Position numbers and translations under genes: made by a program. 64,000 nucleotides of DNA. It comes from Sneathiella glossodoripedis JCM 23214 (GTDB lineage: Bacteria > Pseudomonadota > Alphaproteobacteria > Sneathiellales > Sneathiellaceae). Positions 1 through 64,000 of this stretch are shown here, piece by piece (positions within the stretch are counted from its first letter, which is position 1; every line of letters starts with the position of its first letter). The notes under the pieces were generated by a model, which saw only the letters and a list, made by a program, of their open reading frames with translations, was not told the DNA's origin and made no database searches. The stretch is taken from assembly GCF_000616095.1 (NCBI RefSeq), contig NZ_BAMS01000005.1:62001-126000 (forward strand). The letters run 5' to 3'.

Positions 1-84
1 GGCTTCCAGCAAATCATGGAATAATTTCATGTTTAGTTCGTTGTCTTCGACAATTAGAACTGTTTTCTTTCCTTCAGAATTCAT
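1..84 (-). CDS. divK: Response regulator DivK, N-terminal end only (cut by window edge)
   Basis: Reading the minus strand from the ATG at 84 gives 28 codons running off the left edge. They include the receiver-domain start VLIVEDNELNMKLFHDLLEA, with the acidic pair E-D of the phosphorylation pocket. This matches the N-terminus of DivK, the single-domain cell-cycle receiver that is phosphorylated by PleC/DivJ-type kinases in alphaproteobacteria. The neighbourhood (a DUF3572 gene, then dinB) supports the call, because divK commonly sits beside these genes. The phospho-acceptor Asp lies outside the window, so only the family assignment is seen directly; the cell-cycle role is inferred. Confidence 0.88.
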   Translation of the reverse strand, partial: MNSEGKKTVLIVEDNELNMKLFHDLLEA

Positions 85-289
85 CGTTCTACTGCCCTAC
101 TTTCCCATGCAACATGGCCTGCTATTCATCCCCCAAGAGACAGTAACGCATTTTATCTAACCGCGCTACAGCCACAAAAAAACAAGAAAACCAAATTGAA
201 ATACAAAAATGGTAATATCCTCTCACACTAAACAGCTATAAACTTAACATTAAGTTACTCCCACTCACGAGAATTGATAAAAATTAACC

Positions 290-562
290 ATGAATCAGGA
301 ACAGGCAGACATAATATCCCTCAAAGCCGTCACCTATCTGCTCTCAGATGAAAAAAGAATTTCTTGGCTGCTGGGAGAAACAGGATTGGATGTGACGTCA
401 TTGCGGCAATCACCGGATAACCCCGAAATCCTAGCAGGCATTCTGGATTTTTTATTGAGCCATGAAAATATTCTTGTTGATTTTGCCCAGAACTGTGATG
501 TTGACCCAAGCATAATTTATAAAATCCGGCCACTATATCCCGGCTTTGTTGGAGAGTATTAA
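290..562 (+). CDS. DUF3572 family protein
   Basis: A 90-residue, mostly helical, acidic protein with no signal peptide or membrane segment. Its sequence (LKAVTYLLSDE near the start, GILDFLLSHE in the middle) fits DUF3572, a small alphaproteobacterial family of unknown function usually encoded between divK and dinB. It is divergent from divK and separated from it by about 205 bp. No strong Shine-Dalgarno is visible before the ATG (an AT-rich leader). The stop lies 4 bp before the next start, so it is likely cotranscribed with the HAD-like gene. Family call fairly sure, function unknown. Confidence 0.8.
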   Translation: MNQEQADIISLKAVTYLLSDEKRISWLLGETGLDVTSLRQSPDNPEILAGILDFLLSHENILVDFAQNCDVDPSIIYKIRPLYPGFVGEY

Positions 563-566
563 TCAA

Positions 567-1232
567 ATGACTACCGGAATTCATGTGGACGTTCTCCCGC
601 AACTTGATTCAGTTTCAATTGACCCAAATACCCCTCTCATTGTGACAGATGCAGATGAAGTACTCTTCAACTTTATGCAAGGGCTGGAGCTGTTTCTTGA
701 GGAAAATGATCTGTATTTCGATTGGAAATCTTTTGCCTTGCGCGGCAATATAAGACGAAAATCTGATCACGGCGCGGTTGAGGCGGAACACATACCAGAA
801 CTACTGGACAAATTCTTTTTCCTCTACGCGGAACGCTTACCCGCCGTCGAAGGCGCTGCTGAAATTTTGGCGGAGTTAAGCGAATACGCACAAGTGGTTG
901 TATTAAGCAACGTCCCCCCCAAATATGCCGACAAACGATTAAAAGGCCTTCGTGCCGCCAACATGGATTTTCCCTTGATCGCAAATGTAGGCGCAAAAGG
1001 TCATGTGGTTAGACATTTGACGCAGGATTTGTCCTGCCCAGCATTTTTCATTGATGACATTCCGCACAATCATGGCTCTGTTCGCGAACACGCTGGACAT
1101 GTGCACCGTCTTCATTTTATCGCTGACACCCGTTTGGCCAAACTTTTGGGGCCTGCTGAGGACAGCTCTGCCCGGCTTGATAGTTGGGATGAGTTGCGAG
1201 ATTATATACTGCGTGAGATTGAAGGAGCCTGA
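567..1232 (+). CDS. HAD-like hydrolase family protein
   Basis: A 221-residue protein with HAD-superfamily motifs. Motif I is TDADEVLFNF with D28 and D30 as nucleophile and acid/base. A motif II Ser is in VVLSNVPP, and the acidic motif IV is FIDDIPHNHGSV near residue 165. The reading frame is open upstream from a TTG at 546, but ATG 567 is preferred: GGAGAG at 551-556 stands 10 bp upstream and the start falls just after the previous stop. Substrate is not predictable; the downstream sugar kinase hints at sugar-phosphate chemistry, which is inference only. No clear motif III lysine was identified. Confidence 0.72.
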   Translation: MTTGIHVDVLPQLDSVSIDPNTPLIVTDADEVLFNFMQGLELFLEENDLYFDWKSFALRGNIRRKSDHGAVEAEHIPELLDKFFFLYAERLPAVEGAAEILAELSEYAQVVVLSNVPPKYADKRLKGLRAANMDFPLIANVGAKGHVVRHLTQDLSCPAFFIDDIPHNHGSVREHAGHVHRLHFIADTRLAKLLGPAEDSSARLDSWDELRDYILREIEGA

Positions 1233-1237
1233 TATCC

Positions 1238-2131
1238 ATGCGATATGGCATTGATCTGGGTGGCACAAAGACTGAAATTATAGCCTTGTCAGAGACCGGT
1301 GAGGAAATATTCCGAACGCGAAAACCCACTCCGCGTGGAGATTATGGCTCGATTCTGCGAAACATTGCTGATCTGGTTGCAGAGGCTGATCAAAAAACAG
1401 GGGAAACCGGCACAGTCGGTGTCGGCATTCCAGGTGTTATCTCCCCAAACAGCGGGCTAGTAAAAAATGCCAACACAACGGAACTGATCGGACATCCGCT
1501 GGATAAAGACCTGGAAGCCTTGATCAATCGACCTGTTCGAACAGCGAATGATGCAAATTGCTTTGCTTTGTCTGAAGCAACTGATGGCGCTGGAGCGGGA
1601 GCTGGATCTGTATTTGGTATCATTCTGGGAACGGGAGTTGGCGGCGGATTAGTAATCAACGGAAAACTTCATGCCGGACGGAATGCTATCGCAGGTGAAT
1701 GGGGGCATTCTCCACTACCTTGGGCCAACCAAACGGAACATCCCGGGCCGGAGTGTTATTGCGGCAAAAAAGGCTGCATTGAAACATTTCTCTCGGGACC
1801 GGGGTTCAGCCAATCACACAATTCAGTCGGTGCAACTGGCCCGTCTGCTGAAGAAATCGTAGCACAGGCAACAAATGGAGACGCCGCAGCGCTCAAAACC
1901 ATCAGCATATTCGAGCGTAGGTTGGCAAAGGCACTAACAGGGATTATCAATGTTATTGACCCGGAAATCATCGTCTGTGGAGGCGGCCTGTCAAATATTT
2001 CACGTATTTATGAAAATGTACCTCGCCTTTGGATGGAATATGCTTTTTCCGATACACTGGAGACAAAATTTGTACCCGCAAAGTATGGGGATTCATCAGG
2101 CGTGCGGGGTGCTGCATGGTTATGGAACTAA
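1238..2131 (+). CDS. ROK family sugar kinase (fructokinase/N-acetylhexosamine kinase type)
   Basis: 297 residues. The N-terminal phosphate-binding loop GIDLGGTKTEI, the central GTGVGGG segment and the ROK zinc site CYCGKKGCIETFLSGPG (about residues 171-187) are all present, with the catalytic Asp in TANDANCFAL. ROK kinases phosphorylate hexoses or N-acetylhexosamines with ATP in the cytoplasm. The closest pattern is the Mak/NagK/fructokinase group, but the exact sugar cannot be read off. AAGGAG overlaps the end of the HAD gene and serves as ribosome site; the two genes are 5 bp apart, so they are probably translated from one mRNA. Length is usual for the family. Confidence 0.87.
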   Translation: MRYGIDLGGTKTEIIALSETGEEIFRTRKPTPRGDYGSILRNIADLVAEADQKTGETGTVGVGIPGVISPNSGLVKNANTTELIGHPLDKDLEALINRPVRTANDANCFALSEATDGAGAGAGSVFGIILGTGVGGGLVINGKLHAGRNAIAGEWGHSPLPWANQTEHPGPECYCGKKGCIETFLSGPGFSQSHNSVGATGPSAEEIVAQATNGDAAALKTISIFERRLAKALTGIINVIDPEIIVCGGGLSNISRIYENVPRLWMEYAFSDTLETKFVPAKYGDSSGVRGAAWLWN

Positions 2132-2152
2132 TTTTGCTGATCTGGCGGGAAA

Positions 2153-3430
2153 ATGAGCACCCTCTGTCGAAATTGTCTTACAGATTGGCCTGACAGCTTA
2201 ACTAACCCTGTTAGCAGATGTCCAAAGTGCCGGTCCCCCAAACTTGTTTCGCATGATGAGCTGGATGAATTAAGTATCGCACATATGGATTGCGATGCAT
2301 TTTATGCAAGTGTCGAAAAACGCGACAACCCAGACCTAGTAGATAAGCCGGTAATTGTCGCCTATGATGGAGAGCGCAGTGTCGTCAGCACTTGTTGCTA
2401 TATCGCAAGAATGTACGGTGTTCGCTCTGCGATGCCTCTGTTCAAAGCAAAAAAACTATGCCCCAATGGGATAATAATAAAACCGCGTATGAGCGTATAT
2501 GCAGAAGTCAGCAAGCAAATACACTCATATTTTCAGGAACTCACTCCGATTATCGAACCCCTCTCACTGGACGAAGCATTTCTGGATTTAACAGGCACAC
2601 AAAAACTTCATCATAGAAGCGCGGCCAAATCCATGGCATGGCTTGCCCGCGAAATCAAAAATACAATCGGCATTTCAGTCTCAGTTGGCCTCAGCTACAA
2701 TAAATCACTGGCAAAACTTGCATCGGATCTTGATAAACCCTTCGGTTTTTCCGTAATTGGTCGCGCTGAAGCCTCAGCCTTTTTAGCTCCACGGCCTGTT
2801 AGTGATATATGGGGTGTCGGCAAAGCGTTAAACAGCAAGTTGATCGCTGACGGAATTACAACCATTGGACAGCTACAACACCGTGAAGAAACGGAGCTGG
2901 TCGCACGGTATGGGGTGATGGGAAGCAGGCTTTATAATTTTTCTCGGGGACAAGACAGCCGTCCTGTAAAGGCTCACAGGAAAGCAAAAAGCATTTCCAA
3001 CGAGACAACATTTTCATCGGACATTGATGATTTTCTAACTTTGAAAAATATACTTTGGCCCTTGTGTGAGAAAGTGGCTGATCAATTAAAAAAATCGAAC
3101 AAGGCGGGTCAAACAATTACGCTGAAACTTAAAACAGCCGCGTTTAAGACCATTACTCGCAGTCATAGTCTTGATCAACCAACCCAGCTCGCTGAAACAA
3201 TCTATCGAGAAGCCCTCAAGCATTTGGAAAAAGTCGCAGATGGCGAACTGAAATTCAGGCTGATCGGAGTTGGTGTCAGTAACTTTGGAAATATTGAAGA
3301 TGCAGACATGCCCGATCTTCTAAATTCCGATAAAAATAAAATCAAAACGGTTGAAACCGCCATCGATGCAGTACGAGCGAAATTTGGCCCCTCCTCCATC
3401 GGTAAAGGGCGAGGCCTGAAAAAGACCTAA
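2153..3430 (+). CDS. dinB: DNA polymerase IV with N-terminal zinc finger
   Basis: 425 residues. A short N-terminal CxxC...CxxC module (C5, C8, C23, C26) precedes a Y-family polymerase. Catalytic signatures are HMDCDAFYASVE (first metal Asp) and SLDEAFLD (second acidic pair). A helix-hairpin-helix type segment (WGVGKAL) and a little-finger domain follow. DinB is a low-fidelity translesion polymerase. The zinc-finger extension is a known feature of many alphaproteobacterial DinB proteins. It ends in GKGRGLKKT and I see no convincing C-terminal clamp-binding motif. It follows the ROK gene by 21 bp and its last 4 bases overlap the convergent M48 protease gene. Confidence 0.93.
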   Translation: MSTLCRNCLTDWPDSLTNPVSRCPKCRSPKLVSHDELDELSIAHMDCDAFYASVEKRDNPDLVDKPVIVAYDGERSVVSTCCYIARMYGVRSAMPLFKAKKLCPNGIIIKPRMSVYAEVSKQIHSYFQELTPIIEPLSLDEAFLDLTGTQKLHHRSAAKSMAWLAREIKNTIGISVSVGLSYNKSLAKLASDLDKPFGFSVIGRAEASAFLAPRPVSDIWGVGKALNSKLIADGITTIGQLQHREETELVARYGVMGSRLYNFSRGQDSRPVKAHRKAKSISNETTFSSDIDDFLTLKNILWPLCEKVADQLKKSNKAGQTITLKLKTAAFKTITRSHSLDQPTQLAETIYREALKHLEKVADGELKFRLIGVGVSNFGNIEDADMPDLLNSDKNKIKTVETAIDAVRAKFGPSSIGKGRGLKKT

Positions 3431-4542
3431 ATACTTTTCTGACAGATAGTTTTAAGAGCTGCCCATTCGCTTTCTGACATTGGGGGCTTGAATTCCTGTG
3501 GGTCTTGCTTCTCAATAATTGAAATTCTGTCTTCAATCCCAGGATGTGTATTCAGAATATCAGTAAAACTATTTCCAGCCACTTTCTTATCAAGCTCTTT
3601 GAGCAATGGGATAAGCGGTTTCATGTCATAGGACAATGCATCCATTATGCGCAGTGCTTCTCGATCAGCAATTTCTTCCATTTCGCGGCTATAAGATGCC
3701 CCAAGTGCCATTTGCCCAAAGGCAGCGACAACAGTACCGCCGGATACATCCCCTAACGCTACAGAGAGCAAGGCTGCAATACCGATATTGGATACCATTA
3801 ATCTGGAAGGATGCCGTTCATTTATATGTACAAATTCATGGGCGAGGACTCCCACAAACGCGTTTGCATTGGTGGATTTATCAAGCAATCCTGAAAAGAT
3901 TACCATTCGCCCGCCCGGAAGTGCAAACGCGTTGGCGTGCTTGCTTTTAACTACGGTAATGGAGTTCACAATTGCCCCTGCCTCATCGCCCGTCACAATT
4001 TTTGTAAATTCCTGGGTAAGTCGGCTTAGTGTTTTTTCAGCGCCCGCGCCTCTACAAATAACTTCTTCTTGGCTTTTACCGCGTGCAATTCTTTCAACAA
4101 TCTGCCCCTCAACCCCCTCACCCATTTTTGCAAGGACCTTTTCCGGGATTAGACGGGAGATGGGGTCCGCGGCATAAGGAATACCAATCCAGACGAAGGC
4201 AGCCAATCCGGCCAAGACAGCGGCTGTTGCTATAACGGGCATGCTCCAGTTTTTTATCAACCGTCCGCGCCGCTTATACAGTTTTGGACAACGTGCACGA
4301 ATAGCATCAATCAGAATCTGCTCTTTGACCCTTAATCGACTATTACTCGCATCCGACAAAGACAGGAAAAGCTGTCCATCTTCCTTGGGGATGTTTTCAT
4401 CCCGTATCAAATCCATAGACCAGACGGCGATCAAAACACCTGAAAGGTCTCTTATCTCCAAATTATCGGCATGAACCTGAATTTCTACAGATTGCGATTG
4501 GGCACTGGTTCCGTCAAAATATTCTGCAGATCCACGGATCAT
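3427..4542 (-). CDS. M48 family metalloprotease, membrane anchored
   Basis: 371 residues. The first 100 or so form a small beta-rich N-terminal region, followed by one membrane helix (about 101-121). The peptidase domain carries the zinc motif HEFVH at 235-239 and a downstream glutamate ligand in SREMEEIADREA. M48 peptidases of this layout act in the envelope and several are tied to outer-membrane or lipoprotein quality control. The start ATG overlaps the stop of the upstream DUF898 gene by one base (TAATG), so the two are translationally coupled. The substrate is unknown; protease activity is well supported by the intact motif. Confidence 0.88.
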   Translation of the reverse strand: MIRGSAEYFDGTSAQSQSVEIQVHADNLEIRDLSGVLIAVWSMDLIRDENIPKEDGQLFLSLSDASNSRLRVKEQILIDAIRARCPKLYKRRGRLIKNWSMPVIATAAVLAGLAAFVWIGIPYAADPISRLIPEKVLAKMGEGVEGQIVERIARGKSQEEVICRGAGAEKTLSRLTQEFTKIVTGDEAGAIVNSITVVKSKHANAFALPGGRMVIFSGLLDKSTNANAFVGVLAHEFVHINERHPSRLMVSNIGIAALLSVALGDVSGGTVVAAFGQMALGASYSREMEEIADREALRIMDALSYDMKPLIPLLKELDKKVAGNSFTDILNTHPGIEDRISIIEKQDPQEFKPPMSESEWAALKTICQKSI

Positions 4543-5729
4543 TAAAATGCCCCGACATCAAGCGCATCGGCCAGCCCTTCCCCATATTTTGGAGAGTCTA
4601 CCGACGAGGCCGCAACCTGATTAAAAACCCCTGTATCACTAACGTAGGTATATTCACTTATCAACCTGACTATTGGAATAAACAAGATCATGAAAATCAG
4701 AACATCAACGAGCAACAACACGACAATCACTAGTGCAAAGCTCACGAGAAATGCTTCTGGCATGCTGTTGGCAGTTGTTGTCACTAAAAAAAATGCAGAG
4801 TAAAACCAAAAAATTGCAATCGCAATTAGAAAACAAATAATTAACAACCCGACGAAGCCAAGTACCAAGATTTTTCCAATTGGCAAATTTGCTTTAAAAT
4901 GCGCGTTTGCCAATACTGTTTGTGACGTAACATAATTATATTCACCAACGCGTGCCCGTACCCACAATAAAGCAGATATAATAAGGAGCACAGCGCTTAT
5001 ACCGAACAACTGCGTTACGGACAGAGGACCCTGAACGAAGGTAGTGCCATCTGGCAGGACATGTCCGCCGTCACCAACAAATCCCATAAATGCATAAGGA
5101 ACGATGATATACAGATAAATTGAGATAACAACGGGCCAATAAAGCCGATAAAATGGACCTGCCCTACCTTCAAACTGAAAATGTTGATCTCCAAACGCCA
5201 TGTTGTTCACCCGGTATTGCGTCAACTTCAAACGCATTAACGGGTAAAGCCAACCCAAGCTAATAATTGATGCAATCGCCCACAACAACACTTTCAACGT
5301 ATATTTCAGGGCAGAACCGGATTGAAAGAAGCGAATTGTTCGATAGGAAGTCCGGCTCAATCGATAGCGCCACAATCGATATTTTGCAAATTGCCAAAAC
5401 AGGACCAACAATAAGGCGTTGGCAATTTGACCAATTGCAACCCCTGTTTCGCCAAAAACAAAAGTGAGGTTCTGGGCAAATGTCAACACACCGAAAACAA
5501 TCATCAACAAGATCATCGCTATTAAAAACCCGATAAACAACTCTTTAGCCGTTCCATGGTAGGTGAGGCGATCTTCTCCGATGCGCATAGATTGCCAAAG
5601 CAGACGGCGTAAATGTGTTTTGCCCCAGAAGCGATAAAAACCGAAAGTGGGTATTGCCAGTAGTTTATTTTTTAGCAGCCGCATAAAAACAGCTTTGTTG
5701 GATACATCAAATGACAGAAAAGTCTGCAT
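4542..5729 (-). CDS. DUF898 (YjgN-like) integral membrane protein
   Basis: 395 residues with about ten hydrophobic segments and aromatic-rich loops. The opening FWGKTHLRRLLWQSMRIGED and the TRYWRYRLSRT-like loops (here FAKYRLWRYRLSRTSYR) are typical of DUF898. Function is unknown; members are inner-membrane proteins. It is coupled by a TAATG overlap to the M48 protease, a pairing also seen in other proteobacteria, which suggests a joint envelope role (inference). The 45 bp between it and the upstream eipB gene holds no clear terminator, so the three may form one transcript reading from eipB. Confidence 0.82.
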   Translation of the reverse strand: MQTFLSFDVSNKAVFMRLLKNKLLAIPTFGFYRFWGKTHLRRLLWQSMRIGEDRLTYHGTAKELFIGFLIAMILLMIVFGVLTFAQNLTFVFGETGVAIGQIANALLLVLFWQFAKYRLWRYRLSRTSYRTIRFFQSGSALKYTLKVLLWAIASIISLGWLYPLMRLKLTQYRVNNMAFGDQHFQFEGRAGPFYRLYWPVVISIYLYIIVPYAFMGFVGDGGHVLPDGTTFVQGPLSVTQLFGISAVLLIISALLWVRARVGEYNYVTSQTVLANAHFKANLPIGKILVLGFVGLLIICFLIAIAIFWFYSAFFLVTTTANSMPEAFLVSFALVIVVLLLVDVLIFMILFIPIVRLISEYTYVSDTGVFNQVAASSVDSPKYGEGLADALDVGAF

Positions 5730-5774
5730 CAGTCCCCCCGGATATCAGAATGATTGTCGTGCTCGCTTCGAATA

Positions 5775-6589
5775 TTATTTACAGTGTTTTTCTTCGTTTA
5801 ATTCCAGTTGGACAAGCTCACCTTTCATCGAAAAATCCTTGTATTTCAGATGAAGATCAGTTCCGACACCGTTTTCAAACATCCTGAACTTAACCACATA
5901 ATCAGGCTCGTTTGATTGGCTGCCCAAATCAAAGTAAGACATCTGTATTGACCAGGACTGTTCACTTCCCATGCCGTTTTTTTCAAGCACTTCAGATATT
6001 TTCAAAGATTTTTTTCCAATAATTGTAAGGCTGTCCTGAAGTCCATCGCGGCCATTACCATCGAAAACTTTTGCGGAAAGGAGCTTTTTACCATCAGTCG
6101 CCGCTGCCAGTATTTTTTGTGTGTGAGCAATAGGAAAAAGAACGCCCTTGGGCAAATCCATAGTTCCTCCTTCCTCATCATTAAAGGTTACAATCCCCTT
6201 TTCACCCGAAATGTCCGCCACCCCGTCTGTTTTCATGACGACATTTCCATTAATTGAATTGGAGACGGAAAACCTCATCATTTCACCGTTCAGTCTTCGA
6301 CCGTAGATAGGCTGTAATCGGAAACAATTTTTCCCCCGCCCAAATTACCGATTTCCACCAACATTCGCTGGTTCACGATATTCCCGGCGCAGCTATTTTC
6401 AAATTCCATGACAATACGCCCCCGAGCAGATTGAACTCCCCCACCGTCTTCTACATCTGCTAAAGCCAGGTCATACACGGCCCGATGTGAGACAAGCGAC
6501 GAAGGTTGCGCGTGGGCATTCGCAATCATTCCAAAACCACTGGATACAATAAACGCTAGTAAAAACAGGCTATTCTTTAACAATCGCAT
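5775..6589 (-). pseudogene. eipB: EipB-like (DUF1849) periplasmic envelope protein, split by a one-base frameshift
   Basis: The first part (6589-6290) has a signal peptide (hydrophobic core about residues 4-22, AHAQ cleavage region) and the DUF1849 opening SHRAVYDLALADVEDG. It hits a stop after STVED. The second part (5775-6281) continues the same family in another frame with MMRFSVSN. Adding one C at about 6293-6296 gives STVEDLNGEMMRFSVSN, which joins both parts into one protein of about 271 residues, normal for the family. EipB is a periplasmic beta-spiral protein needed for envelope integrity in Brucella. I infer an intact gene with a missing base in the sequence; a true pseudogene cannot be excluded. 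Confidence 0.82.
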
Positions 6590-6921
6590 TCAATCTTCTT
6601 TCCTGTGCCAGGCTGAGTTTAAGGGTAATTGCAGCCTTGATGCACAACTATAAAGTTATAGTTGCATCACGCCAATGACTTTTAAGCCTAATCTTGAAAT
6701 AGGGCAAAAATTCCACGCTTTAAGGAAAATTTTTCCGCCTATCGAATTACAGAGGCTGAATAAAAACATCCAAAAATCATTTAACATATTGAAACATAAA
6801 CATTATTACAGATTTCAATTTTTGGCATGCCGTTTGCTTATTACAGGACGAGTTGAAATTACTTGAACATGTATCACACCCCGTTGACTTAGAAAGTCAG
6901 CAATGAGTGAAGGAGTAAGGA
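6590..6921. other. Intergenic region between divergent eipB and GGDEF genes, with palindrome
   Basis: 332 bp without a credible gene; the short plus-strand frame inside it (6675-6866) has no family features. It holds a perfect 9+9 bp inverted repeat at 6645-6664 and a TTGACT hexamer near 6883 that could be a -35 element for the GGDEF gene. AGGAG at 6911-6915 is that gene's ribosome site. The rest is AT-rich with nothing I recognise. Confidence 0.6.
6645..6664. repeat. Perfect 20-bp inverted repeat, operator candidate
   Basis: CAACTATAA-AG-TTATAGTTG: two perfect 9-bp arms around a 2-bp centre, about 56 bp upstream of the eipB start and 258 bp upstream of the GGDEF start. There is no T-run, so a transcription terminator is unlikely. 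A dimeric repressor site is the simplest reading (inference). Confidence 0.55.
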
Positions 6922-7626
6922 ATGTCTGGAAGTCTATTTATGCAATCACCTGCCACCTCTGGTTCAACAGGTGTTCTAAATGGCGAAATCACCCCGTATC
7001 TTGAGGAACTGGCTTCAAGGATCAGGGACACCAGTGCTGTGGACGACCTTGATACCTCTTTAAGCTGGAATGTTCTGGATCGCGTTATCGCATTTGCCGC
7101 AAGCGCAGAACAGCATATTGCTGAACAACAGATGCGTATTCGTGAACTCGAAAGCATGTCTACAACTGACGAACTGACGGGTCTTGCCAACAGGCGCGGA
7201 TTAAAAAATCATATGCAAAAAGTCCTCTCCTCCGCCTGTAGATATGGTGATACCGGGATCGTTGGCTTTCTGGATTTGGATCACTTTAAGGACGTCAATG
7301 ATACTCATGGTCATGATGCGGGTGATAAAATTCTTTGCGAACTTGCTAGCCTCCTTCAAACCAACCTTCGGGATACTGATTTTGTAGCGCGCCTAGGCGG
7401 TGATGAGTTCGTCTTTGTTCTGGAAAAAGCAGATACCACTCAAGGCCTCAAACGGGCTGCAAAGATAAGAGACTTGATCTGCGAGAAAACTGTCAAACTC
7501 AAACGCGAAACTGTGCGTCTGTCAGCCAGCCTAGGTCTAGCCATTTACGATGAAAACAGCACATATGAGGGGTTGATGAAATCTGCGGATAAAGCGATGT
7601 ACGCTGACAAAAAATTTCGCCGGTAA
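6922..7626 (+). CDS. GGDEF domain diguanylate cyclase
   Basis: 234 residues. About 80 N-terminal residues of unknown fold are followed by a short coiled coil (EQHIAEQQMRIRELESM). Then comes a full GGDEF domain starting at TDELTGLANRRG. The active-site motif is an intact GGDEF (RLGGDEFVFV), and an RxxD inhibitory I-site (RDTD) lies five residues upstream, so the enzyme should make c-di-GMP from two GTP and be product-inhibited. No membrane segments, so probably cytoplasmic. AGGAG at 6911-6915 fixes the ATG at 6922. Its stop codon lies in the loop of a hairpin that probably terminates the convergent cyclase gene. Confidence 0.93.
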   Translation: MSGSLFMQSPATSGSTGVLNGEITPYLEELASRIRDTSAVDDLDTSLSWNVLDRVIAFAASAEQHIAEQQMRIRELESMSTTDELTGLANRRGLKNHMQKVLSSACRYGDTGIVGFLDLDHFKDVNDTHGHDAGDKILCELASLLQTNLRDTDFVARLGGDEFVFVLEKADTTQGLKRAAKIRDLICEKTVKLKRETVRLSASLGLAIYDENSTYEGLMKSADKAMYADKKFRR

Positions 7627-7638
7627 ACCGGCGAAATT
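7613..7638 (-). terminator. Hairpin spanning the GGDEF stop codon, terminator of the cyclase gene
   Basis: AATTTCGCCGG / CCGGCGAAATT: perfect 11-bp arms with a TAAA loop that is the GGDEF stop codon. On the minus strand it is followed by TTTT, so it best serves the convergent nucleotide cyclase gene that ends at 7642. The stem is thus encoded partly inside the GGDEF coding sequence. Confidence 0.75.
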
Positions 7639-7641
7639 AAA

Positions 7642-8940
7642 TCAGGCGCTTTGCATCATTTTATAGCTCGCATCCATATAGGCACTGTCATGCTTGAGCT
7701 TGTAAAGCTCCTTCGGCGTCCTCACACCACGCAACGCGTGTAGCCCGGCTGTTTCAAAATGCTCCTTGCAATGCGTTGCATGTTTGACAAATTCACCTGA
7801 CAACACAACATGCGTTGAAAGAGCATCGCACAGACTTTCCATCCGACTGACCTCATTAACCGCAGGCCCGACAACCGTAAAATCGAGCCTGCTGGCGGAT
7901 CCAACATTACCATACATAACTTCACCGATATGAAGCGCAACATCCAGTTCAACTGTTGGTAAATTCTGATGTTTTCGCAAATCATTTAACTCGGCGATAC
8001 TGTTCATCATTGTCTGCGTTGCCAGCATGGCGGTTTTACAGATATCGGCTTCTTCACTCTCCTTCAGGACAAAGGTCGCAAGCATGCCATCGCCCATGAA
8101 TTTCAGAACCTCGCCACCAAAATCCGTTATCGGATCCGCCATACGTTCCAGATACTGATCAAGTGTTGAGACTATCTCTGCACGCGGTACAGCATCAGCC
8201 ATTCGCGTAAATCCTTTTAAATCAGCAAACAGCAAAACCGCCGTCATGCTGCGAGCGGCGCCTCGCACAATTTTTCCAGACAAAACTTCCTGAGCCGTTT
8301 CCTGCCCAACATAAGTCTGAAGTACTGTTCCGGCGACTTCAAAAGATGCGATCCCTTTTACGGCCAGTGCAAATAACGGGATTGCTTTTTGCAAAATCTG
8401 AAAATCACGCTCTGTAAACCCATCTGGATGGGCAGACGCCCAAGACGTAATCAATCCAAATTCAGATTCCAGACGATCATCGCGATGCCCCCAGCCAAAA
8501 TCAAAGACCTGACTGAACCAATCCGTCATTCCCTCTTTCTTGAATTCCCGAAGGACCGGAAAATCCAGATCATCATTATCCACAAGACGGCGGTGCATAA
8601 AATTCACGCCCTGACCCAACATGTAAAAAAACGGACTGGCAAACCAGCCTTCACCAGGCTCATCGGTATGTAGAAACCGGGTATTGCTGACGATACCTTT
8701 GCCATCTTTCCAAGTATACATAAACGCACTCACTTGAGGGTGCAAAGTCGTCATTGCGATATTACCGCGCACCAGATGAACCCCAAGATCAGTGAGCCTT
8801 TCACATAACTGTTTAAGAAGTTCATCAACAGTGATTTGCTGCATACCGGCTGAGATCAGCCATGCAAAAAGCTTTTCCTCTTCCGAACTGGAGGGAAAGT
8901 GCGCACATCCTGAAAATGTACTGATATCTGAATGCTTCAT
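7642..8940 (-). CDS. Class III adenylate/guanylate cyclase
   Basis: 432 residues. About 210 N-terminal residues form a GAF-like sensory region with no membrane segment. A C-terminal cyclase homology domain (about 230-400) follows. Metal-binding and catalytic signatures are visible: FADLKGFTRMAD (first Asp), MGDGMLATF (second Asp) and RLDFTVVGPAVNEVSRME (transition-state region). This is the adjoining-domain layout common in rhizobial-type CyaA-like cyclases that make cAMP. Base specificity cannot be settled by eye. It faces the GGDEF gene tail to tail, so two second-messenger enzymes end on a shared hairpin. Confidence 0.88.
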   Translation of the reverse strand: MKHSDISTFSGCAHFPSSSEEEKLFAWLISAGMQQITVDELLKQLCERLTDLGVHLVRGNIAMTTLHPQVSAFMYTWKDGKGIVSNTRFLHTDEPGEGWFASPFFYMLGQGVNFMHRRLVDNDDLDFPVLREFKKEGMTDWFSQVFDFGWGHRDDRLESEFGLITSWASAHPDGFTERDFQILQKAIPLFALAVKGIASFEVAGTVLQTYVGQETAQEVLSGKIVRGAARSMTAVLLFADLKGFTRMADAVPRAEIVSTLDQYLERMADPITDFGGEVLKFMGDGMLATFVLKESEEADICKTAMLATQTMMNSIAELNDLRKHQNLPTVELDVALHIGEVMYGNVGSASRLDFTVVGPAVNEVSRMESLCDALSTHVVLSGEFVKHATHCKEHFETAGLHALRGVRTPKELYKLKHDSAYMDASYKMMQSA

Positions 8941-9152
8941 AGTTCAGCTTTCGTATGAACTAAAGGAACCGGTATGGTGGTTCGCCTCATATAGGTATTA
9001 TATATTGGATTAAAACCAAAAGGTGATAAAAATTCAGCGAAAACAAATTGTTTGAATGTAAACAATCACCCTTGGCAAGACTGTCAATTTTCTGAAATAA
9101 TATACTTTAAAATAATGGATCGTGGACGCTGGATCGACCACTAAAGGAGAAA

Positions 9153-11117
9153 ATGGTGCAAGACATCACAAAGTATTGGAAAAATTATATAAACGGTGAA
9201 TGGGTGGACCCCGAGGATGGATCGCGGATTGAGATTGAAAATCCAGCGACTGCGACTCCAATTGCAGAAGTCGCCCGTGCCCGCGAAGCGGATGTTGATC
9301 GCGCCGTAGAAGCGGCCCGTGCCTGTTTCAATTCCCGTGAACTTTATAACATGCGCCCGACCAATCGCGGCGCACTTATGTTTGAAATTGCCCGGCATCT
9401 TACTGAAATGGCAGATGACATTGCGCTGGTTGAATGTCTGGACAACGGAAAGGCAATCACAGGCGGTAAAAACGAAGCATTGGCTGCCGCACGATATTTC
9501 ACTTACTATGGTGGTTTAGCTGACAAGCTGGAAGGACGTATGATCCCGCTTGGCGCAGATTACGTGGACTATACTATTCCGTCTCCTTTCGGAGTGTCTG
9601 CGCAAATCGTTCCTTGGAATTTCCCTCTGCAAATCGCTGCTAGGTCTGTTGCCTGCGCGTTGGCCACTGCTAATACGGTTGTTCTTAAATCTCCGGAACT
9701 GTCGCCTCTTTCAACATATTTTATTGCTGAAGCATGTCACCGTGCGGGGGTTCCAAAAGGTGCAGTCAATATTCTGTGTGGATACGGTCATGATTGCGGC
9801 GCTTATCTTGTGTCACACTCAGATGTAGACCACATCGTTTTTACAGGATCACTCAAGACCGGCCAGTCAATCTTAACAGCGGCTGCGAAACGTGTGCTTC
9901 CCTGTGTGATGGAGCTTGGCGGCAAATCTGCTGGTGTGATGTTCGAAGATGCAGATATAGATCAGGTTATCAATTCCACCGCGTCGGGCATATTTTCGAA
10001 CGCTGGTCAGGTGTGCTCCGCTCAATCGAGATTGATCGTTCCTCGCCAACTTCATGATCAGGTTATCGAAAAAATGGTGGCGAAAGCCTCAACCCTTTCA
10101 GTCGGTCCCGGCATTGACGGGCATGATATTACACCGGTTATTTCTGCAAATCAGGCTTCAAAAATTGAAGCAATGTGCATGAGTGCTGCTCAATCTGGTG
10201 CTCAGGCTGCAATCGGTGGACGCAAAGCTGACGGATTTGATGGTCATTTCATCGAACCTACTGTTTTCGCAAATGTTACCGCGGACATGACAATTGCACA
10301 GGAAGAAGTGTTTGGTCCCGTGCTAGCGGTTCTTGCTTACGACGATGTCGAAGAAGCGATAGCACTTGCAAATGGCACAGATTACGGCCTATGTGCTGGT
10401 GTTTACACACGTGATCTGGCGATGGCTCACTGGGCAGCAGACCAACTGGTTGCAGGTCAGGTTTTCGTCAACGAATGGTTTGCCGGGGGCATTGAAACAC
10501 CCTTTGGCGGAACAAAAAGATCTGGATACGGCAGGGAAAAAGGACAGGAAGCCTTGCTAAACTATGTTCAAACGAAGAATGTAGGTATTCGTATTTCAGC
10601 AGGTGGCGGTGGTCGCCTGGTGGCTGAGCTAGAAACGGGAGAAAAATTAATGGCTGGACTAATTGATGCACGACTGGCTGACTTGGGAATTACATTGACC
10701 GAAGCAGCTGCACCGGCAGCGAATTACGTACCCTATACAATTACAGGAAACCTTGTGTTTATTTCGGGTCAGGTTCCGTTTGTTGATGGCAAACTCGAAT
10801 ATCAGGGAAAAGTCGGACAGGATTTTGACACCGAAGAGGCCATAGCTTGTGCGAGGGTCTGCGCCCTCAATATCCTGGCGCAACTGAAAACGGCATGCGG
10901 TGGTGATCTGGACAAGGTGACCAAATGTGTCAAGCTTGGCGGATTTGTAAACTGTGTCGATGGCTACACGGAACAACCAAAAGTCATTAACGGTGCTTCC
11001 GATTTAATGGTAGACGTGTTTGGTGAAAAAGGACGCCATGCTCGCTTTGCAGTAGGCACCAACGCCCTGCCAATGAATGTTGCTGTAGAAATTGATGCCG
11101 TTTTTGAAATCGCCTGA
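9153..11117 (+). CDS. Aldehyde dehydrogenase joined in frame to a RidA-family domain
   Basis: 654 residues. Residues 1-480 are a complete NAD(P)-dependent aldehyde dehydrogenase: catalytic Glu in MELGGKSAG and Cys in NAGQVCSAQSR. A Gly-rich linker (SAGGGGRLVAELETGEKL) leads to a complete RidA domain from MAGLIDARLADLGI to VEIDAVFEIA. RidA proteins hydrolyse reactive enamines/imines. AAGGAGAAA precedes the first ATG. The RidA part has its own in-frame ATG at 10650 with GGGAG 8 bp upstream. One extra base near the linker would end the dehydrogenase at the TGA at 10625-10627 and free RidA. Given the many missing bases in this window, two genes are at least as likely as a real fusion. Confidence 0.85.
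   Translation: MVQDITKYWKNYINGEWVDPEDGSRIEIENPATATPIAEVARAREADVDRAVEAARACFNSRELYNMRPTNRGALMFEIARHLTEMADDIALVECLDNGKAITGGKNEALAAARYFTYYGGLADKLEGRMIPLGADYVDYTIPSPFGVSAQIVPWNFPLQIAARSVACALATANTVVLKSPELSPLSTYFIAEACHRAGVPKGAVNILCGYGHDCGAYLVSHSDVDHIVFTGSLKTGQSILTAAAKRVLPCVMELGGKSAGVMFEDADIDQVINSTASGIFSNAGQVCSAQSRLIVPRQLHDQVIEKMVAKASTLSVGPGIDGHDITPVISANQASKIEAMCMSAAQSGAQAAIGGRKADGFDGHFIEPTVFANVTADMTIAQEEVFGPVLAVLAYDDVEEAIALANGTDYGLCAGVYTRDLAMAHWAADQLVAGQVFVNEWFAGGIETPFGGTKRSGYGREKGQEALLNYVQTKNVGIRISAGGGGRLVAELETGEKLMAGLIDARLADLGITLTEAAAPAANYVPYTITGNLVFISGQVPFVDGKLEYQGKVGQDFDTEEAIACARVCALNILAQLKTACGGDLDKVTKCVKLGGFVNCVDGYTEQPKVINGASDLMVDVFGEKGRHARFAVGTNALPMNVAVEIDAVFEIA
10637..10652 (+). promoter_or_regulatory. 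Internal ribosome binding site and ATG for RidA
   Basis: GGGAG at 10637-10641 stands 8 bp before ATG 10650, exactly where stand-alone RidA proteins begin (MAGLIDARLADLGI). It suggests that RidA is, or recently was, made as a separate protein despite the open frame from the upstream dehydrogenase. Confidence 0.6.
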
Positions 11118-11871
11118 ATATAGCAAAATACCAAATTGGCTTGTGAGCACTCCGATTGCGCATCGAGGGCTCCATGACTTGAATGCCGGTATTGCGGAAA
11201 ACTCACTGACGTCATTTCGGGCTGCAATGACTAAAGGGCTGGCTATTGAGCTCGACGTCAGGTTTTCACGAGATGAAGTCCCGGTCGTATTTCACGACGA
11301 AGACCTAATGCGGCTAACTGGCGCGCAAGGAAAGCTAGCCGGCAAACTCCTGAGCGAGCTTAATAAGTTACAACTTCTGGGGACAAAAGACTCAATACCG
11401 TCATTATCAGAAGTTCTTGAGCTTGTTCAGGGACAAGTTCCGCTGGTTATCGAAATCAAATCAACTCAGCTACCTCGTGAGCGGGCGGTCAGCATTATCT
11501 GTAAACTTCTGCAACACTACGAAGGCGACTTTTGTATACAGAGTTTTGATCCATTTATTTTGAGGGGCTTTACGCGCAAAGCCCCTCAAATACTCCGCGG
11601 ACAACTGGGGATGAAATCTCCTCCCTCTTCTCTGCCGCGCCTCAAAAGGCTGATGATACGCCATATGCCCTTTAACTGGTTGGTGAACCCGGATTATATT
11701 GGATATGATATTAGCGATATTGATTACCTGACAATCAATGGGAAAAGAAAACACAAACAACCCCTTCTCGCCTGGACGGTTCAAAATCAATCTGACCTTG
11801 AAAAAGCCAAACTCTATGCCGACAATGTAATCTTTGAAAAACTGTCTACAGACCTTGTGAAATCTCGCTAA
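11095..11871 (+). CDS. Glycerophosphodiester phosphodiesterase family protein
   Basis: 258 residues. The GDPD fold is shown by IAHRGLHD (catalytic His-Arg), AENSLTSFRAA (metal Glu-Asn), AIELDVRFSRDEVPVVFHDE (metal Glu/Asp and second His) and VIEIKS. The C-terminal WTVQNQSD replaces the usual WTVN strand. The enzyme would release glycerol-3-phosphate or a related phosphate from phosphodiesters; no signal peptide, so cytoplasmic. The ATG at 11095 lies inside the end of the RidA frame (23-bp overlap), indicating coupling. A RidA-GDPD-FemAB-like order is, to my knowledge, recurrent in alphaproteobacteria. Confidence 0.87.
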   Translation: MPFLKSPEYSKIPNWLVSTPIAHRGLHDLNAGIAENSLTSFRAAMTKGLAIELDVRFSRDEVPVVFHDEDLMRLTGAQGKLAGKLLSELNKLQLLGTKDSIPSLSEVLELVQGQVPLVIEIKSTQLPRERAVSIICKLLQHYEGDFCIQSFDPFILRGFTRKAPQILRGQLGMKSPPSSLPRLKRLMIRHMPFNWLVNPDYIGYDISDIDYLTINGKRKHKQPLLAWTVQNQSDLEKAKLYADNVIFEKLSTDLVKSR

Positions 11872-11887
11872 CGATCAGTCCTGATAT

Positions 11888-13054
11888 ATGTCCTCATCAT
11901 ACAGCATTCGAACACTTCAGCAGATAAATGAACTCCCTGCGATTGAGTGGAATAAGTGTCAGGCGGACGATCACCCATTTACCAGTTTTGAGTTTCTCAA
12001 TGCTTTGGAGGAAAGTGGCTCGGTAAGCGCGCAGACCGGATGGATGCCGCAACATCTAGTGCTCGAAGATGAAAAACAAAATGTTCTGGCTGTTGCACCA
12101 ATGTACATTAAAGGCCACTCACAGGGTGAATATGTTTTCGACCATAGCTGGGCACATGCCTATGAAAGAGCGGGTGGTAGATATTACCCTAAACTTCAGA
12201 TGTCAGTACCATTTTCTCCTGTTACCGGCCCACGCTTACTTGTTAGTCAGGCTGAGGATTATGATGAGCATTCACAAATGCTACTAAATGGCGCAAAACA
12301 GGTTGCAATCAAATACGGAATTTCTTCTGTTCATCTAACTTTTTTAAGAGAGAATGACCTAGCCAATACTGAAGCCACCGGGTTTCTCACAAGGGTCGGT
12401 GAACAATTCCACTGGCATAACCGTTCTTATCAGCAGTTTGACGACTTTCTAGAAGAACTATCTTCTCGAAAAAGAAAGGCCATTAAAAAAGAACGCCGTC
12501 TGGAGAATTTTGAAGGACTAGTTTTCGAAACGCTCCAGGGCGACGAAATCACAGCCTCGCATTGGGATGCATTTTTTGAATTTTATATGGACACCGGCCA
12601 CCGAAAATGGGGCACCCCTTATTTGAACCGTGAGTTCTTTGACCTGCTGGGATCAGCTTTGAGAGAAAAAGTTATCCTTTTCATGGTTAAAAGGGATGAA
12701 AAATATATCGCTGGCGCACTCAATCTTATGAGCTCCAATTGTCTATATGGGCGTTATTGGGGGTGTGTAGAAGAGCATAAATTCCTACATTTTGAATGCT
12801 GTTATTATCGAGCAATCGAATTCGCCATCGAAAACGGTCTCGAAAGAGTAGAAGCAGGCGCACAAGGACCGCATAAGCTTGCCCGTGGTTACCTCCCAAC
12901 AAAAACCTACTCAGCACACTGGATGCAAGACCCCGGATTTCACGACGCTGTGGGTGATTTTCTCAAAGCGGAAAGCCGGGATATGGACGCTGAAATCGAA
13001 TATCTGGGACAACTCTCCCCTTTCCGCCGCGGACCCGTTTCCGGACAAAAATAG
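11888..13054 (+). CDS. FemAB-like (DUF482/COG3146) GNAT-fold protein
   Basis: 388 residues, cytoplasmic. Features typical of the family are the start (SIRTLQQINELPAIEWN), the HPFTSFEFLNALEESGSV segment, RKRKAIKKERR in the middle and EAGAQGPHKLARGY near the C-terminus. The fold is a double GNAT resembling FemAB aminoacyl transferases; the proteins are often named peptidogalycan biosynthesis proteins, but no reaction is established. Sits 16 bp after the GDPD gene, third in the RidA-GDPD operon. Confidence 0.85.
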   Translation: MSSSYSIRTLQQINELPAIEWNKCQADDHPFTSFEFLNALEESGSVSAQTGWMPQHLVLEDEKQNVLAVAPMYIKGHSQGEYVFDHSWAHAYERAGGRYYPKLQMSVPFSPVTGPRLLVSQAEDYDEHSQMLLNGAKQVAIKYGISSVHLTFLRENDLANTEATGFLTRVGEQFHWHNRSYQQFDDFLEELSSRKRKAIKKERRLENFEGLVFETLQGDEITASHWDAFFEFYMDTGHRKWGTPYLNREFFDLLGSALREKVILFMVKRDEKYIAGALNLMSSNCLYGRYWGCVEEHKFLHFECCYYRAIEFAIENGLERVEAGAQGPHKLARGYLPTKTYSAHWMQDPGFHDAVGDFLKAESRDMDAEIEYLGQLSPFRRGPVSGQK

Positions 13055-13111
13055 TCACTGTTATTCATTTTATTGATTTACACGACATATTAGTATAACA
13101 TCCTTTTAAAC

Positions 13112-13130
13112 TTGACGTTTACGTAAAGGT
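13112..13130 (+). promoter_or_regulatory. Promoter with MerR-like dyad before the ferritin-fold gene
   Basis: TTGACG at 13112-13117 (-35-like) is followed directly by the palindrome TTTACGTAAA (13118-13127). The longer dyad ACGTTTACGTAAAGGT at 13115-13130 has only one mismatched pair. A dyad placed just downstream of a -35 hexamer is the arrangement used by MerR-family activators; similar ACGTTTACGT boxes are associated with LiuR-type regulators. No -10 hexamer is convincing and the regulator is not in the window. Confidence 0.45.
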
Positions 13131-13174
13131 AAAGATCGACGAAAGAGACCATCAAATGCTTGGGAGGGCAGAAT

Positions 13175-14278
13175 ATGGCACAACATATAACACATGATCC
13201 TATCTATAATGCCGTAAAGCCGGACGACTTCGCTGCAATGCTCGACTCTGAGCGCTATGGAAACCGCACTGATGCATTCGATGGTATCATTTCGGCGACC
13301 CACGACCATTTCTGGGACCCTCTGGATGAAGCATATCTGGATTTCAACACTCCTTTTGATACGGAGACCCAACTCATTATGCCACGGGAAACCATTCCCG
13401 AACTGCAAAGTGCTGTTGTCGACAAACTGGATGAAAGACAACAAATCAAGCTAGGTAACGAGAGTGTCCGCTGGGGTATTTCAGGCATATTGCATGGTGA
13501 ACAGGGTGCTTTGTCATTAAGTGCGAGCCTTTGCCACATTCTACTTGATCCCGGAGCACAAGAATACGCGTCCAATCAAACTCGCGAAGAAGCCCGTCAT
13601 GTCACAGCATACAGCCGCTACATACAGGTTCGCTTTGGAAGCCCCTACCCTGTTGGAGAGCAGCTGGGCGATCTTCTAAAAGAGCTTGTTGCAGCTGAGG
13701 AAGTGTATAAAAAACTGGTTGGAATGCAGATGTTGGTCGAAGGGTTGGCCATGGGTGCATTTGCCAGCTTTCACTCCAAGACCAACGATCCGCTGTTGAA
13801 GCGCCTGACCCAACTGGTGATGACAGACGAAGCCTTCCACCATAAATTTGGTAAAATCTGGGCCGATAAAACGATCCCAAGCCTGACTGAAAAAGAGCAT
13901 AATATTGTCGAAGATTGGGCGGCAAGCTGCTTCGAAAAACTCTTGTTCAATCTAATGAATATCCGCCAGAAACGTGTCATTTATGAGCAATTTGGACTGG
14001 ATTGGGAATGGGTTCGCGATGCCTGCCGTGAAGTGTTTACCGATGCAGACAGACGCAATTCACTCAAAGAATCTACTAATATATTCCGTGTACTTGTGAA
14101 AACCCTTCTGAAAGCAGGTATTATTACAGACCGGACGAGACCCCTCTATTCCCATTGGATGGATATGAACGAAATTGATAATGAAGGGGAAGATATGGTT
14201 GGATATGCCATCGCCGACGAAGGTATCGAATATCTTAAATCCATAAACCAAGGCAGAAAAGTTATCGGCCAAAAATAA
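13175..14278 (+). CDS. Ferritin-like diiron-domain protein of unknown substrate
   Basis: 367 residues, alpha-helical. Carboxylate-bridged diiron motifs are visible: Glu109 in HGEQGALS, E139xxH142 in REEARHVTAY, a later Glu in MLVEGLAMGAF and a second ExxH in MTDEAFHHKFG. This is the four-helix-bundle pattern of ferritin-like oxygenases and R2-like enzymes, and overall similarity is to uncharacterised diiron proteins rather than ribonucleotide reductase. A TTG at 13160 would extend the frame, but GGGAGG 7 bp before ATG 13175 decides the start. Monocistronic: own promoter region upstream and a strong terminator downstream. Confidence 0.75.
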   Translation: MAQHITHDPIYNAVKPDDFAAMLDSERYGNRTDAFDGIISATHDHFWDPLDEAYLDFNTPFDTETQLIMPRETIPELQSAVVDKLDERQQIKLGNESVRWGISGILHGEQGALSLSASLCHILLDPGAQEYASNQTREEARHVTAYSRYIQVRFGSPYPVGEQLGDLLKELVAAEEVYKKLVGMQMLVEGLAMGAFASFHSKTNDPLLKRLTQLVMTDEAFHHKFGKIWADKTIPSLTEKEHNIVEDWAASCFEKLLFNLMNIRQKRVIYEQFGLDWEWVRDACREVFTDADRRNSLKESTNIFRVLVKTLLKAGIITDRTRPLYSHWMDMNEIDNEGEDMVGYAIADEGIEYLKSINQGRKVIGQK

Positions 14279-14288
14279 CAACTAGAAC

Positions 14289-14333
14289 AAAAAAGGGCCC
14301 CTGATCTCATTTTTGATCAGGGGCCCTTTTTAG
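14289..14333. terminator. Strong bidirectional terminator
   Basis: Perfect 16-bp stem AAAAGGGCCCCTGATC / GATCAGGGGCCCTTTT around an 8-base T-rich loop, with A-run on one side and T-run on the other. It lies between the convergent ferritin-fold and clpA genes and can stop transcription from both. Confidence 0.93.
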
Positions 14334-14342
14334 TGTTTATCG

Positions 14343-16714
14343 TCAGGCTTTTTGGTCATCCTTTTTGCGACCTTTGCCTCCTTTATTGGATTTATCGCGG
14401 TCAATCTGCTCTCGGCGACTAACTTCATCTGGACTTTCCATGTTAAAGGCAAGCTCACCTTTCTTGACTGTAATGGTTACATGCCCACCTTTGGCCAGCT
14501 TTCCAAACAGCAATTCTTCAGAGAGTGGCTTTTTGATATTCTCCTGAATGACACGAGCCAAGGGGCGTGCTCCATTCAATTGATCATACCCTTTTTCAGC
14601 CAGCCATGTGGCAGCAGCATCATTTAGTGACAAAGTCACATTTCGATCCTGCAATTGCGTTTCGAGCTGCAGAACAAATTTTTCGACAACTCTGGATACA
14701 ACTTCGGGCGGCAGAGGTCCAAATGGAACAACCGCATCCAGCCTGTTTCTGAATTCAGGCGTAAACAGACGTTTGATGGCTTCTTCATCTTCGCCTTCGC
14801 GAACACCACTGCCAAAACCGATGGCCTGCTTGCTCATTTCGTGGGCACCCGCATTTGTGGTCATAATCAGCACAACATTGCGGAAATCAACCTGCTTTCC
14901 GTTGTGGTCCGTGAGCTTTCCATGATCCATTACCTGCAATAAAATATTAAACAGATCAGGATGCGCCTTCTCAATTTCGTCCAGTAGCAAGACCGCATGA
15001 GGCTGCTGATCAATTGCATCTGTAAGCAATCCACCTTGGTCATACCCAACATAGCCCGGAGGTGCACCGATCAGGCGGCTCACAGTATGCCGCTCCATAT
15101 ATTCTGACATATCGAAACGAACGAGCTCAACGCCCATTATAGACGCCAATTGCCGGGCTACTTCTGTTTTACCAACACCTGTTGGTCCAGAGAAAAGATA
15201 GTTTCCAATCGGTTTTTCGGGCTCACGCAGACCAGCGCGAGCCAGTTTTATGGAACTGGATAGCGCTTCGATCGCAGCATCCTGCCCAAACACCACGCGC
15301 TTCAACTCAACATCCAGCTTACGCAAACTTTCAGTGTCTTCCTTACTTACAGATTTTGGAGGAATGCGCGCAATTTTTGCGACCACATCTTCCACGTCCT
15401 TCACGCCGATAGTTTTCTTACGACGATTTTCAGGCTTGAGCATCTGTGCCGCACCGACCTCATCAATCACATCGATTGCCTTATCTGGCAACTTCCGATC
15501 ATTGATATAACGCGCAGAGAGTTCAACTGCAGATTTGATGGCATCAGCGGTATAACGAACCTTGTGGTGCTCTTCGAAATAGGGCTTTAAACCTTTCAGA
15601 ATTTTAATGCTATCCGGAACACTTGGCTCATGAACATCGATTTTCTGGAACCGGCGAAGCAGTGCCCGATCCTTTTCAAAATGGCTGCGAAATTCTTTGT
15701 AGGTTGTCGAGCCGATACACCGGATCGCGCCACTAGCGAGCGCAGGCTTCAATAAATTGGAGGCATCCATCGCACCGCCACTTGTCGCACCTGCACCAAT
15801 AATCGTATGGATTTCATCGATGAAGAGAATTGCGTTATCCATTCCCTCCAATTCAGTCATGACAGCCTTCAACCGCTCTTCAAAGTCGCCGCGGTAACGG
15901 GTCCCTGCCAGAAGTGTTCCCATATCAAGTGAATAGATTACACCTGCCAGTAAGACTTCAGGAACATCCCCATCCACAATCCTTTTTGCAAGCCCTTCTG
16001 CAATGGCGGTTTTGCCAACCCCTGGATCACCAACCAAAAGCGGATTATTTTTCGAGCGTCGGCACAGAATCTGAATAGTCCGTTCAACTTCGTCCTGACG
16101 ACCAATCAGCGGATCAATTTTCCCTTTACTGGCCTTTTCGTTCAGATTGACACAATACGCATCAAGCGCCTCAGATGCTTCTGATGAAGCTTTCTCTTCT
16201 TCCTGAGTGCTTTCCTGATTTTCCCCCTGAAAAACACCATCAACACCGCGAACCACTCGCGGAATATCTTTACCAGCAGCTTTTGCAACACCATGACTGA
16301 TATATTGAACCGCGTCCAATCGGGTCATTTCCTGTTTTTGCAAAAAGTAAGCAGCGTGACTTTCACGCTCTGAAAAAATTGCAACGAGAACATTTGCACC
16401 GGTTACTTCTTCGCGCCCTGAGCTTTCTACATTGATAAGTGCCCTCTGAACCACTCGCTGGAAAGAAAGTGTAGGTCTTGCTTCAACAAAACGATCCATT
16501 ACCAGATCGTCCAGCTCATCGGAGATAAAGTCATCCAGATCTTTTCTAAGAACATCAAGATCTACATTGCAGCTCGCATAACTGCCGCCGCGTCCTGATC
16601 TTCTGTTAGCGAATACAGCAGATGTTCCAGCATCGCAAATTCATGTCGACGCGATGTTGCCAGCGCCATTGCACGGTGAAGGCTTTCTTCCAGGGCATTT
16701 GAAAATCCGGGCAC
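14343..16714 (-). pseudogene. clpA: ATP-dependent Clp protease ATP-binding subunit ClpA, frameshifted in its N-domain
   Basis: Two AAA+ modules are intact: Walker A GDPGVGKT and LFIDEIH in the first, GPTGVGKT and LLLDEIEKAH in the second, and a Lys-rich tail. ClpA unfolds substrates for ClpP and takes N-end-rule cargo from ClpS. The open frame starting at 16499 lacks the N-domain; the missing part is encoded upstream from GTG 16714 (MPGFSNALEESLHRAMALAT...). It runs in another frame to AVMRAAM then stop. Adding one base at about 16570-16573 restores AVMRACNVDLDVLRKDL and gives a full-length protein of about 790 residues. The GTG overlaps the clpS stop by one base. Probably an intact gene with a sequencing gap. 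Confidence 0.9.
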
Positions 16715-17067
16715 TATTCTTTCTCCATGGTACATTGCAGGGGATGCTGGTTACTACGAGCATATTCAATCACCTGAGCGACTTTTGTTTCGGCGACCTC
16801 ATAAGTGAATACCCCACAAACACCTACGCCTTTGTGATGAACATGCAGCATTACCTGCGCTGCTGTATGTTCATCCATTCCGAAGAAACTCTGAAGGACA
16901 TGAACCACAAATTCCATCGGTGTGTAGTCATCATTCAACAAAACAACACGCCACATAGATGGTTTTTTTGTCTTGGTCTTTGTTGCAACGCTTAAACCGG
17001 TATCATTACCGCCGTCGTTGTCTCGTTTGTCGTTACCCTTGGTCATTTCTGTCAGAAACCGCTCCAT
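16714..17067 (-). CDS. clpS: ATP-dependent Clp protease adaptor ClpS
   Basis: 117 residues. A flexible charged N-terminal tail of about 35 residues precedes the ClpS fold: [21 protein letters not shown] (N-degron binding Asp-Asp), [29 protein letters not shown]. ClpS binds N-terminal Phe/Leu/Trp/Tyr residues and hands proteins to ClpA. A second Met codon at 17046 is a possible alternative start; no strong Shine-Dalgarno separates the two. The stop TAG shares its last base with the clpA GTG, so the pair is translationally coupled. Confidence 0.94.
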
Positions 17068-17238
17068 CCAGATAATATTACTACTCGCACTGCCAACTGA
17101 CAGTTTATTATTGCCCCTAGTACATAGTTAGAGATCATAACAGGAATTTCAAAAAAAATGATAAACAGCGGAAAAAAATTTTAAAAATTTTTGTTTTTTG
17201 TGATTTCCGCCAAATTTCTAACCACTTTAAAACGAGAA

Positions 17239-17266
17239 AAGGCCCGGCTTTAAAAAGCCAGGCCTT
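17239..17266 (-). terminator. Terminator downstream of the phasin gene
   Basis: AAGGCCCGGCTT / AAGCCAGGCCTT stem (one mismatch in 12) with a TAAA loop; on the minus strand it is followed by TTTTCTCGTTTT. It lies 37 bp beyond the phasin stop and fits a rho-independent terminator for that gene. Confidence 0.82.
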
Positions 17267-17302
17267 CCTGAACACTACTTTGGTCTACTATTCTTCTGAA
17301 GC

Positions 17303-17884
17303 TTACGCGCGGTTAAGGAACTTGTCCATGCTCGCGGCGTACTGGGCTCCAAACGGTTCCATCAGTGTTTTCGAAGCTTCAACGAACATTGCGTTCAATT
17401 TTGAGGCTTCGCTTACAAACTGTTCTGCGGAGCTACGAGCGAATTCAGTTTGCAGTTCTATTGCTTTTTGAACATCTTCAGCTTCAATCACAGAACGTGC
17501 TGTCGCAAAATATGCGTCCATGCGAGCTGCGCTGAATTCAAGGAGCTCTACGCTGATTTTTTCGCCTTTTTCAGCAACTGCTGTACCTGCTTTCAAGAAT
17601 GGCTCAGCGCCTTCCTTGTCATACATCGGAACTTCAGTTAGTGACTGTGCAGCTTTCTCAACCTGAGTTTTACCGTCTTTTATGGCTTTCTCAAAAGTTG
17701 ATTTAAAGGCTTCGCTGCTTGATTTGTATGCATTTTCAGCAACTTCTGTACCAGACAGAAACGCTTCTTGCAGAGTTTTACGATTTGCAGAAAACAAAGA
17801 TTCCATGTCTTTTTTCACTGCTTCAAGTTTCTCAGCACCATTTGTTTCTTTAGCTGCTGTTTTCTTAGTAGATGATGTGCTCAT
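17303..17884 (-). CDS. Phasin family protein
   Basis: 193 residues, mostly amphipathic helix, Ala/Glu/Lys-rich, one Phasin_2-type domain (TLQEAFLSGTEVAENAYKSS... EFSAARMDAYFATARSVIEAEDV). Phasins coat polyhydroxyalkanoate granules; the N-terminal Ser/Thr/Lys tail is typical. The frame is open further upstream, but ATG 17884 with AAAGG before it gives the usual MSTSSTKK start. No PHA synthase is in the window. It has its own promoter with flanking palindromes and its own terminator, so it is a single-gene unit, probably under a PhaR-like repressor (inference). Confidence 0.87.
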   Translation of the reverse strand: MSTSSTKKTAAKETNGAEKLEAVKKDMESLFSANRKTLQEAFLSGTEVAENAYKSSSEAFKSTFEKAIKDGKTQVEKAAQSLTEVPMYDKEGAEPFLKAGTAVAEKGEKISVELLEFSAARMDAYFATARSVIEAEDVQKAIELQTEFARSSAEQFVSEASKLNAMFVEASKTLMEPFGAQYAASMDKFLNRA

Positions 17885-17918
17885 AATATTTTCGACCTTT
17901 CGAATAGCAATCCAAAAA

Positions 17919-17935
17919 TTGCTGCATTGCAACAA
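17919..17935. promoter_or_regulatory. Operator-like palindrome at the phasin transcription start
   Basis: TTGCTGCATTGCAACAA, an imperfect palindrome with 7 of 8 arm positions paired, just downstream of the predicted transcription start. TGC-rich palindromes in this place are the known pattern of PhaR repressor sites that switch on phasin genes when PHA is present. The assignment to PhaR is inference. Confidence 0.6.
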
Positions 17936-17944
17936 TTACAGGTG

Positions 17945-17972
17945 AATATATGCGAAAAAACTATTTTGTCAA
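17945..17972 (-). promoter_or_regulatory. Sigma-70 type promoter of the phasin gene
   Basis: On the minus strand TTGACA (17972-17967) and TATATT (17950-17945) are separated by 16 bp, a near-consensus housekeeping promoter; transcription should start near 17938, about 54 bp before the ATG. The -35 box sits at the centre of a perfect 10-bp inverted repeat (17956-17980). Confidence 0.75.
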
Positions 17973-17978
17973 TAGTTT

Positions 17979-17993
17979 TTGTGCGCTGCACAA
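17979..17993. promoter_or_regulatory. Second palindrome immediately upstream of the phasin -35 box
   Basis: TTGTGC-N3-GCACAA, perfect 6-bp arms, 6 bp upstream of the -35 hexamer. Its half-site resembles that of the downstream palindrome, so one regulator could bind both sides of the promoter. Confidence 0.5.
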
Positions 17994-18335
17994 TTTTTTA
18001 ATAAATATGTTAAACTATTGAAATAAATATTAAATTATATCAGGCGCCAGCCAATTATGATTTTTTTCTTATTTAATAAGTCGCAACGCAGCACAAACTC
18101 AAATCTGAATTGCCAACTTTCACAAACATAGAACATAAAATGTTAACCACATTATTCTATAAAAGTGACTTGTATTGATTTTGAGACCCAGACGTCTGAA
18201 TGTGGTTGTGAGGACTCACCCAGATTAATCTTTATGAAAAGTTTAAGGAATTTATTGGACATGATTCGCTTCATTTCCTAAACTCCTGAAAATCAATTGA
18301 GATTAACGGTCGATTACTGGTTTCAGCCACCAGAA

Positions 18336-19694
18336 ATGTTGAGAGAGAAATTGTCAAATAGAACGGAAAAAGCCTTAAACTCTACTGGACGGCACAAGCT
18401 TTGCTCGGCGAATAACGTTTTGACCCCTCTTTTTCAAGGGCTGGCCCTGTTTCTGGTTCTAGTTTTAACTTCACTCGTTCTTTCAAGTGAGTCTCAAGCC
18501 AACTCGCGCTATGCCTCTATTGTAATGGATAGCCGCACAGGACAGGTCCTGTTCTCCCGTAATGCTGACAAACGCCTTTATCCAGCATCCCTAACCAAAA
18601 TCATGACCTTGTACATGACTTTTGACGCATTAAAGAAAGGGCGTTTCACGCTGGATACGCGACTGAGAGTTTCTGCAAGAGCGGCAGGACAAACGCCAAC
18701 CAAACTTGGCCTTAAAAAGGGCGAAACAATTACTGTTCGTGATGCAATGTTTGGCCTGATTACCAAGTCTGCAAACGATGCAGCAACGGTTCTGGCTGAA
18801 GCGATGGCACCGACCGAAGCCGCATTTGCGAGGCTAATGACTGATCGAGCAAGAAAGCTGGGGATGAGCAGAACCAGTTTTAGAAACGCAAGTGGCCTGC
18901 CAAATCGCAGACAGAAAAGCACCGCCCGCGACATGGCACTCCTTGGCGCCGCAATCATTCACGATTTTCCTGAATATTATGACTTCTTATCCCTACAAAG
19001 CTTTGAATATAAAGGTCGCAAGTTCAAGAACCACAACAATCTACTTGGAAAATATGCGGGTGCCGACGGCATAAAAACCGGTTATATCCGTGCATCTGGA
19101 TTCAATCTGGTGGCATCCGCCAAACGAGGCGACAACCGCTTGATCGGCGTCGTGTTCGGTGGTCGCAATGCTAAAAGCCGCGACAGGCACATGACCAAGC
19201 TACTGGACAAAGGGTTTGAGAGAATAGAGCAAATGCGTGCCTATGCGATTCCTCTACCGCTTCAACGTCCAGTGAATATTGCCCTTGGCATGAACCATGG
19301 CAATAACCGCACACAGGTAGCCGCTGCAAAGCCTGCTCAAATCGCCCAAGCTCCACGGCCATCACAAACAACCGCCGTTCCCACTCCTCCTAAACAGAGT
19401 ACAACTGCTTTTTCTGACGGAAAATGGGGCATTCAGGTTGGGGCGTTCTCACGTGCAGGTAAAGCAAGAGATCAGCTAAATCTCGCAATCAGTCGCTCTG
19501 ACGCGGCTATTGAAAGCGGGCGGTATAATATTCAGAAAGTCACTCATAATGGCACACCGATTTACAGAGCACAAATGATTGGCTTCACAGAGGCTCAGGC
19601 GCGCAACCTTTGCAGGAACCTAATTCGCCAGTCCATCACCTGCTTTATTGTCACACCAGAGACTGGAAATCTGATGCGTGTTGCACTCAACTGA
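18336..19694 (+). CDS. D-alanyl-D-alanine carboxypeptidase with C-terminal SPOR domain
   Basis: About 452 residues from ATG 18336 (a TTG at 18297 would add 13). A signal-anchor helix lies near residues 30-48. The S11 peptidase domain has all three penicillin-binding motifs: SLTK near 85-88, SAN in TKSANDAA, and KTG in GIKTGYIRA. After a Pro/Ala/Thr-rich linker comes a SPOR domain (WGIQVGAFSRAGKARDQL ... YRAQMIGF), which binds denuded peptidoglycan at the septum. It should trim the terminal D-Ala of stem peptides in the periplasm, probably at division sites. This DacC-like plus SPOR layout is common in alphaproteobacteria. Confidence 0.92.
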   Translation: MLREKLSNRTEKALNSTGRHKLCSANNVLTPLFQGLALFLVLVLTSLVLSSESQANSRYASIVMDSRTGQVLFSRNADKRLYPASLTKIMTLYMTFDALKKGRFTLDTRLRVSARAAGQTPTKLGLKKGETITVRDAMFGLITKSANDAATVLAEAMAPTEAAFARLMTDRARKLGMSRTSFRNASGLPNRRQKSTARDMALLGAAIIHDFPEYYDFLSLQSFEYKGRKFKNHNNLLGKYAGADGIKTGYIRASGFNLVASAKRGDNRLIGVVFGGRNAKSRDRHMTKLLDKGFERIEQMRAYAIPLPLQRPVNIALGMNHGNNRTQVAAAKPAQIAQAPRPSQTTAVPTPPKQSTTAFSDGKWGIQVGAFSRAGKARDQLNLAISRSDAAIESGRYNIQKVTHNGTPIYRAQMIGFTEAQARNLCRNLIRQSITCFIVTPETGNLMRVALN

Positions 19695-19709
19695 TTTCAG
19701 TTGGGACCG

Positions 19710-20570
19710 CTAAAGGCGATTTAACGGTATCTTCAAATAGGAAACTCCATTGTCTTCTGGCGCTGGCAAATCTCCCGCCCGCATATTCACTTGAACAGAC
19801 GGCAAGATCAAAACCGGCATTTGCAAGCCGGCATCACGAGCATTTCGCATTTCCACGAACTCCCCTTCACTAACCCCGTCATGAATGTGAATATTTGTTG
19901 ATAGCTGCTCTGCAACTGTGGTTTCCCATTTATAGTCGCGCCCATCGGGAGCGTAGTCGTGACACATAAACAGGCGCGTCTCTTTTGGTAGGGACAGAAT
20001 TTTTTTTATTGAACGATAAAGCTGGGCCGCATCCCCACCCGGAAAGTCACATCGAGCTGTTCCATAGTCAGGCATAAAAAGCGTATCGCCTACGAAGACA
20101 GCATCTTCAATTTTATAACTCACACATGCAGGGGTGTGACCTGGCGTGTGCATCACCGAAATCATGAATTGTCCAAGCGGCAACTCAAACCCGTCTTTCA
20201 GCAACTTATCAAACTGCGAGCCATCCGCAGGCATCTCATCCGCCGCATTAAAGACATCCTGAAAAACTTCCTGCACCTGACATACATGTTCGCCAACCCC
20301 AATCAAGCCACCCAACCTACTCTTTAAATAAGGTGCGGCTGACAGGTGATCTGCGTGAACATGGGTCTCCAGTATCCAATCAACCCGCAAGTCATGACTT
20401 GCAACATATGCGCAAATTTCATCTGCTGTAGAAGTATCTGTACGGCCTGATTTATGATCATAATCCAAAACGCTGTCTATTATTGCGGAGCGGCCGGACT
20501 GAGTGTCGGAGACAACATATGAGACCGTAAATGTCGGCTCATGAAAGAAGGGCTTGATTTCAACTGTCAT
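19710..20570 (-). CDS. blh: Metallo-beta-lactamase fold persulfide dioxygenase-like hydrolase (Blh type)
   Basis: 286 residues. The metal motif THVHADH, a later His in HTPGHTPAC, GDTLF with the bridging Asp, and a final His in MCHDYAP match the ETHE1/Blh group of the fold. These enzymes oxidise glutathione persulfide to sulfite. It diverges from a BigR-type regulator with 65 bp between starts, which is the classic bigR-blh arrangement for sulfide detoxification. No rhodanese domain is fused. The dioxygenase activity is inferred from family and context. Confidence 0.85.
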   Translation of the reverse strand: MTVEIKPFFHEPTFTVSYVVSDTQSGRSAIIDSVLDYDHKSGRTDTSTADEICAYVASHDLRVDWILETHVHADHLSAAPYLKSRLGGLIGVGEHVCQVQEVFQDVFNAADEMPADGSQFDKLLKDGFELPLGQFMISVMHTPGHTPACVSYKIEDAVFVGDTLFMPDYGTARCDFPGGDAAQLYRSIKKILSLPKETRLFMCHDYAPDGRDYKWETTVAEQLSTNIHIHDGVSEGEFVEMRNARDAGLQMPVLILPSVQVNMRAGDLPAPEDNGVSYLKIPLNRL

Positions 20571-20599
20571 AGGTTTTCTCTCGATTATTCAATTTACTC

Positions 20600-20635
20600 T
20601 TGACTATATATCTGTATATTTGTAGATATTCAAGT
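20600..20635 (+). promoter_or_regulatory. bigR promoter with overlapping inverted-repeat operator
   Basis: TTGACT (20600-20605) and TAGATA (20623-20628) are spaced by 17 bp. Inverted repeat ATATCT-N10-AGATAT (20608-20629) covers the spacer and the -10 box, so a bound repressor would block RNA polymerase. The predicted transcription start falls at or next to the ATG at 20636, hinting at a leaderless message. The same operator could shut the divergent blh gene. Confidence 0.6.
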
Positions 20636-20935
20636 ATGAATATAAATGACATGAAAAAATCGGCTGCTCGCGCCAGCACTCTTATGAAAGCATTATCCAG
20701 TGAAACACGGCTTATGCTTTTGTGTCAGATGAATGATGGCGAAAAATCAGTCAATGAACTGGCGCAAACTCTGGAAATGCGCCCCTCTTCCGTTTCACAA
20801 CAACTTGCACTTCTTCGAAAAGATGGACTTGTTGAAACCCGACGCGAAGGGCAAACCATATACTACTCCCTTTGCGGTAATGAAGCACGCAACGTCATTG
20901 GCACCCTGTATGATCTCTACTGCGGGGATCAGTAA
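20636..20935 (+). CDS. bigR: ArsR-family persulfide sensor, BigR/SqrR type
   Basis: 99 residues with a winged-helix fold; the recognition helix is RPSSVSQQLALLRKDGLV. Cys30 and Cys96 are 66 residues apart, the same spacing as the redox pair of BigR (42/108) and SqrR (41/107), which form a tetrasulfide link with persulfides and release DNA. A third Cys (Cys80) is extra. ATG 20636 is chosen on similarity; no Shine-Dalgarno is seen before it, and a second Met codon is at 20651. It heads an operon with sulP and the two YedE-like genes and diverges from blh. Confidence 0.87.
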   Translation: MNINDMKKSAARASTLMKALSSETRLMLLCQMNDGEKSVNELAQTLEMRPSSVSQQLALLRKDGLVETRREGQTIYYSLCGNEARNVIGTLYDLYCGDQ

Positions 20936-20940
20936 GTTTC

Positions 20941-22695
20941 ATGTCCTTCAGCACAGTCTTTCCCGCAGCAAAATGGCTGTCCACCTATAACAAATCCTTA
21001 TTTAGCGGTGATCTAATCGCTGGGATCATCACAGCCATATTGCTTATTCCCCAAGCAATGGCCTATTCAGCACTTGCAGGCCTGCCGCCTCAAATTGGTC
21101 TTTATGCCAGTATTGCTGCGCCTATCATGTACGCCTTATTTGGTAGCAGCAGAACACTTGCCGTCGGCCCCGTTGCCGTCGCCTCCTTAATGGTGGCCTA
21201 TGCACTTGGATCAATAGCTGAGCAAGGCACAGCCTCTTATTTGGAAGCTGCAATACTGCTATCCTTCATGGTCGGTATCTGTTTCATTGGAATTGCGATA
21301 TTGCGGTTGGGGGTACTTACAGAATTTCTAAGCCATCCTGTCATGGCTGGATTTACCAGTGCAGCTGCCATCATGATTGCTTTCAGTCAATTAACACCGT
21401 TTGCCGGATTTGACGAAAAGCTCTTATTCGCCGATTTGTTAAGTATAGGGTCGCTGATCTCCATTCCTGGCAGGATAAACGATTTAACCTTGGTTTTAGG
21501 CATTGTATGCCTCTGCGGACTTTATTTAATTAGAAAACATTTCGCTAAATTCCTTGAAAAACTACCGATATCAACCTCTCTTGCTACAGGGATCGCAAAA
21601 ACCGGCCCCCTTATTGTCCTGGTTTTCTCCTCTTTAGCAATTTGGATATTTGACATGAACAGCACCTATGATGTTGCTGTAATTGGTCACATACCAGCGG
21701 GTTTGCCAGAACTCTCCGTCTCTTCATTTAACTGGTCGCTAGTTCAGGAATTAGCCCCCTCAGCCATTCTGATAACAATTGTCAGCTTTATTGAAAGCGT
21801 TGCAATTGCCAAAGTTCTGGCCAGTAAAAGGCGGGAAAGATTAAACATAACCCAAGAAGCCTGGGGATTGGGCTTTGCAAATATTGGCAGCGGTTTCACA
21901 GGAGCAAGTCCCGTCTGCGGTGGCTTTAGCAGATCTGTTGTCAATTTCTCTGCCGGCGCCAATACACAATTGGCGGCCATTATTACCGCGTTAATTATCG
22001 GAGCAACGCTAACCTTCTTCACGCCGCTCTTTTACAATGTTCCCAAGACTGTCCTTGCAGCAATAATTCTAATCGCAATTTTGGAACTGGTAGATCTAAA
22101 AGGGTTCTTGAAGAATTTACGCTATGACCGTGCTGACGGCGTGGCTGAAGCGACTACTTTCCTGTGCGTGCTGTTCTTTGGAATTGAAACCGGCCTACTC
22201 GCCGGTATCGGCATATCGCTCACATTGCACTTCTGGCGCTCCAGCAGACCTCATATTGCTATTGTTGGTCAGGTAGGAGACAGCGAGCATTTTAGAAATG
22301 TCAAACGGCACAAAGTAAAAACTTATCCCCATCTTCTAGCTATCCGTATTGACGAAAGTCTGTTTTTCGCAAATGCGGGTTATTTGGAAACTTATATTCT
22401 TAACGAAGTCGCCAATAAGCCTGAGCTTAGTGACATTCTCCTAATCTGTAGCGCTGTCAACGCCATTGACGCCAGCGCTCTGCACACACTTGAACAGCTC
22501 AAGAGCGAACTTGATGACAGTTCTGTAGCTTTGCATTTTGCTGAAATAAAAGGCCCTGTTATGGATCGATTGCAAGCAACCAGTCTATTCAGCTCCCAAA
22601 ATCCTCCGCAGGTTTTTCTCAGCACTCATCAAGCATTCAAGGAAATTTCCGCCAAGGGAAATCCGCTTTTAAATGATCCGGAATGGAGTATCTAA
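20941..22695 (+). CDS. SulP family anion transporter with STAS domain
   Basis: 584 residues. The first 430 or so hold about 12 membrane segments, with the SulP signature region around MAYSALAGLPPQIGLYAS. The C-terminal STAS domain is about residues 450-560 (LAIRIDESLFFANAGYLE, AVNAIDASALHTLEQL). SulP proteins carry sulfate, bicarbonate or other anions. Its start is 5 bp after the bigR stop and its own stop abuts the next ATG, so it belongs to the sulfide-response operon. There it may export sulfite/sulfate made by Blh, a role held by TauE-type exporters in other bigR clusters (inference). Confidence 0.9.
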   Translation: MSFSTVFPAAKWLSTYNKSLFSGDLIAGIITAILLIPQAMAYSALAGLPPQIGLYASIAAPIMYALFGSSRTLAVGPVAVASLMVAYALGSIAEQGTASYLEAAILLSFMVGICFIGIAILRLGVLTEFLSHPVMAGFTSAAAIMIAFSQLTPFAGFDEKLLFADLLSIGSLISIPGRINDLTLVLGIVCLCGLYLIRKHFAKFLEKLPISTSLATGIAKTGPLIVLVFSSLAIWIFDMNSTYDVAVIGHIPAGLPELSVSSFNWSLVQELAPSAILITIVSFIESVAIAKVLASKRRERLNITQEAWGLGFANIGSGFTGASPVCGGFSRSVVNFSAGANTQLAAIITALIIGATLTFFTPLFYNVPKTVLAAIILIAILELVDLKGFLKNLRYDRADGVAEATTFLCVLFFGIETGLLAGIGISLTLHFWRSSRPHIAIVGQVGDSEHFRNVKRHKVKTYPHLLAIRIDESLFFANAGYLETYILNEVANKPELSDILLICSAVNAIDASALHTLEQLKSELDDSSVALHFAEIKGPVMDRLQATSLFSSQNPPQVFLSTHQAFKEISAKGNPLLNDPEWSI

Positions 22696-23139
22696 ATGGA
22701 AAACTTTACCCCTTTCACTTCTTTGTCCGGGGGTATTATCCTCGGCATTTCAGCGACCCTTCTCCTGATGAGTGGCCGAATAGCAGGAATTAGCGGCATT
22801 TTAGGAGGCCTTATCCCTCCAGCCTCTGATGATAAAAGCTGGAGAGTACTTTTCCTGATAGGTCTCGTCACGGGTGCTGCCTTATTCCCACTAGTTGGCG
22901 GCGACACCGATTACATAGATGTGAACCCTTATAATTTCGAAGAGAGCATTCACTATGGCATTCTGGTACTGGCCGGATTGCTCGTTGGCGCTGGGACAAA
23001 CATTGGTGCTGGATGTACCAGTGGTCATGGAATTTGCGGGTTAGGAAGGTTATCGGCGAGATCACTTGTCGCAACATTGAGCTTTATGGCAAGCGCGATA
23101 ATCGTTGTTTTCGTTATCCGTCAAATCACAGGAGGCTAA
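22696..23139 (+). CDS. YeeE/YedE family half-transporter (PmpA-like)
   Basis: 147 residues with four or five membrane segments. The family's Cys motif is GAGCTSGHGICG followed by RLSARSLVATLSFM. The YeeE/YedE fold moves thiosulfate or persulfide-like sulfur species through the inner membrane via conserved Cys residues; half-size pairs are known as PmpA/PmpB. The ATG directly follows the sulP stop (zero spacing). Confidence 0.87.
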   Translation: MENFTPFTSLSGGIILGISATLLLMSGRIAGISGILGGLIPPASDDKSWRVLFLIGLVTGAALFPLVGGDTDYIDVNPYNFEESIHYGILVLAGLLVGAGTNIGAGCTSGHGICGLGRLSARSLVATLSFMASAIIVVFVIRQITGG

Positions 23140-23140
23140 G

Positions 23141-23575
23141 ATGACAAAAGTAATTGCTATTGTATCAGGCATTTTATTCGGATATGGGCTCGCGCTATCA
23201 GGAATGTTAAGCCCGGCTAAGGTGATCGGATTTTTAGATCTGACAGGTGACTGGGACCCAAGTCTGGCCTTCGTCATGGGGGGTGGCCTGATTGTGACCG
23301 TTATTTCCTTTAGACTCCTTTTACGGCTTCCTCACCCACTTTTTGGTGATAAGTTTCAGGTCCCAAACCGCACCGATCTGGATAAAAGGTTGATCGCTGG
23401 ATCAGCCACTTTTGGAATAGGCTGGGCACTTGGAGGACTGTGTCCGGGGCCAGCGATTAGCTCCCTCGCTTATGCAGATCCCCGAATTTTTATCTTCTTC
23501 GCATCAATGGTTGCGGGTATTTGGCTCGCCAAAACGCTACTCCCTCAACGGGCGCAAAGTGCAGTCGCCAACTGA
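23141..23575 (+). CDS. YeeE/YedE family half-transporter (PmpB-like, DUF6691)
   Basis: 144 residues, about four membrane segments, with LFGYGLALSGMLSPAKVIGFLD at the start and the Cys motif GGLCPGPAI. It complements the preceding half-protein to make the full YeeE-type fold. AGGAGG stands 5 bp before ATG 23141, which decides that start over the open frame further upstream. Its 3' end overlaps the convergent psuG gene by 31 bp. Confidence 0.87.
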   Translation: MTKVIAIVSGILFGYGLALSGMLSPAKVIGFLDLTGDWDPSLAFVMGGGLIVTVISFRLLLRLPHPLFGDKFQVPNRTDLDKRLIAGSATFGIGWALGGLCPGPAISSLAYADPRIFIFFASMVAGIWLAKTLLPQRAQSAVAN

Positions 23576-24456
23576 GCTGCAACACGACCATTGTTCAGGG
23601 CAAGCGATAAATTGACTTCGCTTGTCCTTCCTTCTGACAAACGATTTAAAGCACCTAGAATATAAGGAGTTATAGCCGCCCCCTTTATACCAGAGGCCAC
23701 AGCTTCTTTGGATGCTTTCGCAACCAGCTCATCCACCTCTTCATTGCTCATGGCATCTTTTGCAGGCACAGGATTGCAGATCAGCATTCCGGCTGGTACT
23801 TCCATTTGGAAATGCGCCCCCACGATTTCGGAAAGCTCCTCAATTGTGTTAGCCGTTGCAGGAACATTCAACCCACTTGAAACGCTGTGAAAGGCTGGAA
23901 ATTTATCTGTTTTAAAGCCAACAACTAGCACACTGTAACTTTCCAGCACTTCTAGTGTTGCTGGCAAATCCAGTATGGATTTAGCCCCCGCAGCAACAAC
24001 GGCGACGGCAGTTCGGGAAAGCTCGAGAAGATCAGCGCTCACATCGAAACCGCGACCACCTTCCTCGGCTTTGTGCACTCCGCCAATACCACCTGTTGCA
24101 AATACGCGTATTCCTGCCTTATGCGCAATGTAGGATGTAGATGCAACGGTAGTCGCACCAGTGCATTTACCCGCAATTGCGACAGGCAAATCGCGGACGG
24201 AGCATTTCATGACAGTCTCCGACTTTGCAAGATGCAAAAGCTGTTCCTCAACTAGTCCGCAGGTTACCATTCCGTTCAGGATTGCAATTGTCGCTGGGAC
24301 AGCACCTTCGGACCGAATGATCGCTTCCATCTCTTTGGCAAGCTCAACATTTTTGGGATAAGGGAATCCGTGGCTGATTATGGTTGATTCAAGAGCAACA
24401 ACAGGCCTTCCATCATTTAAAGCCTGCTCCACTTCCGGCGAATACTCAATTTGCAT
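23545..24456 (-). CDS. psuG: Pseudouridine-5'-phosphate glycosidase
   Basis: 303 residues, the usual length. Family motifs are VALESTIISHGFPYPKN (catalytic Glu/Lys region), GATTVASTSYIAHKAGIRVF, GGIGGVHKAEEGGRGFDVSADL and ICNPVPAKDAM. PsuG cleaves the C-C bond of pseudouridine 5'-phosphate to uracil and ribose-5-phosphate. The partner kinase PsuK is not adjacent and I do not see it in the window. It converges on and overlaps the PmpB-like gene; no terminator lies between them. Confidence 0.93.
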   Translation of the reverse strand: MQIEYSPEVEQALNDGRPVVALESTIISHGFPYPKNVELAKEMEAIIRSEGAVPATIAILNGMVTCGLVEEQLLHLAKSETVMKCSVRDLPVAIAGKCTGATTVASTSYIAHKAGIRVFATGGIGGVHKAEEGGRGFDVSADLLELSRTAVAVVAAGAKSILDLPATLEVLESYSVLVVGFKTDKFPAFHSVSSGLNVPATANTIEELSEIVGAHFQMEVPAGMLICNPVPAKDAMSNEEVDELVAKASKEAVASGIKGAAITPYILGALNRLSEGRTSEVNLSLALNNGRVAAQLATALCAR

Positions 24457-24624
24457 CGCTTAAATTCCCGTCTCTATCTCATATAGTATTTGTATTGGCT
24501 GGCAATCACCTAGCGTCCGCTTGACACAAGATCAAGTAAAAGATTTTGTTTTCGTTGCACTTTTCCGAAAATAGAGATTAAGGTTAACCTCAACAAATTA
24601 ATGAAAAAAGAAAAGGAGTGTATA

Positions 24625-25392
24625 ATGAGTTCCCCCAGAAAAGTTGCCATCGTTACCGGATCTGCCACAGGCACCGGTGCTGCAATTGCAATTGCATTGG
24701 CCAAAAAAGATTATAACGTACTCATAAATTACACAAAAAGCGAAACCGAAGCTCGTGAAACTGCAAAAGCGGTTGAGGCTGAAGGGGTAGAGGTCCTCGT
24801 CTTTCAGGGTGACGTATCCAGAGATGAAGACTGCCAAAATATGGCCACCGCTGCCATGGACAAATGGGGGCGAATCGACGCCCTTGTAAATAATGCGGGA
24901 CGAACGAAATTTGTCTCCCACGAAGATTTGGAAGGTCTGGATGCAAAAGACTTTCACGACATCTATGCAGTCAACACAATAGGTCCCTTTCAAATGACAA
25001 GGGCCTGCGCGCCACACCTTAAAAATAGTGGTCGTGGGCGTGTGGTCATGATTTCATCTGTCGCTGGCACGCATGGGCATGGCTCATCCATCGCGTATGT
25101 CGCCTCAAAAGGGGGCTTAAACTCCATGACCAAAGCACTTGCACGTGCTTTAGGCCCAGAAATCACAGTAAATGCGGTGTGCCCAGGTATGATCGAAACA
25201 AGATGGCTGCGTGAAGGGTGGGGCGATGAAAACTATGATCGGAATAAACAGGCAATGACGAAAAAGGTCCCGTTGGCCAAGGTTTCGCAGCCAGAAGATA
25301 TCGCAGACGCTGTTGTGTGGTTCATTGAAGGCGCCAATGTCGTAACCGGAGAGTTGCTTATGGTTGATGGCGGAATGCACTTGGTCAGCTAA
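24625..25392 (+). CDS. SDR family oxidoreductase
   Basis: 255 residues. Classical short-chain dehydrogenase: cofactor loop TGSATGTG, NNAG, catalytic Ser in MISSVAG and YVASK (Tyr-x3-Lys), ending in VDGGMH. This is the FabG-like subgroup with an NAD(P)H-dependent carbonyl reductase or alcohol dehydrogenase activity; the substrate is unknown. An ATG at 24601 is in frame, but AAGGAG ahead of ATG 24625 fixes the start. It stands alone between psuG (divergent) and a long inverted repeat. Confidence 0.88.
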   Translation: MSSPRKVAIVTGSATGTGAAIAIALAKKDYNVLINYTKSETEARETAKAVEAEGVEVLVFQGDVSRDEDCQNMATAAMDKWGRIDALVNNAGRTKFVSHEDLEGLDAKDFHDIYAVNTIGPFQMTRACAPHLKNSGRGRVVMISSVAGTHGHGSSIAYVASKGGLNSMTKALARALGPEITVNAVCPGMIETRWLREGWGDENYDRNKQAMTKKVPLAKVSQPEDIADAVVWFIEGANVVTGELLMVDGGMHLVS

Positions 25393-25399
25393 AACGATT

Positions 25400-25445
25400 T
25401 GAGACCATACTTATTGTTTGAAATAAAACATCATAGATGGTCTCA
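25400..25445. repeat. Inverted repeat with 9-bp perfect arms after the SDR gene
   Basis: TGAGACCAT (25400-25408) and ATGGTCTCA (25437-25445) flank 28 bp of AT-rich DNA, 8 bp after the SDR stop. The loop is long for an intrinsic terminator and the following bases are only weakly T-rich (CTTTACTT). It may still act as one, or be a regulatory dyad. Confidence 0.5.
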
Positions 25446-25585
25446 CTTTACTTATAATTACAATTTGCTATTCTTTTGATGCACAGTATTTCAGTAGCTT
25501 ACGTAATTTTTGTAATAATTTTATCAACAATACCGCCTAAGTAGCGTTTCGATTATTTGATAAATTATTAGATTGGGGCAGATTA

Positions 25586-26005
25586 ATGGCGAATGAAAAC
25601 GGTACAAATTTTGCTGCGAATAATAATAGTACTTCCAACAATAAACGCCTTTTAATTGTGGATGACGAAAGGGAATTTGGTGACTTTGTAAAAACTGTTG
25701 CAGAAGGCATGGACTACGAAGTGACTGTCACAGAGAAGGCATCAGACTTTCAACGATCCTATAATGAAACGACACCATCTGTTATCATTCTTGATATGGT
25801 AATGCCCGGTGTAGACGGCGTAGAGCTAATAAACTGGTTGGCGCAGGAAAAATGCACCGCCAAAATTATTGTGGTGACTGGATTTAACCCACGCTATATT
25901 GAACTTGCCGAAGACCTTGGGGGAGCAAAAGGTCTACCTGATATCTCTACCCTCACGAAACCCGTTGCCCTAGCAGATCTGAGGCAAGCCCTTTCTTATT
26001 CATGA
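25586..26005 (+). CDS. Single-domain response regulator
   Basis: 139 residues. An Asn/Thr-rich tail of about 20 residues precedes a receiver domain with D26-D27 in the acidic pocket, phospho-acceptor D70 (VIILDMVMPG), switch Thr98 and Lys125. There is no output domain, so it acts by protein contact or as a phosphate shuttle. No histidine kinase is nearby. Its stop overlaps the start of the next gene (ATGA), which strongly links it to the cyclotransferase-like protein. Confidence 0.9.
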   Translation: MANENGTNFAANNNSTSNNKRLLIVDDEREFGDFVKTVAEGMDYEVTVTEKASDFQRSYNETTPSVIILDMVMPGVDGVELINWLAQEKCTAKIIVVTGFNPRYIELAEDLGGAKGLPDISTLTKPVALADLRQALSYS

Positions 26006-26730
26006 GTACTTCCCTTCAGCTTGCGCTGGACTACCCTTACGAGCGACCGTCTTATTCTTACACATTGCATAATGGGGTTATTAATCATGGCGTTCCTCTA
26101 CATGAAATTAAAGACCGCATCCCGGTAATTGCCAGCGGCTCAAACGCCGCGCCCGCCCAGTTACTCAGAAAATTTTCAAACAACCCTAGCCCCATATACG
26201 TAACACGCGCAACCTTGGGCGATTTTACCTCAGTATATTCTGCCCACTTTACTTCTTATGGCTCTGTTCCCGCTACTCTGGCGTACAAACCAGGCATCAA
26301 AACTCTTTGTCATATTACCTGGCTCACAGAAGATCATCTTACTGCAATGCATGAGACAGAAGCTTTGGGGATTAACTACCGATATTCTATCTTGCGGTCG
26401 CTTAACCTCGAGTGCAGCGTGGCCGGCCCTCTGAAATCTGCAGGGGCTTATATCAGCTTGCATGGCGGACTATGTTATGATGGCGCAATGCTAGGACTAT
26501 CTGAGTTCCTGCCGGAAATACAGAAAGTTAATATCAACTGGCTCGACCAATCGGCTCTGCAACTGTTACTGCTGGAGATACTTCAAGTGAATATTCCACT
26601 TGAAGATTTCATTGTTGAAAATATAAGTAACTCTCAAGTTCGCAAGCAACGCACGCAAAAACTAAAACAAATAGCGATCGCGTTCGACTACCCAAATGAA
26701 GATATCATTCTGGATCATCCATTGGGTTGA
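26002..26730 (+). CDS. Unknown protein with gamma-glutamylcyclotransferase-like start motif
   Basis: 242 residues, no signal peptide. A segment VIASGSNAAPAQLLRKF near residue 43 resembles the YGSN substrate loop of gamma-glutamylcyclotransferase-like folds, and a Glu in HETEAL might be the general acid. The rest is not recognised. The ATG overlaps the stop of the receiver gene by four bases, so the two are cotranslated. I would call it hypothetical with a tentative fold assignment. Confidence 0.55.
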   Translation: MSTSLQLALDYPYERPSYSYTLHNGVINHGVPLHEIKDRIPVIASGSNAAPAQLLRKFSNNPSPIYVTRATLGDFTSVYSAHFTSYGSVPATLAYKPGIKTLCHITWLTEDHLTAMHETEALGINYRYSILRSLNLECSVAGPLKSAGAYISLHGGLCYDGAMLGLSEFLPEIQKVNINWLDQSALQLLLLEILQVNIPLEDFIVENISNSQVRKQRTQKLKQIAIAFDYPNEDIILDHPLG

Positions 26731-26747
26731 ATACAGAAAGGACAGCC

Positions 26748-27779
26748 ATGACCGCAACTTTTAAGGCCTTATTCATCGGCTCGATTGGCGGTGGGTTATT
26801 CTTTCTTGCGGACTTGCCATTGGCCTGGATGATGGGATCCATGTGCATTACGACTGTACTTGCCGTTCGCGGAGCTGAACTAGCTGTTAATGCAACCTTG
26901 CGCAAAATCATGACAGCTGTACTTGGTGTCATGTTGGGATCCAGTTTTAGTAGCGAAACCATCGATCAACTCTCAACATGGAGCGGAGGATTAATTCTGC
27001 TGGCCATTTGCGTCATTCTATCAATGACAATGGTATATTTTTACTTCCGAAAGATCGGCCATTTTGACAGGGCAACAGCCTATTTTTCCGCGGCCCCCGG
27101 CGGCTTTAACGTCATGTATGAGGTCGGAGAGGCGAAAGGGGGGGATGGACGAACAATTGCGTTGATACACGCAACCAGAATTTTGCTTCTCGTCATGACA
27201 GTTCCCTTGGCGTTCCGATTTGCCATTTCACTCCCGGCGACAGATCAATCAATCCCCTTGCTTGGTAATATTCAATATATGGAAAACTATGGACTTTTAC
27301 TGGTTGCTGGTATTTTTGGGTATTTTGCAGGAGGTTTGCTTCGCTTTCCGGCATATCACTTGATGGGCCCAATGCTGATTGCCGGAGTACTGTCGATCAC
27401 TGGAGTTGTCGAGGTTATGCCGCCAATGCTTTTGATATATTTGGCGCAACTCGTAATTGGTACAGCTATTGGTCTGCGTTTTCTGGGGACAACAGTTTAC
27501 GAAATTCGCCGTGTTATACTGCTGAGTTGCGGGTCAACGTCTATAATGATTCTTCTGGCATGCGGACTTTCGTTTATTGCATCCGACCTCGTCCAAATCA
27601 GCATACAGGGACTAATTTTGGCTCTCTCTCCAGGTGGATTAGCAGAGATGTCTCTCGTTGCGTTGGGTCTAGGCATTGATGTTGCATTTGTTTCTATCAT
27701 GCACGTAATACGGATCGCATTTGTGATAGCGTGTATTCCGTTTGCATTTTCTTTTTTCGAAAAAATTAGACGGAAGTAA
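26748..27779 (+). CDS. AbrB family membrane protein
   Basis: 343 residues, about ten membrane helices in two homologous halves, each with the AbrB duplication pattern (DLPLAWMMGSMCITTVLAV in the first, FPAYHLMGPMLIAGVLSITG in the second, plus AAPGGFNVMYEVGE and ALSPGGLAEMSLVALGLG). Members are inner-membrane proteins of uncertain transport function (some named ammonia monooxygenase regulators by old annotation). AAAGGAC precedes ATG 26748; a TTG at 26727 is in frame but less likely. Its end overlaps the convergent MATE gene by 14 bp. Confidence 0.85.
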   Translation: MTATFKALFIGSIGGGLFFLADLPLAWMMGSMCITTVLAVRGAELAVNATLRKIMTAVLGVMLGSSFSSETIDQLSTWSGGLILLAICVILSMTMVYFYFRKIGHFDRATAYFSAAPGGFNVMYEVGEAKGGDGRTIALIHATRILLLVMTVPLAFRFAISLPATDQSIPLLGNIQYMENYGLLLVAGIFGYFAGGLLRFPAYHLMGPMLIAGVLSITGVVEVMPPMLLIYLAQLVIGTAIGLRFLGTTVYEIRRVILLSCGSTSIMILLACGLSFIASDLVQISIQGLILALSPGGLAEMSLVALGLGIDVAFVSIMHVIRIAFVIACIPFAFSFFEKIRRK

Positions 27780-29085
27780 CTGAGATACGCACACGTGGCA
27801 TGTATGCGACCAGTGTTACGGCTCTGGCAATCATAAAGACTATCATGGATGCCCACATTCCGTCTGCACCGAAACTTTCGCTAAGCAATGATATACTCAC
27901 AAAATAAGCTAGAAAGGATAATATCATTCCGTTTCGCATCTCTTTTGTTTTCATTGCACCTATGAATATTCCATCCAATTGATACGACCACACTGCAAAT
28001 AAAGGCATTGCGATTAACCATGGTAAGTAGTCGTACGCAACGACACGAACACTTTCAATGTTCGTAAGCAGATCAACAATTCCTTCCCCAAAGAGCCAGT
28101 AAACGACTGAATATCCAACCGAGACTAAAAGCGCTAATACAGAGGTTGAGGCAATTACTTCCTTTAATCTGTCTTCTTTTCGAGCGCCAATTGCATTACC
28201 CACCATACTCTCTGCTGCGTGTGCAAATCCATCTAGGCCAAAGGATAGGAAATGCATAAAATTCATTGCAACCGCTACCGCCGCCAACGCATCCTCGCCA
28301 ATCTCCGCAGCGGTTACCGTGAAATATGCGAACGCGAATATCAGTAAAACCGTACGTATAAAAATGTCTCGATTGACACTCATCAAACCATAGAATTTTT
28401 GCAGATTGAAAATTTCGGATCTATTCCATCCACCAGACTGCTTACGTAGAAAACCCAAAACCAACAAAAGGCCCAGTCCAACCGCCATATACTCTGATAT
28501 CGTGGTCGCCAGCGCCACTCCGGAAACTCCCATGTCAAACCCAAGGACAAAAACCAGATCCAGAACGATGTTCAGGCTATTCATAAATATCTGAGTTGCC
28601 AAAGCTAACTGGGTTTTCCCAATTCCAATAAAAACCCCAAGTAAACAATAATTGGTAAGCGCTGCAGGCGCCCCCCAGACTCTGATGTAAAAATAATCTG
28701 ATGCTCCCGCCTCAACCGCCGGTGAACTCTCTACCAGATATAATGCCAGTTCCAGCACCGGCATCTGCAAAACAAGAATTAATACCGCTATGCCTGTGCC
28801 TAATGAAAATGCTCTGACCAGAATAGATCTGACTTCGCTATAGTCCCCGGCCCCACTCGCTTGAGAGACAAAACCGGTCGTGCCCATACGTAGAAACCCA
28901 AATCCCCAGTATAAAAAACTGAAAATCATGGCACCGATAGCAACCGCGCCCAAATTCGCGGCATCAGGTAAATGGCCAATAACGGCTGTATCCACCGCTC
29001 CCAACAGAGGAACAGACAGATTGGATAAAATTACCGGCCAAGCGAGTACCAAGACTTCACGATAAGAATTTTTATTGGGCAACAT
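27766..29085 (-). CDS. MATE family efflux transporter (DinF subgroup)
   Basis: 439 residues with 12 membrane segments. The N-terminal signature LAWPVILSNLSVPLLGAVDTAVIGHL and FLRMGTTGFVSQASGAGD match the DinF/NorM fold, and the second half repeats it (DGFAHAAESMVGNAIGARK). MATE proteins export cationic or organic compounds using sodium or proton gradients; the substrate is unknown. Transcribed toward the AbrB gene, divergent from the VWA gene with about 88 bp between. Confidence 0.92.
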   Translation of the reverse strand: MLPNKNSYREVLVLAWPVILSNLSVPLLGAVDTAVIGHLPDAANLGAVAIGAMIFSFLYWGFGFLRMGTTGFVSQASGAGDYSEVRSILVRAFSLGTGIAVLILVLQMPVLELALYLVESSPAVEAGASDYFYIRVWGAPAALTNYCLLGVFIGIGKTQLALATQIFMNSLNIVLDLVFVLGFDMGVSGVALATTISEYMAVGLGLLLVLGFLRKQSGGWNRSEIFNLQKFYGLMSVNRDIFIRTVLLIFAFAYFTVTAAEIGEDALAAVAVAMNFMHFLSFGLDGFAHAAESMVGNAIGARKEDRLKEVIASTSVLALLVSVGYSVVYWLFGEGIVDLLTNIESVRVVAYDYLPWLIAMPLFAVWSYQLDGIFIGAMKTKEMRNGMILSFLAYFVSISLLSESFGADGMWASMIVFMIARAVTLVAYMPRVRISVTSV

Positions 29086-29173
29086 GAAACGAGACCATTT
29101 TATAGCGCGGACTTTTTAACTAGCCCGTCTTCAAATCCGCCGCAACTGGCAAAAACAACGTTAATTGAAAAGT

Positions 29174-29938
29174 ATGCGCAAAATACTTACATTTCCTGCT
29201 AGGGACGAGCGAAATGCAGCAGGAAAAATGAAGCCACCACAAACCCACAAAAATATCAGTTCTTCAAAAACTGATGTCGACATGTTTTTGCAAAAAGTAG
29301 CTGCGACACCTAAGAAGGTCACAACTGGTGATACCGGGCGGCTTTTATTTGCAATTGATGCGACCGCCAGCAGACAACCAACTTGGGACAATGCCGCTCA
29401 TATCCAATGCGAAATGTTTGAAGAGGCGTCCCGCATAGGTGCATTGTCCATGCAGGTCGCTTTCTTCCGGGGATATCGCGAATTTAAGGCGACCGGATGG
29501 ACTACAAATAGTTCAGCGCTCACCAGATCAATGTCCAAAGTAACCTGTTTGGGTGGACATACTCAAATTGAGCGAGTTCTCTCCCACGCTATTAAGACAA
29601 ATTCAGACAAGCCGGTTAACGCAGTCATTTTTATTGGTGACTGCGTTGAGGAGGATGCAGACGCGCTTTGTCATTTGGCTGGACGTCTGGGGTTAGTGAA
29701 CGTTCCTGTTTTTATATTCCAGGAAGGATATGATGCCGGGGCCGAAAACTGCTTTCGACAAATCTGCAAACTTTCTGGTGGCGCTTATCTTCGCTTTGAT
29801 GAAAATAGTGTATCAAAACTCCGTGAATTGCTTAAAGCTATTGCCATATTTGCGGTAGGTGGGCGCAAGGCTCTTGAAGATCACGGAAGAAAACAGGGCG
29901 GAGATATTCCGCTGTTATTAAGCCAGCTCAGAAAATAG
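29174..29938 (+). CDS. VWA domain-containing protein
   Basis: 254 residues. After a basic N-terminal tail of about 50 residues comes a von Willebrand A-type fold with a MIDAS-like motif LLFAIDATASRQPTW (D-x-T-x-S form), VIFIGDCVEED and GGAYLRFDEN. No signal peptide, so cytoplasmic. It is followed 10 bp later by a membrane-anchored J-domain gene, a pairing I recall from other alphaproteobacteria, and may be its client or partner (inference). A TTG at 29165 would add three residues. Confidence 0.78.
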   Translation: MRKILTFPARDERNAAGKMKPPQTHKNISSSKTDVDMFLQKVAATPKKVTTGDTGRLLFAIDATASRQPTWDNAAHIQCEMFEEASRIGALSMQVAFFRGYREFKATGWTTNSSALTRSMSKVTCLGGHTQIERVLSHAIKTNSDKPVNAVIFIGDCVEEDADALCHLAGRLGLVNVPVFIFQEGYDAGAENCFRQICKLSGGAYLRFDENSVSKLRELLKAIAIFAVGGRKALEDHGRKQGGDIPLLLSQLRK

Positions 29939-29948
29939 AATTGGGAAC

Positions 29949-30639
29949 ATGTTGGGATATTTCATCATAGGAGCAGCGCTCCTGCTCGCCCTGATAGTTG
30001 GTGGCAATGCATTACTCAGTGCCAAGCCGGGCACAATCCTAAGGGTCATTCGAATCACAGCACTTATAGTGTTAAGCTCCGGGGCAGCTTCATGGCATTT
30101 ACCGGGCGACTCCAGATCGCATCCTTCCTAGCTGTTGCAGCCCTTTTCTTTCTTCGAAATAAGCCTCTATTTACAAGCAACAAGCCATCAAGTGGGCAAA
30201 CCTCAACGGTCACGACCGAATGGCTCGAAGCGTCTTTGGATCACGATAGTGGAAGGATGGACGCCAAAATACTCAAGGGAGAGTTTCAAAATAAAATGCT
30301 CTCGGAACTTGATTATGATCAAATCCAGAAACTGAGAGACGAATTAACCATAGATCAAGAAAGTTTTGCCATACTAGACACTTATATCAGCCGCCATTTC
30401 GAAGAAGATGGCGAAAGTCACGATACTAACGAAAGTTCAAGTAGCCGTAGTCATACAAGTTCATCGTCAATGAGCAGGCTGAAGCTTATGAAGTTCTTGG
30501 CCTTACGCCCAACGCATCAGTTAGGGAAATCAAGGCAGCGCATAAAAAACTTATGAAGAAGTTTCATCCAGATCATGGTGGTTCGGCCTATATGGCTGCC
30601 AAAATCAATCAGGCCAGAGACATTCTCATAGAACAGTAA
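29949..30639 (+). pseudogene. Membrane-anchored J-domain (DnaJ-like) protein, two frameshifts
   Basis: Three frame segments make one protein of about 230 residues. Residues 1-47 (MLGYFIIGAALLLALIVGG...) hold a membrane helix and, after a missing base at about 30085-30091, run into a second helix (GRLQIASFLAVAALFFL) and an acidic/Ser-rich middle. After another missing base at about 30477 (AGGCT where AGGGCT restores SRAEAYEVLGL) comes the J domain EVLGLTPNASVREIKAAHKK with HPD in KFHPDHGG, ending at 30639. J domains stimulate Hsp70 ATPase; here at the inner membrane. Two added bases make the length a multiple of three, so an intact gene with sequence errors is likely. Confidence 0.85.
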
Positions 30640-30664
30640 TGGAACTTTAGTTGCAGTGTCATAA

Positions 30665-30684
30665 ATCCGGTGTCATAACCGGAT
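30665..30684. repeat. Small hairpin between the J-domain gene and galU
   Basis: ATCCGGT-GTCATA-ACCGGAT: perfect 7-bp arms, 6-base loop, 23 bp before the galU ATG. No T-run follows, so this is not a standard terminator; it may affect the galU leader or be an mRNA processing site. Confidence 0.45.
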
Positions 30685-30706
30685 AATCAATTTGAGGGGT
30701 AATTAA

Positions 30707-31588
30707 ATGGCACAAAAAGTCAGAAAAGCAGTATTTCCTGTTGGCGGACTGGGGACACGTTTCCTTCCGGCGACAAAAGCAATGCCAAAGGAAATGCTAC
30801 CAGTAGTCGACAAGCCCTTAATTCAATACGCTGTAGACGAAGCCCGTGATGCTGGCATTGAAGAGTTTATCTTTGTCACCGGTCGCGGCAAAGTTACCAT
30901 TGAAGACCATTTTGACCGCTCTTTTGAGTTGGAAAACACTCTTGAGGAACGCGGTAAGGATGCAGCACTGGATACTCTTGCCGCTCATATGCCAGAGACC
31001 GGTACAGTCGCCTATATTCGCCAACGTGAACCACTCGGACTTGGGCATGCTGTCTGGTGTGCAAAAAGATATGTAGGCGATGAACCATTTGCGGTTATTC
31101 TGGCAGACGACCTTATTTTAAGTGAAAAAGCCTGCCTAAAACAAATGATGGAGGCACGCGAAGAGTTGGGCGGCGGCAATATTCTGGCATCCATGGAAGT
31201 CGCCAATGAGCACACATCGCGATATGGCATCATCAAACCAGGATATGATGATGGTAAAAAGGTTGAAATACAGCATTTAGTTGAAAAACCAAATCCAAAG
31301 GATGCCCCCTCTAACCTAGCCGTAATTGGGCGCTATATTCTGGAGCCGCAGGTATTCGATCTGCTGGAAAATCAGGCTAAAGGTGCGGGCAATGAAATTC
31401 AGCTTACAGATGCCCTCTCCAACCTCTTGAAAAGTAGTTCTTTTTATGGATTACGTTTTGAGGGAACGCGTTATGACTGCGGCGACAAAGTGGGGTTCTT
31501 GCAAGCAAACATAGCTTTTGCGTTAAACCGCCCTGATATGGGAAGGGAAATCGCAAACCATATCAAGGAACTCGCCTCAACACTTTAA
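30707..31588 (+). CDS. galU: UTP-glucose-1-phosphate uridylyltransferase
   Basis: 293 residues. The nucleotidyltransferase signature GGLGTRFLPATKAMPKEMLPV, ILADDLILS (metal Asp) and VEKPNP, with GTRYDCGDKVGF near the C-terminus, are those of GalU/CugP enzymes making UDP-glucose. GAGGGG precedes the ATG. It is 15 bp from ugd, so UDP-glucose made here can be oxidised directly by the next product. First gene of a three-gene sugar-nucleotide operon ending at a strong terminator. Confidence 0.95.
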   Translation: MAQKVRKAVFPVGGLGTRFLPATKAMPKEMLPVVDKPLIQYAVDEARDAGIEEFIFVTGRGKVTIEDHFDRSFELENTLEERGKDAALDTLAAHMPETGTVAYIRQREPLGLGHAVWCAKRYVGDEPFAVILADDLILSEKACLKQMMEAREELGGGNILASMEVANEHTSRYGIIKPGYDDGKKVEIQHLVEKPNPKDAPSNLAVIGRYILEPQVFDLLENQAKGAGNEIQLTDALSNLLKSSSFYGLRFEGTRYDCGDKVGFLQANIAFALNRPDMGREIANHIKELASTL

Positions 31589-31603
31589 AAGCGGAAGCCT
31601 TAC

Positions 31604-32935
31604 ATGCAAATTACAATGGTCGGTTCTGGATATGTTGGTTTGGTATCCGGAGCCTGTTTCTCCGAATTTGGTCACGAGGTCATTTGCGTTGATAAAGATC
31701 ACGCAAAGATTGAAATGTTGAATTCCGGCAAAATCCCGATCTTTGAGCCAGGACTTGACACACTTGTTCGAAAGAATGTTGAAGCAGGCCGCTTAAGCTT
31801 TCAAACAGATCTTGAGTCAGCTGTGAAATCAGCAGACGCCGTTTTCATTGGTGTTGGCACCCCCAGCAGGCGCGGTGATGGACAAGCGGACCTGACCTAT
31901 GTTTATGCAGCAGCTCAGGAAATTGCAGATGCAATTGAAAGCTACACAGTTGTCGTCAATAAATCGACCGTCCCTGTCGGCACTGGTCGGGAAGTCTATA
32001 AAATCCTCTCACAAAGCTGCGATGAAGACTTATTTGACGTCGTCTCCAACCCCGAGTTCTTACGAGAAGGCGCCGCAATTGAAGATTTCATGCGCCCCGA
32101 CCGGGTTGTTGTAGGTGCGGTGACTGATAGATCCAAAAAAGTGATGGAAGCAATTTACAGGCCCCTTTCTTTGATCCAGACACCAATTCTCTTCACTTCT
32201 ATTGAAAGCGCGGAACTGATTAAATATGCGGGAAATGCGTTTCTGGCGACAAAAATTACTTTTATCAATGAAATGGCCGATCTTTGTGAAAAAGTTGGTG
32301 CTGATGTCCACTCGGTAGCCGTCGGCATCGGTTTGGATGGCAGAATTGGACGGAAATTCCTGCATGCTGGACCCGGTTTCGGTGGCTCATGTTTTCCCAA
32401 AGACACACGAGCTCTTTACCAAACTTCGATCGAGGCAGAAGCCCCTACCCAACTTGTTGGCACAGTCATTGAAGTGAACGAGAACAGAAAACTGAAAATG
32501 GCTCGAAAAGTGGTAGAAGCTTGTGGTGGTGATATTGCAGGTAAGAAAATAGCAGTCCTTGGCCTGACATTTAAACCCAACACTGATGACATGCGAGAAA
32601 GTCCAAGCCTTGATATCATTCCTGCACTTTTAAATGCAGGCGCCTTAATCGATGCTTATGATCCAGAAGGTATGAAGGAAGCCAAACCACTGCTGAGTGG
32701 TGTGAATTTCAGAAGCAATTCCTACGAAACACTGGAAAATGCAGATGCAGTCGTGATCATTACAGAATGGAATGAATTCCGCGCACTTGATATTTCACGG
32801 ATCAAAAAATTAATGAAAACGCCAATTATGGTTGATCTTCGTAATATTTATGAACCCCATGAGATGTTAGAGCATGGTTTCTCTTACCATTGTGTAGGAC
32901 GCAACGTCACAACCGAAGCAGAAAAGCAGCATTGA
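31604..32935 (+). CDS. ugd: UDP-glucose 6-dehydrogenase
   Basis: 443 residues. Rossmann start MVGSGYVGLVSGACFSEFGH, substrate region NPEFLREGAAIEDFMRPDRV and the catalytic Cys in GFGGSCFPKDTRAL; a second nucleotide-binding half follows (VLGLTFKPNTDDMRESPS). It oxidises UDP-glucose to UDP-glucuronate with two NAD. The stop overlaps the next ATG by one base (TGATG). The pathway feeds exopolysaccharide or lipid A/LPS sugars; no glycosyltransferases are nearby. Confidence 0.95.
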   Translation: MQITMVGSGYVGLVSGACFSEFGHEVICVDKDHAKIEMLNSGKIPIFEPGLDTLVRKNVEAGRLSFQTDLESAVKSADAVFIGVGTPSRRGDGQADLTYVYAAAQEIADAIESYTVVVNKSTVPVGTGREVYKILSQSCDEDLFDVVSNPEFLREGAAIEDFMRPDRVVVGAVTDRSKKVMEAIYRPLSLIQTPILFTSIESAELIKYAGNAFLATKITFINEMADLCEKVGADVHSVAVGIGLDGRIGRKFLHAGPGFGGSCFPKDTRALYQTSIEAEAPTQLVGTVIEVNENRKLKMARKVVEACGGDIAGKKIAVLGLTFKPNTDDMRESPSLDIIPALLNAGALIDAYDPEGMKEAKPLLSGVNFRSNSYETLENADAVVIITEWNEFRALDISRIKKLMKTPIMVDLRNIYEPHEMLEHGFSYHCVGRNVTTEAEKQH

Positions 32936-34320
32936 TGTCACAGCCAACCCATGATTTTCACCCCACCATTTTGCGTGAATATGATATTCGCGGCATTGTC
33001 GACGAAACCTTATTTCCAACGGATGCAACGGCCATTGGCCGTGCCTTTGGCTCATTGGTTATACGCGCAGGCGATGACACAGTCTGTGTTGGCTACGACG
33101 GCCGTGCGACATCGCCGATCCTGCAAGAAGCACTCATTGAAGGCCTGCTTTCCACAGGAGTGAATGTGATCAAGGTCGGTATGGGCCCCAGCCCCATGCT
33201 TTATTTTTCCACGTATGAACTGGCCACTCGCAATGGCATCATGATTACGGGCTCTCATAACCCGCCGTCACATAACGGCTTCAAAATGATCCTTTCAGGA
33301 AAACCTTTTTATGGCCAAGCGATCAAGGATATGGGTGAGCAATGTCGTAAAGGGGACTTTCAGGCTGGAACGGGTAAGCTCAGCGAAACACCCATGATCG
33401 ATCAGTATGTCAGCCGTATTTTGCAAGATTATCAACATAAATCAGATTTGGTTGTCGTTTGGGATTGCGGTAATGGAGTTACTGGCGAAGCAATGCGGAA
33501 AGTCGCCAAAACTCTACCCGGGCGTCATGTGCTTCTTTTTGATGAAAATGACAGTAGCTTCCCCAATCACCACCCGGATCCCACTGTTGCTGAAAATCTG
33601 ACTGACCTCATTCGAACCGTCAAAGGCATAGACGCAGACCTTGGGATTGCATTTGACGGGGATGGCGACAGAATAGGCGTCGTTGATCGCCGCGGAAATA
33701 TCATCTGGGGGGATCAGCTCCTCGCGATCCTGTCTCGTGAAGTCCTGAGAAACAATCCCGGCGCGCCAATAATTGCCGATGTAAAAGCCAGCAAGATGCT
33801 TTTCGATGAAATTTCCAATCTCGGCGGAGATCCCGTGATGTGGAAAACTGGGCATTCCCTAATCAAGATCAAAATGGCAGAACTCGCCTCTCCATTAGCA
33901 GGTGAAATGAGCGGACATATTTTTTTCAATGATCATTTTTACGGGTATGATGACGCTCTGTATGTTGGACTGCGGTTACTGAACCTGTTGGGACAGGAAA
34001 GCCAATCATTGGACGAACTGTTTGACAACCTTCCAAAGGCAATTAATACACCTGAACTTCGTTTCGAATGCCCTGATGAAGAAAAATTCCTAGCCGTAGA
34101 GCGAATTCAAAACCAACTAAGGGCCAAGGGTGCCGATTTTTCTGAGGTCGATGGTGTTCGCGTAAATGTCGCAGGAGGCTGGTGGTTACTACGTGCTTCA
34201 AACACTCAGGCTGTTCTTGTCGCCAGATGTGAAGCTCCTGACGAAACTTCGCTGAACACGGTTAAACACCACATGCGTGAAAATTTACAGGAAGCTGGCA
34301 TTGATATGCCAGACATATAA
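32935..34320 (+). CDS. Phosphomannomutase/phosphoglucomutase
   Basis: 461 residues. Alpha-D-phosphohexomutase: phospho-Ser in TGSHNPPSHNGFKM, metal loop FDGDGDRIGVVD, sugar-binding GEMSGHIFF and the C-terminal RASNTQAVLVARCEA phosphate loop. It interconverts hexose 1- and 6-phosphates, supplying glucose-1-phosphate for GalU and mannose-1-phosphate. The frame is open upstream from a TTG, but ATG 32935, overlapping the ugd stop, starts the usual N-terminus (HPTILREYDIRGI). Confidence 0.92.
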   Translation: MSQPTHDFHPTILREYDIRGIVDETLFPTDATAIGRAFGSLVIRAGDDTVCVGYDGRATSPILQEALIEGLLSTGVNVIKVGMGPSPMLYFSTYELATRNGIMITGSHNPPSHNGFKMILSGKPFYGQAIKDMGEQCRKGDFQAGTGKLSETPMIDQYVSRILQDYQHKSDLVVVWDCGNGVTGEAMRKVAKTLPGRHVLLFDENDSSFPNHHPDPTVAENLTDLIRTVKGIDADLGIAFDGDGDRIGVVDRRGNIIWGDQLLAILSREVLRNNPGAPIIADVKASKMLFDEISNLGGDPVMWKTGHSLIKIKMAELASPLAGEMSGHIFFNDHFYGYDDALYVGLRLLNLLGQESQSLDELFDNLPKAINTPELRFECPDEEKFLAVERIQNQLRAKGADFSEVDGVRVNVAGGWWLLRASNTQAVLVARCEAPDETSLNTVKHHMRENLQEAGIDMPDI

Positions 34321-34346
34321 AAAACGGCGCTTACGAGCGCCGTTTT
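34321..34346 (+). terminator. Terminator of the galU-ugd-phosphohexomutase operon
   Basis: AAAACGGCGCT / AGCGCCGTTTT, perfect 11-bp stem with a TACG tetraloop, starting right after the stop codon and ending in TTTTATTC. It can also serve the convergent small gene that ends at 34368. Confidence 0.92.
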
Positions 34347-34367
34347 ATTCATTGAGGCAGTTTTTAC

Positions 34368-34733
34368 TTAACTGACTTTACCCTTTTTAGGCAACGGGAT
34401 ACCCATCCAGGACTCACCTGATGCCATAACGCAGGTCGCTCCATTTGGCTGTGTCAGTACGATTGTCCATGTGACACCGTCCGGACTGGTAAAAACCTCG
34501 AGCACGCTCCCATTTGCAGCAAGACCTGCAGCAACTGGTGCTTCCTGAAACTTGCCATCCAAGTGTTTAATGAGTGCTCCGCGTTCAAAACAGGCATTCT
34601 GAGCGCTTGCCTCTGTCACTTGAAATGAAACCATCATCGCTGCAAATACTAGCACTGAAAGTCCAATAGAAATGACAGAGCGCATGCGGACTATATTGAT
34701 AGCTTTCGTATGATGCTTAACTAATTTAAACAT
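34368..34733 (-). CDS. Small secreted protein of unknown function
   Basis: 121 residues from the first ATG, or about 105 from the Met codon at 34685. A hydrophobic stretch with AATEASAQ-like cleavage region (VTEASAQNAC) marks a signal peptide. The mature part has two Cys and a C-terminal GVTWTIVLTQPNGATCVMASGESW motif that recurs, to my knowledge, in uncharacterised alphaproteobacterial proteins. No domain recognised. Alone between two terminators. Confidence 0.7.
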   Translation of the reverse strand: MFKLVKHHTKAINIVRMRSVISIGLSVLVFAAMMVSFQVTEASAQNACFERGALIKHLDGKFQEAPVAAGLAANGSVLEVFTSPDGVTWTIVLTQPNGATCVMASGESWMGIPLPKKGKVS

Positions 34734-34863
34734 ACGCTCCTCCTTTTACTTTGCTACTACCGGTTGGCTAAATCCAAACTGCCTTCCGGACTGCTTACAC
34801 TTAATATTTATAATCAGAAAACGTTAATATAAGATATACAGGTTAATTTTTCTCGGGAAACAA

Positions 34864-34889
34864 GAAAAAAGGCCCCGTCTCCGGAGCCT
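34864..34889 (-). terminator. Terminator downstream of mipZ
   Basis: AGGCTCCG / CGGGGCCT-type stem (one mismatch) with a 4-base loop, followed on the minus strand by TTTTTTC. It is about 95 bp past the mipZ stop. The 250 bp between 34734 and 34983 otherwise holds only AT-rich sequence and no gene. Confidence 0.78.
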
Positions 34890-34983
34890 AACAAATTGAA
34901 AAACAAACATTTTTTTGAAATGTATTTTTCGTCACATTTTGAACAAATTACATAATTTTTAAAAAATATTTGGTCGAAACAAG

Positions 34984-35859
34984 CTAAATTTCGTCGATTT
35001 TTTCGTCTAATCCAGGCAATTGCAGGGCTCGGATCAAGTTTCTGATTTCCTGCCGGGCAGCAACATGACTCATGGACATTTTCACACCAACACCACGTGT
35101 TTTCAAATCGAGGACTGTTAAGCCCTTCAAAAACAATTCCCGAAAAATAACCCGTTCTCCAAATCCTGGTGCAGCGCGAAATGAAATCCTTGACGCGAGC
35201 TTTGATAGTATCGTTTCGATATTCCTCTTATTATGCGCATCTGTGTGGGACAAACGATTGCGCATTACAATCCAGTCAATCTGGTGTTTGTCAATCAGTG
35301 CCCGGCGTTTGCGTTGCTCCCACACCATTTCGCTATACCAGCTTGGACGTTCAACATCGTAGGTACGTTCATCAACTTTTGCCAACAAATCAAGATCGAT
35401 GAAACTGTCATTCATGGGTGTCAGCAATGTGTCCGCGAAGGAGTGCCCCAGTTTCGCAATAAAGCTATCCGCACCTGGACAATCAACCACGACAAAGTCA
35501 TTCCCATAGACTTGTTCCTGTAGGGCAGCAACAAAGCGGCTTCGCTCATCACTTTGCGCTTCATCCATGTTCTTTTTATCACTTGGCTCAATGACAGTCA
35601 GGCTTGGCATTGGGAGTTTTAGCTTTTTCTTCTCGATAAAAGCTTTACGATTTTCGATATACCGCCCTAACGTCTTCTGCTTTCCGTCAAGATCGATAGC
35701 CCCGACCTTAAAGCCAAGTGTCAACAGAGAGACAATTACATGCATTCCCGTTGTTGATTTACCGGATCCACCTTTGGCATTACCAATGACGATGATATGC
35801 GCGCGGGTTGCCTGATCAGCATCATTTTGGGGGGACGTTTGTTCAGCGGTAACCGTCAC
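34984..35859 (-). CDS. mipZ: Division-plane positioning ATPase MipZ
   Basis: 291 residues. ParA/MinD-type deviant Walker A GNAKGGSGKSTTGMH, switch regions GAIDLDGKQKTLGRYIENR and VVDCPGADSF, and MipZ-typical DSFIDLDLLAKVD and MVWEQRKRRALID. MipZ dimerises with ATP, is recruited by ParB at the cell poles and inhibits FtsZ so that division occurs at midcell. It stands alone, with its own terminator. The C-terminus is LPGLDEKIDEI. Very good family match. Confidence 0.92.
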   Translation of the reverse strand: MTVTAEQTSPQNDADQATRAHIIVIGNAKGGSGKSTTGMHVIVSLLTLGFKVGAIDLDGKQKTLGRYIENRKAFIEKKKLKLPMPSLTVIEPSDKKNMDEAQSDERSRFVAALQEQVYGNDFVVVDCPGADSFIAKLGHSFADTLLTPMNDSFIDLDLLAKVDERTYDVERPSWYSEMVWEQRKRRALIDKHQIDWIVMRNRLSHTDAHNKRNIETILSKLASRISFRAAPGFGERVIFRELFLKGLTVLDLKTRGVGVKMSMSHVAARQEIRNLIRALQLPGLDEKIDEI

Positions 35860-36025
35860 TTTTCACTCCACAGCTCAGTAATCTCACTTCAAAATTCAGC
35901 ACGGAATTTACTCCAGTGCCCAGACTTAAACTAGCCACATAATTCTGACAAGCCAGTTTAGCGCAACCATATATAGTAGCAAGCCCTACATTAATGTGGA
36001 GATATAGAGAAAATCGCTGAAGGAT

Positions 36026-37027
36026 TTATTTAGTAATTATTTTTTTGTCAGGATGGAACGCATGGTAGGCAAATGCGAAATCCACCCGATAGACAACATC
36101 AATGGGTTTATTATTGACCATTTTATAGGCAATTATATTACCTATGTCCGTTCCCTCTCCAATAATTGCGGCGTCTAGCGCAGAATTCTGCCCTTTTTCC
36201 CATTCAACAATTATTCCGTCCTGCGTCTCAATCCGCTTTTCCTTGCGTATATAATCAAGCGACCAAACATGTTCACCCACAGCAACTACTCGACTTAACG
36301 GTGCAACATTCGCGGGATATTCTCCGCGATAGAGAAAGGGAACATCCAAACTATCATAACCAACATAGGGGTTCTTTCCATAGGCCCGCGCGTTCGGATT
36401 ATTGGGTAGAAGGACCTCCGCTTCAGGAAAGCGCGATTTTAACCGGTTAAATGACTCAATACGCGCAGGAATCATGGTAAGAGATTCTCCGGTGAGATCC
36501 CCTACAATCGCTTCACCTGTAAATTGCTGCCACCAGCTTTCAGTTTGCCTGTCATACATCACAAGATCTGAATTACGAAGTTTACCGGTGGTTCCAAAAT
36601 CCAAAACAAGATCGCTGCCCCCTTCTCTCTTTAGTCGCCTGTCAAAAACAATTGATGCGTTGCACAGAGGGCAAAAGGTCACAGAAATCGGAATGCCCGC
36701 CAGTTCATCATTAACAATTTCATGCCACATCAACACCTGAAGTGGATAAGCGCGAGCCTTGCCGGAGATTTCAACGGTGATGACTGGTTCGTTTTTTGAG
36801 ATTCCTGATATTTTCCCTACTGGGGCAAAAATTGGGTTATCGATCGCGGGGATGCCATCTTTTGGGGGACCACCTGATAAAATTTCCTGAAAATTTACAC
36901 TGGTTTTCGTAAAGTCGGTGTTTGGCCACTCATATTTCCAAAAGTCAGGATCAGCACCCGCCGCCTTTATAAAAAGCAGGGAACCAAAAACACAGACCGT
37001 TAATTTAGCGATCAGATTTCTCATCAT
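36026..37027 (-). CDS. DUF3179 domain-containing secreted protein
   Basis: 333 residues with an N-terminal signal peptide (LTVCVFGSLLFIKAAGA). The DUF3179 core is clear: VLMWHEIVNDELAGIPISVTFCPLCNASIVFDR with its Cys pair, LRNSDLVMYDRQTESWWQQF and GYDSLDVPFLYRG. The family's function is unsettled; it is a periplasmic or exported protein. Start is one of two adjacent Met codons. The divergent LhgO-like gene starts 79 bp away. Confidence 0.88.
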   Translation of the reverse strand: MMRNLIAKLTVCVFGSLLFIKAAGADPDFWKYEWPNTDFTKTSVNFQEILSGGPPKDGIPAIDNPIFAPVGKISGISKNEPVITVEISGKARAYPLQVLMWHEIVNDELAGIPISVTFCPLCNASIVFDRRLKREGGSDLVLDFGTTGKLRNSDLVMYDRQTESWWQQFTGEAIVGDLTGESLTMIPARIESFNRLKSRFPEAEVLLPNNPNARAYGKNPYVGYDSLDVPFLYRGEYPANVAPLSRVVAVGEHVWSLDYIRKEKRIETQDGIIVEWEKGQNSALDAAIIGEGTDIGNIIAYKMVNNKPIDVVYRVDFAFAYHAFHPDKKIITK

Positions 37028-37105
37028 GATATGAGTTTAGAGCAAACCCAGGAAAACGTCCTGAAAACCATGTTCAATCTTTTGTGAAACTGCTAACACT
37101 CAGTT

Positions 37106-38203
37106 ATGGAAAAGGATTTTGACTCAGTAATAATTGGCGCAGGGGTAATTGGCCTGGCAATCGGGTATTCGCTTGCCAAACGCGGGCACAATGTTCTGAT
37201 TTTGGAGCGGAATGCCACTTTTGGTGAAGAAACTTCCTCGCGCAATTCTGAAGTTATTCATGCGGGGATTTATTATGCAGAAAACAGTCTGAAAGCGCGC
37301 CTGTGCGTGGAAGGAAAGAAGCTGCTTTATGCCTACTGCAGGACCCATAAAATACCTCACCAAAATTGTGGAAAATTGATTGTCGCAACCACTGAGCAGG
37401 AACTGGCTGTATTAAAGTCAATCCGAAACAAGGCCAATAAAAATGGTGTACATGACCTTGCAGATCTAACCGTACAGGATATCAAAAGGCTGGAGCCTCA
37501 GTTAAGCGCGACAGGCGGCCTTCTATCGCCATCAACGGGAATAATCGACACTCATCAGTATATGCTTTCACTGGTTGGAAATATCCAGAGTTTGGGAGGG
37601 CATATCGCTTATCAGTCACCCTTTGAGGCAGCGACTGTCAGAGAGGATGGCTTTGTGATCACATGTGGAGACACAGAAATCACCTGCACCTATCTGGTGA
37701 ACTCCGGAGGACTTCAAAGCCAACTCGTCTCGTCAAATATAAAAGGCTTGGCCAAAAGTACCATCCCCCAGCGTCACCTGACCAAAGGCAGCTACTTTAC
37801 CATGTCAAAGCCCAGCCCTTTTAAACATTTGATTTATCCGGTCCCAAACACAGCAAGCCTCGGAGTACATGTGACCCTTGATCTGGCTGGGCAGGTTCGT
37901 TTTGGACCTGATCAGGAATGGGTTCAGGCCATAGACTACTCGGTTGATCCAGCGAGAGCAGAGAGTTTTTATGAAGCCATTCGAAAATATTATCCGGCCT
38001 TACCCGATAATTGCCTGCAAAGCGCTTATTCAGGCATCAGGCCAAAAATACAGGGCCCTAATGACCCGATGATGGATTTCTGTATCCAAGGCCCGAAAGA
38101 GCATGGCATTGACGGATTAATGTGCCTGTATGGTATGGAAAGCCCCGGCCTGACTTCCAGCCTTGCCATTGGTGAATATGTTGCAAATGGCCTTAATGCA
38201 TGA
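37106..38203 (+). CDS. FAD-dependent oxidoreductase, L-2-hydroxyglutarate oxidase (LhgO)-like
   Basis: 365 residues. DAO-type flavoprotein: IIGAGVIGLAIGYSLAKRG with Glu-Arg after it, SSRNSEVIHAGIYY (family-specific substrate loop), GGLLSPSTGIIDTHQYM and the C-terminal GMESPGLTSSLAIGEYVA. LhgO enzymes oxidise L-2-hydroxyglutarate to 2-oxoglutarate and pass electrons to quinone; related proteins act on other 2-hydroxyacids. Monocistronic as far as I can see, 208 bp before the leucine dehydrogenase start. Confidence 0.85.
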   Translation: MEKDFDSVIIGAGVIGLAIGYSLAKRGHNVLILERNATFGEETSSRNSEVIHAGIYYAENSLKARLCVEGKKLLYAYCRTHKIPHQNCGKLIVATTEQELAVLKSIRNKANKNGVHDLADLTVQDIKRLEPQLSATGGLLSPSTGIIDTHQYMLSLVGNIQSLGGHIAYQSPFEAATVREDGFVITCGDTEITCTYLVNSGGLQSQLVSSNIKGLAKSTIPQRHLTKGSYFTMSKPSPFKHLIYPVPNTASLGVHVTLDLAGQVRFGPDQEWVQAIDYSVDPARAESFYEAIRKYYPALPDNCLQSAYSGIRPKIQGPNDPMMDFCIQGPKEHGIDGLMCLYGMESPGLTSSLAIGEYVANGLNA

Positions 38204-38411
38204 ATCTATTTTTAAGTTCACTCTCTTTTTATAAGAACACAAACGATACAGCACATCGATAATATTTCATTTTTTTCTTATTTTAATTCCTCATATTTCG
38301 CAGAAAAGCGCCTTTTCGCAAGCTTAATGCGAATTTGAAAAGTTCTCATCCTGCCTATTGATTTTTCCTTCAAAAGCGAAAAATCCTTACCAGATCGGGA
38401 GGATATTTTTT

Positions 38412-39481
38412 ATGACTATTTTTAATTCCAACGAATTTTATGACCATGAAAGCGTCCTATTTTTCAAGGACAGAACAACCGGTCTAAAGGCAATTATTGC
38501 TATTCATGATACCACACTCGGGCCAGCGCTTGGTGGCACACGAATGTGGAATTACGCCAGTGAAGAGGAGGCAATAACAGACGTACTGCGCTTATCAAAG
38601 GGCATGACGTATAAATCCTCACTTGCGGGTTTAAATCTGGGCGGTGGGAAGTCGGTTATCATAGGTGACCCACAGCAGGATGGGACCGAAGCCTTGTTCA
38701 GGGCGTTCGGAAAAGCGGTACACCGTCTTAACGGAAATTATATTGCTGCCGAAGACGTAGGAACAACAGTTCAACGTATGGAATGGGCTCGTAAATCCAC
38801 GCCGTATATTTCCGGGATTTCCGAGGGTGGTGCTGGCGATCCATCCCCGGCCACATCCTTTGGCGTCTTCAATGGCATTACGGCTGCTGTAAAATACAAG
38901 CTCAAAACGGACAGCTTGCGTGGATTGACCATCGCGGTTCAGGGGCTTGGAAATGTAGGGATGGGACTGTGCGGATATCTCCATGAGGCAGGCGCAAAAC
39001 TTATTGTCACTGACATTAACAGGCAATCAGTTCAAAAAGCACAGGAGCTTTTTGGAGCCACCGCGGTTGAACCTGAACATATTCTGGATCAGGACGCCGA
39101 CATCTTTGCCCCCTGTGCATTGGGGGCCGTCCTGAACGACGCTTCAATTCCCAGGCTCAAAGTGCAGATAGTTGCCGGTGCCGCAAATAACCAACTCGAA
39201 AAGCCACGACATGGAAAAGCGCTACGTGATCTGAACATTCTCTACGCACCGGATTACGCAATTAACGCCGGTGGCATCATATTAATCAGCAATGAGGCCC
39301 AAACTTCAATCGCGAAAAAGCGATGAATCAAGTTGCCAAAATCCATGAAACCGCTTTGGATATATTCAAACGGTCGGATAAAGAAAACCGCCCAACACAT
39401 GAAATCGCCGACCAAATGGCCCTTGAAAGGGTTGAGGCGGCGAGGGCAAAAAGGATTAATGTCGATAGACTGACCGGTTAG
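38412..39481 (+). pseudogene. Leucine dehydrogenase (Glu/Leu/Phe/Val dehydrogenase family), frameshifted near the C-terminus
   Basis: The main frame gives about 304 residues with LNLGGGKSVIIGDP (catalytic Lys), AAEDVGTT, GLGNVGMGLCGYL and APDYAINAGGI. It then stops at 39326 in SIAKKR. In another frame the family's tail continues to 39481: NREKAMNQVAKIHETALDIFK. Adding one base at about 39298-39305 (CCC or AAA run) joins them into about 356 residues, normal for branched-chain amino acid dehydrogenases that deaminate leucine to 2-oxoisocaproate with NAD. GGAGG before ATG 38412 decides the start over an upstream TTG. Likely a sequence error; stop lies 2 bp from the convergent acyltransferase gene. 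Confidence 0.86.
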
Positions 39482-39483
39482 TT

Positions 39484-40365
39484 TTACCAGCGATTGTGAA
39501 CCCAGAACCAGTGGTCCGGTCGCTCTCTAATCCAGTCTTCGTATATCTCATTAATGGTGGTCAGGAAACTGACCACATTTTTTTGAGTATCCCCATCGGT
39601 AGGCGCATAGATCGCCGGATATACTGTCACTTGCATTTGTCCGCCTTCCGTTCTTTCGGCGCGGATAGGATAGACCGGAAGTTTCAGCTTGCACGCGAAA
39701 TCAGCGATCGCTGTTGCTGTCATTGCATCTCGACCAAAAAACGGGATTGGCACCCCACTATTTTGCTTTTGATCATTTAGCAGCGCGATGGGCCTGTTTT
39801 CCTTAATCGCTTTGATTAATGAGCGTGCCCCTGACTTTCCCTTAGGAACGAATTCATAACCAACACCTTTTCTCTCTTGCTGGAAGTAATTCTCAACCAA
39901 AGGATTGTTCGCCGCACGATACACGATATTTACGTCAACATTGCAATATTTTCCGGCAAGAGCTGTCGCTTCCCACGGACCGTAATGCGCGGTTACAAAT
40001 ATGGCAGACTGGCCACTTGCAACAAATTCATCCAGGTACTCCTGCCCAACAAGCCTGACGTCATCCTCGCTAAATTTCAAATCCCGGACAAACGGAATTT
40101 CTGCAGCATTGCGCCCCAGATTATCCCACATCTTCTTTAGAACACGGTCGCGCTCTTCAAGGTCAAGCTCAGGCAATGCGGCGCTAATATTTTCAACAGC
40201 AGTTTTATGTGCCGTCAAAAGCGGTCCAATTTTGCGACCAAGCCACCCCCCAAGATTTGACGCACGTTTTCGGCCAAGCACTCTGAAAATAAAGAAAAAA
40301 GTACGAGCAAGCGCATATTCCAACGAATATCTGATGCGGCGCGACACCGGAATTTTCTTATGCAT
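39484..40365 (-). CDS. Lysophospholipid/lauroyl acyltransferase (LpxL/HtrB family)
   Basis: 293 residues, N-terminal membrane-associated helix (LARTFFFIFRVLG). The LPLAT catalytic motif HYGPWE (H-x4-E form) in VTAHYGPWEATALAG, then YRAANNPLVE and ALLNDQKQNSGVPIPFFGRDA, are those of secondary acyltransferases adding a fatty acid to lipid A precursors. It overlaps lpxK by 8 bp and is last in a four-gene envelope cluster. The donor chain length cannot be told. Confidence 0.9.
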   Translation of the reverse strand: MHKKIPVSRRIRYSLEYALARTFFFIFRVLGRKRASNLGGWLGRKIGPLLTAHKTAVENISAALPELDLEERDRVLKKMWDNLGRNAAEIPFVRDLKFSEDDVRLVGQEYLDEFVASGQSAIFVTAHYGPWEATALAGKYCNVDVNIVYRAANNPLVENYFQQERKGVGYEFVPKGKSGARSLIKAIKENRPIALLNDQKQNSGVPIPFFGRDAMTATAIADFACKLKLPVYPIRAERTEGGQMQVTVYPAIYAPTDGDTQKNVVSFLTTINEIYEDWIRERPDHWFWVHNRW

Positions 40366-41344
40366 GCTCTGGACTACCTAACGAACTCAAAACCAGATTT
40401 TTCAGTGCCTGCGGTTGTTCAAATATCAAATCAATATCAAACACTGTTGTCATTAATCTGGCTTCAGCGGGCAAACGAACATAATCTTTACGCGTTGTCA
40501 CCAACGCAGCATTATGCAAAGTGGCGCGTTCCACCAGTTTCATGATGTCACCCTGTTTATATCGATAGTGATCAGCAAATTCCACCTTTTCAACAACTTC
40601 CGCCCCCGCTTTCGCAAGGCTGTTGAAAAACTTCTCAGGTCGACCGATACCTGCAAACGCAACAACACGCTCACCCACCAGCTCACGCTGCAACGCATGG
40701 GGCACAATGTTTGCCTTAAACAGCGGTTTTCCATGGGTATCGAGATTCTGAACAGCACCTCCGGAACCTATTGTTACAACTGCGTCTGACCGCTGTAAGG
40801 CTTCATCGAAAGGCTCTCTAAGTGGGCCTGCTGGCAACAAGCGGCCGTTCCCGAGACCGAATTCACCATCAAGAACCAAAATGGATATTGTTTTCACCAA
40901 TGAACGGTTCTGAAAACCGTCATCCATGACGATTACGTCTGCGCCCGCCTCAACAGCAGCCTTAGCTCCCAAAACTCGATTTTTACTAACCCAAGTTGGT
41001 GCCACAGATGCGAGCAATAAAGGTTCATCACCAACTTTTTCGGATGTATGTACATCCAGCACAACCCGCTCTGGCCCCTTAATTTCCCCGCCATAACCTC
41101 GTGACAGAAAATGAACCCGCAGACCTTCCTTGATCAACAGCTTTGCGACGCTAACAGCGACTGGTGTCTTTCCTGCACCACCTGCAACCACATTGCCGAT
41201 GCAGATTAAAGGTATGGGAATTGCCAAAGGTGTCTGCCTGCTGCGGTTTAATTGATCAAAAATTCTGTAAAGCACGCTAATTGGAGCCAATAACTTTGGC
41301 ATCAGTGAACCAGACTGTGAATTCCAGAATTTGGGTGCCTTCAC
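40358..41344 (-). CDS. lpxK: Tetraacyldisaccharide 4'-kinase
   Basis: 328 residues. Short N-terminal membrane helix region, P-loop CIGNVVAGGAGKTPVAVSVAKLL and DDGFQNRSL are diagnostic of LpxK. The enzyme phosphorylates the 4'-position of the lipid A disaccharide on the inner face of the inner membrane with ATP. Its start overlaps the waaA stop by 4 bp and its end overlaps the acyltransferase, so the cluster is tightly coupled. Confidence 0.94.
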   Translation of the reverse strand: MKAPKFWNSQSGSLMPKLLAPISVLYRIFDQLNRSRQTPLAIPIPLICIGNVVAGGAGKTPVAVSVAKLLIKEGLRVHFLSRGYGGEIKGPERVVLDVHTSEKVGDEPLLLASVAPTWVSKNRVLGAKAAVEAGADVIVMDDGFQNRSLVKTISILVLDGEFGLGNGRLLPAGPLREPFDEALQRSDAVVTIGSGGAVQNLDTHGKPLFKANIVPHALQRELVGERVVAFAGIGRPEKFFNSLAKAGAEVVEKVEFADHYRYKQGDIMKLVERATLHNAALVTTRKDYVRLPAEARLMTTVFDIDLIFEQPQALKNLVLSSLGSPEHA

Positions 41345-42612
41345 TTGCCATTTCCCGCAATTGCTTTTTCCACCTGATTTGAAAGGTGTCCCAGCAGCGC
41401 CTCACCCGACTTTACAACTTCACGTGCATTGTGCGCAAGCTTGCCTCTAACACGCAACTCACTAAATAGCGAAGAAGCCGCAGTGACAAGCTCCGTGCCA
41501 TTAGAAACCTGCAATGCAGCCTGATTGTCAAGCAAATCCATTGCTATATCTTCAAAATTGGACATGTCAGCCCCAAACAGGATTGCACAATCAAGACGAG
41601 CGGCTTCCAATGGGTTTTGCCCCCCTTTTTCTACAAGAGATCCCCCGATAAACACAATATCTACCAGCCTGTAAAAAAGTCCAAGCTCACCGATCGTATC
41701 TGCCAGATACACATCTGTCGTCTCTTGAATATCTTCACGGACTGACCGCTGAGCCACGTTAAAACCGGCTTCCTCCAACTTCTTGCGAATTTCTGGCGCG
41801 CGCTCAGGATGCCGCGGAACAATTATGGTAAGAAGCGATTTGAAATTTTCTTTTAAAGCCAGATGCACTCCAGCGATAACTGCTTCCTCCCCTTTATGGG
41901 TGCTTGCTGCAAGCCAGCATTTCCGTTCCTTGGTCGCATTACGAAGAACTCTGAATGTATCTTTTTGATACGGCAATGGCGGCGAACAAAATTTAAGATT
42001 ACCCAGCGTTTCAACATTTTTGGCACCAAAATATTCCAACCTGTCAGCCGTAATCTGATTTTGCGCGTGAATATAGTCAAAGCACTTAATCAGCTTCTTG
42101 ATCATGCTGCCCGTTTTTCGCCACATATTGAACGATTTGGATGTCATCCGAGCATTGACGAGCAGCATCGGAATTTGCCGGCGTTTGGTTTGCGTTATCA
42201 AGTTGGGCCAAATCTCAGATTCCAGCCAAATAGCAGCCTGTGGTTGCCAATAGTCCAAAAACCGCCGAACAGCTTCTTTAGTGTCAATGGGGATATATTG
42301 ATGGAATGCACCGGCAGGTAATCGCTCTTCCATGAGACGCGCTGAGGTTACAGAACCCGTCGTCAGCATAATTGTCCGATTACTATTTCGAGCCAACAAA
42401 TTTTGAATAAGCGGAAGCGTTGACATCGACTCGCCGACAGAAGCTGCGTGAATCCAGAGTAGCTCACCTGCCGGCCGTTGTCGGCCCGGATCACCAAAGC
42501 GTTCCTCATATCGATTTTCATCTTCCTTGCCCTCAGCAAGCCTTTTCTTGATATGCGCTTTAATTAGAGGCGTTGAGAGTGACAAAAACCAGTTATAAAC
42601 AGTCAAATACAT
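41341..42612 (-). CDS. waaA: 3-deoxy-D-manno-octulosonic acid transferase
   Basis: 423 residues. An N-terminal membrane anchor, the acceptor-domain motif LWIHAASVGESMSTLPLI with its catalytic Glu, and the second-domain FIGGSLVEKGGQNPLEAA are characteristic of KdtA/WaaA. It adds Kdo from CMP-Kdo to lipid IVA. It lies 4 bp after the DUF374 gene and overlaps lpxK, in the order DUF374-waaA-lpxK-acyltransferase, a common alphaproteobacterial layout. Confidence 0.94.
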   Translation of the reverse strand: MYLTVYNWFLSLSTPLIKAHIKKRLAEGKEDENRYEERFGDPGRQRPAGELLWIHAASVGESMSTLPLIQNLLARNSNRTIMLTTGSVTSARLMEERLPAGAFHQYIPIDTKEAVRRFLDYWQPQAAIWLESEIWPNLITQTKRRQIPMLLVNARMTSKSFNMWRKTGSMIKKLIKCFDYIHAQNQITADRLEYFGAKNVETLGNLKFCSPPLPYQKDTFRVLRNATKERKCWLAASTHKGEEAVIAGVHLALKENFKSLLTIIVPRHPERAPEIRKKLEEAGFNVAQRSVREDIQETTDVYLADTIGELGLFYRLVDIVFIGGSLVEKGGQNPLEAARLDCAILFGADMSNFEDIAMDLLDNQAALQVSNGTELVTAASSLFSELRVRGKLAHNAREVVKSGEALLGHLSNQVEKAIAGNGK

Positions 42613-42616
42613 AAAA

Positions 42617-43360
42617 TCACGTCACTCTCTGGTTTTTTTTCACGACCTCTTCCGCTGGGGCGGGCTCAACAGGTTGTTGACAGCATAATTGATCGCTTGA
42701 TTGCGTGACCTGAGTCAATTGTTCTTCTATCACTCGTTTCATTCTCTCATGGGCCCCATTTTCGTCTTTACGCGGTACATATATGGGATCTCCCCATACC
42801 ATGACCCCTTTCGCAAAAGGCTTAGCAAGCGCAAAACGATCCCAACTTTTCAAATACTTCATGCGCGTTGTCGCAAAGCTAACCGGGAAAATGGGGAGGC
42901 CGGTCATCGCAGCAATTGCAACAATCCCTTTTTGTGCTCGCATTCTGGGTCCGCGCGGCCCGTCCGGCGTAATGATTGCGACTTCGTTCCGTTTGGTCAC
43001 CTTCAGCAACTCCTTAAACGCTGCCGCTCCTCCTTGAGAGCTCGAACCCCTTACACTATCGACTCCTAATGGCTTCACAGTCCTCGCAATTAATTCCCCA
43101 TCACCATGCTGGGAAATCATTACGCTGAATTTCCCATGTGAGGGCAACAAGGGCGCCATCATCAACAAACGACCATGCCAAAACGCAATGATGAAGGGCT
43201 TTCCATCCTTCACCATTTGCATCGGCACTTCGTCATTTATCCGTCTCCAGCGCGTAGTTTTGTATACAAACCAAATATAGGCCGTCGCCAAAGCGCTTAT
43301 ACAAGTAACTGCCAGATCGCTTTTCAAGAGTTTCTTCAAGACCGAATTGAACCCTACCAA
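42617..43360 (-). CDS. DUF374 lysophospholipid acyltransferase family protein
   Basis: 247 residues, one membrane-associated segment near the start. DUF374 marks are PFIIAFWHGRLLMMAPLL, SQHGDGELIARTV, VRGSSSQGGAAAFKELL and ITPDGPRGPRM. The fold is that of glycerolipid acyltransferases. It heads the Kdo/lipid A cluster, so a role in lipid A or phospholipid acylation is inferred. Pro/Glu-rich C-terminal tail with no known role. Confidence 0.88.
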   Translation of the reverse strand: MVGFNSVLKKLLKSDLAVTCISALATAYIWFVYKTTRWRRINDEVPMQMVKDGKPFIIAFWHGRLLMMAPLLPSHGKFSVMISQHGDGELIARTVKPLGVDSVRGSSSQGGAAAFKELLKVTKRNEVAIITPDGPRGPRMRAQKGIVAIAAMTGLPIFPVSFATTRMKYLKSWDRFALAKPFAKGVMVWGDPIYVPRKDENGAHERMKRVIEEQLTQVTQSSDQLCCQQPVEPAPAEEVVKKNQRVT

Positions 43361-43519
43361 ATCAAAATTCTTCTGAAGCGTATATCGCGTCAGGATTGTT
43401 ATTGCCAGCCATTATACGGAAATGTCGCCGCATCCCACATTGTTATATTGCCGCCAGATGGATAAATTACTAATCTTGAAACCCAAATAAAAATATTTGT
43501 CCCACAACTGAGCTCTTAT

Positions 43520-45586
43520 ATGTCTGCTGCATCTAAACCGGAAATTTTTTCGTCTGCCTGTCCTCACGATTGCCCATCCACTTGCTCGCTAGAAGTTGAA
43601 AAACTGGGCCCTCAAAAAATTGGTCGCGTCAGAGGAGCTGAAGACAATAGTTACACAGCGGGGGTCATCTGTGCAAAGGTTGCGCGCTATGCTGAGAGGA
43701 CACATCACCCTGATCGGCTGATGCATCCTCTCAAACGGGTTGGTGCAAAAGGAGAGGGCAAATGGGAGCGTATAAGTTGGGAAGAAGCCCTCGATACCGT
43801 TGCCAATAAATTTCTCGAACAAGAGAAAAAATTGGGACCCGAAACCGTATGGCCATACTACTATGCGGGCACCATGGGACTTGTGCACCGTGACGGCATC
43901 AATCGCTTGCGTCATGTAAAAAAGTACGCCGGCCAGGAATCTACAATTTGCATCAATCTTGCCAGAGCGGGGTGGAAAGCCGGCGTTGGCGTTTATCGCG
44001 GAGCAGATCCAAGAGAGATGGCAAAGTCAGATCTTGTTGTAATTTGGGGCACTAACGCGGTTCATACTCAGATCAATGTCATGACACATGCCACACGCGC
44101 CCGAAAGGAACGAGGCGCCAAAATAGTGGTAATTGATCCTTATCGCAATGCAACCGCCATAGCAGCCGACCATCACCTGATGCTTAAACCCGGTACAGAC
44201 GGTGCATTGGCACTCGGTATCATGCATATATTATTCAGAGATGGCATGGCTGATCGGGAGTATTTGGAAAAATACACACGGGATTTTCTCGAATTTGAAG
44301 AACATTTGCAAACAAAGACCCCACAATGGGCATCTGATATTACTGGACTCACAGTCGCCGAAATTACAGAGGTCGCCCATTTAATTGGCAAAACACCGAA
44401 GACGTTCCTACGGCTTGGATATGGGTTTACACGTAGTCGCAATGGTGCAGTTAACATGCATGCTGCTACATGTATTGCTGCCGTTACCGGCAGCTGGAAA
44501 CACGAAGGCGGCGGAGCTTTTCATACAAATGGCGCAATTTTCCATTGGGATATGTCCCTGATTGAGGGGCATGATGCCCTTGATCCAAAAGTTCGTATGC
44601 TCGATCAATCCCGCATCGGTCCGGTTTTAACTGGGGATCCGCAGGACCTTAAAGATGGACCGCCGATAACAGCAATGCTCATCCAAAACACCAATCCAAT
44701 GGATGTTGCCCCTGAACTTGCAAAAGTTCACGCTGGCTTCGCGCGCGAAGACCTTTTTGTATGTGTGCATGAGCAGTTCATGACAGAAACTGCAAAAATG
44801 GCCGATATCGTACTCCCCGCAACAACCTTTGTGGAGCATGATGACATCTATCAGGGAGGCGGTCAGAACCACATTACGCTTGGGCGGAAAGTCATTGAAC
44901 CTTTAGGTGAATGCCGTTCAAACCACTGGGTCATATGCGAACTGGCAAAACGACTGGGTGCAGAGCATGAAGGATTTCAGCTTACAGAAATTGAGCTAAT
45001 TGAAAAATTGCTAAAATCATCCGGCTGGCCCGATGTGGAAACCTTTATGCAATCCAAATGGGTAGACGCACAAGTTCCCTTTGAAGAAGCGCATTTTCTC
45101 AATGGTTTCGGCCATGAGGATGGTAAATTTCACTTCGCCGCTGACTGGTCAGAGGTAGGACGCAATTTCAGCGGTATGCCGGCCCTCCCCGACCATTGGG
45201 ACGTTATTCAGAAACCTGATGAGCAGCACCCCTATCGTCTGGTGACTGCGCCGGCGAGAAATTTTCTCAACACCTCGTTTACGGCAACTCCATCTTCGCT
45301 TAAACGTGAAAAACGGCCGACTGTTCTCCTCCACCCAGAGGATGCCAAGAATATCGGGGTAAATCAGGATGATGTAGTCCGTATGGGCAACGCGCAAGGC
45401 TCACTGCTTATCCATGTTGATATTTTTGATGGATTACAGCCAGGAACGGTTGTCGTAGAAGGAATTTGGCCGAACAAACACTTCATCGAAAAAATTGGTA
45501 TTAACCTACTTGTAGGTGCGGACGCTGCAAAGCCAAATGGCGGAGCCGCTTTTCACGACACGGCAGTATGGATCAAGCCTAATTGA
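43520..45586 (+). CDS. Molybdopterin-dependent oxidoreductase with [4Fe-4S] site
   Basis: 688 residues. N-terminal iron-sulfur motif C14-x3-C18-x3-C22-x28-C51 (CPHDCPSTC ... GVICAK), then molybdopterin domains (WKHEGGGAFHTNGAIF, VLPATTFVEHDD) and a C-terminal dinucleotide-binding beta barrel (RLVTAPARNFLNTSF ... VVVEGIWPN). This is the DMSO-reductase superfamily, like soluble formate dehydrogenase/oxidoreductases. No Tat signal, so cytoplasmic. The substrate is unknown, and no electron-transfer subunit is adjacent. The stop is 1 bp from the convergent DUF1489 gene. Confidence 0.87.
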   Translation: MSAASKPEIFSSACPHDCPSTCSLEVEKLGPQKIGRVRGAEDNSYTAGVICAKVARYAERTHHPDRLMHPLKRVGAKGEGKWERISWEEALDTVANKFLEQEKKLGPETVWPYYYAGTMGLVHRDGINRLRHVKKYAGQESTICINLARAGWKAGVGVYRGADPREMAKSDLVVIWGTNAVHTQINVMTHATRARKERGAKIVVIDPYRNATAIAADHHLMLKPGTDGALALGIMHILFRDGMADREYLEKYTRDFLEFEEHLQTKTPQWASDITGLTVAEITEVAHLIGKTPKTFLRLGYGFTRSRNGAVNMHAATCIAAVTGSWKHEGGGAFHTNGAIFHWDMSLIEGHDALDPKVRMLDQSRIGPVLTGDPQDLKDGPPITAMLIQNTNPMDVAPELAKVHAGFAREDLFVCVHEQFMTETAKMADIVLPATTFVEHDDIYQGGGQNHITLGRKVIEPLGECRSNHWVICELAKRLGAEHEGFQLTEIELIEKLLKSSGWPDVETFMQSKWVDAQVPFEEAHFLNGFGHEDGKFHFAADWSEVGRNFSGMPALPDHWDVIQKPDEQHPYRLVTAPARNFLNTSFTATPSSLKREKRPTVLLHPEDAKNIGVNQDDVVRMGNAQGSLLIHVDIFDGLQPGTVVVEGIWPNKHFIEKIGINLLVGADAAKPNGGAAFHDTAVWIKPN

Positions 45587-45587
45587 C

Positions 45588-46021
45588 CTAAAGAAGGCCA
45601 AGCTCTCTTAATTCCGCCGCCATTTCTGGGGAAAGCTCACCTTCGCTTTCCTCATCATCATTGGCTTCTTCGACAATATCGCGAAGATCTCGCGGCGCAT
45701 CAGCGGCTTCAAGGTATCGCCAGCCTGATGCGGCCCTCGTTTGACCAGTTCGGTTTCAACAAGCTCTGAGTCAAGTACAAGTCCGCATTTTTCGCCTTCG
45801 TGATCAATCAACCGCTCAAGCTCAACGACACGTTGTCGAACCGCAATATGCCCTTTGATTATCCAGTAGAGCGATCCACCATCTAGTAACTCTGCTTCCC
45901 TTTGCGGGCGTTGCTTGGTTACATGGCAGATCGGTCCGGCAATCAACCTCCTGGCTTGCGAACTCCTAAGCTGTTCGATTGATGAAATGCCCACACAGAC
46001 TTTAACCAGATGTACCGTCAT
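45588..46021 (-). pseudogene. DUF1489 family protein, frameshifted
   Basis: The open frame starts as DUF1489 (MTVHLVKVCVGISSIEQL, RHVT-type CHVTKQRPQREAELLDGGSLYWIIKG) but its tail after GPHQ is out of family. Adding one G at about 45725 (CAGGCTGG to CAGGGCTGG) gives GPHQGWRYLEAADAPRDL, the family's conserved ending, and continues to a stop at 45588-45590 through an acidic tail (EANDDEESEGELSPEM). The repaired protein is about 144 residues, normal length. Function unknown. It follows the HMG-CoA lyase gene by 21 bp on the same strand. Confidence 0.85.
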
Positions 46022-46042
46022 GTATCCTGTTTCTTTTTGTTG

Positions 46043-46960
46043 CTAGGTGTCTCGGCCCAACTTGCTTTTGAGCGCATTGGCAACCCGGGATACCGGGGGT
46101 CTGCCGAGGTGATCTGAAATAAACCAAGCTGTTTTTACCAGTTTCTTCAAATCGAGGCCACTATCAATTCCCATACCGTTCAACATATATACTACATCTT
46201 CTGTCGCCACATTCCCGGTGGCACCGGGTGCATAAGGGCATCCTCCCAACCCCGCAACAGAACTGTCAATTTTTGTTATCCCAAGTTGCAAGGCTATCAG
46301 TATATTGGACAACGCCTGGCCGTAGGTATCATGAAAATGCACTCCTATGGCCTCAAGCGGAATTTTATTTGCAACGGCCTCCAGAACCTGCTTGGTTTTT
46401 AACGGAGTTCCAACACCAATTGTATCGGCAATTGAAATTTCATAAGACCCCATCTGATACAATTTATCGGCAACGTCTGCGACAGCGGCAGGCGTAATCT
46501 CTTCACCAAATGGACTGCCGAGCGAGCAGGAAACACTTGCCTTGAAATTGATGCCATCCTTTTTCGCACGCTCTACCACCGGCGCGAAGCGCTCCAGACT
46601 TTCGGCAATGGAACAGTTAATGTTACGCTTATTGAACTCTTCAGACGCGGCAGTAAAAATCAGTATTTCGTCTGCATTGTGCTCAAACGCTTTTTCGTAC
46701 CCTTTCAAATTTGGGGTCAGTACACTGTAGGATACGTTTTCCTCTCTGGAAATTTGCCCCATCACTTCTGCGGTATCAGCCATTTGCGGAACCCATTTTG
46801 GGGATACAAAGCTGCCAGCCTCGATTGCCTTTACCCCGGCATCGACCAAACGCTCTATCAGTTCGACTTTCACATTTGTGGGAATTTGGGTCTTTTCATT
46901 TTGCAGCCCATCTCGGGCTCCCACTTCAAAAACCCTCACGGACGACGGATAATCAGTCAT
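46043..46960 (-). CDS. Hydroxymethylglutaryl-CoA lyase
   Basis: 305 residues. TIM-barrel lyase: VGARDGLQNEK (metal and catalytic Arg-Asp), EAGSFVSPKWVPQMAD, HFHDTYGQA (metal His) and the active-site Cys loop GLGGCPYAPGATGNVATED. It splits HMG-CoA to acetyl-CoA and acetoacetate, the last step of leucine breakdown. Its ATG overlaps the mccA stop by one base, so it is coupled to the carboxylase genes. Confidence 0.95.
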   Translation of the reverse strand: MTDYPSSVRVFEVGARDGLQNEKTQIPTNVKVELIERLVDAGVKAIEAGSFVSPKWVPQMADTAEVMGQISREENVSYSVLTPNLKGYEKAFEHNADEILIFTAASEEFNKRNINCSIAESLERFAPVVERAKKDGINFKASVSCSLGSPFGEEITPAAVADVADKLYQMGSYEISIADTIGVGTPLKTKQVLEAVANKIPLEAIGVHFHDTYGQALSNILIALQLGITKIDSSVAGLGGCPYAPGATGNVATEDVVYMLNGMGIDSGLDLKKLVKTAWFISDHLGRPPVSRVANALKSKLGRDT

Positions 46961-48977
46961 TAAGCATCCTCCGCTTCGATCTGAATAAGAAGCGTTCCCT
47001 CATCCACCTGATCGCCGGTTTCAAAATAAATATCGCCCACCACTCCATCGCTACCAGCTGACAGAGTATGTTCCATCTTCATTGCTTCCATTACCATCAA
47101 TGCATCTCCTCTTTGGACAACATCTCCGGATGCAACATTGATCTGGATAATTTTACCGGGCATTGGTGCCGTAATCGCACCCGCCCCGCCTTCATCTGCC
47201 AGGTTATCGAAATCGTGCTCAATTCGCCTGATTTCAAACTGCTGTCCCTCATCAATAATGATCATCCGATCCTTATTGATAACGACCGCAGCCTTGATAA
47301 TGTGACCATCAAGATTGGCCCTCATTGACCCATCTGCAAGAATATCTGCCGAAGCACTTATCGTTTTTTCCGAAAGCCGGATATCACAGCCTGTTTCTGT
47401 CTGTGTGACCATTACGGTAATTTCACCGTCGCCATACTCAAACGAATAATCAACATGAGCGACATCATTCAAACGCCAGCCATCCGCCAAATTCCAAGGT
47501 GAGTATGGATCGGAACTATGGGCTGCTACCGCAGCGTCTTCTGCCTGCTTCTGTAACGTCAGATATAATGCGGCAAGGGCATAGTGACGGTCTTTGACCT
47601 TCGCACCTTGAGGGACCAGATCATCCCTGAAACGTTCAATGAAAGCGGTATCCAAATCTTTTTGAGCAAATGCAGGATGGGACGCAATATTTTTGAGAAA
47701 TTCAAGATTTGTAACCAATCCCGCAACTTCATATCGCGCCAAGGCAGCTTGCATTTTTCGAAGCGCTGCGTCGCGGTCCTGCCCCCACACAATAAGCTTT
47801 GCAATCATGGGATCGTAAAATGGTGTGACACTATCCCCTTCGAGTACACCTGTATCCACCCTCACCCCATCTTCAGCCTGTGGCGGGCGTAACCTCAAAA
47901 GCGGCCCTGTCGCTGGCAGAAAATCATTTTGCGGGTCTTCGGCATATAAACGCGCTTCAAGCGCGTGACCGTGAATGCTCAAGTCTTCCTGAGCTAGTGG
48001 AAGCACTCCGCCGTCCGCTACAATCAACTGCCAATGAACAAGATCTTGCCCCGTAATCAGCTCCGTTACAGGATGTTCCACCTGCAAACGGGTATTCATT
48101 TCCATAAAATAAAAGCCGTCTTCCTTTAAACCGTCAGACACGTCGGCAATAAATTCAACCGTTCCTGCCCCTTCGTAAGCTATTGCTTTCGCTGCTGCGA
48201 CTGCAGCCTCGCCCATCACAGCCCGCATCTTCTCAGGCATATCTGGCGCAGGAGCTTCTTCTATGACTTTCTGGTGACGGCGTTGCAAAGAACAATCACG
48301 TTCAAACAAGTGAACAACATTTCCATGCTTGTCCGCAAATACCTGAACTTCAATATGACGCGGTTTCGTCAAATACTTCTCGATCAATACACGCTCATCA
48401 CCAAACGCATTTGACGCCTCCCGCATCGCTCCTTCCAACGCTGCAGGAAACTCTTTCGCACTGTTGACGCGGCGCATGCCTTTACCGCCGCCACCTGCAA
48501 CAGCCTTGATCAGAACCGGATAGCCGATACGTTCAGCCTCACTTGCAAGTAACTTTGGATCCTGATCTTCCCCGTGATAGCCGGGTACAACTGGCACGCC
48601 AGCTTTCTCCATCATCGCCTTGGCAGCATCTTTCAAGCCCATCGCCCGAATGGCAGACGCTGGCGGACCTATAAATGCAACACCATTTTTCTCGCATTTT
48701 TCGGCAAAAGAGGCGTTTTCAGATAAAAACCCGTATCCGGATGAATAGCCTGAGCTCCCGTATCTTTCGCAATCTGAAGAATTTTATCCGCTTTCAAATA
48801 ACTCTCGGTGACTTCTGCAGGACCCAGCAACACGGCTTCATCAGCCATCTTTACATGCCTTGCATTGGCATCGGCTTCTGAGTAGACGGCAACCGTTTTC
48901 ACACCAAGCTTGCGCGCTGTGTCAATAACCCTGCAGGCGATTTCGCCCCGGTTCGCTATAAGTATTTTATCAAACAC
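46960..48977 (-). pseudogene. mccA: Methylcrotonyl-CoA carboxylase biotin-carboxylase/carrier subunit, frameshifted
   Basis: The first segment (48977 to about 48740) is the biotin-carboxylase start [17 protein letters not shown] and reaches AIHP, then leaves the family frame. Adding one G at about 48738-48740 (CCGGATAC to CCGGGATAC) restores [10 protein letters not shown] and joins the second segment, giving about 672 residues. The rest has the ATP-grasp domain (GGGGKGMRRV), biotin-carboxylase motifs (MNTRLQVEHPVTE) and the biotinyl Lys in MEAMKMEHTL. With MccB it carboxylates 3-methylcrotonyl-CoA in leucine catabolism. Biotin carboxylases always carry [10 protein letters not shown], so a missing base in the sequence is the best explanation. 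Confidence 0.92.
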
Positions 48978-48994
48978 GTTAATTCACCCAGCTA

Positions 48995-49789
48995 TCAATT
49001 GTTGTTCCATGAAGCTTTACGTTTTTCCAGAAAGGCGGAGATACCTTCCTTCGCCTCATCTGTTTTACGGCGTGCAGCAATTCGATCGGCTGTTTCATTA
49101 ATCAAGGCCTGATCAATGGGGCGGTTGGCGACCGTATAAATCAGATTTTTTGAATCTGCCATCGCATCCGGTGCGTTAGCCATCACCTGCTTGAGTATAC
49201 GATCTCGCGCTTGTGCCAAATCATGAACATCTTCAACCAGCTCATGAAGCAAACCATGATGAAACGCCGCTTCGGCATCAAAGACCTCAGCCGTCAGAAA
49301 ATACCGACGTGCCGCACGAACACCGATTGCTTCGACAACATAGGGTGAAATAACAGCGGGCAGCAATCCAAGCTTAACTTCAGAGAGACAGAATTTGGCT
49401 GCACGTACACCTATGGCAATATCACAGGCCGCAACCAGCCCAAGTCCGCCGCCATAAGCAGCTCCCTGCACAAGCGCTATCGTAGGCTTTGGAATATCCT
49501 GCAAATTCTTGAGCATACGTCCCAACGCCAACGCATCTTCGCGATTATCTTCTTCTGTAAATCCGGCTGCGCGCTTCATCCAGTTCAAGTCTGCACCAGC
49601 GCAATAACTTTTTCCGGCAGCAGCGACAACGACAGCGCGAACACCCTCCTGATGGGCAAGATCGGCAAACATGTCCCCAAGTCGCTCGATTAATTCCTCA
49701 TCGAATGCGTTGTGAACTTCAGGACGGTTCAGCGTAACGGTTGCAATCCCGTCTGTTGAAAAATGGAGTACAGCAGATTCTTCACTCAT
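48995..49789 (-). CDS. Methylglutaconyl-CoA hydratase / enoyl-CoA hydratase family
   Basis: 264 residues of crotonase fold. Oxyanion-hole segments KSYCAGADLNWMKRAAG and GAAYGGGLGLVAACDIAIG are present. Located between mccA and mccB, it is best read as LiuC, hydrating 3-methylglutaconyl-CoA to HMG-CoA. The specificity is from context; the fold and motifs are directly seen. Spacing to neighbours is 17 and 9 bp, so it is cotranscribed. Confidence 0.88.
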   Translation of the reverse strand: MSEESAVLHFSTDGIATVTLNRPEVHNAFDEELIERLGDMFADLAHQEGVRAVVVAAAGKSYCAGADLNWMKRAAGFTEEDNREDALALGRMLKNLQDIPKPTIALVQGAAYGGGLGLVAACDIAIGVRAAKFCLSEVKLGLLPAVISPYVVEAIGVRAARRYFLTAEVFDAEAAFHHGLLHELVEDVHDLAQARDRILKQVMANAPDAMADSKNLIYTVANRPIDQALINETADRIAARRKTDEAKEGISAFLEKRKASWNNN

Positions 49790-49798
49790 AATCAGTCC

Positions 49799-51405
49799 TT
49801 ACATTCTAAAGAGGCCAAACTTCGTTGGCTCAATTGGGGCATTTAGTGACGCGGAAATAGCTAGGCCTAAAACCTTGCGACTTTGGGCTGGATCCAGAAT
49901 GCCATCATCCCACAATCGCGCGCTTGAGAAATAAGGATGGCCTTCCTTTTCATATTGTGCTTCGACGGGAGCTTTGAATGCCGCTTCTTCCTCCGCGCTC
50001 CATGTTTCACCGCGTGCTTCCATGCCATCGCGTTTTACAGTCGCCAGAACGGCAGCGGCCTGCGGGCCACCCATCACAGATATCCGTGAATTTGGCCACA
50101 TCCATAACATCCTCGGGCTATAGGCTCTACCGCACATTCCATAGTTACCAGCTCCGAAGGAACCACCGAAAATCATCGTGAATTTTGGCACCTTGGCTGT
50201 CGCAACCGCTGTTACCAACTTGGCACCATCTTTCGCAATACCACCACTCTCATATTTCTGACCAACCATAAACCCGGTAATATTCTGCAAAAACACAAGC
50301 GGTATATTTCGTTGGCAGCACAGTTCAATGAAGTGAGCGCCTTAACTGAACTCTCCGAAAACAAGATACCGTTATTTGCAACGATACCGACAGGATATCC
50401 ATGGATATGTGCGAAACCTGTCACCAACGATGTTCCGTAAAGTTTCTTAAATTCATCAAACTCCGAACCATCAACAATTCGGGCAATGACTTCGCGTACA
50501 TCAAATGGCTGTCTGGTATCCTGCGGAATTAGGCCGTACAGCTCCTTCGGATCATAAAGTGGAGCTACCGGCTTTTTAATGTCCAGTGGCATCGATTTAG
50601 GGCGATTCAGATTAGCAACTATATCCCTCGCAATCTGCAAAGCATGCAAATCATTTTCCGCATAGTGATCCGTAACACCAGAGGTGCGGGAATGCACATC
50701 TGCACCTCCCAAATCCTCTGCAGATACGACCTCTCCTGTAGCTGCTTTCACAAGAGGTGGGCCTGCCAGAAATATAGTGCCCTGGTTGCGAACAATCACA
50801 CTCTCATCAGACATGGCAGGTACATATGCTCCGCCAGCCGTGCATGAGCCCATTACAACTGCAATTTGCGGAATGCCCTTTGCGGACATATTCGCCTGAT
50901 TATAGAAAATGCGGCCGAAATGATCCCTGTCAGGAAACACGTCCTGCTGATTGGGCAGGTTCGCGCCTCCGCTATCAACAAGATATATACAAGGCAGGTT
51001 ATTTTGTTCCGCAACTTCCTGAGCCCGCAAATGCTTCTTGACCGTCATAGGGTAATAAGTTCCCCCTTTTACAGTCGCGTCATTGCAAACAATCACACAT
51101 TCGCGTCCTGAAACACGGCCAATACCTGTTATAATACCTGCGGAATTAATATCACCGCCATACATGTCCCAAGCGGCCATCTGATTTAGCTCAAGAAATG
51201 GCGCACCCGGATCCAGTAATTTGCGAACCCGTTCACGCGGAAGCAGCTTTCCTCGGGAAAGATGTTTTTCTCTGGCTCTTTCTCCGCCGCCCATTTTTAC
51301 GCGGGAGACTTTTTCCTTTAAATCGTCAACCAAAGACTGCATATGGGCGGCATTCGCCTTATACTCATCGCTTCGGGTGTTAAGATTGCTTTTTAAAACA
51401 GGCAT
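49799..51405 (-). pseudogene. mccB: Methylcrotonyl-CoA carboxylase carboxyltransferase subunit, frameshifted
   Basis: The first 365 or so codons are a typical MccB ([51 protein letters not shown]), after which the frame goes wrong. Adding one G at 50340-50341 (AAGGCGCTC to AAGGGCGCTC) gives [23 protein letters not shown]. This joins the second segment ([33 protein letters not shown]), for about 535 residues in all. MccB transfers the carboxyl from biotin to 3-methylcrotonyl-CoA. As for mccA, a homopolymer undercall is the likely cause. Confidence 0.92.
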
Positions 51406-51552
51406 TTACGCAAAATTCCTTTTGGCAAAATTTAAGCTCACCCTCTGACAGATTGCAGAGTTGGCAGAGCTGAAGTTGATCATTCGCTTGGCGCATTCAA
51501 CGCTATGTGCTAGGGCTGAACGCACACAAAAAAGAAAACAAGGGAGCCAAGA

Positions 51553-52335
51553 ATGGCCTATAAAGCATTTGATTTGACCGGCAAGGTCGCACTCATCACA
51601 GGTGGCAACGGAGGGATCGGACTGGGAATGGGTAAGGCCATTGCTGAAGCCGGTGGAGATGTCTGCATTTGGGGAACAAATGCCGATAAAAATGCCGCTG
51701 CGGTTGAGGAACTTAAAAAATCCGGAACCAAGGTGAGCAGTCTGATTTGCGATGTCAGCAATCAACAACAGGTTCAAGACTGCTTTGGTGAAACTCTCAA
51801 GCAATTTGGCCGTGTTGACGGCTGTTTTGCGAATGCTGGTATATCGTCCAAAGGCACCAAATTTACTGACATCGAAGATGCTGAATGGCAGAAAATTATG
51901 GGCATTAACATGGACGGAGCGTTTTATACCATGCAGGAAGCTGCCAGGCATATGGTCGAGCGCGCTGAAAATGGCGACCCGGGTGGACGCCTTGTAGGCA
52001 CTGCCAGTCTGGCTGCGGTTTCCGGAGCGGCCCGCAACGAACACTATGCTGCGACCAAAGGTGGGTTGATCTCCATGATCCGGGCGCTGTCGGTTGAGCT
52101 GGCAGGCAAAGGCATCACGGCTAATGCCATCCTTCCCGGCTGGATAGAAACCGCGATGACCGAAGCCTCTTTCAACTGGGAAAAATTTGCGAGCAACGTG
52201 AAACCACGTATTCCGGCTCGCCGCTGGGGCAATCCGGAAGACTTCGGAGGTATTGCTGTCTATATCATGTCTGACGCCAGCTCTTACCATACGGGTGACA
52301 CTTTCCTCATTGATGGTGGATATTTCCTATTTTAA
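51553..52335 (+). CDS. SDR family oxidoreductase
   Basis: 260 residues. NAD(P) loop TGGNGGIGLGMG, NAGISS, catalytic Tyr-Lys in YAATKGG, and a C-terminal FLIDGGYFLF. FabG-like short-chain dehydrogenase with unknown substrate. It is transcribed opposite to the surrounding leucine genes and interrupts their order, with GGGAG before the ATG. It ends at a hairpin shared with the isomerase gene. A role in the pathway is not shown. Confidence 0.87.
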   Translation: MAYKAFDLTGKVALITGGNGGIGLGMGKAIAEAGGDVCIWGTNADKNAAAVEELKKSGTKVSSLICDVSNQQQVQDCFGETLKQFGRVDGCFANAGISSKGTKFTDIEDAEWQKIMGINMDGAFYTMQEAARHMVERAENGDPGGRLVGTASLAAVSGAARNEHYAATKGGLISMIRALSVELAGKGITANAILPGWIETAMTEASFNWEKFASNVKPRIPARRWGNPEDFGGIAVYIMSDASSYHTGDTFLIDGGYFLF

Positions 52336-52343
52336 ACCACGAA

Positions 52344-52371
52344 ACATGGCCCCGTGTTTTCGGGGCCATGT
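52344..52371. terminator. Hairpin between convergent SDR and isomerase genes
   Basis: ACATGGCCCCG / CGGGGCCATGT, perfect 11-bp stem with a TGTTTT loop between the two convergent stop codons. There is no long T-run on either side, but the position and stability make a shared terminator likely. Confidence 0.75.
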
Positions 52372-52372
52372 C

Positions 52373-52990
52373 TTAATTCGATTGACCAGATTTATATGCT
52401 AAATACTGATCGATATGCGCAATACGATCAGCACCCCAAAATACTTGTTCACCAACCTTGAACCACGGTACACCAAAACATCCGCTTTCCACAGCATCTG
52501 TGGTTGCTGAGATTACAGCAGATTTTGCCTCCGCATCATCGGCTGCAGCGATCACTTCATCCATTGACACACCTAACGAACCCGCAAGCTCGGAAAGATG
52601 CTCAGGCGCAGTTATTTCGCGGCTTTCAGCCCATAACTGTCGGCTTACTCCCCGGGCGAACTCTTTCGCCTTTTCAGGATCACTTCTGTTAATTCGGTAA
52701 AATACTAATCTTGCCAGTTTGGCGTCGACAGGGAACACAGCAGGTTTCGCCATTGGCAATCCAGCCATACGGGCCGAACGACTACTGTCCATGTTAATAT
52801 AATTCATTTTTTGTGGAATTGACGCGGGACCAACATTTTGAGCGCCAATAGCTTTCCATACATGACCGAGGGAAATCGGTCGCCAAATCGCCTCGACACC
52901 ATTTCTTTGTGCGACTTCCCCGATTTGATTTACAGCTATGTAGTTATAGGGTGACGAGAATTCAACAAAAAATTCGATAGCTTTACCCAT
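52373..52990 (-). CDS. 2-hydroxychromene-2-carboxylate isomerase family (DsbA-like, GST-kappa fold)
   Basis: 205 residues. The start FFVEFSSPYNYIAVNQI has the active-site Ser-Pro in place of Cys, and FGVPWFKVGEQVFWGADRI is the family's C-terminal signature. Members use glutathione to isomerise naphthalene-type intermediates, but many copies sit in acyl-CoA or aromatic catabolism loci with unknown substrates. It lies 21 bp after the acyl-CoA dehydrogenase gene on the same strand. Substrate unknown here. Confidence 0.86.
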   Translation of the reverse strand: MGKAIEFFVEFSSPYNYIAVNQIGEVAQRNGVEAIWRPISLGHVWKAIGAQNVGPASIPQKMNYINMDSSRSARMAGLPMAKPAVFPVDAKLARLVFYRINRSDPEKAKEFARGVSRQLWAESREITAPEHLSELAGSLGVSMDEVIAAADDAEAKSAVISATTDAVESGCFGVPWFKVGEQVFWGADRIAHIDQYLAYKSGQSN

Positions 52991-53011
52991 AAGTTCCTCC
53001 CCTTATTATTT

Positions 53012-54144
53012 TTATGCTGCCAAATTTCTGGCTATTACCATTTTCTGGATATCGGACGTACCTTCATAAATCTGACAAACGCGAACGTCCCGATAAATTT
53101 TTTCTACGGGATAATCCGCGATAAATCCGTTTCCACCCAGAGTCTGTATCGCAGCTGAACAAACCTCTTCTGCCATTTCTGACGCAAAAAGTTTCGCCAT
53201 ACTTGCCTCTGTCAGGCATGGAATGCCAGCATCTTTCAAAGACGCTGCATGTATGACCATTTGCCGTGCTACTTCGACCTTTGTTGCCATATCAGCAAGG
53301 CGAAAACCAACCGCCTGATGCTCAATGATTGGCTTATCAAACGAATTACGCTCTTTCGCATATTCGATGGCATAATTAAGTGCAGCGGCAGCCATACCGA
53401 CGCTTTGAGCACCAATTCCAATGCGACCTGTTTCCAGATTTGCAAGAGCAATTTTATACCCAGCGCCTTCTGCACCCAACATGTTTGACGCCGGAACGCG
53501 AACATCTTCGAAAGTTATCTGGCAGGTATCAGACGCTTTCTGCCCAAGCTTTTTCTCTACAGAAGCGACCCGGTAACCTTCGCTATCTGTCGGTACAATA
53601 AAGCAACTTATTCCTTTTTTGCCGGCGGCTGGATCTGTAACAGCAAAGACAAGCGCTACACCGCCAATTTTCCCTGAGGTAATAAATTGCTTCGTGCCGC
53701 TAATGATGAAATCATCTCCATCCCGAACGGCTCTGGTTTTTAACGCCGAAGCATCTGATCCCGCTTGCGGTTCAGTCAGGCAGAAAGCTCCGATCATCTC
53801 CCTTTGGCCAGTGACGTAAGGTAGGTTTGCTTCTGCTCCTCAGTCCCATCTTTTAGCAATGCCGCGCAACATGGCGAATTATTTACACTCATGACAGTGG
53901 AAATAGCACCGTCACCGCCAGCTATCTCCATCAACGCCAGTGCATAAGATACAAAATCTGTTCCAGCTCCGCCATAAGCTTCCGGGACAGTCATACCCAT
54001 CAAACCAAGAGCACCCATTTCATCAAAAACTTCGCGCGGAACGGCTTCCGCCTGTTCCCACGCCATCGTATCTGGCGCCAGACGTTTGGTGGCAAAGTCC
54101 CGCGCCATATCACGGATCATTGTCTGTTCTTCACTCAGGATCAT
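53012..54144 (-). pseudogene. Acyl-CoA dehydrogenase, frameshifted
   Basis: Two frame segments overlap at 53794-53797. The first ends LTSLAKGR-stop; adding one G at 53800-53802 (AAAGGGAG to AAAGGGGAG) restores [20 protein letters not shown], the family's FAD/substrate segment, and gives about 377 residues. The catalytic Glu is in the usual SCAD/MCAD place, [11 protein letters not shown]. It lies between a thiolase and an isomerase gene in the leucine/acyl-CoA cluster. The chain length used is unknown (short or branched). Likely intact apart from the base call. Confidence 0.9.
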
Positions 54145-54172
54145 ATTTCTGTCCTCACGTCTGGCATTGGAT

Positions 54173-55360
54173 TTAATTTACAAGTTCAACTGCCATTGCA
54201 GTCGCTTCGCCGCCACCGATACAAAGTGCCGCAACGCCTTTTGTCTTGCCATATTTTTTAAGGGCATTCAAAAGCGTAACAACAATCCTCGCACCGGATG
54301 CTCCAACTGGATGACCAAGCGCACAGGCTCCCCCGTGAACATTCACTTTTGCATGATCCAGACCCAAATCCTTAATCGCCGCCATAGCAACCACAGCAAA
54401 TGCCTCGTTAATCTCGAATAGATCAACGTCATCATTTGTCCAAGAAACCTTGTCCATAACTTTACGGATGGCATCGATGGGTGCCAGTGTAAATTCTGAT
54501 GGTTTACGGGCATGAGTTGAATGAGCGAGAAATCTTGCGATCGGCTTCAATCCACGCTTTTCAGCTTCAGACTGACGCATCATTACCAATGCGGCACCAC
54601 CATCAGAAATTGAAGAAGCATTGGCGGCTGTGACAGTTCCATCTTTGGCAAATGCAGGACGCAAAGTCGGTATTTTGTCCGGATTTCCTTTGAGAGCCTG
54701 CTCATCTTTATCAACGACTATGTCGCCTTTTCTTGATTTAACAGTGACCGGCGCGATTTCATCAGCAAAGCTGCCGTCTTCCGTCGCTTTTTTTGCACGG
54801 TTAAGGCTTTCGATTGCATAGGCATCCTGTGCTTCGCGTGTAAACTGGTAAAGACCTGCAGTCTCCTCAGCAAAAGAGCCCATCAGGCGGCCTTCTTCAT
54901 AGGCATCTTCCAATCCATCCAAGAACATGTGGTCTTTGACCTCTCCGTGTCCCAACCTAAGTCCACCACGAACTTTGGGCAGGATATATGGCGCGTTTGT
55001 CATGCTCTCAAACCCACCAGCAACCATCACGTTCGCACTGCCCGCTGCAATGGCGTCATGTGCGTACATGGCCGCGCGCATTCCAGATCCACACATCTTG
55101 TTGACAGTTGTACATCCCACATTATCAGGAATTCCAGCCCCGAACGAAGCTTGCCTCGCAGGTGCCTGACCGAGTCCAGCAGGCAGAACACAGCCCATAA
55201 CAACTTCGTCGATATCCGCGCCAGATACACCAGCACGTTTCATCGCTTCTTCAATCGCTACTGCGCCCAGTTCTGGCGCTTTAACTTCCGCCAGGTCACC
55301 TTGAAAGCCACCCATTGGGGTTCGCGCCATACCAACGATTACAATTGGATCATTACTCAT
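54173..55360 (-). CDS. Acetyl-CoA acetyltransferase (thiolase)
   Basis: 395 residues from ATG 55360, which has GGAGAC just before it; the frame extends seven codons further. The nucleophilic Cys is in VNKMCGSGMRA, NEAFA and the second Cys in GGACALGHPVGASG. Thiolases of this group condense or cleave acetoacetyl-CoA. In this cluster it can clear acetoacetyl-CoA from HMG-CoA lyase products or serve PHA synthesis (inference). Confidence 0.93.
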   Translation of the reverse strand: MSNDPIVIVGMARTPMGGFQGDLAEVKAPELGAVAIEEAMKRAGVSGADIDEVVMGCVLPAGLGQAPARQASFGAGIPDNVGCTTVNKMCGSGMRAAMYAHDAIAAGSANVMVAGGFESMTNAPYILPKVRGGLRLGHGEVKDHMFLDGLEDAYEEGRLMGSFAEETAGLYQFTREAQDAYAIESLNRAKKATEDGSFADEIAPVTVKSRKGDIVVDKDEQALKGNPDKIPTLRPAFAKDGTVTAANASSISDGGAALVMMRQSEAEKRGLKPIARFLAHSTHARKPSEFTLAPIDAIRKVMDKVSWTNDDVDLFEINEAFAVVAMAAIKDLGLDHAKVNVHGGACALGHPVGASGARIVVTLLNALKKYGKTKGVAALCIGGGEATAMAVELVN

Positions 55361-55411
55361 TTTAGTCTCCATACCAGCCAAAAAGCCCGCTGGCTATTTA
55401 TCATGTTTTAC

Positions 55412-56584
55412 TTAAGCGGTTTCGTTGAATAGTTCGCGGCCAATCAGCATACGTCTGATTTCACTGGTGCCTGCACCAATTTCATAAAGCTTCGCATCCC
55501 GAAGCAGACGGCCCGTAGGATACTCGTTGATATAGCCGTTACCGCCCAGCGCCTGAATAGCTTCAAGAGCCATCCATGTCGCTTTTTCCGCCGCATATAA
55601 AATCACACCTGCTGCATCTTTACGCGCGGTCTCACCCCTGTCGCACGCTTTTGCCACAGTATAAACATAGGCTTTACATGCGTTCATTGTTGAATACATG
55701 TCAGCAATCTTGCCCTGCATCAATTGGAACTCTCCGATTGGTTTGCCGAACTGCTCACGCTCATGCACATAAGGAATAACCACATCCATGCAGGCATCCA
55801 TAATCCCGAGTGGCCCCGCGGAGAGAACAACTCTTTCATAATCCAGACCACTCATGAGCACACGGACACCTTCGTTAAGGGGGCCCAGAATATTTTCCTC
55901 AGGAACTTCGCAATCTTCAAAGACAAGTTCACATGTGTTGGAGCCTCGCATACCAAGCTTATCAAGCTTCTGAGCAGTCGAAAAACCTTTGAAACCCTTT
56001 TCAATTATGAACGCGGTTATACCCCGCGGACCTGCGTCAGGTTCGGTCTTTGCGTAAACAACAAGCACATCCGCGTCTGGCCCATTGGTAATCCAGAATT
56101 TATTGCCGTTAAGAATGTAACGGTCACCTTTTTTGGTTGCTTTGAGCTTCATGGAAACAACATCTGAACCTGCACCCGGCTCACTCATAGCAAGGGAGCC
56201 AACATGTTCACCAGAAATCAGCTTGGGGAGATATTTGTGTTTTTGTTCCTCAGTGCCATTGCGACGGATTTGGTTCACACACAAATTGGAATGTGCCCCG
56301 TAAGACAATCCAACAGAAGCGGAAGCCCTGCTAATCTCCTCAACCGCTACACAATGCTCAAGATACCCAAGGCCTGAGCCACCATATTCTTCTTCAACGG
56401 TAATACCCAGCAGCCCCAAATCTCCCATTTTTTTCCAGAGATCTGCGGGGAATTCATTAGTATGATCAATATCAGCGGCCCGCGGCGCGATTTCAGTCGA
56501 TGCGAAATTCGCCACAGTATCCCTGAGCATGTCCGCTGTTTCACCCAGATCAAAATTAAGGCTTGGATAGTGCGTATATGACAT
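55412..56584 (-). CDS. Isovaleryl-CoA dehydrogenase
   Basis: 390 residues. FAD acyl-CoA dehydrogenase fold with [15 protein letters not shown] and [18 protein letters not shown]. The position that holds the catalytic Glu in other family members is Gly/Ala here (YEIGAGTS). The base is instead the Glu in [12 protein letters not shown], as known for isovaleryl-CoA dehydrogenase. It oxidises isovaleryl-CoA to 3-methylcrotonyl-CoA, the substrate of MccAB. Upstream neighbours are two thioesterases. Confidence 0.93.
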
Positions 56585-56607
56585 TGAAATTCCTTTTCCT
56601 TGTCCAG

Positions 56608-57042
56608 TTATACCGTGATCAAAGTGGCCAGCACAGTCGCGACATGCCGCTCGCCAGATGTAGTAATGCTAAATAAATCGGCTTCAGCAACAACCAAGGT
56701 GCGCCCCGATTTAATTATATGTGATTTTGCCAGTAACCTGTGTCCACAGGCCGGCTGAAAGTTGTTAAACTTATATTCCGCAGTTTTAAATTCGGCGTTA
56801 TCCCCGACTATTGTGCCCGCAGCCAAATCCAATGCGACCGATGCTGTTGAAGCGAGCACTCCTTCGTGAAAACAACCGTCCCTGTCAGACAACTGATCGC
56901 CATAGGCTAAAGAAACATTTACATTCCCCGGCGAAACAATCTCTATTTCAACTCCCAAGCTTTGAGCAAAACCGCTCCCGTTCAGGCGTGCCTCTACCAA
57001 TCGGCGCATATGCGGGTCAGCTACAGCAGTTTTATTTTCCAT
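56608..57042 (-). CDS. PaaI-type thioesterase
   Basis: 144 residues from ATG 57042 (GGAG 8 bp upstream, inside the previous gene; an ATG at 57057 would add five residues). Hotdog fold with [22 protein letters not shown] and [22 protein letters not shown], where the family's HGG is replaced by HEG. It would hydrolyse acyl-CoA thioesters. The start overlaps the end of the other thioesterase gene by 11 bp. Confidence 0.82.
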
Positions 57043-57502
57043 CAACTGCAACTCCATCAGATTTGCCTTGAAGACACATCATGGTGAATAGTCCGGTCAG
57101 GCACAGCTTTTCCTTCCCATTATCAATTGAAAACGCCTCTGCCTTCACGTGATATAGCTTGTCCCCTTCACTTATAACAGTTCCAACCGCTTTCAACATT
57201 TGACCATTCGCAGGGTTCAAAAAATTGGTTTTCAAATCTACGGTTAAAACCGTGCTTGAGGGCGGAAACAAAGAATAAGCGGCATAACCTGCGGCCGAGT
57301 CTGCGAGGGAGACAACAAGTCCACCATGAAAAAAGCCATGCTGTTGCGTAAGCTCTGTCATGCGCACCGTTTTCAGCTCACATACACCTGGTGCCAAAGC
57401 TGTCATTTCAGCATTGACATGAGCCATAAAGGGTTGGCGCGCAAAACTATCACGCACCACAGCTTCGAAATCAGGGTTTTTCGCCTGAAACTTTTCCACC
57501 AC
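57032..57502 (-). CDS. PaaI family thioesterase
   Basis: 156 residues, hotdog fold. The motif QHGFFHGGLVVSLADSAAGYAAYS has the catalytic HGG region, and DLKTNFLNPANGQMLKAVG the second strand. Members hydrolyse acyl-CoA. It is the first gene of the cluster and diverges from the LysR gene with 97 bp between starts, so it is the likely target of that regulator. Confidence 0.86.
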   Translation of the reverse strand: MVEKFQAKNPDFEAVVRDSFARQPFMAHVNAEMTALAPGVCELKTVRMTELTQQHGFFHGGLVVSLADSAAGYAAYSLFPPSSTVLTVDLKTNFLNPANGQMLKAVGTVISEGDKLYHVKAEAFSIDNGKEKLCLTGLFTMMCLQGKSDGVAVDGK

Positions 57503-57576
57503 TTCACACCTGTTTGTTTATTTTTGAAAATTATAGAAATTTTGCGAATATAGATAAAATCATTTATTTCGATAAA

Positions 57577-57599
57577 AACAATTGATAATATCTATTGTT
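57577..57599. promoter_or_regulatory. LysR-type binding box (T-N11-A) abutting the lysR start
   Basis: AACAAT-N11-ATTGTT: perfect 6-bp arms around exactly 11 bases, the T-N11-A form of LysR regulators. It ends one base before the ATG at 57600, so binding would also control the regulator's own expression. It sits about 75 bp from the divergent thioesterase start. Confidence 0.75.
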
Positions 57600-58499
57600 A
57601 TGGATTTATACCAACTCAGATATTTTCTGGCCCTCGTTGAAACGCATAATTTTTCTCGCGCAGCGGAGCGTGCGTTTGTCAGCCAGCCAACATTGTCAGC
57701 GGGCATTAAAAAGCTTGAGACGGAACTCGGGGTTACGCTGTTCCACCGGAGCAAAAAGCACATTTCCCTAACAGAAGCCGGGAATAAATTCCTGCCACGC
57801 GCCCGATCAATTATCTATGAATGCAATGCTGCAAAACAGGAAGCTGCGGGTACTGCCCAGTCTACCCGCTTACAAATTGGCCTCCACCGGGTCCTACCCA
57901 TCGAACATGTAGCCAATCTGCTGGCTGACTTTCAGAAAACTTATCCAGATACCCAAATAGCACTGAAAGAAGGGTCTTCTGAAACGCTTGAAGGGCTCTT
58001 GAGTGATGGCCGAATAAATGTCGCAATTTCAACCCCAACCCAGACAGAATCAGGCTACAGATTTGAAAGACTCTTTACCAGCAAGTGCTTGTTAGCTGTT
58101 TCGAAACGCCACTCATTCGCTACAAAAAACAGTATTGATCTATCTCAGTTGGATCGGATGGATTTTATCCATAGAAGTCACTGCATTACAGAAACCGAAG
58201 TAACCCGCGCCTTCTCACGCGCCAGCATACGGCCTCATATTGTTTTGCGAACAGACGAAGACGAAAAGGCAAGAGCTCTTGTCTCGAAAGGGCTGGGCTT
58301 TTGTATGATGCTTGATGTTCTTCTAACGAGCGAAATTACGTTTTTACCAGTCAATGGTCTGAATATTTCACGCCAATTTGGACTGATCTGGCAGGATAGC
58401 GCAAAAAACGAACTGGCTGATGCTTTTCGCCTGTTTGCAGCCAGCCATAACTGGATCAATCGAAGCTCAGAACCCGCAAATCTCGAATGGGCGAGATAA
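57600..58499 (+). CDS. LysR family transcriptional regulator
   Basis: 299 residues. N-terminal winged helix (MDLYQLRYFLALVETHNFSR, AFVSQPTLSAGIKKLETELG) followed by the two-lobed effector domain from about residue 90 (RLQIGLHRVLPIEHVANLLADF). It is divergent from the leucine/acyl-CoA cluster and probably regulates it, using an acyl-CoA-related or other small-molecule signal (inference). No Shine-Dalgarno precedes ATG 57600, where the LTTR box abuts; a TTG at 57582 is in frame. The stop is 7 bp from the convergent mgtE stop. Confidence 0.9.
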   Translation: MDLYQLRYFLALVETHNFSRAAERAFVSQPTLSAGIKKLETELGVTLFHRSKKHISLTEAGNKFLPRARSIIYECNAAKQEAAGTAQSTRLQIGLHRVLPIEHVANLLADFQKTYPDTQIALKEGSSETLEGLLSDGRINVAISTPTQTESGYRFERLFTSKCLLAVSKRHSFATKNSIDLSQLDRMDFIHRSHCITETEVTRAFSRASIRPHIVLRTDEDEKARALVSKGLGFCMMLDVLLTSEITFLPVNGLNISRQFGLIWQDSAKNELADAFRLFAASHNWINRSSEPANLEWAR

Positions 58500-58506
58500 C
58501 CACATT

Positions 58507-59915
58507 CTAAAGCAGAACGATTGACGCCAAACCGAGAAAAGCAACAAAACCAACGATATCAGTAATAGTGGTCACAAATACGCTTGAGGCAACAGCCGGA
58601 TCAACTCCGTAACGATCCAAGGTCAGGGGAATTAACATCCCGGAAATTCCAGCAACCACCATGTTCACAATCATGGCAAGCGCAATTACCCAGCCAATGG
58701 TCGGATCGGAGAACCAGACCCAAGAGATAAGTCCGATTAAAATGGCGAACGCGGAGCATTCAAGAATGCAACCAATGTCTCCTTGCCCAATATTCGGTGC
58801 ATATTGCTCGCAGTCAATTCTTTGGTCGCCAACGCGCGTACAGCAACCGTCAGGGTTTGCGTTCCGGCATTCCCTCCCATGCTGGCGACGATTGGCATCA
58901 GAACCGCCAGCGCAATCACTTTTTCAAGCGTCGCGTCAAAAAAGCTAATAGCCACTGACGCTAAAATCGCTGTAAACAAATTCACCAAAAGCCAGGTAAA
59001 ACGGGTTCTGGTTGTATCCATGAAAGAGCCAAAAAGATCATCTTCACCGACACCACCCAGCCTGAGGATATCCTCCTCCGCCTCTTCGGCAATGACGTCA
59101 ACAATATCGTCAATCGTAATAACACCGATTAAAGCACCATTATCATTAACCACTGCTGCTGAGGATAACCGGTATTGCTTAAATAAATAGGCGACCTCTT
59201 CCTGATCCATGTCGACATCGATCAGCTTTTGCTCCCGGTTCATGATATCGCTAACAGGGACGTGCCGGCGACTGCGCATAGCATGATCAAGCGGGATGGT
59301 TCCAATTGGGTGATGGCGTGGATCTACAACAAAAATTTCATAGAATTCAGTTGGCAAATCATCCGTTTCGCGCATGTAATCAATCATCTGCCCTATATCC
59401 CAATATTCCGGGACGGCGATGAAACCGCGCTGCATCAATCGGCCGGCAGTATCCTCTTCATACCCAAGGCCTTCTTCGATAACCAGACGATCTTCAGTAG
59501 AAAGCTCACTGAGAACTTCCCGCTGCTCTTCATCCTCCAAGTCCTGAAGAACTTCAATGGCGTCTTCGACCTCAAGCTCATTTACTAGCTCCGCGATCTC
59601 CGTCGCGTTCATCTCTTCAACCAGATCTTCACGAACAGCTTCGTCAAGATCGGTGTACACATCCGCTTCAATGAGATCGTCTGCAACTTCAATGAGCTGA
59701 GTACGGTGTTTCGGTTTCAGATATTCAATCAGGTCAGCAATATCAGCTGAGTGCAATTCCCCGATATAATCCCGAACCGCCTCTTTATTCTCTGCGTCCA
59801 GCGCCTCACGTATGAGCTGAACCGTCTCGTCCGCAAGGCCGTAGGAGCCCGCCTCCTCTTCGCGGACAACGGTTGGGGTTTCTTCGATTTTTTCCTGTTC
59901 AGAAGTTTCTGGCAT
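58507..59915 (-). pseudogene. mgtE: Magnesium transporter MgtE, frameshifted
   Basis: The open frame has the acidic N-domain, two CBS motifs (FIAVPEYWDIGQM, VPVSDIMNREQKLID) and the first membrane helices with GGNAGTQTLTVAVRAL. It stops at FLNAPRSPF. Adding one G at about 58757 (AATGCTCC to AATGGCTCC) gives LNGSAFAILIG and continues to 58507, through DPTIGWVIALAMIVNMVVAG and LDRYGVDPAVASSVFVTTITD, for about 469 residues, the usual MgtE length. It is a Mg2+-gated Mg2+ channel. It lies 8 bp after maeB on the same strand. Probably intact in the organism. Confidence 0.92.
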
Positions 59916-59923
59916 GAGAAACC

Positions 59924-62239
59924 CTAAAAATTGCGAGCCCTGGCGACAGGACCAGGCATCATATTACCTGACTTGTGACATTGTGCGTCTACGGCTGCGA
60001 TCGCCGTGATGTTAACCAACCCCCGTACAGTAACGGATGGAACAGTAATATGCACAGACTTTGACATTCCGATGAGTATCGGTCCCACGGCGATCCCGTT
60101 CCCCAAGCTCTTGGCAATGTTATAGCTGATATTAGCAGACTCCAGATCCGGCATAACAAGCAAATTCGCGGCACCTTTCATTCGAGAGTTTGGAAAGAGC
60201 GTTTCGCGAATTTCCGGCACCAAAGCGGTATCCGCTTTCATTTCACCTTCAACTTCTAAATCAGGAGCAATCTCCCGAATAATTTTAAGCGCTTCTTTCG
60301 CTCTCAAAGCCGACGGAATTTCAGATGAACCAAAATTCGAATGGGACACAAGAGCCGCTTTCGGCTCAATACCAAAACGGCGCACCTCATCAGCAGCAAG
60401 TATTGTAAGTTCTGCAAGTTCTTCTGCGGTATGTTCTTCGCGAACCTGAGTGTCTGTGAAGAATAAGGGCCGGCCTTGCAAAATCACCAGATGCAAAGCC
60501 GATGCGTGCCTGACCCCCTCACGTAATGGAACAATCCCTGAAACACGTTTGAAATGTTTCGAATATTTGCCGTAAGTTCCGCAAATCATCGCATCAGCAT
60601 GACCCAAATGCACCATCATCGCCGCAATAATAGTAGTATTGGTACGAATATGAGCACGGGCCGTTTCGGGATCTACCCCGTCACGTTCACGAATGGCATG
60701 GTAAGATGTCCAGTATTCGCGATATCTGGGATCATCCTCAGGGTCTACAACATCGAAATGTGTGTTTTCCTTGATCCTAAGACCCATTTTCTGAATTCTA
60801 AAGTGAATGACTTTGCGCCGTCCAACCAGTATCGGACGCGCGAGCCCCTCGTCAACCACAGTCTGCACAGCAGATAGAACTCTTTCATCCTCACCTTCAG
60901 CATAAGCCACCCGCATCAATTCGGCCCGTGCATTATCGAAAAGGGGCTTCATGACGAATTTTGTACGGTAGATGAAGTTGGAAAGCTGTTCGTGATATTG
61001 ATCCAGATCATCGATCGGTCTGCTCGCGACCCCACTATCCATAGCTGCCTTTGCAACAGCATGGGAGACTTCGACATAAAGGCGTGGGTCGAACGGTGTC
61101 GGTATCAAATAGTCAGGACCAAATGATTTTTGTGCCCCGCCATACGCCTTCGCGACAATATCCGACTGCTCTGCCATTGCGAGATCTGCGATGGCTTTGA
61201 CAGCAGCGACTTTCATTTCCTCGTTAATTTCGGTGGCGCCCACATCCAGCGCCCCCCTAAATAAATATGGGAAACAAAGAACATTGTTAACCTGATTAGG
61301 ATAATCAGACCGCCCGGTCGCAATGATAGCATCAGGACGAACTTCCTTAACTTCTTCCGGAAGAATTTCAGGCGTTGGATTGGCAAGGGCCATAATAATT
61401 GGCCGATCGGCCATTGTGGCGACCATCTCTTTCGATAAAGCTCCGGGCCCCGAACACCCAAGGAAAATATCAGCTCCCACTACAGCTTCTGCCAGTGTTC
61501 TCTGATCCGTATCTACAGCGAAAGCGGATTTATAGGGGTCCATTTCAATTTCTCGCCCCTTGTACACTACCCCATGTATATCGCTTACAATGATATGTTC
61601 TTTAGGTAACCCCAAACTCACCAAAAGTTTCAAACAGGCGAGCGCCGCGGCACCGGCCCCACAAGCCGCAACGCGCACATCTTTGATGTCCTTGCCCACG
61701 ACTCGCAATGCATTGTACACCGCTGCAGCGACACAGATTGCCGTTCCATGCTGATCATCGTGGAACACTGGAATATTCATCCGCTCCCGACAGAGTTTTT
61801 CAACAATAAAACATTCTGGCGCTTTGATATCTTCCAGATTGATGCCACCAAATGTTGGCTCCATCGCAGCAATAATATCAACCAGCTTTTCAGGATCTTT
61901 TTGATCCAGTTCAATATCAAAGACATCAATACCTGCAAATTTCTTAAAGAGAACAGCTTTCCCCTCCATCACAGGTTTTGAGGCCAATGGTCCTATAGCT
62001 CCCAAGCCAAGTACCGCAGTTCCATTTGTCACCACACCTACGAGGTTGGCGCGCGCAGTGAGATGAGCTGCCTGATTTGGATCTTCTTTGATTGCCAAAC
62101 ATGGGTGGGCCACCCCTGGTGAATAAGCTAGCGATAGATCGCTTTGCGTCTCCATCGGTTTTGTTGGCGTAATCGTCAGCTTACCCGGTCGAGGATGCCT
62201 GTGATAATCGAGTGCTTTCTCGGAAGAGTCAGATGCCAT
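59924..62239 (-). CDS. maeB: NADP-dependent malic enzyme with phosphotransacetylase-like domain
   Basis: 771 residues. The N-terminal malic-enzyme half (about 1-425) has [15 protein letters not shown], the catalytic [12 protein letters not shown] and a Rossmann segment [17 protein letters not shown]. The C-terminal half (about 430-771) is a phosphotransacetylase-like domain (ILVGRRKVI ... [14 protein letters not shown]), typical of MaeB and thought to be regulatory. It decarboxylates malate to pyruvate, making NADPH. Upstream 160 bp separate it from pobA. The mgtE start is 8 bp away, so both are probably on one transcript. Confidence 0.94.
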
Positions 62240-62399
62240 ACCGGGTCCTTTTTGTCGCTCAGAACACTAAAAACTGGAAGATTATCAACAGAATATGCCG
62301 ATAAAAATGGCAAGTACAAGGCCATAATAAAAAGTTTTCATTATGCGATAAATTTTTCACCGGCCTCGCTCAATATCCGAGCGAAACTTTTGCAATCAG

Positions 62400-63599
<1,200 letters not shown>

Positions 63600-63633
63600 T
63601 CATTCCAGCAGCGATCAAAACTGAAAACACAAT

Positions 63634-64000
63634 TCAATCTTTTCCAATTTCCTGAATACCCTGCAGGCATTTATTCCCCAACATCAGCGACGCTCCAGTC
63701 GCCATCACCATTTGCGGTAAAACCATCCACTCCAGCGTCCAACGACTACCGGAGCGTTCAAACTCCTGCAGGGCTGCTGTTTGAATTGCAGAAAGCTGAC
63801 AGTCATTAAAATACGCTAAAGTCATCAACAATTCGCTGACAACAGGGTTTTGTTTGTGTGGCATTGCTGAAGAGCCACCTCCTCCAGACAATGCTATTTC
63901 AGAGACTTCATTAACCGCCATTAAGGAAATATCCATCCCAAGCTTACCAGCAGCTGTCGTCACATTAGTCAGCCACAACGCAATTTTGCTAATAGCTATT
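63634..64000 (-). CDS. pcaB: 3-carboxy-cis,cis-muconate cycloisomerase, C-terminal part (cut by window edge)
   Basis: About 121 residues, open to the right edge. The aspartase/fumarase signature GGGGSSAMPHKQNPVVSELL is intact, as is EFERSGSRWTLEWMVLPQM further on. PcaB catalyses lactonisation of carboxymuconate in the protocatechuate branch of the beta-ketoadipate pathway. The neighbouring pobA supports the call over other members of the superfamily. The N-terminal half lies outside the window. Confidence 0.85.
   Translation of the reverse strand, partial: IAISKIALWLTNVTTAAGKLGMDISLMAVNEVSEIALSGGGGSSAMPHKQNPVVSELLMTLAYFNDCQLSAIQTAALQEFERSGSRWTLEWMVLPQMVMATGASLMLGNKCLQGIQEIGKD

Follow-up and report, generated by a model that had tools for sequence, protein, structure and literature searches.

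The receiver and the 242-residue protein encoded by two overlapping genes of Sneathiella glossodoripedis are best explained jointly as a branch-specific receiver duplicate beside an enzyme with the gamma-glutamylcyclotransferase (GGCT) fold, with the main partner of the receiver more likely to be found elsewhere. We assign this joint reading a probability of about 60%. Both genes lie on the forward strand of the window, the whole 64,000-nucleotide stretch of DNA that was analysed (C8:62001-126000 of a 3.6 Mb genome). What is new is the uncatalogued GGCT-fold family and its position behind signalling genes. Lone receivers thought to work through contact are themselves not new and are described as a known kind in PMC5964349. 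Among open-licence papers, we found none on the GGCT-fold family or its placement beside signalling genes, and none joining cyclotransferase with Sneathiella or glutamylcyclotransferase with HD-GYP. A family whose profile matches 56 of the 289 alphaproteobacterial genomes sampled (with the window's own counted; four of the 56 belong to its genus) becomes open to chemical testing through its predicted fold and its likely active site. If placement behind signalling genes reflects control, small-molecule turnover would be tied directly to two-component or c-di-GMP signalling.

The GGCT-fold protein and its active site

The second of the two genes (26002 to 26730, forward strand) encodes the 242-residue protein, which had been described as unrecognised and cyclotransferase-like. 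Pfam, NCBIfam and PHROGs indeed all failed to recognise it, with nothing credible returned (best E value in PHROGs 0.11), and neither the protein nor its family profiles retrieved a credible chain from PDB sequences. As far as sequence searches reach, the protein belongs to a family that is absent from the catalogues searched. Neither PF06094 (GGACT) nor PF13772 (AIG2_2) matched it at the curated Pfam cut-offs, and PF13772 had no match at E 0.001 in the whole genome. Five PDB sequence matches of the family profile (E 0.45-0.81) and Pfam matches in single family members (FerA, LcrR and others) were judged to be chance.

Using AlphaFold2 and an alignment of 64 sequences (the window protein and 63 from the best 80 of 101 confirmed loci), a model with a mean pLDDT of 95.9 and a pTM of 0.91 was obtained. 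Its best Foldseek match was human GGCT (3cry, E 3.7e-5, probability 1.00), with a poor superposition for this top match (rmsd 12.4, TM 0.39/0.53). In VIA, the model and human GGCT gave a Z of 9.2 and an rmsd of 3.1-3.4 over 126-129 residues. Altogether 22 VIA entries had a Z above 5; 11 of them are titled GGCT, GGACT, AIG2-like or ChaC2/yeast GGCT, and several others (YkqA, YtfP, Arabidopsis AIG2 proteins) presumably share the same fold. Beneath these 22 entries Z falls from 5.2 to 3.1; that other families do not appear in the list carries no evidential weight. The predicted fold is in good agreement with the cyclotransferase-like label and is not an unrelated one. In the model, the window protein shares the fold of human GGCT (3cry, 2rbh, 2pn7) over approximately residues 37-209 while being only 13% identical to the human chains. 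The fold is also similar to that of GGACT/AIG2-like proteins (PF06094; 3jud, Z 7.1 to the model). However, PF06094 does not match the window protein and touches 7 of the 64 family sequences weakly (best E 3.3e-4), and nine GGACT-type proteins from the genus could not be aligned by the family profile.

When the family was compared, profile against profile, with ten proteins of PF13772 type, the alignment (E 1.4e-6, probability 90.5) paired the GSN at residues 46-48 with that of the YGSN loop, as the original prediction had anticipated, E120 with the Glu of the LDxxE motif, and Y126 and Y150 with tyrosines. Between the same ten proteins and human GGCT the match has an E value of 2.1e-31, and the LDxxE Glu is residue 98 of the human protein (counted by hand). 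Glu98 is the catalytic acid/base residue of human GGCT according to PMC7022552. Across the 64 family sequences G46, N48, E120, Y126 and Y150 are invariant and S47 is nearly so; the Gly-Ser of the YGS(L/N) loop is thus present as G46 and S47, and the acid/base Glu as E120. In contrast to human GGCT and the PF13772-type proteins, the window protein has Ser45 in place of the Tyr of this loop (most of the 20 order sequences have Cys there), a Pfam match is lacking, and the family has its own N-terminal motif with an invariant Y11-P12. Because the loop Tyr is missing and the GGACT-type comparison failed, we speak of a GGCT-fold relative rather than of a cyclotransferase, despite the match in fold and Glu. 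Judging from model and alignments, the protein is such a relative with an active site that is likely intact; it is neither a proven cyclotransferase nor a filed member. In the reaction we propose, a gamma-glutamyl compound would cyclise by attack of its amino group on the carbonyl of its own side chain; Glu120 would act as acid/base, the GSN loop would grip the glutamyl end, and 5-oxoproline would be released. The window's genome also carries a gene of gshA type.

The receiver and its genomic setting

The first gene (25586 to 26005, forward strand) encodes a stand-alone receiver of 139 residues whose PF00072 match (E 4.1e-17) exceeds the cut-off. The acidic pair D26 and D27 is present, and D70, T98 and K125 were read at exactly the positions claimed for them. 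The protein has the make-up of a single-domain response regulator (a lone PF00072 domain that has the acidic pair together with the Asp, the Thr/Ser and the Lys) and, judged by these residues, is phospho-competent. The lack of an output domain and of a nearby kinase was borne out: Pfam gave only PF00072 and a sub-cut-off cREC_REC match overlapping it, HisKA and HATPase_c had no match in the window, and no kinase domain was found by Pfam in the 44 window ORFs of 240 residues or longer. The genome has 53 HisKA matches, the nearest at C8:135823, approximately 48 kb from the receiver. CheY and DivK are further single-domain response regulators that we take to be comparable, and the window receiver differs from this class in sharing its locus with the genes of an enzyme-fold protein and of a membrane protein. 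Like MrrA and SdrG (PMC5964349), it consists of a lone PF00072 domain with all phospho-site residues, whereas it does not carry the PFxFATG(G/Y) motif given there for these FATGUY proteins.

As predicted, the two genes share a strand, and the receiver stop overlaps the GGCT-fold start in a 4-nt ATGA (26002 to 26005, forward strand). The third gene (26748 to 27779, forward strand) encodes an AbrB-type membrane protein. Upstream, a short-chain dehydrogenase gene (24601 to 25392, forward strand) is separated from the receiver by 193 nt. This gap holds an imperfect inverted repeat (25400 to 25445, forward strand) with two 20-nt arms that are 75% complementary, the outer 9 bp being perfect as read by eye. 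The terminator scan did not report the repeat, and the promoter/terminator scan gave fewer sites than were found in shuffles and thus carries no information. Together, repeat and gap suggest a separate transcription unit.

Elsewhere in the window, positions 19710-23575 encode a metallo-beta-lactamase fold protein and a SulP-type sulfate permease, along with what we take from the translations to be an ArsR-like and two YeeE/YedE-like genes. These genes resemble a persulfide/sulfide cluster. A 372-residue frame at 13160-14278 has no Pfam match at E 1e-5.

Distribution and origin of the pairing

In the phylum sample, the family profile matched 4 of 299 genomes, one of them the window's and the other three from the same class. 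Within the order, 20 of 25 genomes carry the GGCT-fold protein, the window's included, and three of the five genomes without a match are 56-70% complete. In related genomes the GGCT-fold protein is 39-49% identical to the window's, and the adjacent receivers are 60-76% identical. An AbrB-type gene is the constant neighbour, lying within 1.5 kb in all 20 carriers. In 8 of the 20, a receiver immediately precedes the GGCT-fold gene; among the 12 receiver-less carriers, the dehydrogenase is packed directly upstream of the gene in 11 and one has neither. Among wider loci (best 80 of 101, with flanks that never exceed 6 kb and are often shorter), 7 have a receiver next to the gene, a count on which tblastn and the receiver profile agree and which includes the identical sequences L042 and L043. 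The only other receiver-profile match in these loci is weak (E 5.7e-6) and lies in L093, within a long frame on the opposite strand. The original prediction of a coupled pair stood in part: fold, GSN loop and lack of a catalogue entry held, with the catalytic Glu aligned as well, whereas the co-occurrence survey found the pairing itself in just these minorities of order carriers and wider loci.

A tree of 79 rows was built from the best 80 of 101 loci minus six (L043, identical to L042, and L066, L070, L073, L102 and L119, with cut or odd frames) plus the window and four loci from the order search. All receiver-bearing rows fall in one Sneathiella branch, whose 11 rows comprise nine that have the receiver and two that lack it. 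The receiver label needs two changes on this tree. We interpret these as a single gain and a single loss, but counts cannot separate gain from loss; two independent gains are a possible alternative. The receiver/GGCT-fold pairing is narrow, being seen only in this one branch, and many Alphaproteobacteria make use of the family with no receiver beside its gene.

The operon receiver looks like a duplicate, judging from sequence similarity, because ten order genomes have, at other places, further stand-alone receivers that are 55-60% identical to it. Seven of these ten are among the eight genomes with the operon copy. The neighbours of the other receivers are unrelated and include what we take to be a dGTPase-like frame and a ribH-like frame, each in 9 of the 10 genomes. 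In case of the window's genome, the other receiver (L039, G000:C7:90324-90644) goes out of frame at the conserved Lys-Pro, giving a frame of 110 residues compared with at least 121 in nine relatives; this is either a real loss or a sequencing error.

Possible partners of the receiver and other neighbours

In the reading we prefer, a stand-alone receiver copy would have arrived upstream of the enzyme gene in one Sneathiella branch. Since the receiver lies upstream of both the enzyme and the AbrB-type gene, the three proteins are probably made together. Phosphate would reach the receiver from a kinase encoded elsewhere, and the receiver would work by binding some protein. A phosphorelay partner appears more likely in this role than the enzyme because the receiver evolves slowly and the enzyme fast: mean identities over 36 pairs of the nine receiver-bearing genomes are 68.6% for the receiver and 46.3% for the enzyme (AbrB 65.0%, dehydrogenase 80.0%). 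Slow receiver evolution may nevertheless be compatible with contact to the enzyme.

Such contact was at the heart of the original prediction, in which the receiver is a phospho-switch that binds the GGCT-fold enzyme according to its phosphorylation state and opens or shuts the pocket. Receiver and enzyme genes are tightly spaced in the nine receiver-bearing genomes, with a 4-nt overlap in two and a distance of 2-24 nt in six as measured from mechanically chosen gene starts (the enzyme start is TTG in three, and one has no ATG, GTG or TTG after the receiver stop). Phospho-site residues are retained in all nine, Ser replacing Thr98 in one. Both observations are in line with a switch, as is the separate adjacency of the family to GAF-HD-GYP genes described below. 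We nonetheless consider this reading rather doubtful, as no receiver adjoins the gene in 12 of the 20 order carriers or in 73 of the wider loci (best 80 of 101), and the two receiver-less rows inside the Sneathiella branch keep their dehydrogenase and AbrB neighbours. Receiver and enzyme share one frame in two loci, where stop read-through would give a natural joined chain. A model of the joined chain (pLDDT 90.4, pTM 0.72; 2 of 42 alignment rows hold both parts) has low confidence in the receiver alpha4 region and no firm docking is visible in it; as the tool gives no inter-domain error, the model speaks neither for nor against docking. Direct control stays a guess because most relatives were seen without a receiver partner. 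That the duplicate controls nothing here, is co-transcribed by coincidence and acts as a sink or shuttle for the phosphate of another pathway would fit the stand-alone relatives with unrelated neighbours and the 53 HisKA matches that could supply phosphate, but is very unlikely given that the receiver stays beside the gene across nine genomes diverged to a mean enzyme identity of 46.3%, even if the surrounding block is syntenic within the genus anyway.

Besides our preferred reading of a branch-specific duplicate, we keep the idea of control open because a GAF-HD-GYP gene precedes the GGCT-fold gene directly and on the same strand in 12 of the best 80 of 101 loci (L058, L060, L063, L065, L069, L071, L072, L073, L078, L081, L094 and L099), with gaps of -1 to +62 nt from mechanically chosen starts. 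GAF and HD domains were identified by Pfam in one member and the others were assigned through clustering. These loci fall outside the Sneathiella-type loci, and on the tree, which holds 11 of the 12, the HD-GYP label makes seven changes, at least five of them forced. Within the order, a GAF-HD-GYP homologue at E 1e-60 or better occurs in 1 of 25 genomes, at a different place. This adjacency hints at a broader signalling link. It is unlikely, in our estimate, that the family is under direct signal control throughout, by GAF-HD-GYP proteins in several lineages and by the receiver in the Sneathiella branch; if it were, turnover of gamma-glutamyl compounds, perhaps of glutathione, would be switched via phosphorylation or c-di-GMP signalling.

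Neighbour clusters in the best 80 of 101 loci, each named from one identified member, include gshA (31), UbiA (38), UbiD (32) and RsmE (26) types. A link to glutathione drawn from this neighbourhood was set aside as synteny, since the window's genome keeps its gshA block, with UbiA-like and RsmE-like frames beside gshA, without a GGCT-fold gene there. In L075, L088, L096, L098, L100 and L119, the gene immediately before the GGCT-fold gene belongs to the DUF4170 cluster. In several receiver-bearing genomes a PNPOx-type gene, absent from this place in the window, stands between the GGCT-fold gene and AbrB (for example L002 2220-2828 and L042 6723-7331). One genome has the GGCT-fold family in two adjacent copies (G053:C57:8171-10359).
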